Assembly (NCBI GenBank): GCA_024743195.1
Contig: JANSXE010000002.1
Coordinates: 248,001 to 312,000 of the forward strand
Length of the DNA stretch: 64,000 nt
Source: Alphaproteobacteria bacterium
GTDB taxonomy: Bacteria > Pseudomonadota > Alphaproteobacteria > UBA8366 > Aestuariispiraceae
Direction: 5' to 3'
Shown piece after piece: positions 1 to 64,000 of the stretch. The notes under the pieces were generated by a model that was given only the letters and a program-made list of their open reading frames with translations, ran no database searches and was not told where the DNA came from. The translations under genes were made by a program, and so were the position numbers. Numbering within the stretch: position 1 is the stretch's first letter; every line of letters starts with the position of its first letter.

Positions 1-1
1 G

Positions 2-418
2 GCCGCCGAGGCGGCGACCCTGCCGGCGCTGGCCGACGACAGCGGACTCGCCGTCGACGCGCTGGACGGGGCGCCGGGGATCTATTCCGCGCGTTGGGCC
101 GGGCCGGAGAAGGATTTCGCGCTCGCGATGGAGCGGGTGCATGAGGCGATGGCGGATTCCGTCGACCGCACCGGGCGCTTCGTCTGCGCGCTGGCGCTGG
201 CCTGGCCGGGCGGCGAGTGCGCGGTCTTCGAGGGAACGGTCGACGGTCTGATCGTCTGGCCGCCGCGCGGCGAGCGGGGCTTCGGCTACGACCCGATCTT
301 CGTGCCCGACGGCCGGGAGGAGACCTTCGGCGAGATGGACCCGGCCGAGAAACACGCCATGAGCCACCGCGCCGCCGCCTTCGAGAAGCTGGTCGCCGCC
401 TGCTTCGAGGGCGGCTGA
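2..418 (+). CDS. rdgB: XTP/dITP pyrophosphatase (RdgB/HAM1 family), 5'-truncated by window edge
   Basis: This is the C-terminal part of a RdgB/HAM1 nucleoside-triphosphate pyrophosphatase, which hydrolyses ITP, dITP and XTP to monophosphates to keep deaminated purines out of nucleic acids. The frame is open from base 2. The visible family signatures are the ADDSGL segment near the left edge, the SARWAG loop, the GFGYDPIF motif and the terminal [13 protein letters not shown] helix. About 60 N-terminal residues are missing, judged from the usual length near 200. The next gene on the same strand is hemW, 41 bp downstream. The rdgB-hemW pairing is common in alphaproteobacteria and supports an operon. 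I am sure of the family. Confidence 0.93.
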
Positions 419-459
419 CGGCGGCGGCGCACGCGCGGTTAAAGCCCGCGGGAGACCCG

Positions 460-1611
460 ATGGTCGCGCTCTATGTCCACTGGCCCTTCTGCAAGGCCAA
501 GTGCCCCTATTGCGACTTCAACAGCCATGTGCGCACGGGCGTCGACCAGGCGCGCTGGCGCGCCGCGCTGGTGCGGGAGACCGAGGCGGCGCTCGGCCCC
601 TACGCAGACCGTCCGGAGGCGCGGCTGGAGAGCGTCTTCTTCGGCGGCGGCACGCCCTCTCTCATGCCGCCGGAGACGGCCGCCGCCGTCCTGGAGGCCG
701 CCCGGAGCCTGGTTCCCGTCGCCGACGACGTCGAGATCACGCTGGAGGCCAACCCGACGTCGGTCGAGGCCGGACGCTTCGACGCCTTCCGGGCGGCCGG
801 GATAAACCGCGTCTCGCTTGGCGTCCAGGCGACGAACGACGAGGCGCTGCGCTTCCTGGGGCGCGAACATGGGGCGCGGGAGGCGCTGGCGGCGGTCGCG
901 CTCGCCCGCGCGCGCTTTCCCCGGGTCAGCTTCGACCTGATCTACGCCCGGCCGGGCCAGGCGCCGGCCGATTGGGCGGCGGAGTTGAGCGGGGCGCTCG
1001 AGCATGCGGGCGACCATCTCTCGCTCTATCAACTCACCCTGGAGCCCGGCACCGCCTTCTTCACCCGCGCGCGCCTGGGCGAGCAAATGACGGCCGACGA
1101 GGAGGCGGCGGCGGCGCTGTGGGACGTGACGCAGGACGCCATGGCCGCGGCGGGCTTCGCCGCCTACGAGGTCTCGAACCACGCGCGGCCCGGCGGCGAG
1201 AGCCGGCACAATCTGGTCTATTGGCGCTACGGCGACTATGCGGGCGTCGGACCGGGAGCGCATGGCCGGGTTTCCGACCCGTCGGGGGCGCGCGTCGCAA
1301 CCGCGCGCGAGCGCCTGCCCGAGAAATGGCTCGCCGCCGTCGAGGCGCAGGGCGAGGCGCTGGCCGAGCGGCAGGAGGTCCCTCCGGAGACGCGGCGCCG
1401 GGAGCTGCTGCTGATGGGGTTGCGCCTGAGAGAAGGCGTGCCCGAAGCGCGGCTCGAACGCGAGACCGGCGCCGGGTTCGAGACGCTCGATCCGGATCGG
1501 CTCGACGCGCTCGCCGACGAAGGCTGGATCGCGGTGGAGGACCGGACGCTGCGCGTGACGGAGAGCGGCCGGCAGCGGCTCGACGCATTGCTCGCCTATC
1601 TTCTCCCCTGA
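460..1611 (+). CDS. hemW: HemW-type radical SAM protein (coproporphyrinogen dehydrogenase-like, heme chaperone)
   Basis: The 383-residue protein opens with MVALYVHWPFCKAKCPYCDF, whose CxxxCxxC cysteines (C11, C15, C18) bind the radical-SAM 4Fe-4S cluster. The FFGGGTPSL glycine motif, the LEANP segment and the VSLGVQ motif follow. HemW proteins resemble oxygen-independent coproporphyrinogen oxidase HemN but lack its extra N-terminal residues. They are regarded as heme-binding chaperones for respiratory enzymes. The ATG at 460 was chosen because homology begins there and GGAGA lies just upstream. The frame stays open further left only because it overlaps rdgB. It follows rdgB closely and is probably co-transcribed with it. 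Confidence 0.93.
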   Translation: MVALYVHWPFCKAKCPYCDFNSHVRTGVDQARWRAALVRETEAALGPYADRPEARLESVFFGGGTPSLMPPETAAAVLEAARSLVPVADDVEITLEANPTSVEAGRFDAFRAAGINRVSLGVQATNDEALRFLGREHGAREALAAVALARARFPRVSFDLIYARPGQAPADWAAELSGALEHAGDHLSLYQLTLEPGTAFFTRARLGEQMTADEEAAAALWDVTQDAMAAAGFAAYEVSNHARPGGESRHNLVYWRYGDYAGVGPGAHGRVSDPSGARVATARERLPEKWLAAVEAQGEALAERQEVPPETRRRELLLMGLRLREGVPEARLERETGAGFETLDPDRLDALADEGWIAVEDRTLRVTESGRQRLDALLAYLLP

Positions 1612-1788
1612 CGGGCGCCGCGGCGCAGAATGCGACCGAGTCCGTTAAAGTCTCCTTCATCTTATCCGGCCTAAGAACGGGGTGGTCGTGACGACCGGGA
1701 GGGCGAAGCGAGCCGCCGCGCCCACGTTTTTGCAACCTTGTCGGAGAGGGTGCGCGCAGAGCGAGAGCGCCGCGCGGGGGGAAAGGCC

Positions 1789-3912
1789 ATGGGCACGTCA
1801 GACGGACGGGATCGCCGGTCCTGGCTCGGCCGCAACGCCGTGCTGGCGACGTCGCTCGTCTTCGTCGCGCTCGGCCTGGGCTGGCTGTTCGGCAGCTACA
1901 GCATGCACAGGATCGAGGACCATCGGCAATTCCAAGCCTTGGTCGGCAAGACCGCCGCGGGCCTCGAAGTCTTTCTGGACACCCAGCGACGCACGCTCGA
2001 TTTCGCCGCCCGGCGGCTGGAGCGCGAGGGCGCGGCCGGGCTGCCCGCCTTGGCCTGCGACCTTGCGGCCGACCGAACGCGTCCCGGCTGCGAGGCGGCC
2101 TTGACGCTCTTGGCGTCCGAGGACGCCGCCGGCGCGCCATGGGCCGCCTGCGCGGCGCCCCTGAACCAAGCGCGCTACGCCGCCTGGCGTGCGGACGCAG
2201 CGCGCGGATCGACCTATTTCGACGCGGCCGCGCTTGGAGCCGGCGACCGGTTCCAGGCCCCGTTGATCCGACCGATGTCCGGAGGGCGCGCCCTGGCGAT
2301 GTGCGTCGATTTCGCGCCGGTCCTGCGCGAATGGGAGGTGGCGGACATCCGCCGGCCGGACGCAATCGGGCTCTTCCGAGAAGGACCGGACGCCTGGGTC
2401 GGCGCAGCGCCCGACGCCGCCGCCTTCCTGCCGCCGGAGGGCGAGGGGGCCAAGATCGCGAAGGCCTTGCGGGCGGCCCTAGACTACGAAGCCTCGGACG
2501 CAGACGCCGAGGCCCTTGCGGCGGCGGCGACGGGGGGCGGCTTGACCCTGGTGCGGCGGCCCGTGGCCTTAGCGGACCGGCCTGTGATGCTGGCGGCGGG
2601 CTATCCGGCCGGGCGCGGCCTGGCGGACTGGGCGAGGCGGCATTGGCCGGAGATTGTGATCGTCGGGCTGATCTGCCTGGCGGCGCCGATCTCGGCGCGG
2701 TTCCTGCAACGCGCGACCGAACGCCCGCGGTCGGAATCGCAGGCCCTGCAAGGCCGGCTCGAGATGGCGGCGCACGCCGGCGGCGTCGGATTCTGGAGCT
2801 ACGATTTCCGCAGCGATCATCTGACCTGGAGCCCCGACATGTTCCGCATCTTCGGCGTTGCGGGGGAGGATTTCGGCGGCAGGTTCGCCGACTGGCGCGA
2901 CCGGCTGCACCCCGACGACCTGGAGGCGGCCGAGGCGGCGTTCCTCGAGCGCAGCCGCACCGGCGCGCCGACCGACCTGTTGTTCCGCATCATGCGGGAG
3001 TCGGACGGGGCGGAGCGCTGGGTGCGCGGGCGGTGCGAATTCACGCTCGACGCCGCCGGCGCGCCGCTGACCGCGGAGGGCGTCAATCAGGACGCGACCC
3101 GCGAGATGGAGGAGCAGGCGCGCCTCGGCGCCGCGCTGCACCAGGCGCATGAGGCCGTGGCCGCGCGCGAGAGCTTCCTGGCGACGCTGAGCCACGAGGT
3201 GCGCACGCCCTTGAACGCGATCCTGGGATTCGCCGACCTGATGCGCCAACTGGAGCCGGACGGGCTGAGCGCGGAGAAGCGGGCGGAGTATCTCGACGAC
3301 ATCCACCGCAGCGGCGAGCATCTGCTCTCGCTCATCAACGACATGCTCGATCTCGCGCAACTGGACCAAGGCGCGCCGAAGCTCAAGCCCGAGGCGATCG
3401 CGCTGAGCGAGGCGGTCTCCGGCGTGCGCCGTTTCTTCGAGCCGCGCATCGCGGGCACGCGCCTCGATTTCTCCTGGGACGCGCCGCCCAGCCTGCCGCC
3501 GGTCTTCGCGGATCGCCGCGCGCTGAACCAGATCCTGCTCAACCTGATGTCGAACGCGGTCAAGTTCACCCCGCCGGGGGGCCGCATCCGGGTGGTCTGC
3601 CGCCGGGCGGGCGGCGGGCTCGTCGAGGTCGTGGTGGAGGACACCGGCCGCGGCATCCCGCCAGCGAAGCTCCAGCGCCTGGGCGCGCCCTTCGAGAAGG
3701 TGGACGGCGGCTACCATGCGAGCGGCGAGGGCGCGGGCCTCGGCCTCGCCATCGTCCGCCGGCTGGCCGACGCGATGGGCGGCCGCCTGGCCCTGGAGAG
3801 CGAATTCGGCTCTTGGACGCGCGCGCGCGTGCTGCTGCCGGCCGCGGAGCCGGACATGGTCGGCGCGGAGGCGCTCCAGCCGGCCTCGACGGGCCGGTGG
3901 ACCGCGGCCTGA
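1789..3912 (+). CDS. Membrane PAS-domain sensor histidine kinase (orphan)
   Basis: The 707-residue protein has a first membrane span at about residues 12-35, a periplasmic sensor region of about 245 residues and a second span near 286-305. A PAS domain follows from about 323 to 440, with GVGFWSYDF and a WRDRLHPDD segment. The HisKA motif LSHEVRTPLN places the phospho-acceptor at H469. The HATPase domain shows NLMSNAVKF (N589), DTGRGIP and GAGLGLAIV boxes. The ATG at 1789 has a purine-rich GGGGGAAAGG just upstream. No receiver domain or response regulator gene is adjacent, so partner and signal are unknown. The periplasmic region contains several cysteines (for example CDLAAD and PGCEA), which might form disulfides. 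It converges with gltB, leaving only 6 bp between the two stops. Confidence 0.9.
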   Translation: MGTSDGRDRRSWLGRNAVLATSLVFVALGLGWLFGSYSMHRIEDHRQFQALVGKTAAGLEVFLDTQRRTLDFAARRLEREGAAGLPALACDLAADRTRPGCEAALTLLASEDAAGAPWAACAAPLNQARYAAWRADAARGSTYFDAAALGAGDRFQAPLIRPMSGGRALAMCVDFAPVLREWEVADIRRPDAIGLFREGPDAWVGAAPDAAAFLPPEGEGAKIAKALRAALDYEASDADAEALAAAATGGGLTLVRRPVALADRPVMLAAGYPAGRGLADWARRHWPEIVIVGLICLAAPISARFLQRATERPRSESQALQGRLEMAAHAGGVGFWSYDFRSDHLTWSPDMFRIFGVAGEDFGGRFADWRDRLHPDDLEAAEAAFLERSRTGAPTDLLFRIMRESDGAERWVRGRCEFTLDAAGAPLTAEGVNQDATREMEEQARLGAALHQAHEAVAARESFLATLSHEVRTPLNAILGFADLMRQLEPDGLSAEKRAEYLDDIHRSGEHLLSLINDMLDLAQLDQGAPKLKPEAIALSEAVSGVRRFFEPRIAGTRLDFSWDAPPSLPPVFADRRALNQILLNLMSNAVKFTPPGGRIRVVCRRAGGGLVEVVVEDTGRGIPPAKLQRLGAPFEKVDGGYHASGEGAGLGLAIVRRLADAMGGRLALESEFGSWTRARVLLPAAEPDMVGAEALQPASTGRWTAA

Positions 3913-3918
3913 GCAGGG

Positions 3919-8472
<4,554 letters not shown>

Positions 8473-8482
8473 CGTTTCATCC

Positions 8483-9955
8483 TCACTCGGCGGCGGCGGG
8501 CGTCGCTGCGGCGCTCTCGCCTTCGGCGTCGGTCTTTTCGAGCCCGCGCAGATACTGGTGGATCGCGTCGGCGCAGTCGCGGCCGTCGCGGATCGCCCAG
8601 ACGACGAGGCTGGCGCCGCGCACGATGTCGCCGGCGGCGAAGACGCCCTCCATCGCCGTCATCTTGGTCTTGTGGTCGATGCGAACCGTGCCCCAGCGGG
8701 TCACCGGCAGCTCAGGCTCGTTCCACAGCGTCGGCAGCTCCTCCGGATCGAAGCCGAGCGCCATGATCACCAGGTCGGCGTCGATCAGCTCGCTGTCGCC
8801 CTCGACCGGCTTGGGCGCGCGCCGGCCGGTGGCGTCGGCGGGGCCGAGGCGCATCTTCTGGACTTTCACGCCCGTCACCTTGCCGTCGCCGTGGAAGGCC
8901 TCCGGCTGCGAGAGCCAGCGGAAGACCACGCCCTCCTCCTCGGCGTTCTGCACCTCGCGCTGTGAGCCGGGCATGTTGGCCCGGTCGCGGCGGTAGAGGC
9001 AGGTCACGGCCTGCGCGCCCTGGCGCACCGCCGTGCGCACGCAATCCATCGCCGTGTCGCCGCCGCCGACCACCACGACGCGCTTGCCCTCGGCGTCCAG
9101 CGTTCCGTCGTCGAAGTCCGGCACCTCGTCGCCCAGACCCTTGCGGTTGGAGGCGGTCAGGAAGCGCATCGCCGGGACGATGTTGGCGTGCCCGATCCCG
9201 GGCGCCTGCATGGCGCGCGCCTTGTAGACGCCGGTGGCGATCAGCACCGCGTCGTGCCGGTCGCGCAGATCCTGGAAGGTGAGGTCGCGGCCGATCTCCA
9301 CGCCCAGCTCGAAGCGCACCTTGCTGGCCTCGAGCCATTCGGTCCGACGCAGGACGATGTCCTTCTCCAGCTTGAAGTTGGGGATGCCGTAGATCATCAG
9401 GCCGCCGACCCTGTCGTAGCGGTCGTAGACGGTCACCTGATAGCCGCGCCGGCGCAGTTTCTCCGCCGCCGCCAGACCGCCCGGGCCGGCCCCGACGATT
9501 CCGACCGATTCCGCCCGTTCGTGCGGCGGCTCGACCGGCTCGACCCAGCCCTGCTCCCAGGCGGTGTCGGTGATGTAGCTCTCCACCGCGCCGATCGTCA
9601 CCGTGCCGTGGCCGGATTGCTCGATCACGCAGTTGCCTTCGCACAGCCGGTCCTGCGGACAGATGCGGCCGCACACCTCGGGAAAGGTGTTGGTGGCGCT
9701 GGAAACTTCGTAGGCCTCGCGCAGCCGGCCCTCGGCCGTCAGCATCAGCCAATCCGGGATGTTGTTGTGCAGCGGGCAGTGCACCTGACAGAAGGGCACG
9801 CCGCACTGGCTGCAGCGCGAGGCCTGCTCCTCCGCCTTCTGCGCGGCCCACTCGGCGTAGATCTCGTCGAAATCCTGCGCCCGGGCGGCGACCGGCCGCT
9901 TGTCCGGCGTCTGGCGCTCCACGGACACGAACTTCAGCATCGACTTCGACGTCAT
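8483..9955 (-). CDS. gltD: Glutamate synthase (NADPH) small subunit
   Basis: The 490-residue GltD beta subunit passes electrons from NADPH through FAD and two 4Fe-4S clusters to GltB. The N-terminal cysteine motifs are visible as CSQCGVPFCQVHCP and, about 50 residues later, CGRICPQDRLCEGNC. An FAD Rossmann motif (VGIVGAGPGGLAAAE) and an NADPH motif (VVVVGGGDTAMDC) follow. A second FAD contact, GVFAAGDIVRGASLV, lies near the C terminus. GGAGGA precedes the ATG by 6-7 nt. It is the first gene of a gltD-gltB operon, the reverse of the E. coli gltB-gltD order. Transcription probably starts in the 480-bp upstream gap. The C-terminal tail is alanine and glutamate rich. Confidence 0.97.
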   Translation of the reverse strand: MTSKSMLKFVSVERQTPDKRPVAARAQDFDEIYAEWAAQKAEEQASRCSQCGVPFCQVHCPLHNNIPDWLMLTAEGRLREAYEVSSATNTFPEVCGRICPQDRLCEGNCVIEQSGHGTVTIGAVESYITDTAWEQGWVEPVEPPHERAESVGIVGAGPGGLAAAEKLRRRGYQVTVYDRYDRVGGLMIYGIPNFKLEKDIVLRRTEWLEASKVRFELGVEIGRDLTFQDLRDRHDAVLIATGVYKARAMQAPGIGHANIVPAMRFLTASNRKGLGDEVPDFDDGTLDAEGKRVVVVGGGDTAMDCVRTAVRQGAQAVTCLYRRDRANMPGSQREVQNAEEEGVVFRWLSQPEAFHGDGKVTGVKVQKMRLGPADATGRRAPKPVEGDSELIDADLVIMALGFDPEELPTLWNEPELPVTRWGTVRIDHKTKMTAMEGVFAAGDIVRGASLVVWAIRDGRDCADAIHQYLRGLEKTDAEGESAAATPAAAE

Positions 9956-10436
9956 CGCATATCCTCCGGGCCGCAGGCCCCGTTCGCTCGCCTCGCCGCG
10001 CCACGTCGCGCCGATCGCTCCGCGCCGAAGCGCCGCCGCGGCCTCGGTCTCGGAGCCGCGCCGGCGAGCCGGCGGATCGGATCGGTTTGGTCGGGCGTCC
10101 CGGTCGGTCGGGCGCCGCGCGGCGCGTCCTCGGCGCTTCCCTGATCGCGGGCGACTCTCGCGCGCCGTCCCGCAGGCCGGCGGTCCGGCCGCCCGCTCGT
10201 TCGACCCTCTATATAACCCGTAGACATGACAGGCCAGTGAAAAATGGGAAAAAGGTCAAGTATTGTGACTTACTTTTTGCGCCTGAGATCGCCCCGGGCC
10301 CTTCTTCCGACTCCCCATACCGTTCTGGCGGAAATCTTAGTACCGTTATGGTACCAATCATCTCTTGATTGATCGGATGCATCCGCCCGGCGGCGATGCT
10401 ATGTAGGCGCGCGGCCTTATCCTGTGGGGGATTCCC
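9956..10436. promoter_or_regulatory. Divergent regulatory region between gltD and uppP with two palindromes
   Basis: This 481-bp gap holds no convincing gene. It becomes clearly AT-richer between about 10205 and 10375, as expected for divergent promoters. A TATATA box at 10210-10215 could serve leftward transcription of gltD. Two operator-like palindromes are exact: TGGTACCA at 10349-10356, which also sits inside a TACC-N5-GGTA inverted repeat, and CGGATGCATCCG at 10374-10385. The second lies about 50 bp before the GTG of uppP. TTGATT and TTGATC hexamers at 10365-10374 resemble -35 boxes, but I found no well-spaced -10 partner. I cannot assign a regulator. Confidence 0.45.
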
Positions 10437-11249
10437 GTGCTGTTACACCATATCTTGGTGCTGGCGGTCATTCAGGGCCTGACTGAGTTCCTGCCGATCA
10501 GCTCCTCCGGGCACCTGGTGATCGCGGCGCCCGCGATGGGCTGGCCCGATCAGGGCCTCGCGGTCGACGTTGCGGTCCATGTCGGCAGCCTGCTTGCGGT
10601 GCTGCTCTACTTCTGGCGCGACGTGGGGCAGATGGCGATCGGCGTCGGCCGTCTTGCCGCCGGACGGGGCGGGCCGCCGTCGCGGCTCGTCGTCAATGTC
10701 GCAATCGCCACGCTGCCGATCCTGGCGGTCGGGTTCTTCGCCAAACCCTATGTCGAGACCTATCTGCGCGACGTCACCGTGATCGCCTGGGCGACCATCG
10801 GCTTCGGCCTGCTGCTCTGGGTCGCGGATCGGCTGGGCATGACGATCCGGCGGATGGAGCATGTCGGCTGGGCCTCGGCGCTCGCCATCGGGTTGATGCA
10901 GGTGCTGGCGCTGATCCCGGGGGCCAGCCGCTCCGGCGTCACCATGACGGCCGGACGGATGCTCGGGATGGAGCGTTCGGAAGCGGCGCGCTTCTCGATG
11001 CTGCTGTCGATCCCGACGATCCTGGGCGCGGGCGCGCTCGCCGGCTGGGACGTCTACGAGGCGGGCGACCTGCGGCTCGGCCTCGACATGGCGATCGCCG
11101 CGGGCTTCAGCTTCGTCTCCGCCTTTCTGGCCATCGTCGCCATGATGGCCTGGCTCAAGCGCGCCGGTTTCGCCCCGTTCGTGATTTACCGGCTGATCCT
11201 GGGCGCGGCGCTGCTAGTGTGGGTCGGGAACGGCGCGGCGCCGCTTTGA
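10437..11249 (+). CDS. uppP: Undecaprenyl-diphosphate phosphatase (UppP/BacA)
   Basis: The 270-residue polytopic inner-membrane enzyme recycles undecaprenyl pyrophosphate to the monophosphate carrier needed for peptidoglycan and LPS. Two catalytic signatures are intact: TEFLPISSSGHLV near residues 16-28, and the IPGASRSGVTM segment near residues 158-168. Several hydrophobic helices separate them and the C terminus is hydrophobic (LILGAALLVWVG). The start is GTG at 10437, preceded by GGGGGA. Over-expression of this family is known to give bacitracin tolerance. The gene is followed 64 bp later by the agmatinase gene on the same strand, with no clear terminator between them. Confidence 0.96.
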   Translation: MLLHHILVLAVIQGLTEFLPISSSGHLVIAAPAMGWPDQGLAVDVAVHVGSLLAVLLYFWRDVGQMAIGVGRLAAGRGGPPSRLVVNVAIATLPILAVGFFAKPYVETYLRDVTVIAWATIGFGLLLWVADRLGMTIRRMEHVGWASALAIGLMQVLALIPGASRSGVTMTAGRMLGMERSEAARFSMLLSIPTILGAGALAGWDVYEAGDLRLGLDMAIAAGFSFVSAFLAIVAMMAWLKRAGFAPFVIYRLILGAALLVWVGNGAAPL

Positions 11250-11313
11250 GGCGGGCGGCGCGTGCGGCGCGGGCGACATTGGCAGCGGCGCATCCGCAGA
11301 AGGGGGCTTGGAC

Positions 11314-12291
11314 ATGGGCGAGGACGGACACGGCTACGAGAGCGGGCGGCTGAACCTGCCCTTCGTCGGCCATTGCACCTTCGGCAAGCAGCCGGCGGCG
11401 CTCGATTGGGACGCGCTCGACGCGGACGTGGCCGTTCTCGGCGCGCCGTTCGACATGGGAACCCAGTATCGCGCCGGGGCGCGCTTCGGGCCGCGCTCGA
11501 TCCGCGAGGCCTCCACCCTGTTCAGCTTCGGCCACGCCGGGGTCTATGATTTCGAGGACGACAAGACCTATCTGCCCGCCGGCCAGGCGCGCATCGTCGA
11601 CATCGGCGACGCCGACATCATCCACACCGACACGATCCGAAGCCACGCCAACATCGAACACGGCGTGCGCAAGATCCTGGCGGCCGGCGCGATCCCGGTG
11701 ACGCTGGGCGGCGACCATTCGGTGCACATCCCCTGCATCCGCGCCTTCGACGGCGAGGAGCCGGTGCATCTGATCCATGTCGACGCGCATCTCGATTTCG
11801 TCGACAGCCGGCACGGCGTTCTTTACGGCCACGGCAACCCGCTCCGGCGCGCCTCGGAAATGGCGCATGTGACGGGCATGACGCAGTTGGGGATCCGCTA
11901 CGTCTCCTCCTCCAACAAGGCGGATTACGAGGCGGCCCGCAAGGCGGGCTCGGACATCCTGTCGGTGCGCGACGTGCGCAAGCTGGGGACGGAGGGGACG
12001 CTGGCCCGCATCCCGAAGGGCGTGCGCTACTATTGCACCATCGACATCGACGGCTTCGACCCCTCGATCGCGCCGGGCACCGGCACGCCCAGCCACGGCG
12101 GCTTCCTCTACTACGAGGTGCTGGAGATCCTGCAGGGGCTGACCGAGCGGGGTGAGATCGTCGGGATCGATCTCGTCGAGGTCGCCCCGCATTACGATCA
12201 GAGCGAGACGACGAGCTTTCTCGCCGCGCAGCTGCTGCTCGCGACGCTCGGCTACATGGTCGAGAATCAGGGGATCGGCCGCGCCGGATGA
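11314..12291 (+). CDS. speB: Agmatinase / ureohydrolase family hydrolase
   Basis: This 325-residue Mn-dependent ureohydrolase of the arginase superfamily most likely cleaves agmatine to putrescine and urea. The metal ligands are visible as GGDHSVHIP, HVDAHLDF and CTIDIDGFDPS. The GTGTPSHGG loop favours agmatinase or guanidino-acid hydrolases over true arginase. The ATG at 11314 has AAGGGGG about 7 nt upstream; a TTG two codons earlier is also possible. Related enzymes act on guanidinobutyrate or proclavaminate, so the exact substrate is inferred. Its position after uppP does not indicate a pathway, and no arginine decarboxylase gene is in the window. Confidence 0.88.
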   Translation: MGEDGHGYESGRLNLPFVGHCTFGKQPAALDWDALDADVAVLGAPFDMGTQYRAGARFGPRSIREASTLFSFGHAGVYDFEDDKTYLPAGQARIVDIGDADIIHTDTIRSHANIEHGVRKILAAGAIPVTLGGDHSVHIPCIRAFDGEEPVHLIHVDAHLDFVDSRHGVLYGHGNPLRRASEMAHVTGMTQLGIRYVSSSNKADYEAARKAGSDILSVRDVRKLGTEGTLARIPKGVRYYCTIDIDGFDPSIAPGTGTPSHGGFLYYEVLEILQGLTERGEIVGIDLVEVAPHYDQSETTSFLAAQLLLATLGYMVENQGIGRAG

Positions 12292-12322
12292 GGGTGCGAC
12301 GGCGCGCGCCACGCCGGTCGGA

Positions 12323-13285
12323 TCAGGCCGGACGCCCTCGCTTGAACCGCCCGCCCTTGCGGTAGGCGTCGAGATAGCTCGGCAGGATAGCCTCGACCGC
12401 CGTCGGCGCGATCCCGATATCCGCCAGGCCCGGCAGCGCGCCGCTGCAGACATTGTCGGTCTTCAGCAGTTCGACCTGATCGCGGGTCAGGGGCGGGACC
12501 GGCAGCAGCTCCATCACCGCCGCCTGGATCTTGGCCAGCGCGAAGGGCAGCGTCACGAGGCCGACATGCCGGTCGGTCTCGGCCATGATCAGCGCCATCA
12601 GCTCCTTGAAGCTGTAGACGTGCGGGCCGCCCAACTCGTAGGTCCCGCCGGCCATGTCGTCGCGGGTCGCGGCCGCGCGGATCGCGTCGGCCACGTCGCC
12701 GACATAGACCGGCTGGAACGTCTGCTCCCCGCCGCCGATCAGCGGCAGGGCGGGCGCGATGCGCATCAGGCGCGCGAAGCGGTTGAAGAAGGCGTCTTCC
12801 GGCCCGAACACGACGCTGGGCCGCAACACCACGGCGTCGGGGAAGACGGCGCGCACCGCCTGCTCGCCGGCCGCCTTGCTGCGCGCATAGGCCGCGCTCG
12901 ACTCGGCCGACGCGCCGAGCGCCGACATCTGCACGAAGCGTCGGGCCCCGCCGGCCTTGGCGGCCTCCGCGATGCGCCGGGCGGCGTCGACATGCATCGC
13001 CTGGAAGCCGCGCGCGCCCTTCTCATAGAGGATTCCGACCAGATTGATCACCACGTCCGCCCCGTCGCAGGCCGCGGCGACCTGCCGGTCGTCCGTGACG
13101 TTCGCCTGGATCGGGGTGATCTGGCCGACGTCGCCGCAGGGCTTCAGCGCGAGCGCGCGGTGCGGATCGCGCACCGCGACGCGGATCTGGCAGCCCAGCG
13201 GCGCGAGTTCGCGCACCACCTGCCGGCCGATGAATCCCGAGCCGCCGAAGATGGTGACCAGTTTCGGGGTGGAGCCAGCAGCCAT
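12323..13285 (-). CDS. NDUFA9-like NAD(P)-binding protein (complex I-associated SDR-type)
   Basis: The 320-residue extended/atypical SDR protein has an N-terminal Rossmann motif, VTIFGGSGFIGRQVVREL. NLVGILYEKG follows and then VVLRPSVVFGPEDAFFNRFA, a pattern typical of NDUFA9-like proteins associated with NADH dehydrogenase complex I in alphaproteobacteria and mitochondria. The SDR catalytic YxxxK is replaced by a degenerate AYARSKAAGE, so binding or a structural role is more likely than classic oxidoreduction. The ATG at 13285 was preferred because homology starts there; the frame remains open to 13336. It is transcribed towards speB and away from the tRNA. Confidence 0.85.
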   Translation of the reverse strand: MAAGSTPKLVTIFGGSGFIGRQVVRELAPLGCQIRVAVRDPHRALALKPCGDVGQITPIQANVTDDRQVAAACDGADVVINLVGILYEKGARGFQAMHVDAARRIAEAAKAGGARRFVQMSALGASAESSAAYARSKAAGEQAVRAVFPDAVVLRPSVVFGPEDAFFNRFARLMRIAPALPLIGGGEQTFQPVYVGDVADAIRAAATRDDMAGGTYELGGPHVYSFKELMALIMAETDRHVGLVTLPFALAKIQAAVMELLPVPPLTRDQVELLKTDNVCSGALPGLADIGIAPTAVEAILPSYLDAYRKGGRFKRGRPA

Positions 13286-13459
13286 GGATCGAGCGCTCCC
13301 GCCAAGCGAGGGAAAAGGACGGCCGACGCGGCGCACGCGGCGCCGCCGGGTCTCGGCCGGGTCTGGGCCGCGTCTGGGCCGGGGCTCGATATAGCGGATC
13401 GCCCCGCCCGCGCCAACCGCTTCGCACGCGACGGCGCGCCGGCGCGCCGATCAAGGTGG

Positions 13460-13488
13460 TTGACAAGGCGCGACCCAAACGGCACATA
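13460..13488 (+). promoter_or_regulatory. Candidate sigma-70 promoter of tRNA-Leu
   Basis: A perfect TTGACA at 13460-13465 is followed after 17 bp by CACATA (13483-13488). Transcription would begin around 13495, a few bases before the mature tRNA at 13499. The -35 match is exact and the -10 is weak. Confidence 0.45.
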
Positions 13489-13498
13489 CCGCGCCCGA

Positions 13499-13585
13499 GC
13501 CCAGGTGGCGGAACTGGTAGACGCGCAGGTTTCAGGTACCTGTGGCCTAACGGCCGTGGAAGTTCGAGTCTTCTCCTGGGCACCA
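13499..13585 (+). tRNA. tRNA-Leu (anticodon CAG)
   Basis: The 87-nt gene folds as a class-II (long variable arm) tRNA. The acceptor strands GCCCAGG (13499-13505) and CCTGGGC (13575-13581) pair fully, followed by discriminator A and an encoded CCA (13583-13585). The anticodon stem CAGGT/ACCTG encloses loop TTCAGGT, giving anticodon CAG, which reads CUG. The variable arm TGGCCTAACGGCCG forms its own stem, as expected for leucine. The T arm contains GTTCGAGTC. CUG is the dominant leucine codon in this GC-rich genome. Confidence 0.96.
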
Positions 13586-13590
13586 TAGTT

Positions 13591-13640
13591 TTCCCGTCGC
13601 CGGAGGCCCGGCCGGGATCGGGGCGACCTCCCGACGGGAA
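13591..13640 (+). terminator. Long hairpin downstream of tRNA-Leu (putative terminator or processing element)
   Basis: TTCCCGTCG (13591-13599) pairs with CGACGGGAA (13632-13640). Inside it GGAGG (13602-13606) pairs with CCTCC (13627-13631), leaving a two-base bulge and a 20-nt loop that is itself GC-palindromic. The 3' side has no T-tract, so it may act in end protection or processing rather than as a standard intrinsic terminator. The rest of the 216-bp gap before rnd shows no gene. Confidence 0.4.
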
Positions 13641-13801
13641 GGGCGCCGCACCGTCGAAACCGGCCGGCCGCGGACCCCGCGCGCCGGCCGGTTGCGTTTC
13701 CGGCGGTTGCGTCTTCAGGCGTCCGGCGCGCCGCGCTCCGGGATTGCCCTGGCGCGGCGGAAGTCGTTGAATGCGGAGGGCGAACGAGCGGGGGACGGCT
13801 G

Positions 13802-14416
13802 TTGAGCATCCATCTTCACGACGGCGATCTGCCGGCCGGTCTGGACTTCGGCGACAGCGTCGCGATCGACACCGAGACCCAGGGTCTCAATCCGTTGCGC
13901 GACCGGCTGTGTCTGGTGCAGCTCAGCGCGGGCGACGGGGTCTGTCACCTCGTCAAGTTCGCGCCCGGCGCCTACGAGGCGCCGCATCTGAAGCGCCTGC
14001 TGATCGACCCCAAGGTGCTGAAGATCTTCCATTTCGCCCGCTTCGACGTCGCGGTCATGAAGCACTGGCTGGGGGTCGATCTGGCGCCCGTCTACTGCAC
14101 CAAGATCGCCTCGAAGCTCGTGCGCACCTACACCGACCGACACAGCCTGTCGGTTCTGGTGAAGGAGTTTTGCAGCCTCGATCTGTCGAAGCAGCAGCAA
14201 TCGAGCGACTGGGCGGCGTCGGAGCTGTCCACGGCGCAATTGGAGTACGCCGCGGCGGACGTCTTGTATCTGCACCGCATCAAGGCGACGCTCGACGCCA
14301 TGCTGGCGCGCGAAGGCCGCACGCACGTCGCCCAGGCCTGCTTCGACTTCCTGCCCACGCGGGCGGCGCTCGATCTCGCCGGCTGGGCGGAAACGGACAT
14401 CTTCGCGCATTCCTGA
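13802..14416 (+). CDS. rnd: RNase D-type 3'-5' exonuclease (short form)
   Basis: The 204-residue DEDDy exonuclease domain protein probably trims tRNA or other RNA 3' ends. ExoI is IDTETQGLN (D and E), the ExoII aspartate is in FHFARFDVAVM, and ExoIII is LEYAAADVLYL with the Tyr-x3-Asp pair. It lacks the HRDC domains of E. coli RNase D (about 375 residues), a short form that is common in alphaproteobacteria. The start appears to be TTG at 13802, because no ATG or GTG lies nearby and GGGGGA sits 8-9 nt upstream. Its position between a tRNA and the LPS block is a familiar alphaproteobacterial arrangement. Confidence 0.87.
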   Translation: MSIHLHDGDLPAGLDFGDSVAIDTETQGLNPLRDRLCLVQLSAGDGVCHLVKFAPGAYEAPHLKRLLIDPKVLKIFHFARFDVAVMKHWLGVDLAPVYCTKIASKLVRTYTDRHSLSVLVKEFCSLDLSKQQQSSDWAASELSTAQLEYAAADVLYLHRIKATLDAMLAREGRTHVAQACFDFLPTRAALDLAGWAETDIFAHS

Positions 14417-14425
14417 CGCCGGACG

Positions 14426-14459
14426 TGACCGGACGCAGGACATGACCGGACGCAGGACA
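14426..14459. repeat. 17-bp tandem duplication, two copies
   Basis: The unit TGACCGGACGCAGGACA occurs at 14426-14442 and 14443-14459 without mismatch, immediately after the rnd stop. It creates an extra in-frame ATG (14442) upstream of kdsD, which confuses start prediction for that gene. Confidence 0.85.
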
Positions 14460-14522
14460 TGCGACGCGGGCGCGCGCGACGCAGGCGGAGGACCCGGAGC
14501 CTTGGGTGAGAGCAAGCCGCAT

Positions 14523-15620
14523 ATGATCGACGCCGGCGACGGCTCGAAGGCCCCCGAAACGGCCCCCGGAGAGGCCCCCGGAGAGGCCCCCGGAGAGGCC
14601 CATGGGGAGGCCCATGGGGAGGCCCTTGACCCGGGGGGCCGAGAGCCGGCCGCGCGGGATATGGAGGCGGGACGCCGGGTGCTGCGGCTGGAAAGCGCGG
14701 CGCTGGCGGCGTGCGCCGACGCGCTGGACGGCGCCTTCGCCCAGGCCGTGCGCGTCCTGGGCGAGACGGAAGGCGGCCGGCGCAGCGGGCGCGTCGTGGT
14801 CACCGGCATGGGCAAGAGCGGCCATGTCGGCCGCAAGATCGCGGCAACCTTCGCCTCGACCGGCACGCCCTCGCAATTCGTGCACCCCGCTGAGGCGAGC
14901 CACGGCGACCTCGGCATGATCACCGAGCGGGACGCCGTCCTGGCGCTCTCCAATTCGGGCGAGACGCCGGAGCTGTCGGACGTGCTCTCCTACGCCAAGC
15001 GCTACGAGATACCGATCGTCGCGATCACGGCGCGCGCCGAGTCGACGCTCGCCCGCGTGGCGGCCGTCGCTCTGGTCCTGCCGGACCAGCCGGAAGCGGC
15101 GACCATGGGGCTCGCGCCCACCACCTCGACCACGATGGCGATGGCGCTGGGCGACGCGCTGGCGGTCGCGCTGCTGGAGCGCAAGGGCTTCACGGCCAGC
15201 GACTTCCGGCTGTTCCATCCGGGCGGCAAGCTCGGCCGACAGCTGGCGCGGGTCGGGGACCTGATGCATCCCTTGGAGGAGACGCCCCTGATCGGCCCGG
15301 ACGCGCCGATGCAGGAGGCGTTGATCGTGATGACCTCGAAGCATTTCGGCTGCGTCGGCGTGACCGAGGCGTCGGGCGCGCTGGTCGGCGTCATCACCGA
15401 CGGCGACCTGCGCCGCCACATGGCCCCCGATCTCGTCAGCCGACGGGCCGGCGAGATCATGACCGGAACCCCGATCACGGTGGCGGCCGACAAGATGGCC
15501 AGCGAGACGCTGGCGCTGATGAACGCGCGCAAGATCACCGCGCTCTTCGTGGTCGATGCGGCGCGCCGACCCGTCGGAATCGTCCATGTCCACGACTTCC
15601 TGCGCGCCGGCGTGGCCTGA
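14523..15620 (+). CDS. kdsD: Arabinose-5-phosphate isomerase (KpsF/GutQ family)
   Basis: KdsD interconverts ribulose-5-phosphate and arabinose-5-phosphate, the first step of Kdo synthesis for LPS. A SIS domain shows VVVTGMGKSGHVGRKIAATF, then HPAEASHGDLGM and LALSNSGETPEL; two CBS domains follow (about residues 250-365 of 365). The start is uncertain. ATG at 14523 adds a repeat-encoded APGE/AHGE-rich leader of about 46 residues. ATG at 14661 (MEAGRRVLRLE) matches where E. coli KdsD homology begins but lacks a ribosome site. ATG at 14442 is also in frame. It heads the Lpt gene block. Confidence 0.92.
   Translation: MIDAGDGSKAPETAPGEAPGEAPGEAHGEAHGEALDPGGREPAARDMEAGRRVLRLESAALAACADALDGAFAQAVRVLGETEGGRRSGRVVVTGMGKSGHVGRKIAATFASTGTPSQFVHPAEASHGDLGMITERDAVLALSNSGETPELSDVLSYAKRYEIPIVAITARAESTLARVAAVALVLPDQPEAATMGLAPTTSTTMAMALGDALAVALLERKGFTASDFRLFHPGGKLGRQLARVGDLMHPLEETPLIGPDAPMQEALIVMTSKHFGCVGVTEASGALVGVITDGDLRRHMAPDLVSRRAGEIMTGTPITVAADKMASETLALMNARKITALFVVDAARRPVGIVHVHDFLRAGVA
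14561..14620. repeat. 12-bp tandem repeat, five units, within the kdsD 5' coding region
   Basis: Three perfect copies of GGCCCCCGGAGA (14561-14596) are followed by two variant copies of GGCCCATGGGGA (14597-14620). Translated in the kdsD frame they give APGE three times and AHGE twice. The 12-bp unit keeps frame, so copy-number change would lengthen or shorten the leader without disrupting KdsD. Confidence 0.88.
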
Positions 15621-15639
15621 GCCTTGCACGCGCCGGCCC

Positions 15640-15684
15640 GGTGGCGGCCGGCGCGGTGGCGGCCGGCGCGGTGGCGGCCGGCGC
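15640..15684. repeat. 15-bp tandem repeat, three perfect copies
   Basis: The unit GGTGGCGGCCGGCGC occurs at 15640-15654, 15655-15669 and 15670-15684 in the kdsD-lptC gap. It is non-coding in the chosen annotation. Each unit contains GCGGCCGGCG and could form GC-rich hairpins in the transcript. Confidence 0.85.
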
Positions 15685-15797
15685 GGGCGCGCCCTATATC
15701 CGCCGCAATCGCAGGCTAGGGCCCGCGCACGGCCGAGGGGGCCGCAGGGGCCGGAGGACGCGCCGCGCGACGGTTCGGAACAAGAGGCAGGAGAGCG

Positions 15798-16517
15798 ATG
15801 ACGCCGCCGCGCGACAGCGAGGAGGGAGCGCCCGTCGACGGAGCGTCGGCGGGGCCGCGATCCGCGCCGGCCGGCGCGCGCGGCGCGCGCATTCCGCTCG
15901 GCGATCGGGCGCGGCGCTTCAACCCTTTCTACGGCCGCCTCGTCGGGGGCCTGAAGGTTCTGCTGCCCACGCTGGCGGTGGCGCTGGTCCTGCTGGCGGC
16001 GGCCTGGCCGATGATCGTGCGGCAGGACGCGCGCTTCCTGGACGCGCTGACCGGCGCCGATCGGCGCGCCGCGGAGACGCTGGCGGTCGAGAACGCCCGC
16101 TATTCCGGGATCGAGGAGGGCGGCCAGCCCTTTACCATCACCGCCGAATCGATGCAGCAGGAAAGCGCCGAGTCGGACCGGGTGGCGCTTGTCCAGCCGA
16201 AGGCGGACATCCTGCTCTCGAACGGCGCCTGGGTCGCGGTGACCGCCGCAACCGGCCTGCTGAACCGCGAGGCCCAGATCCTGGTGCTCACGGAGGACGT
16301 CAATCTGTTCCACGATCTGGGGTACGAGTTCCGCACCGAGCAGGCGACCCTGAATCTGGTCGCCGGAAGCGCCTCGGGCGACGTCCCGGTCGAGGGGCAG
16401 GGCCCGTTCGGCTACATCGAAGGCGAGGGCTTTCTGGTCGAGAACCGGGGCGCGCGGCTGACGCTGACGGGCAAGAGCAAGGTGGTGATCTATCCCGATC
16501 GCGGGGACGGTTCGTGA
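15798..16517 (+). CDS. lptC: LPS export protein LptC (bitopic periplasmic)
   Basis: The 239-residue protein has a cytoplasmic Ala/Gly/Arg-rich N terminus. A single membrane anchor lies at about residues 51-74 (LKVLLPTLAVALVLLAAAWP), with a periplasmic beta-jellyroll behind it. LptC links the LptBFG transporter to LptA in the LPS bridge. Sequence conservation in this family is low, but size, topology and the position between kdsD and lptA are diagnostic. AGGAGAG lies just before the ATG. The stop overlaps the lptA GTG start (GTGA), so the two are translationally coupled. Confidence 0.88.
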   Translation: MTPPRDSEEGAPVDGASAGPRSAPAGARGARIPLGDRARRFNPFYGRLVGGLKVLLPTLAVALVLLAAAWPMIVRQDARFLDALTGADRRAAETLAVENARYSGIEEGGQPFTITAESMQQESAESDRVALVQPKADILLSNGAWVAVTAATGLLNREAQILVLTEDVNLFHDLGYEFRTEQATLNLVAGSASGDVPVEGQGPFGYIEGEGFLVENRGARLTLTGKSKVVIYPDRGDGS

Positions 16518-17380
16518 CGGGGGGCCAACGCCGACCCAAGCGCAACCCGACGCGCGCGCTGGCGCTCTCGGCGGCGCTCGCGGCGGCGCTGGCGGCGGCC
16601 GGCGCCGCGCCCCCCGCCGTCACCCCGGCCGGCGCCCAGGACGGCGTCCTGGGCGGGGACGGCGGGAACGGCGCGATCGAGATCACCGCCGAGGAGGGAA
16701 TCGACTGGTTCCGCGACGCCAAGCAATACCGGGCGCGCGGCGCCGCGGCCGCGACCCGGGGTCAGCTCACCGTCACCGGCGACGAGCTGGTCGCCTATTA
16801 TCGCGGCGGCGAGGACGGCGAGCGCCAGGTGATCTATCGTCTCGACGCGCTCGGGTCGGTCACCGTCGCGTCCCCCGACGGGATCGCCTACGGCGACACC
16901 GGCGTCTATCACGTCGAGAAGCAGGTCGCGGTGCTGGTCGGCGACGATCTTCGGATGATCACGGAGAACGCGACCGTCACCGCGGAAGAGAGCCTGGAAT
17001 ATTGGGAGGCGCGCAATCTCGCCGTCGCCCGCGGCGACGCGCTGGTGATCCGCGAGGCCAGCCGGCTGCGCGCGGCCGTGCTGACCGCCTTCATCCGCCA
17101 GACCGCCGTCGGCGAGGCCGAAGGGCAGCGGCGCGGCGACATCGAGCGCATCGACGCCACCGGCGGGGTGCACGTCTCGACGGAAACCGAGATCGTCACC
17201 GGACGCGAAGGCGTCTACGACGTGCCAAACGAGCGCGTCACCCTGTGCGGCGACGTCAAGATCACCCGCGACGAGAACCAGCTCCGGGGCGAATGCGCCG
17301 TGGTCAACATGCGCACGGGCCGCAGCCGGCTGGAAGGGCGCGGCGAAAAGGTCGAAGGCTTGATTCTTCCCACACAATAG
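16514..17380 (+). CDS. lptA: LPS transport periplasmic protein LptA (OstA domain)
   Basis: The 288-residue protein starts at a GTG overlapping the lptC stop. A signal peptide (ALALSAALAAALAAAGAAP, residues about 15-33) should send it to the periplasm. An OstA-like beta-jellyroll follows, with the typical repeated patterns ITAEEGIDWF, LTVTGDELVAYY and VEKQVAVLVGDD, and a C-terminal REGVYDVPNERVTLCGDVKI strand pair. LptA forms the bridge that carries LPS to the outer membrane. At 288 residues it is longer than E. coli LptA (185), which is usual in alphaproteobacteria. Confidence 0.9.
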   Translation: MTGGQRRPKRNPTRALALSAALAAALAAAGAAPPAVTPAGAQDGVLGGDGGNGAIEITAEEGIDWFRDAKQYRARGAAAATRGQLTVTGDELVAYYRGGEDGERQVIYRLDALGSVTVASPDGIAYGDTGVYHVEKQVAVLVGDDLRMITENATVTAEESLEYWEARNLAVARGDALVIREASRLRAAVLTAFIRQTAVGEAEGQRRGDIERIDATGGVHVSTETEIVTGREGVYDVPNERVTLCGDVKITRDENQLRGECAVVNMRTGRSRLEGRGEKVEGLILPTQ

Positions 17381-17496
17381 CGCAGGAACCTGCTAGACTC
17401 TGCGCCTAGGCAGGGTTTTTGCATGGCGCGGGCGGCCGGCGCGCTCCCGTTCCGCCCCCGGGCCGAACCGTTGACGAGGTCGATGAGCGCAAGCGC

Positions 17497-18924
17497 ATGA
17501 GCGATCGAGAGGATCCGCCGAACGGAGAGGACGGCGACGGGCCCCGCCCGCGGGAAGGCGGCGCGGACCGCTGGCGGCCGCGGGCGCCCCGGCTGAGCGC
17601 GCCGCCGCGCGACGCCCGCTTCGGCGCGCCGCCGCGGCAGCGCCCCTTTGCCGAGCCGGAGAACGGGCGGGCCGAGCCTCCGTCTTCCGAGCGGCCGTCC
17701 TCTGAGCCGCCGTCTCCCGGCGCGCCCTCCCCCGCCCCCGCGCGCGAGACCCCGGCGTCCCGGCGTCTCGGCGCGCCGCCGCCCCTGCCGGGGCCCGCGG
17801 CGCCCGCAAACGACGCGCCGGTCGGCCGCGCGTCCGAGTCGCGAGCGGAGCCCGCCGCGCACCGTGCGCCGGGCCGCGCCGCAGCCTCGGAAGCCCCGCC
17901 CGAGGCCGCCGCCGAAAAACCGGTCACGGGCCCGGCGACCGAAGCGGGCCGGCCGATGCGCCCGAGCGACGTGCCGCCGGCCGCCCCATCGGCCGCCCCA
18001 TCGGCCGACCGGTCGTCCGATGGGGGCCGACGCCGCGGCGAGCGCCGCGCCGAGCAGGACCCCGCCCGGCCGGATGAGCGACAGGACGACGGACGGCGGG
18101 TCGCCGGAGCGGACGCGCCCGCCGCCGGCCGCAAGCCCGACCGGCGCATCGCCGCAGCCGCCGCGCCCGCCGCCCCGCGCAAACCGATCCTGGTGGCGGA
18201 GAATGCGGGGCTGGAGGTCGAGACGCTCGGCAAGACCTTCAAGAAGCGGCCGGTGCTGCGCGACGTGTCGCTCAGCGTGCAACGCGGCGAGGCGGTGGGC
18301 CTGCTGGGGCCGAACGGCGCCGGCAAGACGACCTGCTTCTACATCATCACCGGGCTCATCCCCGCCGACTACGGCGCCATTCGGCTCGACGGCCGCGACA
18401 TCACCGATCTGCCGATGTACCGCCGCTCCCGGCTCGGCATCGGCTATCTGCCGCAGGAGGCGTCGATCTTCCGCGGCCTGACGGTGGAGCAGAACATCCT
18501 TGCGGTGCTCGAACTGATCGAGAAGGACCGCGCCCGGCGCGAGGCGGCGTTGGAAGGGCTGATGGCCGAATTCTCGATCACCCATCTGCGGCGCACGCCG
18601 GCGATCGCGCTGTCCGGCGGCGAGCGCCGGCGGCTTGAGATTGCGCGCGCGCTCGCCAGCCAGCCGCATTTCGTGCTGTTGGACGAGCCGCTGGCCGGCA
18701 TCGATCCGATCGCGGTGCGCGACATCCGCGAACTGGTCAGCCACCTGAAGGACCGCGGCATCGGGGTCCTGATCACCGACCATAATGTGCGCGAGACGCT
18801 CGACATCGTCGACCGCGCCTACATCCTGCACAACGGCACGGTGCTGATGGAGGGGGCGCCCGACGAGATCGTCGCGAACCAAGAGGTCCGGCGCGTCTAT
18901 CTGGGCGACCGGTTCAGCCTGTGA
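17497..18924 (+). CDS. lptB: LPS export ABC transporter ATP-binding protein LptB with a long disordered N-terminal extension
   Basis: The C-terminal 237 residues are a complete LptB ATPase. Walker A is GPNGAGKTT (residues 271-279), the Q-loop region is YLPQEASIFRGLT, the signature is LSGGERRRLEIARAL, Walker B is FVLLDEP and the H-loop is ITDHNV. It energises LPS extraction with LptF and LptG. Residues 1-238 are unusual: a Pro/Ala/Arg/Glu-rich, apparently disordered extension that standard LptB (about 240 residues) lacks. The extension's third codon positions are mostly G or C, so it looks translated, but a start close to 18190 cannot be excluded. The ATG at 17497 follows GCAAGC, a poor ribosome site. 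rpoN follows after 64 bp. Confidence 0.9.
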   Translation: MSDREDPPNGEDGDGPRPREGGADRWRPRAPRLSAPPRDARFGAPPRQRPFAEPENGRAEPPSSERPSSEPPSPGAPSPAPARETPASRRLGAPPPLPGPAAPANDAPVGRASESRAEPAAHRAPGRAAASEAPPEAAAEKPVTGPATEAGRPMRPSDVPPAAPSAAPSADRSSDGGRRRGERRAEQDPARPDERQDDGRRVAGADAPAAGRKPDRRIAAAAAPAAPRKPILVAENAGLEVETLGKTFKKRPVLRDVSLSVQRGEAVGLLGPNGAGKTTCFYIITGLIPADYGAIRLDGRDITDLPMYRRSRLGIGYLPQEASIFRGLTVEQNILAVLELIEKDRARREAALEGLMAEFSITHLRRTPAIALSGGERRRLEIARALASQPHFVLLDEPLAGIDPIAVRDIRELVSHLKDRGIGVLITDHNVRETLDIVDRAYILHNGTVLMEGAPDEIVANQEVRRVYLGDRFSL

Positions 18925-18988
18925 CGCGCCCTTCTCGCGGGCCGAAGCGCCAGGCCGAGCGTCGGCCGGGGGGAGGAGGCGGCGCGTC

Positions 18989-20548
18989 ATGTCGCTGACC
19001 GCCCGCCTCGACCTGCGACAATCGCAGCAGTTGGTGATGACCCCCCAACTGCAGCAGGCGATCAAGCTGCTGCAGCTTTCCAGTCTCGAGCTGTCCGCCT
19101 TCGTCGAGGCCGAGTTGGAGCGCAATCCCCTGCTCGAACGCGACGACGGCCAGCGCGACGCCAACGAGCGGCTCGCCGCCGAGGATCCGGATCGCCACGT
19201 CGAACCCGCTGCCGACCGAACCGAAGCGAACGCCGCCGACCTGTTGGCCGGAGACCGCATGACCGGGGCGGAGGACGCGCCGGTCGAGGCCGATTACAGC
19301 GGCGACTACGAAGCCGACATCGCCGGCCCCGGCGCCCCGGCGCCGGAGGCCGCTTTCGGTCCGATCGGCGGCCCGATCGGCGGGGCGGGCGGCGCCGGGG
19401 CGGGCGGCGGCCGGACGGGCTTCGACGACGATCTGCCGGATCTGGAGTCGCGCCTCGCCCAGACGGAGAGCCTGCGCGACCGGCTGATCGCGCAGCTCCA
19501 GCTCGACGTCCCCGACCCGGGCGACCGGCTGATCGGCCTGCATTTGATCGATGCGCTGGACGAGGCGGGCTATCTGCCGGCCGACCTGACGCCGATCGCC
19601 GAGACGCTGGGCGCGGAGCAAGCCGCCGTCGAGGCGATGCTCGAGCGGGTGCAGCGCTTCGAGCCGGCCGGACTCTTCGCGCGATCCCTGGGCGAATGCC
19701 TGAAGCTGCAGTTGATCGAGAAGAACCGCTTCGACCCGGCGATGGCGGCGCTGCTGGACAATCTGGAGCTCCTGGCGCGCGGCGATCGGGCGCGCCTGAT
19801 GAAGCTGTGCGGCGTCGATGCGGAGGATCTGGCGGAGATGGCGCGCGAGATTCGCGCCCTCGATCCGAAGCCTGGCGTCACCCACGGGGTCGAGCCGGCC
19901 GAACCGGTCATCCCCGACGTGCTGATGCGGCGCGGACCGGAGGGCGACTGGATCGTCGAGTTGAACGCCGACGTGCTGCCCAAAGTGCTGGTCAACGAGC
20001 CTTTCCACCAGCGGGTCTCCGCGAAGATGCGCGATCGCGCGGAGAAGGAGTACCTCTCCGAGCGGCTGCAGACCGCGAACTGGCTCGTCAAGAGCCTGCA
20101 GCAGCGCGCGACCACGATCCTCAAGGTCTCGAGCGAGATCGTCCGGCAGCAGGACGCCTTCTTCCGCCACGGCGTCGCGCATCTGCGCCCCTTGGTGCTG
20201 CGCGACATCGCCGACGCCATCGAGATGCATGAATCGACGGTCAGCCGCGTGACCTCCAACAAGTACATCGCCACCCCGCGCGGCCTGTTCGAGCTGAAGT
20301 ACTTCTTCACCACCGCCATCGCCGGCGTCGCCGGGGACCAGACCCATTCCGCCGAATCCGTGCGCCACCGAATCCGGGCGCTGATCGATGCGGAAGGCGC
20401 TGACGCGGTGCTGTCCGACGACCGGCTGGTCGAGCTGCTGCGCGCCGAGGGGGTCGATATCGCGCGGCGCACGGTCGCCAAATACCGCGAGGCGATGCGC
20501 ATCCCCTCCTCGGTGCAGCGGCGGCGCCTGAAAAAAGCCGCGATCTGA
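18989..20548 (+). CDS. rpoN: RNA polymerase sigma-54 factor
   Basis: The 519-residue RpoN directs transcription from -24/-12 promoters with enhancer-binding ATPases. Region I is the glutamine-rich QQLVMTPQLQQAIKLLQLSS. The acidic, Gly/Ala-rich linker of about 100 residues is long and includes an IGGPIGGAGGAGAGGG stretch. The core-binding region has ARSLGECLKLQL. The HTH region includes MHESTVSRVTSNKYI, and the RpoN box ARRTVAKYREAM lies near the C terminus. GGAGGAGG precedes the ATG by about 10 nt. The lptB-rpoN-hpf-ptsN order is widely conserved in proteobacteria. Confidence 0.97.
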   Translation: MSLTARLDLRQSQQLVMTPQLQQAIKLLQLSSLELSAFVEAELERNPLLERDDGQRDANERLAAEDPDRHVEPAADRTEANAADLLAGDRMTGAEDAPVEADYSGDYEADIAGPGAPAPEAAFGPIGGPIGGAGGAGAGGGRTGFDDDLPDLESRLAQTESLRDRLIAQLQLDVPDPGDRLIGLHLIDALDEAGYLPADLTPIAETLGAEQAAVEAMLERVQRFEPAGLFARSLGECLKLQLIEKNRFDPAMAALLDNLELLARGDRARLMKLCGVDAEDLAEMAREIRALDPKPGVTHGVEPAEPVIPDVLMRRGPEGDWIVELNADVLPKVLVNEPFHQRVSAKMRDRAEKEYLSERLQTANWLVKSLQQRATTILKVSSEIVRQQDAFFRHGVAHLRPLVLRDIADAIEMHESTVSRVTSNKYIATPRGLFELKYFFTTAIAGVAGDQTHSAESVRHRIRALIDAEGADAVLSDDRLVELLRAEGVDIARRTVAKYREAMRIPSSVQRRRLKKAAI

Positions 20549-20838
20549 GTCCAGGTTTTCCGCCGCCTCTTGGCGCTTGACGCGGCCGGGCCGCGTCAGT
20601 AGCTTCCGCCGCCGTCGCGAAAGCGGCCGACTTCGGGCCGGCGCCCTTTGACGGCGCGACGGCTGTGTTACCATGAGGACCGGGCGGCGTTGGACCCCGG
20701 GTCGAGCGCCCCGGGCCCGGCGTCCAGGGGCGCCGGCCCCGCTTCGCGCTTCCGGCGCCGGCCTACGGCGGCCGGCGCGCCGCCTTCGTCCGGCGTTGCA
20801 GCCGGCGGCCGCGATCAGAAAGGATGTTCGAGAGCGCC
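20549..20838 (+). other. rpoN-hpf intergenic region with a perfect hairpin
   Basis: This 290-bp gap contains an exact inverted repeat, TGACGCGGCC-G-GGCCGCGTCA, at 20578-20598, which probably ends or attenuates rpoN transcription although no T-tract follows. The remainder is GC-rich with no credible gene. A TTGACG at about 20648 could be part of an hpf promoter, but no good -10 is spaced from it. Confidence 0.4.
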
Positions 20839-21438
20839 ATGCAGCTTGCAGTCAAAGGCAAACAGGTCGATGTCGGCGACGCCTTGCGCAGCCATATCGA
20901 GGAACGATTGCCCGCCTCCATCGGGAAGTACTTCGACAACACGACCGACGTGACGGTCACTTTCGCGAAGGACGGCCACGAATTCGCGGTCGACATCCAG
21001 GCGCACGTGTCGAAGCGCGTGCTGGTGCAGGGCCATGGCGCGGCGGCCGACGCCTACGCCGCCTTCGACGAGGCGGCCGAGCATGTGCTGAAGCGCCTGC
21101 GCCGGCACAAGCGCCGGCTGCGCGATCACAAGCAGAAGCTCTCCACGGCGGAGGCCATGCCGGCGCTGCAATACATTCTGGAGGCCGAGCAGGGGGACGA
21201 GAACGCGCCGGACGACGCGCCCCCGGCCGAGCCGATCATCGTCGCCGAGACGCCGACCCAGGTGGAGAGCATGACGGTCGGCGAAGCGACCATGCGTCTC
21301 GATCTTGCGGGCTTGCCGGCGCTGCTGTTCCGCAACGCCAAACATGGCGGCCTGAACATGGTCTACCAGCGCGCGGACGGGAACTACGGCTGGGTCGACC
21401 CGAAGCTTATCCCTGGCGAATCCGGCGCGTCGGACTGA
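20839..21438 (+). CDS. hpf: Ribosome hibernation-promoting factor, long form
   Basis: The 199-residue long-type HPF dimerises 70S ribosomes in stationary phase. The N-terminal S30AE domain (about residues 1-100) starts MQLAVKGKQVDVGDALRSHI and contains AADAYAAFDEAAEHVLKRLRR. The C-terminal dimerisation domain (about 140-190) shows MRLDLAGLPALLFRN and ADGNYGWVDPKLIP. The ATG at 20839 was chosen because family homology begins there. The in-frame ATG at 20824 directly abuts an AGAAAGG ribosome site and is less likely. Sigma-54 modulation was the historical name because of the rpoN linkage. Confidence 0.94.
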   Translation: MQLAVKGKQVDVGDALRSHIEERLPASIGKYFDNTTDVTVTFAKDGHEFAVDIQAHVSKRVLVQGHGAAADAYAAFDEAAEHVLKRLRRHKRRLRDHKQKLSTAEAMPALQYILEAEQGDENAPDDAPPAEPIIVAETPTQVESMTVGEATMRLDLAGLPALLFRNAKHGGLNMVYQRADGNYGWVDPKLIPGESGASD

Positions 21439-21535
21439 CCGCCGACCCTTGAGCGACTTCGGCCATCGCCCCAGGGTTGCACGCCCGGGCGTTTGCCGCC
21501 ACATAGTCACCGCGTGCGCGATCGAGAGAGAGCCG

Positions 21536-22003
21536 ATGGACATTCGCGATCTGTTGAGCACCGAGTGCGTTATCGAGACCCTCAACGTCTCGTCCAAGAA
21601 GCAGGCGCTGCAGGAATTGGCCAAACGCGCCGCCCAGATCACCGGGCTGGAGGAGCGGCGCATCTTCGACGTGCTGCTGGAGCGCGAGCGGCTGGGTACG
21701 ACCGGCGTCGGGGCCGGGATCGCGATTCCGCACGGCAAGCTGCCCGGCCTCGATCGGCTGCACGGCCTGTTCGCGCGGCTGGAGCGGCCGATCGATTTCG
21801 ATGCGATCGACGATCAGCCGGTCGATCTGATCTTCCTGCTGCTGGCGCCCGAGGGCGCCGGCGCCGACCATCTGAAGGCGCTGGCGCGGGTCTCGCGGCT
21901 GCTGCGCGACCGAACGGTGTGCGAGAAGTTGCGCGGCTCGGACAAGGCGGACGCCCTCTATGGGCTGCTGACCGACGCCCAGGCCTCGAGCCACGCCGCC
22001 TGA
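21536..22003 (+). CDS. ptsN: PTS IIA-like nitrogen regulatory protein PtsN (EIIA-Ntr)
   Basis: The 155-residue EIIA-Ntr protein accepts phosphate from the nitrogen PTS on the histidine in [10 protein letters not shown]. It starts [13 protein letters not shown] and has the typical [16 protein letters not shown] helix and a hydrophobic [11 protein letters not shown] strand. In other proteobacteria it controls potassium uptake, nitrogen metabolism and stress responses. GAGAGAGAG lies just before the ATG at 21536. It closes the rpoN cluster. No ptsP or NPr gene lies in this window. Confidence 0.95.
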
Positions 22004-22031
22004 TAGGGCTGATTGGGGGCCGACGCCGGCG

Positions 22032-22454
22032 TCACGCGCCCGCCTCGATCCGGTCCATATCCTCGTCGCTGAGCCCGAAATGGTGGCCGATCTCGTGGAT
22101 CACCACGTGGCGGACCAGATGGGCGAGGTCCTCTCCGGTCTCGCACCAATAGTCCAGGATCGGCCGGCGATAGAGGAAGATCATGTCCGGCTCGCCGGCC
22201 GGGTCGGCGACCGACTTCCGCGCCATGTCGACGCCCTGATAGAGCCCCATCAGCCCGAACGGACTGTCGATCTCCAGCTCGTCGAGCACGTCGTCCGGCG
22301 GGAACTCGTCGACCCGGAAGACGATGTCGCCGAGATGGCGCGCGAAGTCCTCCGGCAATTGCGCAAGCGCGCACCGGGCCAGCGCCTCGATGTCGTCGAG
22401 GCTGGGGGCGGCTCCGAAGGCCGGCGGCGGATCGTTCCGGGTGACGCGTCGCAT
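22032..22454 (-). CDS. Metallopeptidase family protein (minimal zincin, DUF1025-like)
   Basis: This 140-residue protein has a zinc-binding [18 protein letters not shown] helix near its C terminus, preceded by HLVRHVVI. These match the small zincin family found in many alphaproteobacteria (metallopeptidase family, formerly DUF1025). The [11 protein letters not shown] and [12 protein letters not shown] segments are family features. The substrate is unknown. It lies between ptsN (convergent) and phhB (divergent, 60 bp). Confidence 0.85.
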
Positions 22455-22514
22455 GCTTCATCCTATATGGGAGGCGGCGGATGGCCGTCCAGACAGACCG
22501 GAAAGGAAGCGAGC

Positions 22515-22814
22515 ATGGCGGAGAAGCTGAGCGAAGCGGCGCGCGCGGACGCGTTGTCCAACTTGACCGGATGGGCGCCGACGGAGGGCCGCGACGCGAT
22601 CCGGAAGCTCTTCCAATTCAAGACCTTCAACCAGGCTTTCGGGTTCATGACCCAGTGCGCCTTGAAGGCCGAGAAGATGGACCACCATCCGGAGTGGTTC
22701 AATGTCTACAACAAGGTCGACGTCACGCTCTCGACCCATGACGCGGGCGGGCTGACGGCGCTCGACACCGAGTTGGCGGCCTTCATGGACAAGGCGGCGG
22801 CGCGCTTCGGGTGA
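22515..22814 (+). CDS. phhB: 4a-hydroxytetrahydrobiopterin dehydratase (pterin carbinolamine dehydratase)
   Basis: The 99-residue enzyme recycles the 4a-carbinolamine pterin produced by phenylalanine hydroxylase. The signature [20 protein letters not shown] contains the paired active-site histidines, and [13 protein letters not shown] is the C-terminal helix. GGAAAGGAAG lies 4-13 nt before the ATG. Its usual partner phhA is about 36 kb away at 58653, not in the same operon. Confidence 0.95.
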
Positions 22815-22852
22815 GCCGGGGCGACGCGCCCTTTGCGGTCAATGGGAGGCCG

Positions 22853-23614
22853 TCAGCGCGGCGCCATTCTGAGCGCGCTGTCGAGCCGCACCACCTCGCC
22901 GTTCAGGATCGGGTTCTCGATCATGTGCAGCACCAGCTTGGCGAACTCGTCCGGCCGGCCGAAGCGCTGCGGGAAGGGCAGGGTCGCGGCCAGGCTGTCC
23001 TGCACCGCCTGGGGCATGCCGAGCAGCATCGGCGTGCCGAACAGGCCGGGCGCGATCGCGTTGACGCGCACGCCGGTCTTCGCGAACTCCCGCGCCGCGG
23101 GCAAGGTCAGCGACGCCACCCCGCCCTTGGAGGCGGCGTAGGCCGCCTGGCCGATCTGGCCCTCGAAGGCGGCCACGCTGGCGGTGTTGACGATGACGCC
23201 GCGCTCGCCGTCTTCGTTCGGCGCGCGGGTCTGCATGTCGGCCGCGGCCAGACGCATCAGGTTGAAGGTGCCGATCAGGTTCACCTGGATCACCGCGGCG
23301 AAGGCGTCCAGCGCCATCGGCCCGTCCTTGCCGACGATCTTGGCGGCCGGCGCGATCCCGGCGCAGCTCACCGCGACGGCGCAGGGGCCGTGGGCGTCGC
23401 GCGCGGCGGCGACGGCCGCCTCCAGGCTCGCCGCGTCGCTCACGTCGCAGGCGAGACCCAGCCCCCTGACCTCCGCCGCGACCGCTTGCACCGGGCCTTC
23501 CTTGAGGTCGAGCAGCGTGACCTTGGCCCCGGCGGCCGCCAGCGCGCGCGCCGTCCCCTCGCCCAGGCCGGAGGCCGCCCCGGTCACGATCGCCGGCAAT
23601 CCGTTTACGTTCAT
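22853..23614 (-). CDS. SDR family oxidoreductase (3-hydroxyacyl-CoA dehydrogenase type II-like)
   Basis: The 253-residue classical SDR binds NAD(H) through AIVTGAASGLGEGTARALA and a following acidic LLDLKEG. Its active site is serine in NTASVAAFEG and Tyr/Lys in YAASKGGV. The segment NLIGTFNLMRLAAADM and the HMIENPILNGEVVRLD C terminus resemble type-II 3-hydroxyacyl-CoA (HSD17B10-like) dehydrogenases of fatty-acid or branched-chain degradation. The exact substrate is inferred. GAGAGG precedes the ATG at 23614. It runs towards phhB, converging with it. Confidence 0.87.
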   Translation of the reverse strand: MNVNGLPAIVTGAASGLGEGTARALAAAGAKVTLLDLKEGPVQAVAAEVRGLGLACDVSDAASLEAAVAAARDAHGPCAVAVSCAGIAPAAKIVGKDGPMALDAFAAVIQVNLIGTFNLMRLAAADMQTRAPNEDGERGVIVNTASVAAFEGQIGQAAYAASKGGVASLTLPAAREFAKTGVRVNAIAPGLFGTPMLLGMPQAVQDSLAATLPFPQRFGRPDEFAKLVLHMIENPILNGEVVRLDSALRMAPR

Positions 23615-23711
23615 GGGCCTCTCGCCTTTCCTTCGCGTTGCGTTCAGTCGATGCGCGGGATGCGGCCAAAGCGATAGCCGGCGCCGGCGGCGCCGACAAG
23701 CCCGCCGCCGG

Positions 23712-24365
23712 TCACAGGTCTTCTTCTTCCAGGCGGGCCTCGAGGCTCTCCGGGTCCTCCGCCTCGATGACGAGACGGGCGACGTCGTAGGAGAAGCCGC
23801 GCCGGCCGAGCGCCGCCAGATCCCGCTCCCGGCTCTCCTCCCGGTCGCGCAGCCGGTAGGGGCCCAGCCGGCGCCGCCGCGCATAGGCGGCCGCCGCGGC
23901 CCGGTCCAGCGCCGCCGCCCCGCCGCCCCGGCCGTCCGCGCTCCCGCCGCCCTCGAACGCGTCGGGGTCCGCCGTCCTGTCCCGGATGAGGGCGTCCAGC
24001 GCCGCGTCCGCATCCTCGGCGGCGACGCCCTTCTGCGCCAAGGCCTGGCGGATCGCGCGAACCCCCTTGCCCTGGCGATGCAGGCTGGCGGCGCGCGCCT
24101 CCGCATAGGCCCGGTCGTCCAGCAGCCCGGCGGCGAGAAAGCGCGCGACCAAGGCGTCGACCGCCGCCGCGCCGGCCTGGCGGTCCGTGCCGTGCGCGCG
24201 GGCCGAGCGTTCGACCCGACGCATCAGCACACGGCGCAGGTTGTCCGCGCTGGTCGCGAAGCGCTCCAGATAGTGATAGGCGGCCTTCTCCAACCGCTCC
24301 GGCGTCGCCGGCTTGGGCGGGCGGCGGCGTCCGGCGCGGGGCCTCTCGTCCGGGTCGTTTTCCAT
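23712..24365 (-). CDS. recX: Regulatory protein RecX
   Basis: The 217-residue protein matches the RecX family of RecA modulators in helical-repeat pattern. Features are AYHYLERFATSADNLRRVLMRRV, LLDDRAYAEARAASLHRQGKG and IRQALAQKGV, then a C-terminal RERDLAALGRRGFSYDVARLVIE. A Gly/Ala/Asp-rich insertion of about 25 residues (DAFEGGGSADGRGGG) interrupts the repeats. The ATG at 24365 gives MENDPDERPRAG; homology starts near ATPERLEKAAYHYLERF. recA is not in the window. A CRP-type site lies 58 bp upstream and may influence this promoter too. Confidence 0.85.
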   Translation of the reverse strand: MENDPDERPRAGRRRPPKPATPERLEKAAYHYLERFATSADNLRRVLMRRVERSARAHGTDRQAGAAAVDALVARFLAAGLLDDRAYAEARAASLHRQGKGVRAIRQALAQKGVAAEDADAALDALIRDRTADPDAFEGGGSADGRGGGAAALDRAAAAAYARRRRLGPYRLRDREESRERDLAALGRRGFSYDVARLVIEAEDPESLEARLEEEDL

Positions 24366-24422
24366 GATGGCTCCCGACGGTAGCGGGGATTCGCGGCCGC
24401 ATCCGCAAAAAAATTCCCGACC

Positions 24423-24438
24423 TGTGACGCCGATCACA
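24423..24438. promoter_or_regulatory. Perfect CRP/cAMP receptor-type binding site
   Basis: TGTGACGCCGATCACA fits the consensus TGTGA-N6-TCACA without mismatch in either half. Its centre (24430.5) lies 41.5 bp before the predicted start at 24472, with a TATTCT -10 box at 24460-24465. This is the exact geometry of a class-II CRP-activated promoter. A small GCGGG-AAA-CCCGC stem (24439-24451) sits between the two. The site could also act on divergent recX. Confidence 0.7.
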
Positions 24439-24471
24439 GCGGGAAACCCGCCCCCCAGTTATTCTGCTCAT

Positions 24472-24617
24472 GGTTGGACGGCGGAGGCGCGAGAACGCGT
24501 CGTCGCCCGAAACACGGATAACCGGAAGGCCGGCGACCAAATCCTGCCCCTCCCATCCGGCGTCGGCCTAACGGTTCAAGGCGGCGGCGCTCCCAACAGG
24601 GAGCGCCGCCGTTCTTT
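24472..24617 (+). ncRNA. Predicted small RNA (about 145 nt) between recX and the ABC-2 permeases
   Basis: No protein gene occupies this stretch, yet it has a promoter-like start and a strong intrinsic terminator. The predicted transcript folds in order. A first stem pairs GGCG with CGCC around an inner GCGCG-AGAA-CGCGT hairpin (about 24479-24507). A short CCGG-AAGG-CCGG hairpin follows near 24522. Then comes an unpaired pyrimidine-rich stretch (CCTGCCCCTCCCATCC, about 24543-24558) complementary to Shine-Dalgarno purines. The terminator ends it. This is the architecture of a trans-acting regulatory RNA. A 33-codon frame starting at the predicted 5' end (24470) is an alternative. Confidence 0.55.
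24583..24617 (+). terminator. Strong intrinsic terminator
   Basis: GGCGGCGCTCCC (24583-24594) pairs perfectly with GGGAGCGCCGCC (24599-24610) around an AACA loop and is followed by GTTCTTTG. Nothing upstream on this strand is annotated as a gene, so it needs a transcript such as the predicted small RNA. Confidence 0.8.
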
Positions 24618-24688
24618 GTTCGCGCGCCGGCGCCGACCGACCGCGCCGGCTTGCTCCGTCCGGCGATCCGCGTATGGTGAGCCGCGTC

Positions 24689-25582
24689 ATGACAGCCTCA
24701 CCTTCCGACGCTTCCCGCCCTACGCCGCCGCCGGGCGTCCCGCTCGCCGACCGCGGGCGGCCGCCGCCCGGCACGCGCCGTCGCCTGTCACAAGGCCTGG
24801 GGCCGCGCCGCTTCGGCGCGGTCAATTGGCTCGGGCTTTGGAGCCTCTATGTGAAGGAGGTGCGGCGCTTCCTCAACGTCGCGACCCAGACGGTGGCCGC
24901 GCCGGTGGTGACGACGCTGCTGTTCCTCGCGATCTTCACGCTGGCGCTCGGCCGCTCGGTGGACGTGGTGCAGGGGGCTCCCTTCTCGCAGTTCCTGGCG
25001 CCGGGCCTGATCATGATGGCGATGGTGCAGAACGCCTTCGCCAACACCTCGAGCTCGCTGGTCATCTCCAAGATCCAGGGCAACATCGTCGACGTGCTGA
25101 TGCCGCCGATCAGCCCGGGCGAGATGGTGCTCGCCTACGCCGCGGCCGGCGTGACGCGGGGTCTGGTGGTCGGCCTGTCGGTCGGGGTCGCGATGGTCTT
25201 CTTCGTGACGGTGGAGATCCACCATCTCTGGGCGGTGCTGTTCTTCTCCGTCGCCGCCTCGCTGATGCTGGCCGTGATCGGCATCCTCGCCGGCGTCTGG
25301 GCCGACAAGTTCGATCATATGGCGGCGATCACCAACTTCGTGATCACCCCCTTCGCCTTCCTGTCCGGCACCTTCTATTCGATCGAGCGGCTGCCGCAGC
25401 CCTTCTACGACATCGCGCACCTGAACCCCTTCTTCTACATGATCGACGGTTTCCGCTACGGCTTCATCGGCAGCTCGGACGCTAGCCCCTGGCTCGGCGC
25501 GGCCGTGATGACGGCGATGAATGCGGGTCTGCTGCTCGCCGCCTGGATCCTGGTCCGGCGCGGCTGGAAGCTGAAGGCGTGA
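24689..25582 (+). CDS. ABC-2 type transporter permease (first of a tandem pair)
   Basis: The 297-residue protein has a Pro/Arg-rich cytoplasmic N terminus of about 40 residues followed by six predicted membrane segments of the ABC-2 (YadH/NodJ) family. The FLAPGLIMMAMVQNAFANTSSS segment and the PFAFLSGTFYSIERLPQPFYD loop with NPFFYMIDGFRYG are diagnostic. Such permeases export lipids, polysaccharides or drugs with a separate ATPase. The start could be ATG 24674 or 24689; GGTGAG before 24689 favours the latter. The second paralogue follows 7 bp later and no ATPase gene is adjacent. Confidence 0.88.
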   Translation: MTASPSDASRPTPPPGVPLADRGRPPPGTRRRLSQGLGPRRFGAVNWLGLWSLYVKEVRRFLNVATQTVAAPVVTTLLFLAIFTLALGRSVDVVQGAPFSQFLAPGLIMMAMVQNAFANTSSSLVISKIQGNIVDVLMPPISPGEMVLAYAAAGVTRGLVVGLSVGVAMVFFVTVEIHHLWAVLFFSVAASLMLAVIGILAGVWADKFDHMAAITNFVITPFAFLSGTFYSIERLPQPFYDIAHLNPFFYMIDGFRYGFIGSSDASPWLGAAVMTAMNAGLLLAAWILVRRGWKLKA

Positions 25583-25589
25583 CGCCAGG

Positions 25590-26396
25590 ATGGCCGGAGC
25601 CAGCCCGCCGCGCGTGCGCCGCTTCGGCCCGGTCAACTGGCTGGGGGTGGCGAGCCTCCTGAAGCGCGAGATGATGCGGGAGTGGCGCTTCTTCGGCGTC
25701 GCGATCCTGGGCCCGGCGCTGCAGGCGAGCCTGTTCGCCGCCGTCTTCACGCTCGCCGCCGGCGAGGCGGCGCCGACGCTCGGCGGGCTTTCCTTCTTCC
25801 AGTTCCTGGCGCCGGGCCTGGTGATCGCCGCCGTGATGCAGCGCGCTTTCGAATGCACCGCCTACACCTTGATGTTCGACAAGCTGGAGGCGGCGCTGCA
25901 GGACCTGCTGGGCGCGCCGATGACGGCGGCGGAGCTGTTGGCCGGCTGGATCGCCTCCGCCCTGGCGATTTCCAGCGCGATCGGGCTGACGGTGGCGCTC
26001 GCGATGGCCTTGTTCGGGCTCGGCTGGCCGGCGCATCCGCTGGCGGCGCTCTGGTTCGCGGGCTCGGCGATCCTGCTGTTCGCCGCGCTCGGCGTGATCG
26101 CGGCGATCCTGTCGGAGAAGTGGGACGGGCTCTCCGGCAAGGAGACCTTCGTGCTGGTGCCGCTGATCTTCCTGTCCGGCACCTTCTTCCCGCTGGAGGC
26201 GACGCCCGAGGGCCTCTGGCGCACGCTGTTCCAGGCCAATCCGATCCTCTATCTGGTGGACGGCTTCCGCTACGCGATGATCGGCCAGGCCAGCGTCGAC
26301 CCCTGGCGGGCGGGCGCCGTCGCCGGCGGGGCGGCGGTCTCCGCCATCCTGGCGGCGCACGCGCTGTTCCGCAGCGGCTACAAGATCAAGCCCTGA
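25590..26396 (+). CDS. ABC-2 type transporter permease (second of a tandem pair)
   Basis: The 268-residue paralogue of the preceding gene shares the opening RRFGxVNWLGxxSL, the FLAPGLVIAAVMQRAFE segment and the LIFLSGTFFPLEATPEGLW loop with NPILYLVDGFRYAMIG. Six membrane segments are expected. The pair is separated by 7 bp and surely co-transcribed, suggesting a heterodimeric membrane domain. Because no ATP-binding gene is nearby, the energising subunit must be encoded elsewhere. It ends 7 bp before the convergent DUF1223 gene. Confidence 0.88.
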   Translation: MAGASPPRVRRFGPVNWLGVASLLKREMMREWRFFGVAILGPALQASLFAAVFTLAAGEAAPTLGGLSFFQFLAPGLVIAAVMQRAFECTAYTLMFDKLEAALQDLLGAPMTAAELLAGWIASALAISSAIGLTVALAMALFGLGWPAHPLAALWFAGSAILLFAALGVIAAILSEKWDGLSGKETFVLVPLIFLSGTFFPLEATPEGLWRTLFQANPILYLVDGFRYAMIGQASVDPWRAGAVAGGAAVSAILAAHALFRSGYKIKP

Positions 26397-26403
26397 GCGC
26401 CCC

Positions 26404-27186
26404 TCAGAATCGGATCATCGCCGCGGCCAGGATGGGCCCGGCCTCGCCCTGCTGCAGCAGCACCGCCGCGCCGCCGTCGCCGACCAGCCGCTCGGCCGGC
26501 GCGCGCCCGGCCCAGGCGCCGCCGGTCCAGACGCCGAGCGGCTCCAGGGCGCGCACCACCCGGGCGTTGACCAGCCGCCGGCCGCCGTTCTCGCCCCGCC
26601 CGACCGCGGTCTCGTGCGCGCGGTCGAAGGAGACCAGCAGCACACGGGCCGACGACGGCCCCTCAGCGCCGTCCACGCGGACGCTCAGCGCGCCGTCCGG
26701 CCGGCGCTCGAGGGTGAGGCTAGGGGCGGCGGCGGCCCGATCGGCGCGCGCCGCCGCGATCGCCGCCTCGACCGCGCCGCGGCGCGAGCCGACGGCGTGC
26801 CGGCGCCCGTCGACCACCATCTGGGGCGTATAGACGTAGCGCTCCCCGAGGGCGGCGCCGTAAGCGCGCTGACGGGCGGTGAAGGCGGGATCGGCGAACG
26901 GGTCCTCCCAACCGATATAGTCCCAGTAATCCACGTGGTAGGAGAGCGCGATCACGTCCGCGCGGTGCGCCAGCGTCTCGGCCAGATAGGCGTCGGCGGG
27001 CGGGCAACTGCTGCAGCCCTGGCTGGTGAAGAGCTCCACCACCACCGGCGCCGCGCGGGGCTGCCCGGCCGCCGCCTGCGGCGCGCCGGGTCCGGAGGCG
27101 AGCAGCGGCGCGGCCAGCAGCAGCAGCGCCGCGGCCCCGGCGCGGGCGCGGGCGCGCAATCGGGCGGGTCGGGTCGGACATCGCAT
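26404..27186 (-). CDS. DUF1223 domain-containing secreted protein
   Basis: The 260-residue protein begins with an Arg-rich n-region and a signal peptide (AGAALLLLAAPLLASGPGA). The DUF1223 domain follows at VVVELFTSQGCSSCPPADAYL, a thioredoxin-like start with a CxxC pair. YHVDYWDYIGWEDPFADPAF and RYVYTPQMVVDGR also fit the family. The function of the family is not established; a periplasmic thiol or redox role is an inference. The ATG at 27186 was chosen because it directly precedes the signal peptide; the frame is open further up. It converges on the second ABC-2 permease. Confidence 0.87.
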   Translation of the reverse strand: MRCPTRPARLRARARAGAAALLLLAAPLLASGPGAPQAAAGQPRAAPVVVELFTSQGCSSCPPADAYLAETLAHRADVIALSYHVDYWDYIGWEDPFADPAFTARQRAYGAALGERYVYTPQMVVDGRRHAVGSRRGAVEAAIAAARADRAAAAPSLTLERRPDGALSVRVDGAEGPSSARVLLVSFDRAHETAVGRGENGGRRLVNARVVRALEPLGVWTGGAWAGRAPAERLVGDGGAAVLLQQGEAGPILAAAMIRF

Positions 27187-27247
27187 GGCCAAGGGATAGG
27201 CCGGCGAACCGCTCACCGTCGAGTAACAAGCGCGCGAGACGCGCCCG

Positions 27248-28534
27248 CTACTCAGCCGGGCTGGGGCCGACCGGTCGCACGGCCGGGCCGTCGAAGCGCT
27301 TGATGAGGGTCTCGTTCCCCTGGTCCGGGTCGCGCGGCACGAAGCAGGCCAGCGCCAGCGACACCGCCGCCATGCCGGCGCCGATATAGAAGACAAGCCC
27401 CGGGTCCGTCAGCCAGATGAAGCCGAAGGCGGCCGGGATGCCGACGGCGGCGATGTGGTTGATGGTGAAGCTGACGCCGGCGGTCGAGGCGATGTCCTTC
27501 GGGTCCGCGATCTTCTGGAAATAGGTCTTGATGGCGATCGCGAAGGCGAAGAACAGATGGTCGAGGATGTAGAGCCCGGCCGCCCAGAGATGGTCGTCGA
27601 CCAGCGCGTAGCCGGTGAAGACGCCGATCAGCCCGATATATTCGATGATCAGCGCCCGGCGCTCGCCGATGCGCGCGATGATGCGGCCGATCGCCGGGGC
27701 GACGAAGATGTTGGCGACCAGGTTCGCCATGTAGAGCAGCGTGATGGCGGTGACGTCGTAGCCGAACTTCTCCACCATCAGAAAGGCGGCGAAGACCATG
27801 AAGATCTGCCGGCGCGCCCCACCCATGAAGGTCAAGGCGTAGTAGAGCCAGTAGCGCCGGCGCAGGAAGAGCGTCTTGGTCTGGACCTCCGGCGCCTCGA
27901 ACTGCGGGTAGAAGGCCTTGCAGAAGACCGCGACGGCCAGCGTGAAGAGCCCGGCGGCGAGATAAAGCGGCTCGTACCCCAGCGCCAGGCCCCAATCCCC
28001 GACCGGCAGGCCGGTCACCGCCTCCAGCTTGCGTAAGAGCGCGCCGTCGAAGGTCAGCATGATGACGACGAAGATCAACAGCGTGCCGGCCGAGGCCGCC
28101 ATCAACTGGCGCGCCAGATGCTGGGCCGTGCGCTTCTTCTCGATCAGCTGCAGCGTCAGCGACTGGTTCATCGTCTCGTAGTAGTGGAAGCCGACCGACA
28201 TGATGAAAGTCGTCGTGTAGAGCATGATCTCGGTCGGGAAGTAGCCGGTCATGGCCGTCCCGATCCCGAGCAGAGCGAGCGAGACGAAGGCGAGGTTCTG
28301 CTCCCGGATGAAGGGCAGGAGAAAGATCGCGGCGAAGCTCAGGAAGCCCGGGATCTCCCGGATCGACTGCAGGAACCCGATCTCCTTGCCGGTGAAGGCG
28401 GCGCGCTCGACGACGAAATTGTTCAACAGCGCGAACCAGCCGTGCAGGCTGACCGCCATCGCCATCGCCATCAGGATCAGCATCGCCTCCGGGCGGCGCC
28501 AGGCGGCGAGGGAGAAAAGGGGGGAGCGGGTCAT
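27248..28534 (-). CDS. MFS transporter
   Basis: The 428-residue protein has about twelve hydrophobic segments, including AMLILMAMAMAVSLHGWFALL at the N terminus. Charged loops such as EKKRTAQHLARQL and the IGERRALIIEYIG region lie between halves. An AGGAAAGACC ribosome site precedes the ATG at 28534. Substrate cannot be read from sequence. The divergent AraC-type gene 109 bp away is the likely regulator and might hint at a small-molecule effector. Confidence 0.85.
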   Translation of the reverse strand: MTRSPLFSLAAWRRPEAMLILMAMAMAVSLHGWFALLNNFVVERAAFTGKEIGFLQSIREIPGFLSFAAIFLLPFIREQNLAFVSLALLGIGTAMTGYFPTEIMLYTTTFIMSVGFHYYETMNQSLTLQLIEKKRTAQHLARQLMAASAGTLLIFVVIMLTFDGALLRKLEAVTGLPVGDWGLALGYEPLYLAAGLFTLAVAVFCKAFYPQFEAPEVQTKTLFLRRRYWLYYALTFMGGARRQIFMVFAAFLMVEKFGYDVTAITLLYMANLVANIFVAPAIGRIIARIGERRALIIEYIGLIGVFTGYALVDDHLWAAGLYILDHLFFAFAIAIKTYFQKIADPKDIASTAGVSFTINHIAAVGIPAAFGFIWLTDPGLVFYIGAGMAAVSLALACFVPRDPDQGNETLIKRFDGPAVRPVGPSPAE

Positions 28535-28643
28535 CGCATGGTCTTTCCTGGTCTTTCCTGAGCGAGGCCCTGCGCGGCCCAATTCGAACCAGGATGGTTT
28601 TACCCGTCGCGCTGTCGGCTGTCTTTCGCTAAGATGTCAAGTG

Positions 28644-29432
28644 ATGTCGAGAACCGGACAAAACGCCGCCGATCCGCCGCCGCCCGTCGAGCGGCTGGTC
28701 CGCCCGGTCATGCTGCGGGCGGCCGATCTGGCGGCCGGTCATCGCTATCCCAGCCATCGGCACGATTGGGGCCAGCTCATCTACGCCGTAGAAGGCGCGC
28801 TTCGGGTCGAGACCCAGGCGGGAAACTGGCTGGCCCCGCCGCAGCGCGCGGTCTGGGCGCCGCCGGGGGTCGCGCATGCGGTGGCGACGCCCGGACCGGC
28901 GGCCTTCCGCAGCCTCTATATCGCGCGGGAGGCGGCCGCGGGCCTGCCCGACCGGGTGACGGTGCTGGAGGTGGACGCGCTGCTGCGCGAGCTGATCCGC
29001 GCGCTCGCCGATCTGCCGGAGGCCTATGACGAGGCGGGACCGGCCGGGCGGCTGGTCTCTGTGCTGCTCGACCGGCTGCGCGCCGCGGCGCCGGCGCCCT
29101 TGCACCTGCCGCTGCCGCGCGACCGGCGGCTCGCGGCGATCGCCGAGGCCTTGAGCCGCGATCCGGCCGACGGGCGCACGCTCGACCAATTCGCGGCCGA
29201 GGCCGGCGCCAGCGCGCGCACGCTCGCCCGTCTGTTCCAGCGCGAGACCGGGCTGAGCTTCGGCCAGTGGCGCACCCGCCGGCGCCTCCTCGCCGCGATC
29301 GAGCGGCTGGCCGACGGCGCGCCGGTCACCGCCATCGCCTACGATCTGGGTTATGACAGCCCCTCGGCCTTCGTCGCCATGTTCCGGCGCGAGACCGGGA
29401 CCACGCCGGCGCGCTTTTTCGCGGCGCGCTGA
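28644..29432 (+). CDS. AraC family transcriptional regulator
   Basis: The 262-residue protein has an N-terminal cupin-like sensor domain (HRYPSHRHDWGQLIYAVEGAL and APPGVAHAV). A C-terminal AraC HTH pair follows, including TLDQFAAEAGASARTLARLF and the second-helix signature VTAIAYDLGYDSPSAFVAMF. This layout matches the subfamily in which the repeated His motif of the cupin binds an effector. The ATG at 28644 has no strong ribosome site. It is divergent to the MFS gene and probably controls it. It ends 12 bp from the convergent glutamate-synthase-like gene. Confidence 0.92.
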   Translation: MSRTGQNAADPPPPVERLVRPVMLRAADLAAGHRYPSHRHDWGQLIYAVEGALRVETQAGNWLAPPQRAVWAPPGVAHAVATPGPAAFRSLYIAREAAAGLPDRVTVLEVDALLRELIRALADLPEAYDEAGPAGRLVSVLLDRLRAAAPAPLHLPLPRDRRLAAIAEALSRDPADGRTLDQFAAEAGASARTLARLFQRETGLSFGQWRTRRRLLAAIERLADGAPVTAIAYDLGYDSPSAFVAMFRRETGTTPARFFAAR

Positions 29433-29444
29433 GCGGACGCGCGC

Positions 29445-31034
29445 TCACTCGGCCGCGAAGCTCTCCGCCCGGGCGCGGGCCCAGGAGCGGGCGTAGGCCT
29501 CGTCCCCGCAGGTTCCGGCGACGAGGCAGCCGTCGGCCAGCTCCGGATAGGCGCGCTCGCCGGTGGCGGCCTCGCCGCTCTCCAGCCGGATGTTGAAATG
29601 GTGGGGGCGGAACCGGCCGGGATCGTCGAGGCCGGCCGCGCCGGTCATGTCGGCGAGCGCGCGCAGCGTCTCGCCGTGGAAGCGGGCGACGCGCGTCGCC
29701 TTGTCGTCGACGTCGAGCGCGCGCTGGCGCAGCGGGTCCTGGGTCGCCACGCCGGTCGGGCAGCGGTTGGTGTGGCAGGCCTGCGCCTGGATGCAGCCGA
29801 CCGCAAACATGAAGCCGCGCGCCGAATTGCACCAGTCCGCGCCCAGCGCGAGCGCGCGCGCCATGTCGAAGGCGCTGACGATCTTGCCGGCCGCGCCGAT
29901 CCGCACCCGATCGCGCAAGCCCGCGCCGCGCAGCGTGTTGTGCACGAAGCGCAGCCCCTCGACCATCGGGGTGCCGAGATGGTTGGCGAACTCGAGCGGC
30001 GCCGCGCCGGTGCCGCCTTCCGCCCCGTCGACGACGATGAAGTCGGGATGGATCCCGGTCTCCAGCATGCCCTTGACCAACCCCATGAACTCCCGCCGGT
30101 GGCCGATGCAGAGCTTGAAGCCGACCGGCTTGCCGCCGGACAGGTCGCGCAGGCGGCCCAGGAACTCGGCGAAGTCGATCGGCGTCGAAAAGGCCGAATG
30201 GGTCGCCGGCGAGACGCAGTCGCGCCCCATGGGCACGCCGCGCGCCTCCGCGATCTCCGGCGTGATCTTGGCCGCCGGCAGCATGCCGCCATGGCCCGGC
30301 TTGGCGCCCTGGGACAGCTTCACCTCGATCATCTTCACCTGATCGTCGGCCGCCTGCTCGCGGAAGCGCTCGGGATCGAAGCGGCCGTCGGCGTCGCGGC
30401 AGCCGAAATAGCCGGTCCCGACCTCGTAGATCAGGTCGCCTCCGCCCTCGCGGTGATAGCGGCTGACGCCGCCCTCGCCGGTGTCGTGGGCGAAGCCGCC
30501 CTGCCTCGCGCCCCGGTTCAAGGCCAGGATCGCATTGGCGCTGAGCGCGCCGAAGCTCATCGCCGAGATGTTGTAGCGCGAGGCCGAATAGGGCCGCGCA
30601 CAGTCCGGACCGCCGATCGTCACCCGGAAGTCGCTGTCGGCCAGATGGCGCGCCGCGATCGAATGGGTGATCCAGCCATAGCCCGGCTCATAGACCCGCT
30701 CGCGGGTGCCGAAGGGGCGCTTGTCCTCCTCCCCCTTGGCGCGCTGATAGACGAGCGAGCGCGCCTCGCGGCTGAAGGGCTCCTCGTCCTGGTCGCTTTC
30801 GATCAGATACTGGCGGATCTCCGGCCGCACCCCCTCGAACAGCCAGCGCATATGGCCGATGACCGGATAGTTGCGCAGGATCGCGTGCCGCGGCTGCAGC
30901 AGGTCCCAGACCCCCAAGGCCGCCAAGCCCCAGCCGGCGGCGGCGAGGATCAGGAACCAGGGCTGCCAGGCCCCCAGGGCCGTCAGCGCGACGGCGGCCG
31001 CCGAGACGACGGCGAAACTCGAATAGCGCAGCAT
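29445..31034 (-). CDS. Membrane-anchored FMN-binding glutamate synthase-like protein
   Basis: The 529-residue protein has two hydrophobic segments at the N terminus (about residues 7-45). A stand-alone FMN-binding glutamate-synthase domain follows. KLSQGAKPGHGGMLPAAKI, DGAEGGTGAAPLEF and the cysteine cluster ACHTNRCPTGVATQDP correspond to the FMN and 3Fe-4S regions of GltB. It lacks the amidotransferase and GXGXG domains, so it cannot be complete glutamate synthase. Homologues are annotated FMN-binding glutamate synthase family proteins of unknown function. GGGGGAG lies 4 nt before the ATG. It is clearly distinct from gltB at 3919. Confidence 0.88.
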   Translation of the reverse strand: MLRYSSFAVVSAAAVALTALGAWQPWFLILAAAGWGLAALGVWDLLQPRHAILRNYPVIGHMRWLFEGVRPEIRQYLIESDQDEEPFSREARSLVYQRAKGEEDKRPFGTRERVYEPGYGWITHSIAARHLADSDFRVTIGGPDCARPYSASRYNISAMSFGALSANAILALNRGARQGGFAHDTGEGGVSRYHREGGGDLIYEVGTGYFGCRDADGRFDPERFREQAADDQVKMIEVKLSQGAKPGHGGMLPAAKITPEIAEARGVPMGRDCVSPATHSAFSTPIDFAEFLGRLRDLSGGKPVGFKLCIGHRREFMGLVKGMLETGIHPDFIVVDGAEGGTGAAPLEFANHLGTPMVEGLRFVHNTLRGAGLRDRVRIGAAGKIVSAFDMARALALGADWCNSARGFMFAVGCIQAQACHTNRCPTGVATQDPLRQRALDVDDKATRVARFHGETLRALADMTGAAGLDDPGRFRPHHFNIRLESGEAATGERAYPELADGCLVAGTCGDEAYARSWARARAESFAAE

Positions 31035-31094
31035 AACTCCCCCGCCCGATGCAGATCTTCGCGCGGCCAACATGCCGCGAAACCGCGCGGCGCG

Positions 31095-32051
31095 CTAGCC
31101 TGCGCCCCCCTCCGGCGGGTCGCCGATCGGATCGCCGGGGTTGAGGCGCTCGCCGCGCAGGAACTCCTCGCCGCTGACCGGCTTGCGGCCCGGCCGCTGC
31201 ACGCGCAGCAGCTTGAGCGCCCCCTTGCCGCAGGCGACCCGCCCCTGCCGGTCGAGCACCGCGCCCGGGGCCGGCCAGCCGAGGCCGGCCGGCGCGATCT
31301 GGGCGGCCAGAAGCTTCACCGGCTCGCCGCCGCGCAGGAAGAAACAGCCCGGCCAGGGGGTGAGGCCGCGCACCTGCCGGTCGACCGCTTCGGCAGGTTG
31401 GGTCCAGTCGATCCGGCCTTCCGCCTTCTCCAGCTTGGCGGCGTAGGTGACGCCCTCCTCCGGCTGCGGCTGGGGCGAAAGCTGACCGCCGGCGAGGCCT
31501 TCCAGCGCTTCGACGACGAGCCGCGCGCCCAGAGGCGCCAGCGCGTCGTGGAGATCGCCCGCCGTCATCTGCGGCTCGATCGCCACCGGCTCCTCCAGGA
31601 TCACCGGGCCGGTGTCCAGCCCCTCCTCCATGCGCATGATGGAGACGCCGCTCTCCCGGTCGCCGGCGAGGATGGCGCGCTGGATCGGCGCGGCGCCGCG
31701 CCAGCGCGGCAACAGCGAGGCGTGGATGTTGAGGCAACCAAGCCGCGGCGCCGTCAGATAGGGCTTCGGCAGGATGAGCCCGTAGGCGACCACCACGGCG
31801 GCGTCCAGGCCGAGGCGCCGGAAGCTCTCGAAGATCTCCGGATCGCGCAGCGTGTCGGGATGGACGACCGGGAGGCCCAACGCGTCCGCGGCGCGGTGGA
31901 CGGCGGTCTTGCGCGGTTGCTGGCCGCGCCCGGCGGGCCGGGGCGGCTGGGTGTAGACCCGGCGCACGCGGTGGCCCGCCTCGACCAACGCCTTGAGCGC
32001 GGGGACCGAGAAGTCCGGGGTTCCCATGAAGGCGAGCGTGAGCGGGGCCAC
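31095..32051 (-). CDS. fmt: Methionyl-tRNA formyltransferase
   Basis: The 318-residue Fmt formylates initiator Met-tRNA with 10-formyl-THF. Visible signatures are [17 protein letters not shown] at the N terminus, the [21 protein letters not shown] active-site segment (N, H) and [15 protein letters not shown] with the catalytic Asp. The C-terminal domain follows with LTPWPGCFF. The start is GTG at 32051; no ATG precedes the homology. It lies 51 bp downstream of def on the same strand, the normal def-fmt operon. Confidence 0.97.
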
Positions 32052-32102
32052 GGGCGGCGCGCGTCCTTGTCTGTTGGGACCGGATCGACCGGCGGAGCCG
32101 CG

Positions 32103-32630
32103 CTATTCGGCGGCCTGCAGCCGGCCCTGTTTCTTGAGCTTCTGCAGCTTGCGCAGGATCATGGTGCGCTTGAGTTGCGAGATGTGGTCGACGAAGACGA
32201 CCCCGTCGAGATGGTCGATCTCATGCTGCAGGCAGGTGGCGAGCAGCCCCTCGGCCTTGATCTCTCGGGCCTCGCCGGTCTCGTCCAGATAGGCGATGCG
32301 CACCGCGGCCGGCCGCTTCACCTCGGCGAACTGATCGGGGAAGCTCAGGCAACCTTCCTCATAGGCCGCGAGGTCGTCGGACGTCTCCAGAATCTCCGGA
32401 TTGATCAGCTTCATAGGCTGCGGCGCCTCGCCCTCGCGGGCGACGTCGACCACCAGCATGCGCTTGGACACGCCGACCTGCGGCGCGGCCAGCCCGATGC
32501 CCGGCGCGTCGTACATGGTCTCCAGCATGTCGTCGAGCAGCCTGCGCTCCTCGTCGGTCACCGCCGCCACCGGCTGGGCCTTGCGCTTCAAGACCGGGTG
32601 GGGGGCGACCAGAATCGGCAAAATCGCCAT
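32103..32630 (-). CDS. def: Peptide deformylase
   Basis: The 175-residue metalloenzyme removes the N-formyl group from nascent proteins. All three active-site motifs are intact: GIGLAAPQVG, EEGCLSFPD and QHEIDHLDGVVF, with Cys and two His as metal ligands and Glu as base. The N-terminal part has the expected ILPILVAPHPVLK start. It leads the def-fmt operon and is divergent from rmuC with 149 bp between. Confidence 0.97.
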   Translation of the reverse strand: MAILPILVAPHPVLKRKAQPVAAVTDEERRLLDDMLETMYDAPGIGLAAPQVGVSKRMLVVDVAREGEAPQPMKLINPEILETSDDLAAYEEGCLSFPDQFAEVKRPAAVRIAYLDETGEAREIKAEGLLATCLQHEIDHLDGVVFVDHISQLKRTMILRKLQKLKKQGRLQAAE

Positions 32631-32779
32631 CGTCAGAGGCTCGTCTGTTTATCCCGGACCGTCTTGAGACGTTAGGTAAGCCCGGGATGCGCGCCGGTCA
32701 AGCAAGCGCGGCTTTCGCGCGCCCGCGAATCGCGCAACTCTTGCTCGCTCTCGCGACCGCCGCCCGAAAGGACGCCGCC

Positions 32780-34243
32780 ATGCCGGCCGAGCCCCTGCTG
32801 ATCGTGATCGCGCTCGCCGCCGCAGCGGCGGGGGCGGGGCTTGCGCTGTTGATCCGTCGGCCGGGGCGCGACATGGGCGCGCGCGAGGAGGCGGAGGCCC
32901 TGCGCGACCAACTGCATCAGGAGCAACTCGCCCACGGCGAGGCGCGCACCCGCCTGGAAGGCGCGGCCCAGCACCTGGCCGAAACGCAGGAGCGCACCGC
33001 CGCGCTGGAGCGCCGCCTCGAGGAGAAGGACGCCGAGCTGGCGCGCCGCCAGGAGGCGATCGCCCGCGCCGAACAGCGCCTGGCCGACCAGCAGGAGGCG
33101 CAGCAGGACTATGAGAAGCTGCGCGCCGAATACCAGGCCATGGCCAAGAGCAGCGTCAGCCAGATCGCCTCCGAGGTGTCGAACAAGCTGCTCGCCGACC
33201 ACAAGCGCGAGAACGAGGAATCCAAGAAACAGGCGGAGGAGCGCGTGAGCAAGGCGACCGCCGAGCTGCTGGAGCGGGTTCAGAAGATGGGCGAGCAGTT
33301 CCAGCGGGTCGACGAGCTGAGCCGCGACAACCGGGCGACCGTCGACCGGGTGCTGCGCGCGCTGTCCGCGCCCAACACGGCCGGGCACGCCGCGCAGACG
33401 ACGCTCGGCAACGTGCTGAAGGCGTTCGGCCTGACCGAGGGCCGCGACTTCGTGCTGGAATACACCGTCTCCGGCGGCGGCGAGGCGGGCGACGGCCGGC
33501 TGCGCCCCGACGCCGTGGTCTTCCTGCCGAGCGACACGGTCCTGGTGATCGACAGCAAATCCTCCAAGCACCTGTTGGAGCTGGCCGAGGCCGAGGAGCA
33601 GGGCGAGGGGGCGGTCGACGCCGCGCGCGAGCGCTTCAAGAAATCCATGCGCCAGCATCTCAAGGACCTGACGACCAAGGATTACCGCGCCGCCGTCGCG
33701 GCCGCCTTGCGCGCCGCCGACCGGCCGGCGGAGGCGCGCCAGGTACTGACCCTGATGTGGCTGCCGAACGAGGGAGCGGTGGAGAAGCTGGCCCACGCCG
33801 ACCCCCATTTCACGGGCAAGGCGGCGGAAGCGCAGATTTACGTCTCCGGACCCAGCGGCCTGTGGTCGGCGGTCGGCATCGCCGGCACGCGCATCCGCTT
33901 CGCCACGCAGCAGGACAATCTGGAAAAGCTGGCGCACGAAGCCGGCGATCTGGTCGAGCGGGTCTCGGTCATGCTCGAGCACGCCGGCAAGGTCGGCGCG
34001 CTGATCGGCCGCGCGCTGGAGAGTTACGACCGGATGGCCGGCTCCGCCAACGCCCGGGTGCGCCCGCGCATGATCAATATGGAGAAGCTGGGCCTCGCCC
34101 CGCCGGCCAAGGGCCTGCCGGAGCCGCTGCCGCGCTTCACCGTCCAGCGCGACGCGATCAGCGTCGAGGCGGAGCCGGTCGAGGGGTCCGACGCGTCCGG
34201 CCCCGCCGCGCCGCAGCTCTTCCCGCCGGACAAGCCGGGCTGA
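32780..34243 (+). CDS. rmuC: DNA recombination protein RmuC
   Basis: The 487-residue protein has an N-terminal membrane anchor (LLIVIALAAAAAGAGLALLI). A long coiled coil rich in Glu, Gln, Ala and Arg follows (about residues 35-190). The RmuC nuclease-like domain then has LRPDAVVFLPSDTVLVIDSKS, DYRAAVAAALR and MWLPNEGAVEKLA. RmuC limits DNA rearrangements in E. coli. GAAAGGA lies 9 nt before the ATG at 32780; the frame is open further upstream but without homology. Divergent to def. Confidence 0.93.
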   Translation: MPAEPLLIVIALAAAAAGAGLALLIRRPGRDMGAREEAEALRDQLHQEQLAHGEARTRLEGAAQHLAETQERTAALERRLEEKDAELARRQEAIARAEQRLADQQEAQQDYEKLRAEYQAMAKSSVSQIASEVSNKLLADHKRENEESKKQAEERVSKATAELLERVQKMGEQFQRVDELSRDNRATVDRVLRALSAPNTAGHAAQTTLGNVLKAFGLTEGRDFVLEYTVSGGGEAGDGRLRPDAVVFLPSDTVLVIDSKSSKHLLELAEAEEQGEGAVDAARERFKKSMRQHLKDLTTKDYRAAVAAALRAADRPAEARQVLTLMWLPNEGAVEKLAHADPHFTGKAAEAQIYVSGPSGLWSAVGIAGTRIRFATQQDNLEKLAHEAGDLVERVSVMLEHAGKVGALIGRALESYDRMAGSANARVRPRMINMEKLGLAPPAKGLPEPLPRFTVQRDAISVEAEPVEGSDASGPAAPQLFPPDKPG

Positions 34244-34304
34244 GACGTCTCACCGCGCCGCGAGCCGCTTGCGCGGGAGGGGCGCGTCGGGCGACCCTGC
34301 GGCT

Positions 34305-35690
34305 ATGCTTGAGGTTCTATCGGATCGCGTCTACCGACGGCTCTTCTCGGCCCAGGTGATCGCGCTTTTCGGCACGGGGTTGACCACGGTGGCGCTCAGT
34401 CTGCTCGCGTATGATCTGGCGGGCGGGAGCGCGGGCGTGGTGCTGGGGACTGCGCTGGCGCTGAAGATGGTCGCCTATGTCGCGATCGCCCCGCTGGTCG
34501 GCGCCGTCGCCCATCGGCTGCCGCGCCGGGGGCTGTTGGCGGCGCTCGACATCGCCCGGGCGGGCGTGGTGCTGTGCCTGCCGGTCGTGGAGGCGGTCTG
34601 GCAGGTCTATCTGCTGATCTTCCTGGTGAACGCCTTGGCGGCCGGTTTCACGCCGCTCTTCCAGGCGACGATCCCGGACGTGCTGCGCGAGGAGGCGCGC
34701 TACACCCGAGCGCTCTCGCTGTCGCGGCTGGCCTACGATCTGGAGAATTTGCTGAGCCCGAGCGCGGCGGCGCTGGCGCTCCTGGTCCTGACCTACGACG
34801 CGCTGTTCGTCGCCAACGCCGCCGCCTTCCTCGTCTCGGCGCTGCTGGTGCTGTCCTGCAGGCTGCCGGCCGCGCGCGCGCCGGAGCGCAGCGGCGGCTT
34901 CAAGGAGGCGCTCGGCTTCGGTCTGACGATCCATCTGCGCACGCCGCGCCTCAACGGGCTGCTGGCGCTGTCTCTGGCGGTGTCCGCGGCGGGGGCCATG
35001 ACCATCGTCAACACCGTGGTCCTGGTCCGCGGGGGCCTGGGCGGCGGCGAGAGCGAGACCGCCTTGCTGTTCGCCGCGGCCGGCGCGGGCTCGATGCTGT
35101 TGGCGCTGGCCGCGCCCAAGCTGCTGGAGCGCTGGTCGGACCGCCGCGTCATGCTGGCCGGCGGCGCGCTGCTGGCGGCCGGGCTCGCCGCGGGGGCCGG
35201 CGCGGCCTCGGCGGGCGCGCTCGGCTACGGCGCGCTGGGTGCGATCTGGTTCGCGCTGGGCGCCGGGGCCTCGATGGTCCAGACGCCGGCGGGCCGGCTC
35301 CTGCGGCGCTCCGCGCGCGAGGGCGACCGGCCGGCGCTGTTCGCTGCGCAGTTCGCGCTCTCGCATCTCTGTTGGCTCGCGGCCTATCCGCTGGCCGGGT
35401 GGCTGGGCGCGGCGGCGGGGCCTGCGGTCGCCTTCGCGGTTCTGGGCGCGGTCGCCGGCGGCGCGGCGGCGGCGGCGGCGCGGCTCTGGCCCGCGAACGA
35501 GCCCGAGGCGCTGACCCATCGCCACGGCGCCGTCGCGCACGAACATCTGCATGTTCACGACGCCCACCACCAGCATGCGCATGAGGGCTGGGAAGGCCCG
35601 GAGCCGCACAGCCACCCGCACCGTCACGCGCCGATCCGCCACACGCACCCGCTGGTGATCGATCTGCACCATCCGGTCTGGCCGCGCTAA
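34305..35690 (+). CDS. MFS transporter with histidine-rich C-terminal tail (possible metal exporter)
   Basis: The 461-residue protein has about twelve hydrophobic segments of an MFS (DHA3-like) fold, starting LFSAQVIALFGTGLTTVALS. The last 55 residues after LWPANEPEALT are strongly His-rich, with runs such as HEHLHVHDAHHQHAHEG and HSHPHRHAPIRHTH. Histidine-rich tails are known in nickel/cobalt exporters such as NreB and NrsD, so a divalent-metal efflux role is plausible but inferred. The tail could instead buffer metal. A bidirectional terminator follows at 35736. Confidence 0.8.
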   Translation: MLEVLSDRVYRRLFSAQVIALFGTGLTTVALSLLAYDLAGGSAGVVLGTALALKMVAYVAIAPLVGAVAHRLPRRGLLAALDIARAGVVLCLPVVEAVWQVYLLIFLVNALAAGFTPLFQATIPDVLREEARYTRALSLSRLAYDLENLLSPSAAALALLVLTYDALFVANAAAFLVSALLVLSCRLPAARAPERSGGFKEALGFGLTIHLRTPRLNGLLALSLAVSAAGAMTIVNTVVLVRGGLGGGESETALLFAAAGAGSMLLALAAPKLLERWSDRRVMLAGGALLAAGLAAGAGAASAGALGYGALGAIWFALGAGASMVQTPAGRLLRRSAREGDRPALFAAQFALSHLCWLAAYPLAGWLGAAAGPAVAFAVLGAVAGGAAAAAARLWPANEPEALTHRHGAVAHEHLHVHDAHHQHAHEGWEGPEPHSHPHRHAPIRHTHPLVIDLHHPVWPR

Positions 35691-35735
35691 GCCGGCCGCC
35701 GCCCGCCCGCACCCCGCCCGCGCCCCGCCACGCAG

Positions 35736-35762
35736 AAACCCCCGCCGGGCGGGCGGGGGTTT
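35736..35762. terminator. Bidirectional intrinsic terminator between MFS and infC
   Basis: AAACCCCCGCC (35736-35746) pairs with GGCGGGGGTTT (35752-35762) around a five-base loop. It is followed by T-rich sequence on the plus strand and by T on the minus strand. It lies in the converging gap between the MFS gene and infC, so it can stop both. Confidence 0.8.
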
Positions 35763-35802
35763 CGGGTCGCGGGGGTTTCGGGTCGCGGGGGTTTCGGGTC
35801 GG
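35755..35802. repeat. 16-bp tandem repeat, three copies
   Basis: GGGGGTTTCGGGTCGC recurs at 35755-35770, 35771-35786 and 35787-35802 (last base differs). The first copy overlaps the terminator's 3' arm, so only it has a pairing partner; the other copies are duplicated debris or alternative arms. Confidence 0.82.
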
Positions 35803-35842
35803 CGGCCTCTGATCGCGTGCTGTGGCCGCTGGGCGGCCGGCG

Positions 35843-36379
35843 TCAGCGCGGGGCCAGCACCATGACCATCTGGCGGCCTTCCATATTGGGATTCTGCTCG
35901 ACCTTGGCCTTCTCGGCCATGTCGTCGCGCACCCGGTTCAGCACCTCCAGACCCAGCTCCTGGTGGGCCAGTTCACGGCCGCGGAAGCGCAGGGTGACCT
36001 TCACCTTGTCGCCCTCGTCGATGAACTTGTGCATCGAGCGCATCTTCACGTCGTAATCGTGCTGATCGATGTTCGGCCGGAACTTGATCTCCTTGAGCTC
36101 GATCGTCTTCTGCTTCTTCTTGGCTTCGTTCTTCTTTTTCTGCTGCTCGTACTTGAACTTGCCATAGTCGAGAATCTTGCAGACCGGCGGGCTCGCCGTG
36201 GGCGAAACCTCGACCAGATCGAGGCCGGCGTCCACAGCGGCCTGCATCGCCTCCTCGACCGACATGACGCCGAGCTGTTCGCCGTTCTCGTCGATCACGC
36301 GCACCTCCGGCACGCGGATCTCCTGATTGACGCGCGGGCCCTCCTTGGTGGGGGGCGGAGCGTAGTGGGGTCGACGTAT
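35843..36379 (-). CDS. infC: Translation initiation factor IF-3, starting at a rare AUA codon
   Basis: The 178-residue IF-3 monitors initiator-tRNA pairing in the 30S P site. Its N domain shows [14 protein letters not shown], and the linker is basic ([17 protein letters not shown]). The C domain has [17 protein letters not shown] and [16 protein letters not shown]. No ATG, GTG or TTG lies at the expected start. The GTG at 36313 would cut off 22 conserved N-terminal residues. Instead ATA (36379-36377) stands 5 nt after GGGAGG and gives (M)[20 protein letters not shown] before VPEV. Rare start codons are a known autoregulation device in infC (AUU in E. coli). thrS lies upstream on the same strand. 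Confidence 0.93.
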
Positions 36380-36431
36380 GGTGTCCTCCCGGGGCCGTCT
36401 TTCAGGCCGCCTTGCCGTGTTTACCCGATGA

Positions 36432-36456
36432 AGGCCCGTCCGTCGCGGACGGGCCT
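36432..36456 (-). terminator. Perfect 11-bp hairpin between thrS and infC
   Basis: AGGCCCGTCCG (36432-36442) and CGGACGGGCCT (36446-36456) pair exactly with a 3-nt loop. On the minus strand it lies after thrS and before the infC leader. It is followed by TTCATC rather than a long T-run. It could terminate thrS partially or attenuate infC. The rest of the 188-bp thrS-infC gap shows no gene. Confidence 0.55.
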
Positions 36457-36567
36457 CAGGTCCTCCATGGGGAAAAGGCGGGCGACGAGGCCCGCGCGGG
36501 TTCCCCTCTCAATTTTGCGCCGGCGGCGGAGGGCGCGCGCCCGTCGCCTTCACGCCACGCGGCCGGC

Positions 36568-38511
36568 TCACGCGCCGCCCGGCGATCCGGCCTCGTCCTT
36601 AAGGATAGATATCGCCTCGTCAAGCGCAAGAATTTCCTGCGCTTTGCCGCCGAGGCGGCGCACGGCGACCGTGCCGTCCTCCGCCTCGCGCCGGCCGACC
36701 ACGAAGACGGCCGGAACCTTCGCCAGCGAATGCTCGCGAATCTTGGCCGTGATCTTCTCGTTGCGCAGGTCGGTCTCGACGCGCAGACCCGCCGCCCGAC
36801 AGGCTTCGGCGACCCGCTCGGCGTAGGGGTCGGCGTCGTTGGTGATCGTCGCGACCGTCACCTGCACCGGGGCGAGCCAGAGCGGGAAGGCCCCGCCATA
36901 CTGCTCGATCAGGATGCCGATGAAGCGCTCGAACGATCCCAGGATCGCCCGGTGCAGCATGACCGGCCGGTAGCGCTGGCCGTCCTCCGCCATGTAGCTG
37001 GCGTCCAGCCGCTCGGGCAGCACGAAATCGACCTGCAGGGTGCCGCACTGCCAGTCGCGGCCGATCGCGTCGCGCAGCACGAATTCGAGCTTCGGCCCGT
37101 AGAAGGCGCCCTCGCCGGGATTGAGCGCGTAGTCGGCGCCCGCCGCCTCCGTCGCGGCCTTGAGCGCATGCTCCGCCTTGTCCCAGACCGCGTCCTCGCC
37201 GGCGCGCACGGGCGGGCGGTCGGAGAACTTGATGCGCACGTCCTGGAAGCCGAAATCCCGATAGATCCCCATCAGAAGATCGATGAAGCGTTTCGTTTCG
37301 GATTCGATCTGGTCTTCCGTGCAGAAGATGTGGGCGTCGTCCTGGGTGAAGGCGCGCACCCGCATCAGGCCGTGCAGCGCGCCGTGCGGCTCGTAGCGGT
37401 GGCAGGAGCCGAACTCGCCCATGCGGATCGGCAGGTCGCGATAGCTCTTGATGCCCTGCTTGAAGACCTGCACGTGCCCGGGGCAGTTCATCGGCTTCAG
37501 CGCCAGATGGTGGGTGTCCTCGACGCGGCCGTCGCCGCCTTCGTCCACCTCGGCGATGAACATGTGCTCGCGGAATTTGTCCCAGTGGCCCGACTTCTCC
37601 CACAGCGCCCGGTCGACGAGCTGCGGCGTCTTGACCTCGACATAGCCGGCCGCGTCGAGCCGCTCGCGCATGTAGCGTTCGATCAGCCGATAGACGGTCC
37701 AGCCCTTCGGGTGCCAGAAGATCGAGCCCTGCGCCTCTTCCTGCATGTGGAACAGGTCGAGCTGCCGGCCGAGCTTGCGGTGGTCGCGCTTCTCCGCCTC
37801 CTCGAGCCGATGCAGATAGGCCTTCAGCTCCTTCTCGTCGCGCCAGGCGGTGCCGTAGATGCGCTGCAACTGAGGGCGCGCGGCGTCGCCGCGCCAATAG
37901 GCGCCGGCCAACTTCATCAGCTTGAAGGCCTTGCCCAACCGGCCGGTCGAGGGCAGGTGCGGCCCGCGGCACAGGTCGATCCAGTCGCCCTGCCGGTACA
38001 TCGTGATGTCCTCGCCCTCGGGCAGCTCCCAGACCCATTCGGCCTTGAAGTCCTCGCCCTTCTCGGCGAACAGCTCGGCCGCGTCCTCGCGGCTCCAGAC
38101 TTCGCGGGTGATCGGCACGTCGCGGTCGACGATCTCGCGCATGCGCGCTTCGATCGCCTCGAAATCCTCGGTCGAGAAGGGCTCGGCGCGATGGAAGTCG
38201 TAGTAGAAGCCGTCCTGCGTCGCGGGGCCGAAGGTGATCTGGGTCCCCGGGAACAGCTCCTGCACCGCCATGGCGAGCACATGGGCCGCGTCGTGGCGGA
38301 TCAACTCCAGCGCGGCGTCGTCCTGGCGGCGGATCAGCTCCAGTTTCGCGTCCCGCTCGACCGGGCGGTTCAGGTCCCACTCCCGGCCGTCGACGCGGGC
38401 CAGAACGGCCGCCTTGGCGAGGCCGGGCCCGATGTCCCGGGCGACGTCCAAAGGCGTCGCCGGGCCGTCATAGGTTTTCACGCTGCCGTCGGGAAGGGTG
38501 AAGGCGACCAT
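36568..38511 (-). CDS. thrS: Threonine-tRNA ligase
   Basis: The 647-residue ThrRS has an N-terminal TGS domain ([15 protein letters not shown]), an editing domain with [14 protein letters not shown] and DGFYYDFHR, and a class-II catalytic core. Core motifs include the zinc Cys in [43 protein letters not shown] and motif 3 near [16 protein letters not shown]. The C-terminal anticodon-binding domain begins [10 protein letters not shown]. The ATG at 38511 matches the family start; the frame is open to 38742 but that extension lacks homology. infC follows on the same strand after 188 bp, as in many bacteria. Confidence 0.97.
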
Positions 38512-38767
38512 GGCCTCGTTCGCTCCTTTCCAGTCCCGTCCACCAAACGGGGCTCTGTGCAAGGCGGGCCGGGGCGCCGCCCGCGGGCGGGGCTGCATCG
38601 GCCGATATCGCATGCGTCCTGTTGCCGTCCAGCCCGCGCCTCGCCCCAACCAAGGGCGGCGAACGCGGGCCGCGAAGCGCCGGTCGCTGCGGACCGGACG
38701 CCGCGGCTTGTAGCGGAAAGGGCGGCCGCCATCAACCGCCACCGGCCGCCGCCCTCAGTCCGCGGCG

Positions 38768-40444
38768 TCACCCGGGATCGTCCTCGGCCTTCGGGAGGGT
38801 CAGGATGGCCAGACAGCCGCCCTCCGGCCCGGCCCCCAGCCACAGGGCGCCGTTCTGGCCTTCGATCAGGCGCCTGGTGATCGCAAGGCCGAGCCCGGCG
38901 CCCTCGATCCCGCGAACCATCGCCTCTTCGCCCCGGACGAACGGATCGCCGAGCCGCTCGAGAACGCTTTCGGGGACCCCGGGCCCGTTGTCCATCACCA
39001 GGAGCCGCACGAAGGCGTCCGTCGCTTCGGTGCGCAACTCGACGGCCGCGTCCGGCGGTCCGTGCTTCAAGGCGTTCGACACCAGATTGTTGACGCACTG
39101 CATCAGCGCGGCGGGATCGGCGGCGGCGATCGCCGGTCGGCCGTCGGAGGTGAGGGCGAGCCGCTGATCGGCCGTCAGCAGCGGCCGGAAGGACCGCACG
39201 ACGTCGGCCGACAGGGTCTGCAGATCGACCGGCTGGATCTCGAAGGCGCTCTCCCCCTTCTCGATCCGCGTGATGTCCATCACGTCGTTCACGAGCCGCA
39301 GCAGCACCTCGCCGCTGGTCCGCACGCCGGCGATGTAGTCGTCGAGCTTCTCCGGCGCAAAGGCGGCGGCGCCGCGGCTCTCGATGAGTTCCGAGAAGCC
39401 GAGGATCGCATTCAGCGGCGTGCGCAGCTCATGGCTCATATTGGCGAGAAAGGCGTTCTTGGTCTCGTTCGCGCGCGCCGTCGCCTGAAGCTGCGCGCCC
39501 AGGGCGTCGAGCAGCCGATGCATCTCCGCGCGCGATCGCATGAGGTCGGTCAGATCGTGGAGGATCAGCGTGCGGCGCCGGATTCCCTCCAGATCGAACG
39601 TCGATTCGGACAGCTCCGCGAAAATCTCCGCACCGTCCGCGCGCACCACGCGATGGACGGCCGATGCGGGGCCCGCGCCCGCCTCAGCCTTCTCCGCGTC
39701 GGACGCCGGCTTGACGAACCGGTCGATGGGGCGGGCCGCGGCGGCCTCTTCCTCCAGGCCGAACAGCCGCGCCGCCGCGGGGTTGGCGCTGACGATCCGG
39801 TCGTCGTCGTCCAGGGTGACGATGCCGTCCGACGCGGTCTCGAGGATGGCGGCGCTGCGCCGCTTCTGAAGCGCGAAGTCGCGCATGAGACCCACCAGCA
39901 GCCCCAGCAGCACCACCCCCAACAGATTGCCGAGAAGCACGAACAGCCAGAAGCGGCGCACGATCTCCGACCCGGTCTCCCAGCCCTGCCCGATGAAAAA
40001 GGCCGGCGTCACGACGATCGTCCCCAGCAGCGCCAGGCCGGCGAAGCCCAAGGGCCCGGCCGGCCGATCCTTCATCGCCCGCCGGAACAGCAGCCCGGCC
40101 GCGAGATAGAGGAACGGACTCAGCGTCCCGCCGATCTGGAAGGCGCCGCCCAGCTCGTAGCGGGCGGCGGCGGCGATGGCGGCGGCGATCGACCCCGCCA
40201 GGGGGCCCGATAGAGAGGAGGCGATCAGCACCGGCGCCGCGCGGGTGTCGAAGGTCGCGCCCAGCGGCCCCTGGATCGGAAAGGAGATGACCAGCGCCGA
40301 GGCGACGCCGTAGGCGAGGCCCGTGAGGATCTGCCGGCGGCGGCTCGACGTCGACAGACCGAAGCGCACGACAACGACGAACACGCTGACCGCCGCAAGC
40401 GACAGCAGGCCGAGGTTCGCGATCAGATTCGCGACAAAATCCAT
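38768..40444 (-). CDS. LytS-type 5TM sensor histidine kinase (orphan)
   Basis: The 558-residue kinase has a membrane domain of six or so helices. It includes the 5TMR-LYT signature region, ATFDTRAAPVLIASSLSGPL with a following ARYELGG. A PAS domain starts near ILETASDGIVTLDDDDRIV. HisKA has LANMSHELRTPLNAI and the HATPase region has NNLVSNALKHG, DNGPGVP and GAGLGLAITRR. The ligand of this 5TM domain class is uncertain. No response regulator is encoded nearby, so its partner is unknown. Confidence 0.9.
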   Translation of the reverse strand: MDFVANLIANLGLLSLAAVSVFVVVVRFGLSTSSRRRQILTGLAYGVASALVISFPIQGPLGATFDTRAAPVLIASSLSGPLAGSIAAAIAAAARYELGGAFQIGGTLSPFLYLAAGLLFRRAMKDRPAGPLGFAGLALLGTIVVTPAFFIGQGWETGSEIVRRFWLFVLLGNLLGVVLLGLLVGLMRDFALQKRRSAAILETASDGIVTLDDDDRIVSANPAAARLFGLEEEAAAARPIDRFVKPASDAEKAEAGAGPASAVHRVVRADGAEIFAELSESTFDLEGIRRRTLILHDLTDLMRSRAEMHRLLDALGAQLQATARANETKNAFLANMSHELRTPLNAILGFSELIESRGAAAFAPEKLDDYIAGVRTSGEVLLRLVNDVMDITRIEKGESAFEIQPVDLQTLSADVVRSFRPLLTADQRLALTSDGRPAIAAADPAALMQCVNNLVSNALKHGPPDAAVELRTEATDAFVRLLVMDNGPGVPESVLERLGDPFVRGEEAMVRGIEGAGLGLAITRRLIEGQNGALWLGAGPEGGCLAILTLPKAEDDPG

Positions 40445-40564
40445 CGTCCCGCTCCCCCCGGGCGATCCGCGCCGACACGGCTCATCGGCGTCCTTGCCTA
40501 TGATTTACGCGGCCGGCCCGCGTTCGGATCGGACGCCCCGCCGTCGGACCGGCCCGCCAAAGCG

Positions 40565-40592
40565 AAGGGCCCGCGGCGAACCGCGGGCCCTT
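40565..40592 (-). terminator. Strong hairpin terminator downstream of the chemoreceptor gene
   Basis: AAGGGCCCGCGG (40565-40576) and CCGCGGGCCCTT (40581-40592) pair perfectly around a CGAA tetraloop. On the minus strand it follows the chemoreceptor stop at 40622 and precedes TTCGCTTTGG. It separates that gene from the LytS-type kinase. Confidence 0.75.
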
Positions 40593-40621
40593 GCTGTACA
40601 GCGTGACCGATCGGCGCGGCG

Positions 40622-42655
40622 TCAGAGCGCCTTCACCGCCGAGAGGAACTGCTCCACGTTCCCCTTCATGCCGGTCGACCGCTCGCCCAGCGCGCGGGAG
40701 ACCTGGAGCAGCTTCTCCGACGCCTGGCCGGTCTCCTTGGAGGCCCGGGCGACGCCGTCGATGTTGGTCGCCACCTCGGAGGTCGCGCCGGACGCCTGGG
40801 AGACGTTCTGCGCGATCTCGTCCGTGGCCGCCGTCTGCTCTTCGATCGCCGACGAGATGGAGGAGGTGTACTCGTTCACCTGCCGGACGACCTGGCTGAT
40901 CTGGCCGACGGCGAGCGCCGACTGCTCGGTCTCCTTCTGCATCTCCTCGATCTGGCTGCGGATGTCCTCGGTCGCCTTGGCGGTCTGGGAGGCAAGCGAC
41001 TTCACCTCGTTGGCCACCACCGCGAAGCCCTTGCCCGCCTCGCCGGCGCGGGCCGACTCGATCGTGGCGTTAAGGGCCAGGAGGTTGGTCTGCTCGGCGA
41101 TCTCGTTGATCATCTGCGTGACCTCGCCGATCTGGCGGGCCGACTGCTCCAGACGGCGGATCTTCTGCTCCGCGTCGTCGGCCGTCGCCGCCGCCTGGCC
41201 GGCGATGTCGGCCGCGCTGGTGACCTGCCGCGCGATCTCCTGGATCGAGCTGCGCAGCTCCTCCGACGCGGACGCCACCGTCTGCACGTTGGTCGAGGCC
41301 TCCTGCGAGGCGGCCGCGACCGCGGTCGACTGCCGGTCGGTCTGCTCGGCCACCGCCGAGACGCCCTGGGCCGTCTGCTGCAACTCGTCGGCCGAGGCCG
41401 TCAGCGCCTCGACGACCTCGCGGCTGTCCCGGTCGAAGCCGGCGATCAGCTCCTCCAGGCGCTTGGCGCGGGCCTCGCGGGCGCGGACCTCCTCCAGCTC
41501 CTTCTCGCGCATCTCCTCTTCGCGCTTCATGGCGGCGTCGCGCTCGATGGCGTTCTGCTTGAACACCTCGACCGCCTCGGCCATCTCGCCGATCTCGTCC
41601 TTGTGGTCGCGGGCGGGCACGTCGATCGCCGTGTCGCCGTCAGCCAGCCGGCGCATGGCCCCGGTCATGGCGCCGATCGGATTGGCGATGCCCGTCCCGA
41701 TCAGCCAGGCCGCGGCCGCGCCGATCAGCAGCGCGACGCCCACCGCGACGACGACCACGATCACGATGGTCTCCATGAACGCGCTCGCCTCAGGGCCAAG
41801 GACGTCCTGACGCGCCTGATTGTCGGTGACGAGGCCGTTGGCGATCGCCATTACCTCCGGCCCGATGACGTCGAGCTGGCCTTCGATCGCCGCGTTGCGC
41901 GCCGTGATCGCCGCGACGACCTGCGTCAGGGTGTCGGCGTAGGTCTTCGCGCCGTCCAGAAAGTCCTGGGCGAGTTGTCGGCGGGTCGGGTTCTGCAGCT
42001 CCGCCAGCATCTGGGACGCCTGGACGTCGACCTTGCCGAACTCCTCCATCGCGCGCTCGTAATCCGCCGGATCGTTGCTCACCAGATACTTGGACGCGTA
42101 GAGGCGGCCGAGGAGATAACGCTCCTGCGTCTGGCCCGCCTCGAAGGCCGCCTTGGCGTCGTTGTCGGCGTAGGCGCTCTCCATGATCTCGGTGAGCTTC
42201 TTGCGCATGGCCGGGCCCACGACGTCGAGCACACCCGTCACCAGCTCGTCGCGGCGCGCGTGGTGTCCGACGGCCTCGTTGAAGGCGACTTCATAGGCCT
42301 TCACCTTGTCCGCGACGGCGTCGACCTTGGCCAGCTTCTCCGGGTCGGTGAAGAGATCGCGCTTGGCGCCGATATCCTCAAGCAGCGCCTTCTCGTTGTC
42401 CAGCACCGCCTGGATGGTCTCCGGCGACTTGCTGATGATGTAATTCTTCACCGCCATCCGCGTGTCCATCATCGCGGAGGCGAAGTTGGCGCTCGCGTTC
42501 GATTCGCGCGCCAACTGGCGGTATTCCGAGAAGACGTTGCCGCCGGACCAGACGCCGTAGGCGCCGACCCCGCCGACAACCAGCAACAGCGCCAACACGA
42601 CGCCGAATCCCCCGAAGGTCTTCGTCGTGATCCGCATTCCCTTGAGCATTTGCAT
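40622..42655 (-). CDS. Methyl-accepting chemotaxis protein with helical bimodular sensor
   Basis: The 677-residue chemoreceptor has a first membrane span ([20 protein letters not shown]). A long, all-helical periplasmic region of about 240 residues follows, resembling the HBM sensor of McpS (organic-acid receptors). The second span is [21 protein letters not shown], then HAMP. The signalling coiled coil carries the hairpin tip [21 protein letters not shown]. The ligand is not readable. ATG 42655 has GAGGG 8 nt upstream; the in-frame ATG 42661 is too close to it. No che genes are in the window. Confidence 0.92.
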
Positions 42656-42715
42656 AACCATAGCCCTCGCTTGATCCCCCCCCGCACTCCGCAGGGGCGT
42701 CCTGTCGAGGGCACA

Positions 42716-42846
42716 TCTAAAGAATTTGTCTTAATTAAACGTGAATCGCATCCAAAATGGGTGTAGTTTATCTACGCTTGTATTTTTTGTTACTAATCTC
42801 GCGTCAAGAAAACATCTATCGAGTACTTAAGTTTCAGAATAACAAC
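42716..42846. promoter_or_regulatory. AT-rich island upstream of the chemoreceptor gene
   Basis: Composition falls sharply here compared with the surrounding high-GC sequence, with runs such as TTAATTAAA and TATTTTTTG. It is the only spacer before the leftward chemoreceptor. On that strand TTGACG occurs with A-rich sequence 17-19 bp downstream. A GTAG-N5-CTAC inverted repeat is present (around 42764-42776). No gene is visible. Confidence 0.5.
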
Positions 42847-43809
42847 CTATGGGGAGTGAGCCGGCCGAGCGAGCGATTGCACGGCGGCGACGACGCGCTC
42901 CAGGTCGAGGTCATGCAGCGCGGGGACGCGCAGGATCTCCACGCACGGACCGCGCTGGGCGCACAGCGCCGGATCGCTGGCGGCCCCGAACAGGGCGAGG
43001 GAGGGACAGCCGGCCGCCGCGATCAGATGCATCGGCCCGGTGTCGTTGCCGACCGCGAGATCGGCCCGGCGCGCCAGCGCTGCGAGATCGAGAAAATCCG
43101 TCGCGCCGGTCAGGTCGAGCGCCGGGGCGCAGCCGGCCTTGATCGCCGCCGTCGCCTCCGCGTCGGCGCCGGCGCCGATCAGCACCGGCGTCAGACGCAT
43201 GGCGGCCAGCCGTCGGGCCAAGGCGGCGTATTGGGCCGCCGGCCAGCGCTTGTCCGGCCGGTGCGCCGCGCCGCCGGGGACCAGGAGCGCAAACCGCTCC
43301 GGCAGGTCGAAACGCGTCACGTCGCTGTCCATCCAGGCGACGTCCGGCGCCGGGACCTCGGCGATCCCGGCGCGGGCGAGCTGATCGCGCTGGCGTTCGA
43401 CCGTGTGCAGCGCGTCGCGCGCCGGATTGTCGTGCGGGTGCGAGCAGCCCTTGGCGATCCCCGACATCGGCGGGCGGCGCGGCCACAGCATGCGCCAGAA
43501 CAGGCTGGAGCGGTCGGAGGTCTGCAGGTCATAGATCATGCCGAAGCGCCCCCCGATCAGCCGCCGGCGCAGCCGCCAGAGGGCGACCGGGTTGCGCGTG
43601 CGCTCCGTGGTCCAGACCCGGTCGAACCAGCCGCAGCGCTCGCCCAGCGCCGCGTAGGGGGCGGTCGTCAGCAGCGTGATCTCGGCCTTGGGGTGCGCGC
43701 GGCGGATCGCCTGCATCGGCCCCAGCGCCAGCACGAAATCGCCGAGCGCGCCGAGCTTGACGACCAGCACGCGCTCCGCCGCGACCGGGCCTGGCGCCGC
43801 TCCCGACAT
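42847..43809 (-). CDS. ADP-heptose:LPS heptosyltransferase-like glycosyltransferase (GT9)
   Basis: The 320-residue GT9 protein begins VLVVKLGALGDFVLALGPMQAI, the family N-terminal signature, and has PGGAAHRPDKRWPAAQYAAL and NDTGPMHLIAAAGCPSLALFG in the C-terminal nucleotide-binding domain. Such enzymes add heptose or similar sugars to the LPS core. The exact acceptor is unknown. It follows the GT4 gene by 7 bp on the same strand and is surely in an operon with it. Confidence 0.88.
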   Translation of the reverse strand: MSGAAPGPVAAERVLVVKLGALGDFVLALGPMQAIRRAHPKAEITLLTTAPYAALGERCGWFDRVWTTERTRNPVALWRLRRRLIGGRFGMIYDLQTSDRSSLFWRMLWPRRPPMSGIAKGCSHPHDNPARDALHTVERQRDQLARAGIAEVPAPDVAWMDSDVTRFDLPERFALLVPGGAAHRPDKRWPAAQYAALARRLAAMRLTPVLIGAGADAEATAAIKAGCAPALDLTGATDFLDLAALARRADLAVGNDTGPMHLIAAAGCPSLALFGAASDPALCAQRGPCVEILRVPALHDLDLERVVAAVQSLARPAHSP

Positions 43810-43816
43810 CGGCGCC

Positions 43817-45025
43817 TCAGGCCGCGCCGGACGCGCGCGCCGGCGCGCCCAGCAGCTCGCGATAGACCGCCAGCGTCTCGGCGCACATCCGCTTCTTGTC
43901 GAAATGGCGCCGCGCGTTCTCGATGCCGCGGCGGTGCAGCGCGTCGCGCGCGGCCGGGGTCAGCGTCAGCGCCTGATCCAGCTTCACCGCGAGATCGAAC
44001 GGATCGCCGGGCTTGAACAGCCAGCCCGTCTCGCCCTCCGTCACCTGCTCCGGCGCGCCGCCGTGGCGCGGGGCGATGACCGGGCGGCCCATGGCCTGCC
44101 CCTCCACCGCGACGCGGCCGAAGGCCTCCGGATCGGTCGAGGCGGAGACGACGACGTCGGCCAGCTTGTAGGCCGCCGGCATGTCGTCGCAATCGCCGAC
44201 CACATGCACCATGTCCGCGACGCCCAGCTTCGCCGCCGTCGCCTCGATCTCGCGCACATAGGCGTCGCGCCCCTGGGCCGAGCCGACCAGCAGGCAGCGC
44301 ACCGGCCCGCTCTCCAGCTCCTTCAGCGCGCGCAGCAGCAGAAGCTGCCCCTTCCAGCGCGTCAGCCGTCCCGGCAGCATCACCACCGGCAGACCGTCCG
44401 GCAGCCGCCAGCGCTCGGACAGGCGCACCACGCGCTCCGGCGAGACCTTCCCGGGGTCGTAGCGCTCCAGGTCGACGCCGCGGGCGATGACGCGGATCGC
44501 CGCCTTGTTCATCTCCGGATACTCGACGCGCATATGGTCGGCGATGAACTCGCTGATCGCGATCACCCGGTCGCCGCGCGTCATGATCGCGTTGTAGCGC
44601 CGCTTGAAGGGGGGGCCGAGATTGTAGGCGCCGTGGAAGGTCGTGACGAAGGGCGTTTCGGTCCGGCGCGTCGCCCACCAGGCGCTCCAGGCCGGCGCGC
44701 GGGAGCGCGCGTGGACCATGTCGACCCCTTCGCGCGCGATCAGGTCGGCCAGCCAGTCCGCGTTGCGGCGCATCTTGAAGTAGTTCTTGGCCGCCATCGG
44801 GGCCTCGATATGCTCCGCCCCGGCGCGGGCCAGTTCGCGCACCATGGGCCCGCCCTCGGAGACGACGATCGAGCGGAAGCCGGCTGCGGCAGCCGCGGCG
44901 GCCACGTCGACCGCGCCGCGCTCCACCCCGCCGGTGACCAGCGATGGGACGATCTGCAGCAGCGTGGGGCCGGTCCTGTCCGCGGGGGCGGCGGGCGCGT
45001 CGCTTTCCGGGCCGCGGTCGGCCAT
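43817..45025 (-). CDS. Glycosyltransferase family 4 protein
   Basis: The 402-residue GT-B enzyme has the N-terminal LQIVPSLVTGGVERGAVDVA and the C-terminal donor-site motif STDPEAFGRVAVEGQAMGRPV, including the EX7E-type glutamates. LPGRLTRWKGQLLLLRAL precedes it. It probably transfers a sugar to the LPS core with the adjacent GT9 enzyme. ATG 45025 (MADRGPESDA) was preferred over 45034 because GAAGG lies 9 nt before it and abuts the other start. Confidence 0.9.
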   Translation of the reverse strand: MADRGPESDAPAAPADRTGPTLLQIVPSLVTGGVERGAVDVAAAAAAAGFRSIVVSEGGPMVRELARAGAEHIEAPMAAKNYFKMRRNADWLADLIAREGVDMVHARSRAPAWSAWWATRRTETPFVTTFHGAYNLGPPFKRRYNAIMTRGDRVIAISEFIADHMRVEYPEMNKAAIRVIARGVDLERYDPGKVSPERVVRLSERWRLPDGLPVVMLPGRLTRWKGQLLLLRALKELESGPVRCLLVGSAQGRDAYVREIEATAAKLGVADMVHVVGDCDDMPAAYKLADVVVSASTDPEAFGRVAVEGQAMGRPVIAPRHGGAPEQVTEGETGWLFKPGDPFDLAVKLDQALTLTPAARDALHRRGIENARRHFDKKRMCAETLAVYRELLGAPARASGAA

Positions 45026-45121
45026 GCTAAGCATCCTTCATCGACATCCGGCGCGGCGCCGCGTCCAGAGCGGAGCGGCGCGCTCCCCACCAGCTTCGAG
45101 ACGGGAGGAGGCGGGCTCGCC

Positions 45122-45877
45122 ATGCACGAGCAGGTGTTGTTTCTCGACAAGCCGGACGGCGCGAAAATCGCATACCGCCGGGAGCCGGGCAAGCATCCGG
45201 GCGTGATGTTCTGCGGCGGCTACCATTCGGACATGGACGGCTCGAAGGCGGGCTTCCTGCACGCGCGGGCGGCCGAGGCGGGGCTGGCCTATCTGCGCTT
45301 CGACTATCAGGGGCACGGCCGCTCCAGCGGACGCTTCGCCGACGGGACCATCGGGGAATGGCTGGACGACGCCCTCTACGCGCTCGACCATGCGAGCGCG
45401 GGGCCGCAGATCCTCGTCGGATCCTCGATGGGCGGCTGGATCGCGCTCCTGATGGCGCACGCCCGGCCGGAGCGCGTCGCCGGCCTGGTCCTGGTCGCCC
45501 CGGCGCCCGACTTTCCGCGCCGCCTGATGGTCCCCGGCCTGCCGGCGGAGGCGCGCGACGCGCTCGAGGCGCACGGCGTCTGGAACCGCCCGTCGGAGTT
45601 CGGCGACGAGGCCTATCCCATCACCGCGCATCTGATCGCCGAATCGGCCGCGCACGAACTGTTCGAGCGGCCGCCGATCCCGGTCGCCGGGCCCGTCCAC
45701 ATCCTGCATGGCGATCAGGACGAGGTGGTGCCGACGGAGCATGCGATGCGCGCGCTCCATCTGGTGGATGCGCCCGCGGCGGTCTTCGAACTGGTCAAGG
45801 GCGGCGATCACCGGCTGTCCGCGCCGGCCGATCTGGATCGGATCTGGCGGCGCGTTTGGGAAGTGCGCGGCGGCTGA
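45122..45877 (+). CDS. Alpha/beta hydrolase
   Basis: The 251-residue protein has the alpha/beta-hydrolase nucleophile elbow LVGSSMGGWIALLMA (Ser). An oxyanion segment CGGYHSDMDGSK and RFDYQGHGRSSG precede it, and the acid and base are in LHGDQDEVVP (Asp) and KGGDHRLS (His). This form resembles ABHD10-like thioesterases, but no substrate can be assigned. GGGAGGAGG lies about 10-12 nt before the ATG. It is divergent from the glycosyltransferase operon and convergent with the LpoA-like gene. Confidence 0.88.
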   Translation: MHEQVLFLDKPDGAKIAYRREPGKHPGVMFCGGYHSDMDGSKAGFLHARAAEAGLAYLRFDYQGHGRSSGRFADGTIGEWLDDALYALDHASAGPQILVGSSMGGWIALLMAHARPERVAGLVLVAPAPDFPRRLMVPGLPAEARDALEAHGVWNRPSEFGDEAYPITAHLIAESAAHELFERPPIPVAGPVHILHGDQDEVVPTEHAMRALHLVDAPAAVFELVKGGDHRLSAPADLDRIWRRVWEVRGG

Positions 45878-45896
45878 AGGCCGCGCCGCCGGGCGC

Positions 45897-47549
45897 TCAG
45901 GAAGCCGGCGGCGCCTCGGGGAGCGGCCGGGCGCTCCCGAGCGGCGGCTCCTCCAGGGGCGGCTCCTCCCCAAGCGGGGGCTCCTGAAGCGGCGAGACCG
46001 GGGGCGGGAAGCGATCGGGCGCGCGCTCGACGATGCGCTCGCCCGCCGGCGTGATCTCGATCACCGCGAAGCCGCGCTCGTTCAGCCCGTCGGGCGTGAA
46101 GCGGAACAGGCCCTCCGCGCCGAGGAAGCCGATCGGATTGGTCAAGGCCTCGGCGCCGAAGTCCGAGGGCCGCTCCTCCGTCCCCGCAAGGCTGACCGCG
46201 ACCGCCGCCACATCGTAGGCGAGCGAGGCGAGACGCGACGGCGCGCGCTCGTAGACCGCGCTGAAGCGCGCGGCGAACTGCTCGCGCAGATCGTCCGGCG
46301 TCGCCACATAGCGCGCGCCGATGAGGGTCGGCTCGCGCGACAGCGTCGCGAAACCGTCCCAGGGCTGCAGCCCGAGCAGCCGCACCGCGGGCTCGTCCAC
46401 GTCGTAGAAGGCGAGCTGCGCGGCGAGTATCTTGAGCGTCTGCGCATCGAGCGCCGGCAGCAGCACCGCGTCGAACGGCGGGTCGCCGAGCGTGTCCAAC
46501 GTCTCCAACCGCTTCAGCGCCGCCTGCGCGGTTTCGTCGTCGCGCGCCGCCAATTCGGCGCGTTGGCGCTCCAGCGCGCGCTGGCGCTGATCGTAGTCGG
46601 ACAGGCGGCGGATCACTTCGCCATGATCGGCGGCGCCCGGATCATAGTAGGCGAGCCGCGCCAACGCGACCGGGGCCGGCGGGGCGGCGCGCGCCGCGCC
46701 CAGCCCAAGCAGGGCGTCGGCCGCGCCCGCCGCCGGTTCGACCGGCGCGGCGCGCCCGGCGGCGATCGCCGCCGCGATCTCCGGCGGCGGCTGGCGCCGA
46801 CCGGTGCGGTACCCGTCGAACACCGACTGGGCGGCGGCGACCACCGCGTCGCCGTAGCGCCCCGACGGCGCCAGCACCGCAATGCGCGTCCGGCCTTCCG
46901 CAATCGCGGCGTCGAGGATGCGCGCGACCTGCGCCGCCGGCGTGTAGCCGGCCAGATAGACGGGCGGCCCCGCCGCATCGGGCGAGTTGGAGAAGGAGAC
47001 GACGTTGATCCCGGCCTGCGCCGCGATCGGCCGGACCGCCTCGACCGACCCGGCCAGCAACGGGCCGATCGCAAGGCCGGCGCCCGCCTCTATCGCCTGG
47101 CGCATCGCGCGCGCCGCGCCGTCCGGCGCGCCGTGCGTGTCGAGCGGAAGCAGGATTGCGTCCGGGTTCCCCAGATCGAACAGCGCCATCTGCGCGCCCT
47201 GCAACAGCGCCTCGCCGGCGCCGGCGTGCTGGCCGCTCAAGGGCGCGAGCAGGGCGATCACCGGCGCGGCCGGCGCCGGCGTCGGCGCCGACGGATCCGG
47301 CGCCAGGAGCGCGCTGTCCGTTCCGAAGACCCGGTCGGCGGCCTCGGCGGCGCCGCCCGGATCGACGCCGGGAGAATGGGGCGGCAGGTCGCCCACGGCC
47401 GGGGCCGCCGGCGGGGCCGGCTCGGAAGGGGGCTCGCTCGCGCAGGCGGCGAGCGTTATGGTCGCAAGGAACGCCGCGGCGAGACGCAACCGCCTGGCGG
47501 CCGCGGCGCGCGAGAGGTCCAAGCCGGGAGGCGAAACGGGTGACGGCAC
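45897..47549 (-). CDS. LpoA-like penicillin-binding protein activator lipoprotein
   Basis: The 550-residue protein has a lipoprotein signal (RLAAAFLATITLAAC, lipobox LAAC at about residues 33-36). A type-1 periplasmic-binding-fold domain follows, beginning VIALLAPLSGQHAGAGEALLQG. This is the fold of LpoA's C-terminal region, which activates peptidoglycan synthase PBP1a. The C terminus is a Pro/Glu-rich tail (PLGEEPPLEEPPLG). The start is GTG at 47549, six nt after GGAGGA; no ATG is in frame. It is divergent from rsmI with overlapping starts, matching the lpoA-rsmI neighbourhood of enterobacteria. Confidence 0.85.
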   Translation of the reverse strand: MPSPVSPPGLDLSRAAAARRLRLAAAFLATITLAACASEPPSEPAPPAAPAVGDLPPHSPGVDPGGAAEAADRVFGTDSALLAPDPSAPTPAPAAPVIALLAPLSGQHAGAGEALLQGAQMALFDLGNPDAILLPLDTHGAPDGAARAMRQAIEAGAGLAIGPLLAGSVEAVRPIAAQAGINVVSFSNSPDAAGPPVYLAGYTPAAQVARILDAAIAEGRTRIAVLAPSGRYGDAVVAAAQSVFDGYRTGRRQPPPEIAAAIAAGRAAPVEPAAGAADALLGLGAARAAPPAPVALARLAYYDPGAADHGEVIRRLSDYDQRQRALERQRAELAARDDETAQAALKRLETLDTLGDPPFDAVLLPALDAQTLKILAAQLAFYDVDEPAVRLLGLQPWDGFATLSREPTLIGARYVATPDDLREQFAARFSAVYERAPSRLASLAYDVAAVAVSLAGTEERPSDFGAEALTNPIGFLGAEGLFRFTPDGLNERGFAVIEITPAGERIVERAPDRFPPPVSPLQEPPLGEEPPLEEPPLGSARPLPEAPPAS

Positions 47550-48523
47550 GGCATTCCTCCGAGGCGCGCGGTCCAGACGACGGCGTCGAAAGATATACGA
47601 ATGACGCCGGGCCAAGTAAACCGACGGGCGCATCGGCGGAGACGGTCGGCGCGCCGCTTTCCATCCGCCGGGACCCGCTGCCGGCCGGCCTCTACATCGT
47701 CGCGACCCCGATCGGGAACCTGCGCGACGTGACGCTGCGGGCGCTCGATACGCTGGCCGGGGCGGACCTGATCGCCTGCGAGGACACGCGGGTCACGGCG
47801 AAGCTGCTGGCCGCCTACGGGCTGAAAACCAGGCTCACCCCCTATCATGACCACAATGCGGCGGCGGCGCGGCCGAAGCTTCTCGACGCGGTGACCCAGG
47901 GGCGCGCCGTCGCGCTCGTCTCCGACGCCGGCACGCCGCTGATCTCGGACCCCGGCTACAAGCTGGTTGCGGAGGCGGCGGCGCGGGGGCTGCCGGTGAT
48001 CCCGATCCCCGGCGCCTCGGCCGCTTTGGCGGCGCTGGCCGCCGCCGGTCTGCCCAGCGATCGCTTTCTGTTCGCGGGCTTTCCGCCCTCGAAAGCCGGC
48101 GCGCGGCGCGCCTGGCTCGCCGATCTCGCCGCGCTCCACGCCACCCTGATCCTCTACGAGGCGCCGTCCCGGCTGGCCGCGACGCTTGCCGATCTCGCCG
48201 CGCTCGATCCCGAACGGCCCGTCGCGGTCATGCGCGAGTTGACCAAACGGCATGAGGAACACCGGCGCGGAAGCGCGTCCGAGCTGTCGGCCCACTACGC
48301 CGCCGCGCCCAAGCCCAAGGGCGAGATCGTGCTGGTGCTCGGACCGCCGGCGGCCCCGGCGGCGGCGGGGCCGGAGGATCTGGATCGGATGCTGGCCGAC
48401 GCGCTGACGCGGCTCAGCCTGAAGGACGCCGCCGCCGTCGTCGCGCAGGCGTCCGGCCGGCCGCGCAAGGAAGTCTACGCCCGCGCCTTGGCCCTGAAGA
48501 GCCCCGGCGAGGCGCGCGAATGA
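47540..48523 (+). CDS. rsmI: 16S rRNA (cytidine(1402)-2'-O)-methyltransferase
   Basis: The 327-residue RsmI (YraL) methylates C1402 of 16S rRNA with SAM. Motifs are LYIVATPIGNLRDVTLRAL, IACEDTRVTAKLL, VALVSDAGTPLISDPGYKLV and PIPGASAALAALAAAGLP. The start is GTG at 47540, 8 nt after GGGAGG, and gives about 45 residues before the homology. The ribosome site and start lie inside the LpoA-like coding region on the other strand, so the two genes overlap head to head by 10 bp. yraN follows with an ATGA overlap. Confidence 0.94.
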   Translation: MTARHSSEARGPDDGVERYTNDAGPSKPTGASAETVGAPLSIRRDPLPAGLYIVATPIGNLRDVTLRALDTLAGADLIACEDTRVTAKLLAAYGLKTRLTPYHDHNAAAARPKLLDAVTQGRAVALVSDAGTPLISDPGYKLVAEAAARGLPVIPIPGASAALAALAAAGLPSDRFLFAGFPPSKAGARRAWLADLAALHATLILYEAPSRLAATLADLAALDPERPVAVMRELTKRHEEHRRGSASELSAHYAAAPKPKGEIVLVLGPPAAPAAAGPEDLDRMLADALTRLSLKDAAAVVAQASGRPRKEVYARALALKSPGEARE

Positions 48524-48912
48524 GGCCCGGGCGCGCCGGCGCCGGCGATCCGGCGGCGCGCCGGCGGGCCGAACGCCGCGGCCGCAGCGCCGAGAGCCTG
48601 GCCCTGTGGCTGCTGCGGCTGAAAGGCTATCGCCTGATCGCGCGGCGCGCGCGCACGCCGGTGGGCGAGATCGATCTGATCGTGCGGCGCGGGCGCGTCC
48701 TCGCGGCGGTGGAGGTCAAGGCGCGCGCCAGCCTGCAGGAGGCCGCCGAGACGCTCGGCGTGCGCCAACGCCGGCGGGTGGCGCAGGCCTTCGACTATTG
48801 GCTGGCGCTGCAGCCGGATCTGGCGCGGCTCGACCGGCGGTTCGATCTGGTGCTGGTCGCGCCGGGCCGCCCGCCCCGCCATCTGCCGGACGCTTGGCGG
48901 CCCGACGCGTGA
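48520..48912 (+). CDS. YraN family protein (UPF0102, endonuclease-like)
   Basis: The 130-residue protein has the UPF0102/YraN core. AERRGRSAESLALWLLRLKGY is followed by the nuclease-like GEIDLIVRRGRVLAAVEVKAR (D, E, K of a PD-(D/E)XK fold) and VRQRRRVAQAFDYWL. Family function is not established, though a Holliday-junction-resolvase-like fold is known. It overlaps rsmI by 4 bp (ATGA), so the two are translationally coupled. Confidence 0.92.
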   Translation: MRPGRAGAGDPAARRRAERRGRSAESLALWLLRLKGYRLIARRARTPVGEIDLIVRRGRVLAAVEVKARASLQEAAETLGVRQRRRVAQAFDYWLALQPDLARLDRRFDLVLVAPGRPPRHLPDAWRPDA

Positions 48913-49065
48913 GCGGCGCCTCCTCCCTCCCATCCGGCGGCCGTTCCGGGCGCGGCGCTCAAGCGATTGCAGCCGGCGCGCCGCCGCCCTAGGTTACGGC
49001 GCAAGGGGATGGGCGCGCGGCGCATAACGCGCCGGCCGGTCCCGCGTTCGGCGAGAGTCCATTCG

Positions 49066-49788
49066 ATGACGCGACATCCTTTCGGTTCTTACCCGCGCGC
49101 GCGCCGTCTGGCGGCGTCGATCATGCTGGCCCTCGGCGCGGCGTTGGCGCTGGCCGGCTGCTCGCCGGTGGGGGTCGCGATCGGCGCCGGCGCGGTGGCC
49201 GGGTCTGCGGCGCTGGAGGAGCGGGGCTTCGAACAGGCGGTGCGCGACCAGACCAGCGCGCTGAGCATGTCGAAGCGCCTCGCGCAGTATGAGTTCGACA
49301 CCTTCCGTCGCGTGAATGTCGCCGTCTATGAAGGCCGGGCCTTGCTGACCGGGATCGTCCCCGACGCGGACGACCGGGTGGAGGCGGTGCGCATCGCCTG
49401 GGCGACCGACGGGATCGTCGACGTGGTCAACGAGATCCTGATCGGCGAAACCGTCGACGCGCTGGACACCAGCTATGACGTCCGCATCACCTCGGAGCTG
49501 CGGGGCAAGATCACCTTCGACGGCGACGTCAAGGCGGTGAACTACACGCTGCAGGCGGTCGCCGGCACGCTCTATCTGTTCGGTGTGGCGCAGAGCGAGG
49601 CGGAGCTGGCGCGCGTCGAAGCGCATGCGCGCACCGTCCCCCACGTCCGCCGCGTCGTGCGCCATGTGCTGCTGAAGGACGGCGCGCGGCGCGCGACCCT
49701 GCTGCAGGCGCTGGAGGCCGAACGCGCGAAGCCCGAAAGCGCGGGCGAGCCGGCGCAGGACGCCGAGAGCGCGGAGCCGGCCGCGTGA
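49066..49788 (+). CDS. Dual-BON-domain outer-membrane lipoprotein (DolP/YraP-like)
   Basis: The 240-residue lipoprotein has signal and lipobox LALGAALALAGCSPVG (Cys near residue 32). Two BON domains follow, the first near FRRVNVAVYEGRALLTGIVPDADDRVEAVRIAW and the second with VQ/GV-type FGVAQSEAELARVEAHA. Residues after about 210 are a low-complexity Ala/Glu tail. DolP maintains outer-membrane integrity in E. coli. The gene lies 153 bp after yraN and overlaps the SirB1 gene by 4 bp. Confidence 0.86.
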   Translation: MTRHPFGSYPRARRLAASIMLALGAALALAGCSPVGVAIGAGAVAGSAALEERGFEQAVRDQTSALSMSKRLAQYEFDTFRRVNVAVYEGRALLTGIVPDADDRVEAVRIAWATDGIVDVVNEILIGETVDALDTSYDVRITSELRGKITFDGDVKAVNYTLQAVAGTLYLFGVAQSEAELARVEAHARTVPHVRRVVRHVLLKDGARRATLLQALEAERAKPESAGEPAQDAESAEPAA

Positions 49789-50642
49789 GCCTGTCCGAGA
49801 GCCGCCCCGACCCGGAGGCGCGCAGCCTGCTGCAGGCGATCGGCGCCAGCCGCGAGGCGCGCCAGGACATCGCGTTGGGCGCGCTGGCGCTGGCCGCGCT
49901 CGAGGCGCCGCAGGCGTCGCTCGCCCCGTATCGCGCGCATCTGGAACGGCTGGCGGCGGACCTGCGCGGCCTTGTCGGCGAGGGCGGCCCGACCGCCCTG
50001 CCCGTCGAGGAGGCGCGCGAAGCCGTCGCCCATGTGCTCTTCGGCCTGCACGGCTATCGCGGGGACCAGGAGAGCTACGACGATCTGCAGAATGCGAACC
50101 TGATCCGCGTGATCGACCGGCGCAAGGGCCTGCCGGTGGCCTTGGGCGTGTTGCTGATCGCCACCGCGCGCGCCGCCGGGTTCGCGGCGGCGGGGCTCGA
50201 TTTCCCCGGCCATTTCCTGGTGCGACTCGATTCCGGCGGCGGGCGGGCGGTCGTCGATCCGTTCGACGGGGCGCGCGCGCTCGACGCGGCCGCGCTGCGC
50301 GCGCTGCTGAAACAGACCCGCGGCGCCGATGCGGAGCTGGAGCCGAGATGGTACGAGCCCGCGGACGACAAGGACGTGCTGTTGCGCCTGCAGAACAATC
50401 TGAAGGTCCGTCTGATCCGGGCCGGCTCCTTCGATCGGGCGTCGGAGATTCTCGACGGCATGCTGACCATCGCGCCGGAGCGCGCGCGCCTCTGGCGCGA
50501 GGCCGGCATGCTGCACGCCCATATCGGCAACATCCGCACGGCGCGCGCCGCGCTGGAAATCTATCTGGAGCGCGAGACCGACGAGAGCGCCCGGCGCGAG
50601 GCGGCCGGGATGCTCGACGAGCTGTCCCGGCGGCTGAACTGA
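49785..50642 (+). CDS. SirB1 family protein (transglutaminase-like core)
   Basis: The 285-residue protein begins at a GTG overlapping the previous stop. It carries the SirB1/transglutaminase-like core with DLQNANLIRVIDRRKGLPVALGVLLIATARAAG and FPGHFLVRLDSGGGRAVVDPFDGA. The usual catalytic Cys is not obvious; the His (GHFL) and Asp (VDPF) are. C-terminal TPR-like helices start near LRLQNNLKVRLIRAGSF. Function is unknown in the family. Confidence 0.87.
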   Translation: MSLSESRPDPEARSLLQAIGASREARQDIALGALALAALEAPQASLAPYRAHLERLAADLRGLVGEGGPTALPVEEAREAVAHVLFGLHGYRGDQESYDDLQNANLIRVIDRRKGLPVALGVLLIATARAAGFAAAGLDFPGHFLVRLDSGGGRAVVDPFDGARALDAAALRALLKQTRGADAELEPRWYEPADDKDVLLRLQNNLKVRLIRAGSFDRASEILDGMLTIAPERARLWREAGMLHAHIGNIRTARAALEIYLERETDESARREAAGMLDELSRRLN

Positions 50643-50711
50643 TGCGACCCCCGGCGGCGCCGGCCGCCGATCCGCCATTCCCAGGACCCAAGCAAGCAAC
50701 GGATGCGGGCC

Positions 50712-51659
50712 ATGAGCGCTGAACGACGCGTCGCGATCCAGATGGATCCGATCGAGAGCATCGACATCGACGGCGACAGCACCTTCGTGCTCGGCCTGGA
50801 AGCCGAGCGGCGGGGCTACAGGGTGCACCACTACCGGCCGACCGACCTGTCCTTCCGGGAAGGGCGGGTGACCGCGCACGCCCGGCCGATGACGCTGCGT
50901 CGGGTGAAGGGCGACCACTACACGCTGGGCGCGCCGGAGGTGCTGGACCTGCGCGCGGTGGACGTTGTGCTGATGCGCCAGGACCCGCCCTTCGACATGG
51001 GCTACATCACCGCGACCCACATCCTGGAGCACATCCACCCCGAGACGCTGGTGGTCAACGACCCGGCCGAGGTGCGCAACGCGCCGGAGAAGCTGCTGGT
51101 CACGCACTATGCCGAGTTCATGCCGCCGACGCTGATCACCAACAGCAAGGCGGATATCGAGGAGTTCCGGGCCGAGTTCCGCGACATCATCCTGAAGCCG
51201 CTGTTCGGCAACGGCGGCGCCGGCGTCTTCCGCCTGCAGGAGGGGGACGAGAATCTGGCCTCGCTCCTGGAGACTTTCGCGCTCGCCTTCCCGCGCGAGC
51301 CCCTTATAGTGCAGCAGTACCTGCCGGCCGTGCGCAAGGGCGACAAGCGCATCATCCTGATCGACGGCGAGCCGGCGGGCGCCATCAACCGCGTGCCCGC
51401 CAAGGGCGAGACCCGCTCCAACATGCATGTCGGCGGCCGGCCGGAGAAGGATGCGCTGACCCCGCGCGACCGCGAGATCTGCGAAGCGATCGGCCCGATG
51501 CTGAAGGAGCGCGGCCTGATCTTCGTCGGCATCGACGTGATCGGCGACTACCTGACCGAGATCAACGTCACCTCCCCCACCGGCCTGCAGGAGGTGAACC
51601 GCTTCGACAGTGTCTGCCTCGAAGCCCAGATCTGGAACGCAATCGAACGACGGCTTTAG
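50712..51659 (+). CDS. gshB: Glutathione synthetase
   Basis: The 315-residue ATP-grasp enzyme joins gamma-glutamylcysteine and glycine. [20 protein letters not shown] is the family N-terminal motif, [14 protein letters not shown] begins the lid, [13 protein letters not shown] is the ATP loop, and [19 protein letters not shown] carries the metal-binding Asp/Glu/Asn. ATG 50712 ([11 protein letters not shown]) fits the family better than 50703, which is 3 codons earlier; neither has a good ribosome site. Confidence 0.95.
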
Positions 51660-51663
51660 ACGA

Positions 51664-52236
51664 TCACGGACGGGCCGCCCGCCACGCCGCGAAATCGACC
51701 GGCCCGTGGTCGGCCTCAGCCCAATAGGCGTCCGGGCTCACGGCGTCGCAGAACAGCACGGCGTTCAGGCAATCGAAGCGCGCGTTCGGCGCGATCAGCC
51801 CGTCATGGCCCAGGAAATGCGCCGCCTCAGCGATGTCCTGGGTGCGTGGATATTCCGCTTGGCGCTCCTGATAGGCGAGACGGCCGTAGCGCGCCGCATC
51901 GACGCCGAGCGCCGCCAGACTGTCGAGAGTCGGCAGGGTCACAGCGTTCTCGAAGCTGACGAACAGCGCGTGCAGCGCATAGGCGGGCTTGGACGGCGGG
52001 ATCGGCTGACCTTTGCGCCGGTGGAAATCCATCTCCGCGACGGCGCCGTCCCGGTCGAAGGCGGTGTAGAGGACGTCGAAGGTCCCGTCGTCCCAGCGAC
52101 CGCCGGACTGGGAGCAGAGGCAAGGATCGCGCCCCTGGCGCACAACCCGCCAGACGGTCCGCTTCACGGGCCCGCCGCCGAGCGCCTCCAGGGCGTCCAG
52201 CAGCTTGGCGTCGCGCACCCGGGGCGTTGACGGCAT
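51664..52236 (-). CDS. RES-domain toxin of a type II toxin-antitoxin pair
   Basis: The 190-residue protein has a RES domain, the family of NAD-degrading toxins such as MbcT, with VWRVVR, SGGRWDDGTFDVLYTAFDRDGAVAEMDFH (Arg and Glu of the signature) and HDGLIAPNARFDCLNAVLF. In most members the last segment reads PSAR; here it is PNAR, so the third signature residue (Ser) is Asn. The ATG at 52236 was chosen as the family start. It lies 16 bp downstream of the Xre gene on the same strand. Confidence 0.87.
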   Translation of the reverse strand: MPSTPRVRDAKLLDALEALGGGPVKRTVWRVVRQGRDPCLCSQSGGRWDDGTFDVLYTAFDRDGAVAEMDFHRRKGQPIPPSKPAYALHALFVSFENAVTLPTLDSLAALGVDAARYGRLAYQERQAEYPRTQDIAEAAHFLGHDGLIAPNARFDCLNAVLFCDAVSPDAYWAEADHGPVDFAAWRAARP

Positions 52237-52252
52237 CGCAGCCGGCCCGGCC

Positions 52253-52615
52253 TCAGAGATAGACGTCGGCGTCGAGCCGGTCGATGACCGCCAGGACCCG
52301 TTCCGACTGGCCCTGGGCGACGACATCGATCGCCCGCTCGCCCTCAAGCTGCGGGTGCCGCGCATAGAGCCAGGCGCGAATTTCCTCCGGCGTGTAGTAG
52401 TCCTCCAACCGCCCGACGATGTAGTGCAGATCGGACAGGAAGAGCTGCGTCGCCGGCTGCGGCTTCATCGCACCCGACGCCCAGCGCGAAACCGTCGCCT
52501 TCGAGACGCCGGTGAAATTGGCGACGTCGACGCCGCTCAACCCGCCGACGGTGCGAAGTTCGGCCAGGAACCGAACGATAGGTCCCGCTTTTTCGAGCGT
52601 CTCGAGAGAGGTCAT
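52253..52615 (-). CDS. Xre/MbcA/ParS-family antitoxin
   Basis: The 120-residue protein has an N-terminal HTH (LSGVDVANFTGVSKATVSRW) and a C-terminal MbcA/ParS/Xre toxin-binding domain, RAWLYARHPQLEGERAIDVV with QGQSERVLAVIDRL. It pairs with the RES gene. Such antitoxins bind a palindrome upstream and autoregulate, and a perfect one exists at 52693. ATG 52615 gives the family start; a GTG at 52648 in frame is longer but lies close to no ribosome site. Confidence 0.87.
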   Translation of the reverse strand: MTSLETLEKAGPIVRFLAELRTVGGLSGVDVANFTGVSKATVSRWASGAMKPQPATQLFLSDLHYIVGRLEDYYTPEEIRAWLYARHPQLEGERAIDVVAQGQSERVLAVIDRLDADVYL

Positions 52616-52692
52616 TCGGCGGCGCTTCCCAACATGTGCGAGAAACACAGGCGCGTTGGCCGCAGCGGCGGCCGTAGCGGCGAACGCCTTGG

Positions 52693-52732
52693 CGTTTGCG
52701 TTTCATAATACACGTACCATGAAACGCAAACG
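52693..52732. promoter_or_regulatory. Perfect 14-bp inverted repeat, operator of the RES-Xre module
   Basis: CGTTTGCGTTTCAT (52693-52706) and ATGAAACGCAAACG (52719-52732) are exact inverted arms separated by 12 bp. On the minus strand TATTAT (52710-52705) forms a -10 box within this palindrome, with TCGTTT 17 bp upstream as a weak -35. Transcription would start near 52698, about 83 nt before the antitoxin ATG. The arrangement fits autorepression by the antitoxin and sits 105 bp from comM. Confidence 0.75.
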
Positions 52733-52836
52733 AAGAGAAGGACACGGGCCGCGCATCCCAGGCGCCGGACGCTCCCAATCGCGGCACGTCCACTTCCCGG
52801 GTGACCTTCCGCGAAAAGGGCGCCATAAGGTCCCCT

Positions 52837-54360
52837 ATGGTTGCGCGCGCCTCCACCGTTTCCTTTTCCGGGATCGACACGCTGCCGATCGACGTGCAGG
52901 TCCAGACCGCCTCGGGCATGCCGGCCTTCGCGATCGTCGGGCTTCCGGACAAGGCGGTCGCGGAATCGAAGGAGCGGGTGCGCGGCGCGCTGACCGCCAT
53001 CGGCCTCGCCCTGCCGCCCAAGCGCATCACCATCAACCTCTCGCCGGCCGACGTGCCGAAGGAGGGCGGGCATTTCGACCTGCCGATCGCGCTCGGCCTG
53101 CTCGCCGCGATGGACATCCTCTCCGCCGACCGGCTGACGGAGTATGTGGCGCTGGGGGAGCTGGCGCTCGACGGGCGGATCGCGCCGGTCGCCGGCGTGC
53201 TGCCCGCCGCCATGGCGGCGAATGCGGAGGAGAAGGGGCTGATCTGCCCCGCCGGCCAAGGCGGCGAAGCGGCCTGGGCCGGCGATCTGGAGATTCTGGC
53301 GGCGCCCTCGCTGATCGCGCTGATCAACCATTTCAAGGGATCGCAGGTGCTGCCGGCCCCGGAGCCGAAGCTGGCCCCGCCGCCGGCGGAGCCGCCGGAC
53401 CTCGCCGACATCAAGGGCCAGGAAAGCGCCAAGCGCGCCTTGGAGATCGCGGCCTCCGGCGGCCACAACCTCCTGATGATCGGCCCGCCCGGCGCCGGCA
53501 AGTCGATGCTGGCCGCGCGCCTGCCGGGCATTCTGCCGAGCCTGAGCCCGGCGGAAGCGCTGGAGGTCTCGATGATCCAGTCGGTCGCCGGACTGCTGAG
53601 CGAGGGCGGCTTGAGCCGCACCCGCCCCTTCCGCGACCCGCACCATTCCAGCTCCACGCCCGCGCTGGTCGGCGGCGGTCAGCGCGCCAGGCCGGGGGAG
53701 ATTTCGCTGGCCCACAACGGCGTCCTGTTCCTCGACGAGTTGCCGGAGTTCCAGCGCCAGGCGCTGGAGAGCCTGCGCCAACCGCTCGAGTCCGGCCGCG
53801 CGGTCGTCGCGCGCGCCAACGCGCATGTGACCTATCCGGCGCGCGTGCAGCTCGTCGCCGCGATGAACCCGTGCCGCTGCGGCTATCTCGACGATCCGGA
53901 GCGCGCCTGCACCCGGGCGCCGCGCTGCGCGATGGACTATCAGGCGCGCATCTCCGGCCCGCTGTTCGATCGGATCGATCTGCATGTGGACGTGCCCGCG
54001 GTCTCGGCCGCCGACCTCTCGCTGCCGCCGCCGGCGGAGGGCTCGGCCCAGGTCGCCGCCCGCGTCGCCGCGGCGCGCGCCGCGCAGACGAGGCGCTACG
54101 CCGCCTTGCCCGAGGACCGCCGCATCCGCAGCAACGCCGAGGCCGACGGCCGCCTGCTGGAGGAGATCGCGGGGCCGGACGAGCCCGGCCGCAAGCTGCT
54201 GTCGGAGGCGGCGGAGCGGCTCAAGCTCTCCGCCCGCGGCTATCACCGCGTCCTGCGCGTCGCCCGCACGCTGGCCGACATGGAGGAGGCGCCCAGCGTG
54301 CGCCGACCCCACATCGCCGAGGCGCTGAGCTACCGCCGCATCGCCTTGAGCGCGGGGTGA
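52837..54360 (+). CDS. comM: YifB family Mg chelatase-like AAA ATPase (ComM)
   Basis: The 507-residue ComM-like helicase promotes branch migration during natural transformation. An N-terminal ribosomal S5-like region (GIDTLPIDVQVQTASGMPAF) is followed by the AAA core with Walker A IGPPGAGKSMLAARL, Walker B GVLFLDELPEF and the MNPCRCGYLDDP zinc-like loop. ATG 52837 (MVARASTVSF) has AAGG at 6 nt and fits the family start; GTG 52801 would add 12 residues. The divergent toxin-antitoxin operator lies between this gene and the antitoxin. Confidence 0.94.
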   Translation: MVARASTVSFSGIDTLPIDVQVQTASGMPAFAIVGLPDKAVAESKERVRGALTAIGLALPPKRITINLSPADVPKEGGHFDLPIALGLLAAMDILSADRLTEYVALGELALDGRIAPVAGVLPAAMAANAEEKGLICPAGQGGEAAWAGDLEILAAPSLIALINHFKGSQVLPAPEPKLAPPPAEPPDLADIKGQESAKRALEIAASGGHNLLMIGPPGAGKSMLAARLPGILPSLSPAEALEVSMIQSVAGLLSEGGLSRTRPFRDPHHSSSTPALVGGGQRARPGEISLAHNGVLFLDELPEFQRQALESLRQPLESGRAVVARANAHVTYPARVQLVAAMNPCRCGYLDDPERACTRAPRCAMDYQARISGPLFDRIDLHVDVPAVSAADLSLPPPAEGSAQVAARVAAARAAQTRRYAALPEDRRIRSNAEADGRLLEEIAGPDEPGRKLLSEAAERLKLSARGYHRVLRVARTLADMEEAPSVRRPHIAEALSYRRIALSAG

Positions 54361-54369
54361 GGCCGCCGC

Positions 54370-54613
54370 TCAACGCGCCAACGCGGCGAGCGCCGCGGCC
54401 TCGTCGTCGATCAGCAACCGGCGCTCCTCCCACGAGAGCGCGATCTCGGGCCGCCGCGCGGCGGCGGCCGCCAACGCCCGGCCGCGCCCGGTCAGAAAGG
54501 TTCCGCCTCCGCTGTCGGAATCGACCGCCTCCGGCTCGCGCAGCGCCCGGAACGCCCGTCTCACTCTTCGGCAACGCCTGGGCGCTGCGCCCGACCGTAT
54601 GTCGCTTGGGCAT
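54370..54613 (-). pseudogene. Short frame-disrupted hypothetical gene
   Basis: ATG 54613 has GAGGAGCGGAG just upstream, a strong ribosome site, and opens MPKRHTVGRSAQALPKSE. That frame shows coding bias only to about 54565. From GTG 54564, in the other frame, the downstream text VRRAFRALREPEAVDS and RPEIALSWEERRLLIDDE has strong third-position GC bias to a stop at 54370. The shift between them is consistent with a single base change in one small gene of about 80 codons. Alternatively two independent starts exist. No family recognised. Confidence 0.4.
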
Positions 54614-54907
54614 CGGCTCCGCTCCTCGATCCACGCCCCGCGATCCCCAGCGCACACAGGCGTCGAAGCCGGCGGAGCGGACGGTCAATGACGGCCGCCA
54701 TGCCGAGCGGCTCTCGGAGCGGCTTACCGGCCGGACGCGACGCGGCGCCCACGGCGGCGTTCGACGTGTGCAATGAGACGCATCGCGCGCAACGCGAAAC
54801 CGCGCGCGCGTTCATCTTCGGACAGGCCGCACCCGGCGCGCAGTCGCTATCGGCCGGCCGGATGCGGCGCCTCGGGACGACGCAAGGGCGGCGAAGGGGG
54901 AGGAGCC

Positions 54908-55480
54908 ATGGCCGTTCAAGCGTCATCCGCCGCGAGCGGGAACAGGGCGACCAAGGCGGGCGCGACGTCCGCGTCGCCTCCGCTCCACGACAGCCTGGCC
55001 GCCGCGCGGACCCCGGAGGCCGTCCAGCGGGCCCTCGCGACGGTCGGTTTGCCGTATCGTTTCTGGCGGATGCACGAGCCCGAGACGGTGCAGACCTGGC
55101 GCCGCTTCCCGCCGGGCTTCTTCGCCCCCTGCTACGGCCTCGCCGCCGACCGGGACTGCGCCGTCGCCAATGCGGCGCGGGCGCTCCGGGAGGTCGGGCG
55201 GACGCCCGCACGATCCATGTGTTCGGCGTCGACCGAGCCGGCGGCGGGCGCACATTTATTGAACGGTACGCCGCCCCTGCGCGCGCTTGCGGCGGCGCGT
55301 CTGGACAATCTATTGCTGTCGCGCCGCGCCGGCGGATCGCGCGCCGTTTCGGCGTATCCACCTACGCCGGCGCGATCTCCGTCGCGGCCCGCGAGCCGGG
55401 CCGCGATCTCGGCGGCTAGGCGTCGGCCCGGAATCCCGATAAAGTCGCGCTCCCTCGATTTCACAGGCGGTGCGCGATGA
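54908..55480 (+). pseudogene. Hypothetical gene, probably frameshifted; N-terminal part weakly resembles an autoinducer-type domain
   Basis: ATG 54908 follows GGGGGAGGAG, an excellent ribosome site. The first 100 or so residues have coding bias, including ALATVGLPYRFWRMHEP and FPPGFFAPCYGLAADRDC. After about codon 98 the frame becomes Arg/Ser/Pro-rich and ill-biased to a stop at 55480 that overlaps the next gene. A neighbouring frame instead continues well (RTIHVFGVDRAGGGRTFIE) to a stop at 55419. This suggests a frameshift near 55203. No C-terminal HTH can be found, so a LuxR-type identity is speculative. Confidence 0.4.
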
Positions 55481-56319
55481 TCGATCCGTCCCCGACCCCG
55501 CTGCCCTTCGAGACGCCCGGGCCGCCGGCGCGGATCGCGCCGGATGTCGGGCCGGGTCTGCCGGACCTGCCCTACGCGGCGATCGCCTGCCCGCCCTACC
55601 GGCCCGGAACGCTCGGCGGGGAGGCGGTGGGAGGGGACGAAGACCCCTGGCGCTTCATGAGCTTCCTGCTGCCCATGTGCCCCGGCTATTTCGGCGGGCC
55701 GCGGGCGCTCTCCTATCCCTGTTACGCGCTGAGCCGCGGCGCGGTCACCTGGATGAGCCTGACGCCGATGGAGGTCGAGAGCCTGCTGCCCGGGATCGAC
55801 GCGGCGGCGGGCCGGGTCGTCGTCGGCGGCATGGGCCTCGCGCTCGCCGGCTACGCCGTCGCCATGAAGGAGACGGTGGAGCGCGTCACCATCGTCGAAT
55901 TGGACCCGCAGGTGGCCGCGCTGGCCGAGGCCTTCGCCGGGATCGCCGACTGGCCCTGCCGGGACAAGGTGGAGATCGTCGTCCGCGATCTGGCCGACCA
56001 TCGCGATCCGTCGGCGGACTTTCTCTTCGTCGACGTCTGGCCGAACTATCGGATGGACGCGATGGTCCCGGACATGCAGGCCTTCCATCGCGCGGTTCCC
56101 GCGCCGGCCTGTTTCTATTGGGGGCAGGAGTTGGACGCGGTCGACCGCTTCGCGGCCCAGGGCGGCGGGGCGGAGGCGTTCGACGCCGCCGGCTTCGAGG
56201 CCTTCCGCGAGGCCGTCGGCCTGCCGCTGGTCGGGCGCGAGCAGCCGGCCTATCCCGATCTCTGCCGCCGCGCCGCCGCCAATCCGGCGATCGGCGCAAA
56301 GCGGCGGCCGATCGCATGA
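55477..56319 (+). CDS. Rossmann-fold (spermidine-synthase/methyltransferase-like) protein, first of tandem paralogues
   Basis: The 280-residue protein has a SAM-type Rossmann core, with GRVVVGGMGLALAGYAVAMK, then VTIVELDPQVAALA and FLFVDVWPNYR. Conserved blocks shared with the next protein flank it: TWMSLTPMEVES, FYWGQELDAVDRFAAQ and YPDLCRRAAANP. These are not part of known methyltransferase or spermidine-synthase motifs that I recognise. A methyltransferase or aminopropyltransferase role is therefore speculative. It overlaps the next gene by 4 bp (ATGA). I cannot name its function. Confidence 0.8.
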   Translation: MIDPSPTPLPFETPGPPARIAPDVGPGLPDLPYAAIACPPYRPGTLGGEAVGGDEDPWRFMSFLLPMCPGYFGGPRALSYPCYALSRGAVTWMSLTPMEVESLLPGIDAAAGRVVVGGMGLALAGYAVAMKETVERVTIVELDPQVAALAEAFAGIADWPCRDKVEIVVRDLADHRDPSADFLFVDVWPNYRMDAMVPDMQAFHRAVPAPACFYWGQELDAVDRFAAQGGGAEAFDAAGFEAFREAVGLPLVGREQPAYPDLCRRAAANPAIGAKRRPIA

Positions 56320-57194
56320 GCGACACGCCCCAGAGCGACACGCGCCAGAGCGCCACGCCCCAGAACGCCTCCGCCGCCTATCGCGACGAAGCGCCGGCGC
56401 TGGCGACCGCCGGGTCCGCGCCGGAGCCGCCCTTGCCCTACGACCCGTTCCCGATCCCGCCCTATCGCGCGCTGGAGGGGGACGGGTGGCGCTGCTGGCG
56501 CATGCCGGGCGGAATCGCCGGCGCCGGCTATTTCACCGACTGGCGGGCCGTCGACCATCCCGCCTTCGGCCTGATGCGCGGGGCGGGGGAGAGCTGGATG
56601 ACGCTGACCCCGATGGAGATCGAAAGCCAATGGCCGCATCTGCAGGCCGCGTCGGGCCATGTGCTGATCGGCGGGCTGGGGCTCGCGCTCATGGCCTATG
56701 CGGTCGCGGCCAAGCCGGAGGTTGCCGCGGTGACGGTGGTGGAGCGCGACCCCGCCGTGATCCGCCTCGCCCGGCGCTTCGCCGCAATGGACGATTGGCC
56801 GGACGCGGGCAAGGTGAGGGTGGTCGAGGCCGACCTGCGGAGGCGCCGCGCGGACGCGCCGGTGGATTTCCTCTATGTCGACATCTGGCGCGGCTATCGG
56901 GCGGAGCCGAAGATCGCCGACATGCAGGCGATCCTCAAGAACATCTCCGCGCCGCGCGCCGGCTATTGGGGGCAGGAGGTGGACGCGGTCGACTGGTGGG
57001 TCGCGCAGGGCAAGCCGGCGGAGAGTTTCGACGCCGACGCCTTCCGCGCCTTTTGCGCCGCGACCGGCCTGCCGCTGATCGGGCTCGAGGAGCCGCGCTA
57101 CCCCGCGCTCTGCCGGCGCGCGGCCGCGAACCCCAACATCCCCGACCAGGCCATGGCGGAGGCGATCCGGGCGGCGGACGCGCTTTCTCCTTGA
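56316..57194 (+). CDS. Rossmann-fold (spermidine-synthase/methyltransferase-like) protein, second of tandem paralogues
   Basis: The 292-residue paralogue of the preceding gene shares the SWMTLTPMEIES block, HVLIGGLGLALMAYAVAAK, VTVVERDPAVIRLA, DFLYVDIWRGYR, GYWGQEVDAVDWWVAQ and YPALCRRAAANP. The N terminus has a short Ser/Gln/Thr repeat (about three SDTPQ-like units). Both proteins must be translated from one mRNA. The pair probably arose by duplication. Its role is unknown; neither neighbour gives a clear pathway. Confidence 0.8.
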   Translation: MSDTPQSDTRQSATPQNASAAYRDEAPALATAGSAPEPPLPYDPFPIPPYRALEGDGWRCWRMPGGIAGAGYFTDWRAVDHPAFGLMRGAGESWMTLTPMEIESQWPHLQAASGHVLIGGLGLALMAYAVAAKPEVAAVTVVERDPAVIRLARRFAAMDDWPDAGKVRVVEADLRRRRADAPVDFLYVDIWRGYRAEPKIADMQAILKNISAPRAGYWGQEVDAVDWWVAQGKPAESFDADAFRAFCAATGLPLIGLEEPRYPALCRRAAANPNIPDQAMAEAIRAADALSP

Positions 57195-57260
57195 CCCGCG
57201 GCGCCTCCGCCCCCTTCTAGCGGGCGGTCAGTCACAACGCCTTGCCAAGGATCGCCGCCG

Positions 57261-58070
57261 ATGGACCGTTTGCGCGCCTTCGTCGAATCCGCCCGCTTCC
57301 AGAACGCGATCATCATCGTGATCGTCCTCAACGCCATCGTGCTGGGGCTGGAAACCTGGCCGGCGGCGATGGCGCAGGCGGGCCACATCCTGCTGGCGCT
57401 GGACCGAATCGCAGTGGCGATCTTCGTGGTCGAGATCGCCCTCAAGCTGATCGTCTACCGGCTGCGCTTCTTCACCTCGGCCTGGAACGTCTTCGACTTC
57501 CTGATCGTCTCCATCACCTTCGTGCCCGCGGGCGAAGGGGTCTCGGTCCTGCGGGCGCTGCGCATCCTGCGCGCGCTGCGGCTCATCTCCGTCGTGCCCT
57601 CGATGCGCCGGGTCGTGCAGGCGCTGCTGCGCGCGATCCCCGGCATGGGCTCGGTGGTGACGCTGATGACGCTGGTCTTCTACGTCGCCGGCGTGATGGC
57701 GACCAAGCTGTTCGGCGAGGCCTTCCCGGGCTGGTTCGGCTCGCTCGGCGCGTCGCTTTACTCCCTGTTCCAGATCATGACGCTGGAAAGCTGGTCGATG
57801 GGCATCGTCCGGCCGGTGATGGAGGTCTTCCCCTACGCCTGGCTGTTCTTCGTCATCTTCATCCTGCTGACCACCTTCGCGGTCCTGAACCTGTTCATCG
57901 CCATCATCGTCGACAGCATGAGCCGCGAGCACGCCGCCGAGGAGGCCGCGACCCGCACCGAACTGGGCAGCGAGCATGAGCAGATCATGGCCGAGCTGCG
58001 CGCCGTGCGGGCCGAAGTCGAAGCCCTGCGCGCCGCGCAACGGCCGGCGGGGGACGAACGCGGCGTCTAG
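57261..58070 (+). CDS. NaChBac/NavAb-type voltage-gated ion channel
   Basis: The 269-residue single-domain channel has six transmembrane helices. S4 is arginine-repeat-rich (VLRALRILRALRLISVVPSMRR), and the pore selectivity filter TLESWSM (residues 174-180) is identical to that of prokaryotic sodium channels such as NaChBac and NavAb. S6 is FFVIFILLTTFAVLNLFIAII and a C-terminal coiled coil follows (EHEQIMAELRAVRAEVEAL). It should form sodium-selective tetramers. Its stop overlaps the convergent lrp gene by 4 bp. It has no obvious metabolic neighbours. Confidence 0.95.
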   Translation: MDRLRAFVESARFQNAIIIVIVLNAIVLGLETWPAAMAQAGHILLALDRIAVAIFVVEIALKLIVYRLRFFTSAWNVFDFLIVSITFVPAGEGVSVLRALRILRALRLISVVPSMRRVVQALLRAIPGMGSVVTLMTLVFYVAGVMATKLFGEAFPGWFGSLGASLYSLFQIMTLESWSMGIVRPVMEVFPYAWLFFVIFILLTTFAVLNLFIAIIVDSMSREHAAEEAATRTELGSEHEQIMAELRAVRAEVEALRAAQRPAGDERGV

Positions 58071-58528
58071 ACCGGCAGCGCCGTCGTGTACTTCACCCGG
58101 CGCAGCGAGAAGCGGGAATTGACCGACGCGACGCAGGGCTCCTTCAGCAGCTTCTGCGACAGGAAGCGCTCATAAGCCTCCATGTCGGGCGCCAGGATGC
58201 GCAGGAAGTAGTCCCGGTCGCCGGTCACCGCGTGGCATTCCAACACCTCCTCCCAGCCCGCGAGCGCGCGCTCGAAGGCGGTGACGGTCTCGTCATGGTG
58301 GTCGGTCAGCGAGACGTTGGCGAGCGCCGTCAGAGTGAGCCCGACCGCCCTCTGATCGACCAGCGTCACCTGGCCGGCGATCGCGCCCTCCTCGCGCAGC
58401 CGCTTGATCCGCCGCCAGCAGGGCGACAGCGACAGCCCCACCGCGTCCGCGACCGCCTGAACCGACAGACCCGCATCCGCCTGCAGGCGCCGCAGGATTT
58501 TCCGATCCGTTTCGTCCAGAGAGATCAT
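58067..58528 (-). CDS. Lrp/AsnC family transcriptional regulator
   Basis: The 153-residue regulator has the AsnC-type HTH (LDETDRKILRRLQADAGLSVQAVADAVGLSLSPCW fragment positions about 4-38) and the C-terminal RAM ligand-binding domain with VLECHAVTGDRDYFLRIL. It is divergent from phhA with a 124-bp gap, so it probably activates phenylalanine hydroxylase in response to phenylalanine or tyrosine. ATG 58528 has GGAAACG about 10 nt upstream. Confidence 0.92.
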   Translation of the reverse strand: MISLDETDRKILRRLQADAGLSVQAVADAVGLSLSPCWRRIKRLREEGAIAGQVTLVDQRAVGLTLTALANVSLTDHHDETVTAFERALAGWEEVLECHAVTGDRDYFLRILAPDMEAYERFLSQKLLKEPCVASVNSRFSLRRVKYTTALPV

Positions 58529-58547
58529 TTTGTCGCGTTTCCGCTCT

Positions 58548-58589
58548 AAAGTGAAAAAGGATAGTCGCACTTTCCCGATTTTCTGGCAA
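58548..58589. promoter_or_regulatory. lrp-phhA divergent control region
   Basis: An inverted repeat AAAGTG (58548-58553) and CACTTT (58568-58573), 14 bp apart, is a plausible Lrp-type operator. On the minus strand TTGCCA (58584-58589) and GACTAT (58561-58566) are separated by 17 bp and could be the lrp promoter. The region is AT-richer than its surroundings. Confidence 0.45.
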
Positions 58590-58652
58590 GAACGCAAAGA
58601 ATTTCCCTGACTTCCCGCCCATACTTCCAGACCAGCGAAAGGAGGCGAGCCG

Positions 58653-59600
58653 ATGTCCGACACCCGCTATCCCGCGCCGGTCACATCCGCCGGCAAGCTG
58701 GGCGACGGTCCCTATTACGCGGCCCCCAATCCGGGCGCGCGCTACGGCGGCTATGCGGCGGATCAGGACTGGGAGGCCTATGACGCGGCCGCGCACGGCG
58801 TCTGGAAGACGCTGTTCGAGCGCCAGCGCGCGCTGCTGCCCGGCCGGGCGGACCAGCCTTTTCTGGACGGGCTGGAAGCGCTGCTCGGCGGGCTCGGGCC
58901 CGAGGCGGCGGGATCGATCCCGCGCTTTACCGAGCTCAACCGGGTGCTGGCCGAGCGCACCGGCTTCGAGATCGTCGGCGCGCCCGGCCTGATCCCGGAA
59001 GCGTCCTTCTTCGCCATGCTGGCCGACCGGGTGTTCCCGGTCACGCGCTGGATCCGCCGGCCGGAGGAGCTGGACTATCTGGAGGAGCCCGATCTCTTCC
59101 ACGATCTGTTCGGCCATGTCCCGCTATTGACCGATCCGGTCTTCGCCGACTTCATGCAGGCCTACGGCAAGGCCGGCCTGAAGGCGCTGGAAAGCGGCGA
59201 CATCGGCCGGCTCGCCCGGCTCTACTGGTACACGGTGGAGTTCGGCCTGATCAAACGGCCCGGCCGGGAGGCGAAGATCTATGGGGCCGGGATCGTCAGT
59301 TCGGCTGCGGAAACGCGCTTCGCCCTGGAGAGTTCGTCGCCGAACCGGCTCTATTTCGAGCGCGAACGCGTTCTGGCGACCGACTACCGGATCGACGATT
59401 TCCAGGAAACCTACTGGGTGATCGAGGATTACGCGGACCTGTTCCACGCGCTCGACGGCTATGACGGCGGCGATCTGGCGGCGATCTACCGCCTGCTGGA
59501 CTTGCGGCCGGAGCACGCGCCGGGCGCGGTGCTGCCGACCGATCGGGTGCTGAGCCGGGGCGACGGCGCCTATCACGCCGCCAAGCGCCCCGCCGCCTGA
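58653..59600 (+). CDS. phhA: Phenylalanine 4-monooxygenase
   Basis: The 315-residue pterin-dependent aromatic amino acid hydroxylase converts phenylalanine to tyrosine. Non-heme iron ligands are in DLFHDLFGHVPLL (two His) and YWYTVEFGLI (Glu). Pterin contacts near FEIVGAPGLIPEASFFAML are present. GAAAGGAGGCGAG lies before the ATG. The pterin-recycling partner phhB is at 22515, far away. The divergent Lrp-type gene is the likely regulator. Confidence 0.96.
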   Translation: MSDTRYPAPVTSAGKLGDGPYYAAPNPGARYGGYAADQDWEAYDAAAHGVWKTLFERQRALLPGRADQPFLDGLEALLGGLGPEAAGSIPRFTELNRVLAERTGFEIVGAPGLIPEASFFAMLADRVFPVTRWIRRPEELDYLEEPDLFHDLFGHVPLLTDPVFADFMQAYGKAGLKALESGDIGRLARLYWYTVEFGLIKRPGREAKIYGAGIVSSAAETRFALESSSPNRLYFERERVLATDYRIDDFQETYWVIEDYADLFHALDGYDGGDLAAIYRLLDLRPEHAPGAVLPTDRVLSRGDGAYHAAKRPAA

Positions 59601-59611
59601 GGCGCCGCGGG

Positions 59612-60073
59612 TTACGCGTCGCGGTCGTCCGCCACGTCCAGCCGGCGCTCGACCCCCGCCGCCTTGCCGTTGATCGGGATGCTCTGACGGCGGCTTTCCG
59701 GCAGCGGACGGGTCAGGTCGATGTGCAACAACCCGTTCTCGAGCCGGGCCCCGTCGATCTCGATCCCTTCGGCCAGCACGAAGCTGCGCTGGAACTGGCG
59801 CGCCGCGATGCCGCGGTGCAGGAAGACGCGGTCCTCCTCCTTCTCGCGCCGCCGACCGGCGACGATCAACTGATCGCCGTCGCGGGTGACGTCCAGGTCC
59901 TCCTCCCCGAACCCGGCGACGGCCAGCGTGATGCGCAGGCGCGTGTCGTTCACCTGTTCGATATTGTACGGGGGGTAGCCCTCCGCGGACATCTTGGCGA
60001 CCCGGTCGAGCGTGCGCTCGAAATGCTCGAAGCCCAGCATCAGCGGGCTGCTCAACAGCGTCATGCGGCTCAT
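59612..60073 (-). CDS. Hsp20 family small heat shock protein (IbpA-like)
   Basis: The 153-residue protein has the alpha-crystallin domain, with YPPYNIEQVNDTRLRITLAVAG, GEEDLDVTRDGDQLIVAGRR and the C-terminal ARLENGLLHIDLTRPLPESRR motif. The N-terminal part starts MSRMTLLSSPLMLGFEHFERTLDR as in IbpA-like proteins. GGAGG lies 8-9 nt before ATG 60073. The upstream leader resembles a ROSE RNA thermometer. It converges with phhA. Confidence 0.94.
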   Translation of the reverse strand: MSRMTLLSSPLMLGFEHFERTLDRVAKMSAEGYPPYNIEQVNDTRLRITLAVAGFGEEDLDVTRDGDQLIVAGRRREKEEDRVFLHRGIAARQFQRSFVLAEGIEIDGARLENGLLHIDLTRPLPESRRQSIPINGKAAGVERRLDVADDRDA

Positions 60074-60172
60074 GGCGGCGACCTCCTTCAAGCGAACCCG
60101 CGCGATCCGACGGCGAGGGTCCCGACCCGCTCAAGCGGCGTCGGGCCCCGCCGCGCCCGCGTCTAGTGTGGG
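60074..60172 (-). promoter_or_regulatory. ROSE-like RNA thermometer leader of hsp20
   Basis: In the minus-strand leader the conserved UYGCU motif appears as TCGCT (plus 60091-60095). It lies three bases before AAGGAGG, so U-A, C-G, a G-G mismatch and U-A pairs close over the ribosome site, as in known ROSE elements of alphaproteobacterial small heat-shock genes. Upstream, a CTTGAT/CCCACAC pair (plus 60189-60194 and 60166-60172) is a weak heat-shock-type promoter. A perfect GCGCGCCC-GT-GGGCGCGC hairpin lies at 60194-60211. Confidence 0.55.
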
Positions 60173-60350
60173 AAGGGCGCCGGCGATTATCAAGCGCGCC
60201 CGTGGGCGCGCCTGAGAAAGCGTCGCAAAATCAATGCGGTACCGGGAAACCGCGATGCGCGCGCCGGCGATCCGCTGCGCCGCCGCCTGCGTATGCACAC
60301 CAGATTGACGACAGACCCCGAACCCGACGCAGAATGCGAGGACCCTCCCA

Positions 60351-61412
60351 ATGGCCTGCACCGCCTGCATGCTTCCCGACCGGCTGGACGACCTGCACTA
60401 CGCCTTCCTGTGGCCGCCTCAGGGGCACACGCTCTACAAGATCGCGCGCTACCTCGACGAACAGGACGCCGCCTACGACAACAACGTCGTCGACGGCTAC
60501 ATTCAGGTGAATGTGCGCGAGCCCAATCGGTTCATCGTCGCGCTTTGCGGGCTCCTGACCGAAGCCGAACGCCAGGACACGCGCATCCTTTTGAGCGATA
60601 GCGCTGCGCCGGGCCTCGGGGAATTCGGCAATGTCGTCAGCCTGGAGGGCATGATGACGCGGCTTCGCGGCGACTGGCTGATCTCGCTGCTCGGCGAGAA
60701 GCGCTATGCGTCGTACCGCCAGCCGATCGTCAGCCTGGAAGACGCCTTCGCGCCGATCGGCCACGAGTACCTGTTCCGCGGCTTCGAGGAGGACGGCGAT
60801 CTGGTCGCGCCCGCCGCCCTGTTCGAGAGCGCGAAGGACCCGCGCATCCTGTTCAACCTCGACCGCGCGGCGCGGCTATCCGCAGTCGAAACCGCCGCGC
60901 GATGCGCGGATGATGGGCTGATCTTCGTCAACTTCATGCCGGGATCGGTGTACGATCCCGGCGTCTGCCTGCGCACCACCGTGAACGCCATCGTCAAGGC
61001 GGAGATCCCGGCGGAGCGCGTGGTCTTCGAGATCGTCGAGAGCGAGCGGGTCAAGGACCTGGAGCATCTGCGCGGCATCGTGAACTTCTACCGCTCGGCC
61101 GGCTTCCGGATCGCGCTCGACGACTACGGCTCCGGCTACAACAACCTGACCACCATGATGCGGCTCGAGCCGGATTTCCTGAAGTTCGACAAGAGCCTGA
61201 TCCGCCACATGACGCACGGCGCGGAGCAGCGGGACCTGGTCGCCATGCTGGCCGAGCGCTGCCGGGCCGGCGGCGTCCGGACGATCGGCGAGGGCGTCGA
61301 AGACGCGGAGACCGCCGAGATCCTGCGCGACGCCGGCCTCGACTACGCGCAGGGCTATCACTTCGGCCGGCCGGCCCCCGTCGACGCGCCCGACTCCGCG
61401 GCGGCTGAGTAG
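60351..61412 (+). CDS. EAL-domain c-di-GMP phosphodiesterase with unrecognised N-terminal region
   Basis: The 353-residue protein has an EAL domain from about residue 118. Metal and substrate motifs look intact: HEYLFRGF (E, R), FVNFMPGSV (N), FEIVESE (E), DDYGSGYNNL (DD), PDFLKFDKSLI (D, K), TIGEGVE (E) and QGYHFGRP. The N-terminal 115 residues begin MACTACMLPDRLDDLHYAF; the CxxC pair could bind metal, but I recognise no known domain. It probably degrades c-di-GMP in the cytoplasm. Confidence 0.87.
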   Translation: MACTACMLPDRLDDLHYAFLWPPQGHTLYKIARYLDEQDAAYDNNVVDGYIQVNVREPNRFIVALCGLLTEAERQDTRILLSDSAAPGLGEFGNVVSLEGMMTRLRGDWLISLLGEKRYASYRQPIVSLEDAFAPIGHEYLFRGFEEDGDLVAPAALFESAKDPRILFNLDRAARLSAVETAARCADDGLIFVNFMPGSVYDPGVCLRTTVNAIVKAEIPAERVVFEIVESERVKDLEHLRGIVNFYRSAGFRIALDDYGSGYNNLTTMMRLEPDFLKFDKSLIRHMTHGAEQRDLVAMLAERCRAGGVRTIGEGVEDAETAEILRDAGLDYAQGYHFGRPAPVDAPDSAAAE

Positions 61413-61433
61413 GATCGCAGACCTTCGCCAAAG

Positions 61434-61547
61434 AGTATTGTGTCCCCGATTTATGTCCCCGATTTAAAAAGTATTCTGTCCCCGAATAAAATCTAAAATC
61501 GGGGACACAATACTTTATTTTAAAATCGGGGACACAATACTTTATTT
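61434..61547. repeat. AT-rich interspersed repeat island with inverted units
   Basis: Three forward units built on TGTCCCCGA (61434-61453, around 61454-61466 and 61469-61492) face two reverse units. The reverse units are an exact 27-bp tandem (61494-61520 and 61521-61547) carrying TCGGGGACACAATACT. AGTATTGTGTCCCCGATTT therefore pairs with its downstream copies in a long hairpin. It is far richer in AT than the surrounding genes. It resembles REP-like elements mobilised by transposase families. No transposase is seen here. Confidence 0.82.
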
Positions 61548-61703
61548 CACGGCGTCGCCGGCCGGCGCAGGATTTTCCGTCCGGCCTGCCTCCGGCCGTG
61601 AGAATTTCCGCGCCGGCCGGTCCCTTCAGACCCCTTTTCCGCGCCGTCTCTGGCAGGCTTCGCCGCGTTGCAATCCCTGATCGAGATCGGAGGAGCCAAG
61701 ATC

Positions 61704-63224
61704 ATGAGCGGCGAGCGCAAGGCGGCCGGGGCGACCGGCGGGCGCACCCTGTCCGAAGACGTGCTGAAGCGCGTCCGGGACCCGGGCCTCTTCGTCCAGG
61801 ACGCCTATATCGACGGCCGGTGGGTCGAGGCGGAGGACGGCCGCCGGCGCACCGTGATCGACGCGGCGACGGACCGGCCGCTGGGAAGCGTCCCGAGCCT
61901 GGGTGCGCGCGAGACGGAGCGTGCAATCGATGCGGCCGAACGCGCCTTCCCCGCCTGGCGCGCCCTGACCGCCTGGGCGCGCGGCGACATTTTGAACCGC
62001 TGGGGCGATTTGATGGGGACGCACAAGGCGGACCTCGCCGCCATCATGGTGTTGGAGCAGGGCAAGCCGCTCGCCGAGGCCGAGGGCGAGATCGACTATG
62101 CGCGCAGCTTCCTTCACTGGTTCGCCGAGGAGGGAAAGCGCCAATATGGCGAGGTGATACCCACCCACCTCTCCGGCGCCCGGCTGCAGGCCGCGCGCCA
62201 GCCGATCGGCGTCGCCGCCGCGATCACGCCCTGGAATTTCCCCAGCGCCATGATCACCCGCAAGGCCGGCGCGGCGCTGGCGGCCGGCTGCCCGATGATC
62301 GTGCGCCCGGCGGAGGAGACGCCCTTCAGCGCGACGGCGCTCGCCAAACTGGCGGAGGAGGCCGGCGTCCCCGCCGGCGTCTTCCAGGTCGTCACCGGCG
62401 ATCCGGAGCCGATCGCGGCGGCGCTGATGGACGCGAAGGCGGTGCGCGCGCTCAGCTTCACCGGCTCAACGCGCGTCGGCAAGCGGCTCGCCGAACAGGC
62501 GGCGCGGACCGTCAAGAAGGTGTCGTTGGAACTCGGCGGCCACGCGCCCTTCCTGGTGTTCGACGACGCGGATCTCGACCGCGCGGTCGACGGCGCGGTG
62601 AAGGCCAAGATGGCGACCACCGGCCAGGACTGTCTGGCGGTCAACCGCATCCTGGTCCAGCGCCCGCTCTATGAGGCCTTCTGCGAGACGTTCGCCGCAG
62701 CGATCGCCGCCATGAAAGTCGGCCCCGGGTTCGAGCCGGGGGTGGCGCTCGGCCCGCTGATGAACGCCGCCGCGGTGGAGAAATGCGTGGCCCACGTGCA
62801 GGACGCGCTCGCCAAGGGCGGGCGACTGCTGACCGGCGGCGGCCGGCATCCGGCCGGCGCGCTGTTCTTCGAGCCGACGGCGATCGCGGGCCTGACCCCC
62901 GACATGGCGATCTGGCGGGAGGAGACCTTCGGCCCCGTCGCGCCGATCGCGCCCTTCGAGGACGAGGCGGAGGCCGTGCGCCTCGCCAACGACAGCGACT
63001 ACGGCCTCGCCGCCTATCTCTACACCGAGGGGCTGAACCGCGCGCACCGGGTCTCCGAGGCGCTGGACTACGGCATGGTCGCGGTCAACACGCCCAAGAT
63101 GACGGGACCGCCCGTCCCCTTCGGCGGGGTCAAGGAATCGGGCCTCGGCCGCGAGGGCGCGCGCCATGGGCTCGACGACTACACCGAGATCAAATACGTC
63201 TGTTTCGGCGGCGCGGCCGCGTGA
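61704..63224 (+). CDS. gabD: NAD(P)-dependent aldehyde dehydrogenase (succinate-semialdehyde dehydrogenase-like)
   Basis: The 506-residue ALDH has a cofactor-binding ITPWNFPSAMI region and GSTRVGKRLAEQ. The catalytic Glu is in SLELGGHAPFLVF, and the nucleophile Cys lies in TTGQDCLAVNRI. EETFGPVAPI and PFGGVKESGLGREG follow. This set best matches succinate-semialdehyde dehydrogenases, but other substrates are possible. GGAGGAG precedes the ATG by 9-10 nt. It is 35 bp upstream of a class-III aminotransferase, so the pair may oxidise amino-derived semialdehydes such as that from GABA. Confidence 0.85.
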   Translation: MSGERKAAGATGGRTLSEDVLKRVRDPGLFVQDAYIDGRWVEAEDGRRRTVIDAATDRPLGSVPSLGARETERAIDAAERAFPAWRALTAWARGDILNRWGDLMGTHKADLAAIMVLEQGKPLAEAEGEIDYARSFLHWFAEEGKRQYGEVIPTHLSGARLQAARQPIGVAAAITPWNFPSAMITRKAGAALAAGCPMIVRPAEETPFSATALAKLAEEAGVPAGVFQVVTGDPEPIAAALMDAKAVRALSFTGSTRVGKRLAEQAARTVKKVSLELGGHAPFLVFDDADLDRAVDGAVKAKMATTGQDCLAVNRILVQRPLYEAFCETFAAAIAAMKVGPGFEPGVALGPLMNAAAVEKCVAHVQDALAKGGRLLTGGGRHPAGALFFEPTAIAGLTPDMAIWREETFGPVAPIAPFEDEAEAVRLANDSDYGLAAYLYTEGLNRAHRVSEALDYGMVAVNTPKMTGPPVPFGGVKESGLGREGARHGLDDYTEIKYVCFGGAAA

Positions 63225-63259
63225 TCGGCGCTGCGGCGCAGAAAGAGGGAGACGACAGC

Positions 63260-64000
63260 ATGGCGGACGCGACCCACAATCTCTCGCTGGAAGAGATGGA
63301 CCGGCAGTCGGTGATCCACCCCTTCACCGCGCTCAAGCCCTTCGCCGCGGGCGAGTTGGGCGGCCCACGCATCGTCGAGGGCGGCGAGGGGATTCGCATC
63401 CGCGATACGAACGGGGTCGAGCTGATCGACGGCTTCGCGGGCCTCTACTGCGTCAATGTCGGCTATGGCCGCACCGAGATCGCGGACGCGATCCACGAGC
63501 AGGCCAAGAAGCTCGCCTATTATCACGCCTACGCCGGCCATTCGAACGAGCCGACGATCCGGCTGTCCGACAAGATCCTGCGCAAGACGCCGGCCGGCAT
63601 GTCGAAGATCTTCTATGGCCTCGGCGGCTCGGACGCCAACGAGACCAACGTGAAGATCGTCTGGTACTACAACGCCGTGCGCGGCCTCCCGCAGAAGACC
63701 AAGATCGTCGCGCGACGGCGCGGCTACCACGGCGGCACGGTCTTTTCCGGATCGCTGACGGGCTTGGAGATCTTCCACACCGCCTTCAACCTGCCGGTTC
63801 CGCTGGCGCTGCACACCACGGCCCCGCACCACTACTGGCAGGCCGAGCCGGGGATGAGCGAGCGGGAGTTCTCCGCCCGATGCGCCGAGGATCTCGACCG
63901 GCTGATCGAGGCCGAGGGGCCGGAGACCGTCGGCGCCTTCATCGGGGAGCCCGTGCTCGGCACCGGCGGGATCATTCCTCCGCCCGAGGGCTATTGGGAG
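63260..64000 (+). CDS. Class-III (omega) aminotransferase, 3'-truncated by window edge
   Basis: The first 247 residues of a PLP-dependent class-III aminotransferase are visible. FAGLYCVNVGYGRTEIADA, FYGLGGSDANETNVKIVWYY and RGYHGGTVFSGSLTG are family motifs. The PLP lysine lies beyond the window. AGAGGGAG precedes the ATG. Its position after the aldehyde dehydrogenase suggests use of GABA, beta-alanine or a related omega-amino acid with pyruvate or 2-oxoglutarate. The substrate is not certain. Confidence 0.9.
   Translation, partial: MADATHNLSLEEMDRQSVIHPFTALKPFAAGELGGPRIVEGGEGIRIRDTNGVELIDGFAGLYCVNVGYGRTEIADAIHEQAKKLAYYHAYAGHSNEPTIRLSDKILRKTPAGMSKIFYGLGGSDANETNVKIVWYYNAVRGLPQKTKIVARRRGYHGGTVFSGSLTGLEIFHTAFNLPVPLALHTTAPHHYWQAEPGMSEREFSARCAEDLDRLIEAEGPETVGAFIGEPVLGTGGIIPPPEGYWE

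Follow-up and report, generated by a model that had tools for sequence, protein, structure and literature searches.

Does the gap between recX and an ABC-2 type permease gene in an alphaproteobacterial genome hold a regulatory RNA and, if so, what would switch it on and on what would it act? The stretch of DNA that we analysed, called the window here, is 64,000 nt long (contig 29, 248001-312000, of the 4.17-Mb genome G000); in it, recX lies on the minus strand at 23712-24365 (Pfam RecX_HTH2), and the permease gene on the plus strand at 24674-25582 (family/Pfam match). An S30AE-domain gene of the ribosome-hibernation type adjoins a PTS EIIA type 2 gene at 20824-22003 (Pfam), about 2.4 kb before the region of interest. 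An earlier note, made from the sequence alone, had proposed a CRP-activated small RNA candidate with its own terminator here. Very probably, the gap does hold a genuine small RNA gene, one that has not been named before and is retained next to recX in many related bacteria; a CRP-type signal-sensing protein apparently turns its transcription on. We further consider it probable, at roughly 78%, that the product of this gene is a CRP-activated, trans-acting sRNA that acts on Shine-Dalgarno regions.

The CRP box and the predicted promoter

The promoter geometry that had been proposed, with a perfect CRP site exactly 41.5 bp before a start and a TATTCT element downstream of it, could be located in full. 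The box TGTGACGCCGATCACA (24423-24438, no strand assigned) is a perfect TGTGA-N6-TCACA, and its centre lies 41.5 bp before the start predicted at 24472, which is the class II position; the putative -10 element TATTCT follows at 24460-24465 on the plus strand, its first base 29 bp past the box centre. No other CRP site with at most one mismatch occurs in the window. Shuffled windows contain 0.35 such boxes on average, and 30 of 100 contain at least one, so that the box alone is modest evidence, and it is the comparative result that settles the question of an RNA gene. A perfect box was absent from all 200 simulated 64-kb windows (first-order Markov), and the 4.17-Mb genome holds five perfect sites, against none for the backwards control pattern. 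A sigma-70 scan returned no -35/-10 promoter within 23500-25800. CRP can stand in for the -35 contact at a promoter, and the outcome of the scan fits a promoter at which CRP replaces that contact.

Of the four other perfect boxes in the genome, one (L189, contig 15, 9475-9490) lies upstream of a DUF2336 gene, with a -10-like TAAGGT at +29 by reading, and this gene, too, possibly belongs to the CRP regulon; another (L191) lies within a long open reading frame.

The RNA and its relatives in the order

The predicted sRNA spans 24472-24622 on the plus strand, both ends being predictions, which would give a transcript of ~145-150 nt. Its computed fold reaches -83.5 kcal/mol (z -4.6), with none of 200 shuffles as low, and contains a 5' hairpin at 24480-24507 in the centroid fold, and a central hairpin at 24520-24576 that holds out a C-rich loop, computed to be at least 91% unpaired. 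The loop core CCUGCCCCUCCC at 24543-24554 is left open in the fold; with one further base, as CCTGCCCCTCCCA (24543-24555), it forms the proposed seed against Shine-Dalgarno sequences. The terminator that had been claimed for the unit is a strong one and lies ~145 nt past the predicted start, as a hairpin of 15 pairs at 24580-24613, with a perfect 12-bp part by reading, followed by CTTTGTTC; hairpin and T-rich tail together occupy 24580-24623, and the tail is weak in this copy.

Relatives of the unit were collected in two rounds. An initial DNA search of 59 genomes, including the window's own, gave a match in 13; of the 12 other matching genomes, 11 hold true homologues and one (L020) does not, and the latter, being without the loop core, was removed from the first alignment (A1). 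A covariance model (R1) was built from the 11 homologues and the window; its first position lies ~40 nt upstream of the loop core, so that it contains no promoter sequence. Searched with this model at E up to 0.01, 34 of 43 genomes of the order gave a match, and 29 loci, the window included, were accepted by their loop core. The sole matches of G017, G020, G023, G026 and G029 were rejected, the core being missing.

All 29 accepted loci carry the loop core CCTGCCCCT(C/T)CC, which is kept over ~12 nt while its stem varies. When these sequences are aligned (A3), 93.1% of cells pair, and 19 of 23 base pairs show compensatory changes on both sides; 112 cells are compensatory, compared with 31.2 in shuffles, and none of 500 shuffles had as many. 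Sliding the structure along the alignment lowers the paired fraction to 23-57%, and the terminator helix has 97.8% of its cells paired. As A3 was fitted to the model, it leans towards the structure; a MAFFT alignment of the first 12 sequences already shows compensatory change in 10 of the 23 pairs. The central stem is thus conserved by covariation.

The comparison extends to the promoter, which the model did not contain. The earlier note had named homologous genomes lacking both the CRP site and the terminator as the outcome that would count against it, and the opposite was found: each of the 29 loci keeps a box at the same geometry, scoring 10/10 in 11 and 9/10 in 18, with GTGA-N6-TCAC invariant throughout, window included. 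The hexamer at exactly +29 has A at position 2 in 29/29 loci and T at position 6 in 28/29, and begins with T in just 13/29. At each locus the box was chosen by score, as the top site within 200 nt upstream of the loop core, and the runner-up, never above 8/10, attains that score in 5/29 loci; the weight therefore rests on the constant spacing and on GTGA and TCAC being invariant. A CRP site placed as if to activate the RNA's own promoter is therefore a feature that all of these homologues share.

Could the RNA also encode a small protein, as a dual-function RNA? A 33-aa open reading frame does cross it in the window's genome, from an ATG at 24470. This codon precedes the predicted start by 2 nt, and neither start, frame nor length is conserved among relatives, in which the leader between predicted start and loop core ranges from 21 to 103 nt. 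We give this possibility next to no weight, and read the unit, as had been claimed, as stand-alone, apparently non-coding and with a terminator of its own.

A more substantial question is whether the box serves recX, or recX together with the RNA, in which case the RNA could be a by-product, or the leader of the downstream transporter gene. recX is the close, divergent neighbour in 24 of the 29 loci, and where a single upstream start candidate exists, the box centre lies 44-70 bp from it in 14 of 18 loci, so that the box could act on recX as well; ABC-2 genes follow the RNA in 9/29. However, the -10 hexamer is fixed on the RNA side in every locus, five of the 29 keep box and RNA with no recX detected on the stretch fetched, and five genomes of family f4 (G016, G020, G023, G029 and G032) have recX and neither box nor RNA. 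Moreover, a compensated RNA structure with a terminator is not what would be expected of a by-product. We regard an explanation by recX or the transporter gene as very unlikely, and keep to a promoter that would be the RNA's own, with a box that recX may share.

Beyond the order, R1 gave no convincing match. In a class-wide search, in which few candidates were scored for each genome, 6 of 385 genomes (L170-L175), lying outside the order, matched at E up to 1e-4, none with a CRP box or the core. A pattern of box plus core, run over the same number of class genomes, picked out four members of the family and a single genome from elsewhere (G082), and missed G000 itself, so that the pattern is not fully sensitive; the match in G082 was set aside, being without the core CCTG and, by reading, without a -10 at the fixed spacing.

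A candidate regulator and its distribution

The candidate for the CRP-type activator is L178, a protein of 232 aa with cNMP-binding and Crp-type HTH domains (Pfam). Structures of catabolite gene activator, which we take to be those of E. coli, align with it at E ~4e-18; its best full-length structure match is the CRP/FNR-family regulator 3d0s, and its best NCBIfam family is CRP, but at 79.8 bits against a cut-off of 266. At E up to 1e-15, L178 is matched in 39 of a set of 42 genomes that does not include G008, and not all of these matches are orthologues.

The recognition helix (helix F) reads TTRETVARV in each of the 27 orthologues read from families f1-f3 (RETVxR), which comprise 24 carriers of the RNA along with G007, G024 and G033, and THREAVTRE in all three orthologues read from f4. 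In E. coli CAP, R180, E181 and R185 are given as the main DNA contacts, and the RE(T..) motif as conserved in the Crp main cluster, in the Clr study (PMC10127613). The helix reading leaves out four f4 genomes and five carriers (G008, G025, G027, G028, G040): G028 and G040 have no L178 match at E up to 1e-15, the best match in G027 is only 45% identical, and that in G025 is split, with one internal stop. Within families f1-f3, the matching helix co-occurs with the RNA or its remnants in the genomes read; the three genomes in which a differing helix was read gave no copy of the RNA, which may point to a close tie to the regulator.

The genomes without an accepted copy add to this picture. recX is present in 11 of these 14, and was not found in G018, G026 and G034. 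Upstream of recX, G007 retains a diverged copy (L243) with a CRP box of 9/10, a -10 TAGTTT at +29 and a C-rich loop in a long hairpin, in which a T-tailed terminator is not evident. G033 (L249) and G024 (L250) have decayed copies beside recX with a degraded loop core, the box being still 8/10 in the latter remnant and lost in the former. Family f4 has an accepted copy in none of its seven genomes. Loss or presence could be read in all but three of the 11 recX loci: in G017 and G041 the contig ends within the region, and G039 is ambiguous.

As to the signal, the window's genome has 11 class III cyclase-domain matches, and cAMP or cGMP could therefore be the effector; Clr of S. meliloti is described as responding to both (PMC10127613). 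Put together, the mechanism that we favour would run as follows: L178 would bind 24423-24438 in the class II position and activate RNA polymerase at the -10 TATTCT; an RNA of ~145-150 nt would be made and ended at the hairpin terminator; the central hairpin would keep the conserved loop open for pairing with the purine-rich Shine-Dalgarno regions of several mRNAs, and the translation of these would be lowered when the cyclic-nucleotide signal is high. Drawn from sequence as inferences are transcription itself, the sign of CRP's effect (activation, not repression), the identity of the effector, the trans action on mRNAs and the targets, and likewise control by carbon status and action on ribosome-binding sites.

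Known RNAs, loop pairing and possible targets

The claim that the unit matches no known family holds against Rfam 15: no family reaches its threshold on the RNA unit, the sole match in the window being a tRNA elsewhere, and 0/20 relatives reach the threshold of any family. A description of this RNA was not found in the open-access literature either, which is weak evidence of absence. Could it nonetheless be a distant relative of a known alphaproteobacterial sRNA family, to which it has weak, sub-threshold similarity? The nearest is ar7 (RF02342), at 24.5 bits in small window stretches (E 0.0024-0.0034), followed by CcsR1 (RF02791), whose Rfam description names a CCUCCUCCC motif, at 17.2 bits (E 0.038-0.055); on the RNA strand, CcsR1 is seen again in 3/3 relatives searched singly (13, 16.4 and 14.8 bits; E 0.69, 0.065 and 0.21). 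Yet the gathering scores are 60 and 65.3, ar7 is absent both in eight relatives at E up to 10 and, at E up to 1, in the three that were searched singly, and CcsR1 appears once among the eight (L013), on the strand opposite the RNA. The C-rich loop and GC-rich terminator may explain these scores, and we hold a relationship to either family to be very unlikely.

The CyaR family is in Rfam, and was not among the results for the window's RNA and the 20 relatives. CyaR (RyeE) of enterobacteria is described as an sRNA that depends on CRP and binds ompX at its Shine-Dalgarno region (PMC11795201). The RNA analysed here likewise combines a CRP box with a loop that fits the Shine-Dalgarno sequence, and differs in its central hairpin with a C-rich loop and its place beside recX. 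Most likely it is a functional counterpart of CyaR, to which no homology was detected; we class it as a new family within a known kind, with CyaR-like promoter logic and seed type.

SMelC181 of Sinorhizobium meliloti is reported as an sRNA gene directly induced by the CRP-like protein Clr, its function being stated as unknown (PMC10127613). The likeness is that of an alphaproteobacterial sRNA gene under a CRP-like protein; Clr is said there to recognise a different DNA consensus and not to share E181 with CAP. The same authors note that few studies report sRNA regulation by a CRP. GsrN of Caulobacter, in turn, carries a run of six cytosines in an exposed loop, through which it pairs with G-rich sites in mRNAs; as described (PMC5869019), it is tied to the general stress response, its homologues typically lie near the genes of the regulators of that response, and its BLASTn matches are confined to Caulobacteraceae. 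The RNA described here shares the exposed C-rich loop, and differs in its CRP-box promoter and recX neighbour.

Pairing of the loop with a Shine-Dalgarno-like sequence is a computed possibility: against GGGAGGGGC it reaches -22 kcal/mol, with shorter consensus sites at -8 to -9. That sequence precedes ATG more often than the backwards control, by at least 2, in 31 of 42 genomes and not in 11, so that sites are common at possible starts. Among the matches listed for GGGAGGGGC-N(1-12)-ATG, 120 places were fetched (103 of the 105 distinct ones in f1, 17 in f3, none in f2 or f4), 84 of them with an open reading frame of at least 40 aa; these frames formed nine clusters, one of three genomes (G011, G022, G028; xanthine-dehydrogenase-like by reading) and eight pairs, some of which seemingly represent sites inside genes. 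Seven of the listed places lie in the window's genome, including an ABC permease, a universal stress protein and an AMP-binding enzyme; one place there is shared with G001 and is, by reading, a polyamine-type permease, on a fragment without a Pfam match. As these places have no background comparison, we claim no targets.

The loop could alternatively act by titration: in this reading, a CRP-activated RNA would use its C-rich loop to tie up a protein or some other RNA. A core kept over ~12 nt in every accepted locus would suit such a role, as would the fact that, among the matches listed, the loop-complement pattern yielded no widely shared mRNA target. The strong computed pairing with a purine-rich sequence and the abundance of that sequence at possible starts speak against it, as does the precedent of GsrN, whose C-rich loop pairs with a G-rich mRNA site (PMC5869019). 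We think titration unlikely, and prefer action on Shine-Dalgarno regions.

A search for the loop complement, G-U variants included, gave 52 rows in 42 genomes, 30 of them exact complements; 23 of these are the RNA gene itself and seven lie elsewhere, with a best CRP-like site of 5-6/10. One of the seven (L223; G001 contig 1, 7700-8500) has a core CCTGCCCCTCCC at ~390 in a hairpin, followed by a terminator, directly after the stop of a chemotaxis-receptor-like frame (by reading) and without a CRP box; it is possible that this is a 3'UTR-derived RNA sharing the seed.

Perhaps, and here we are tentative, the RNA is an order-wide hub riboregulator that does CyaR's job by independent origin and is closely tied to its regulator, with a seed that may be re-used in the CRP-independent unit of G001; if so, the seed would be a reusable module. 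The fixed promoter geometry, the near-invariant seed, the likely regulator and the natural losses together offer a clean system for following cyclic-nucleotide signalling to translation, and the RNA family supplies a covariance model for annotation. Elsewhere in the window's genome (L224; contig 22, 43980-44096, minus strand), a hairpin-plus-terminator unit that is without the core scores 29.9 bits with R1, and is possibly another sRNA.
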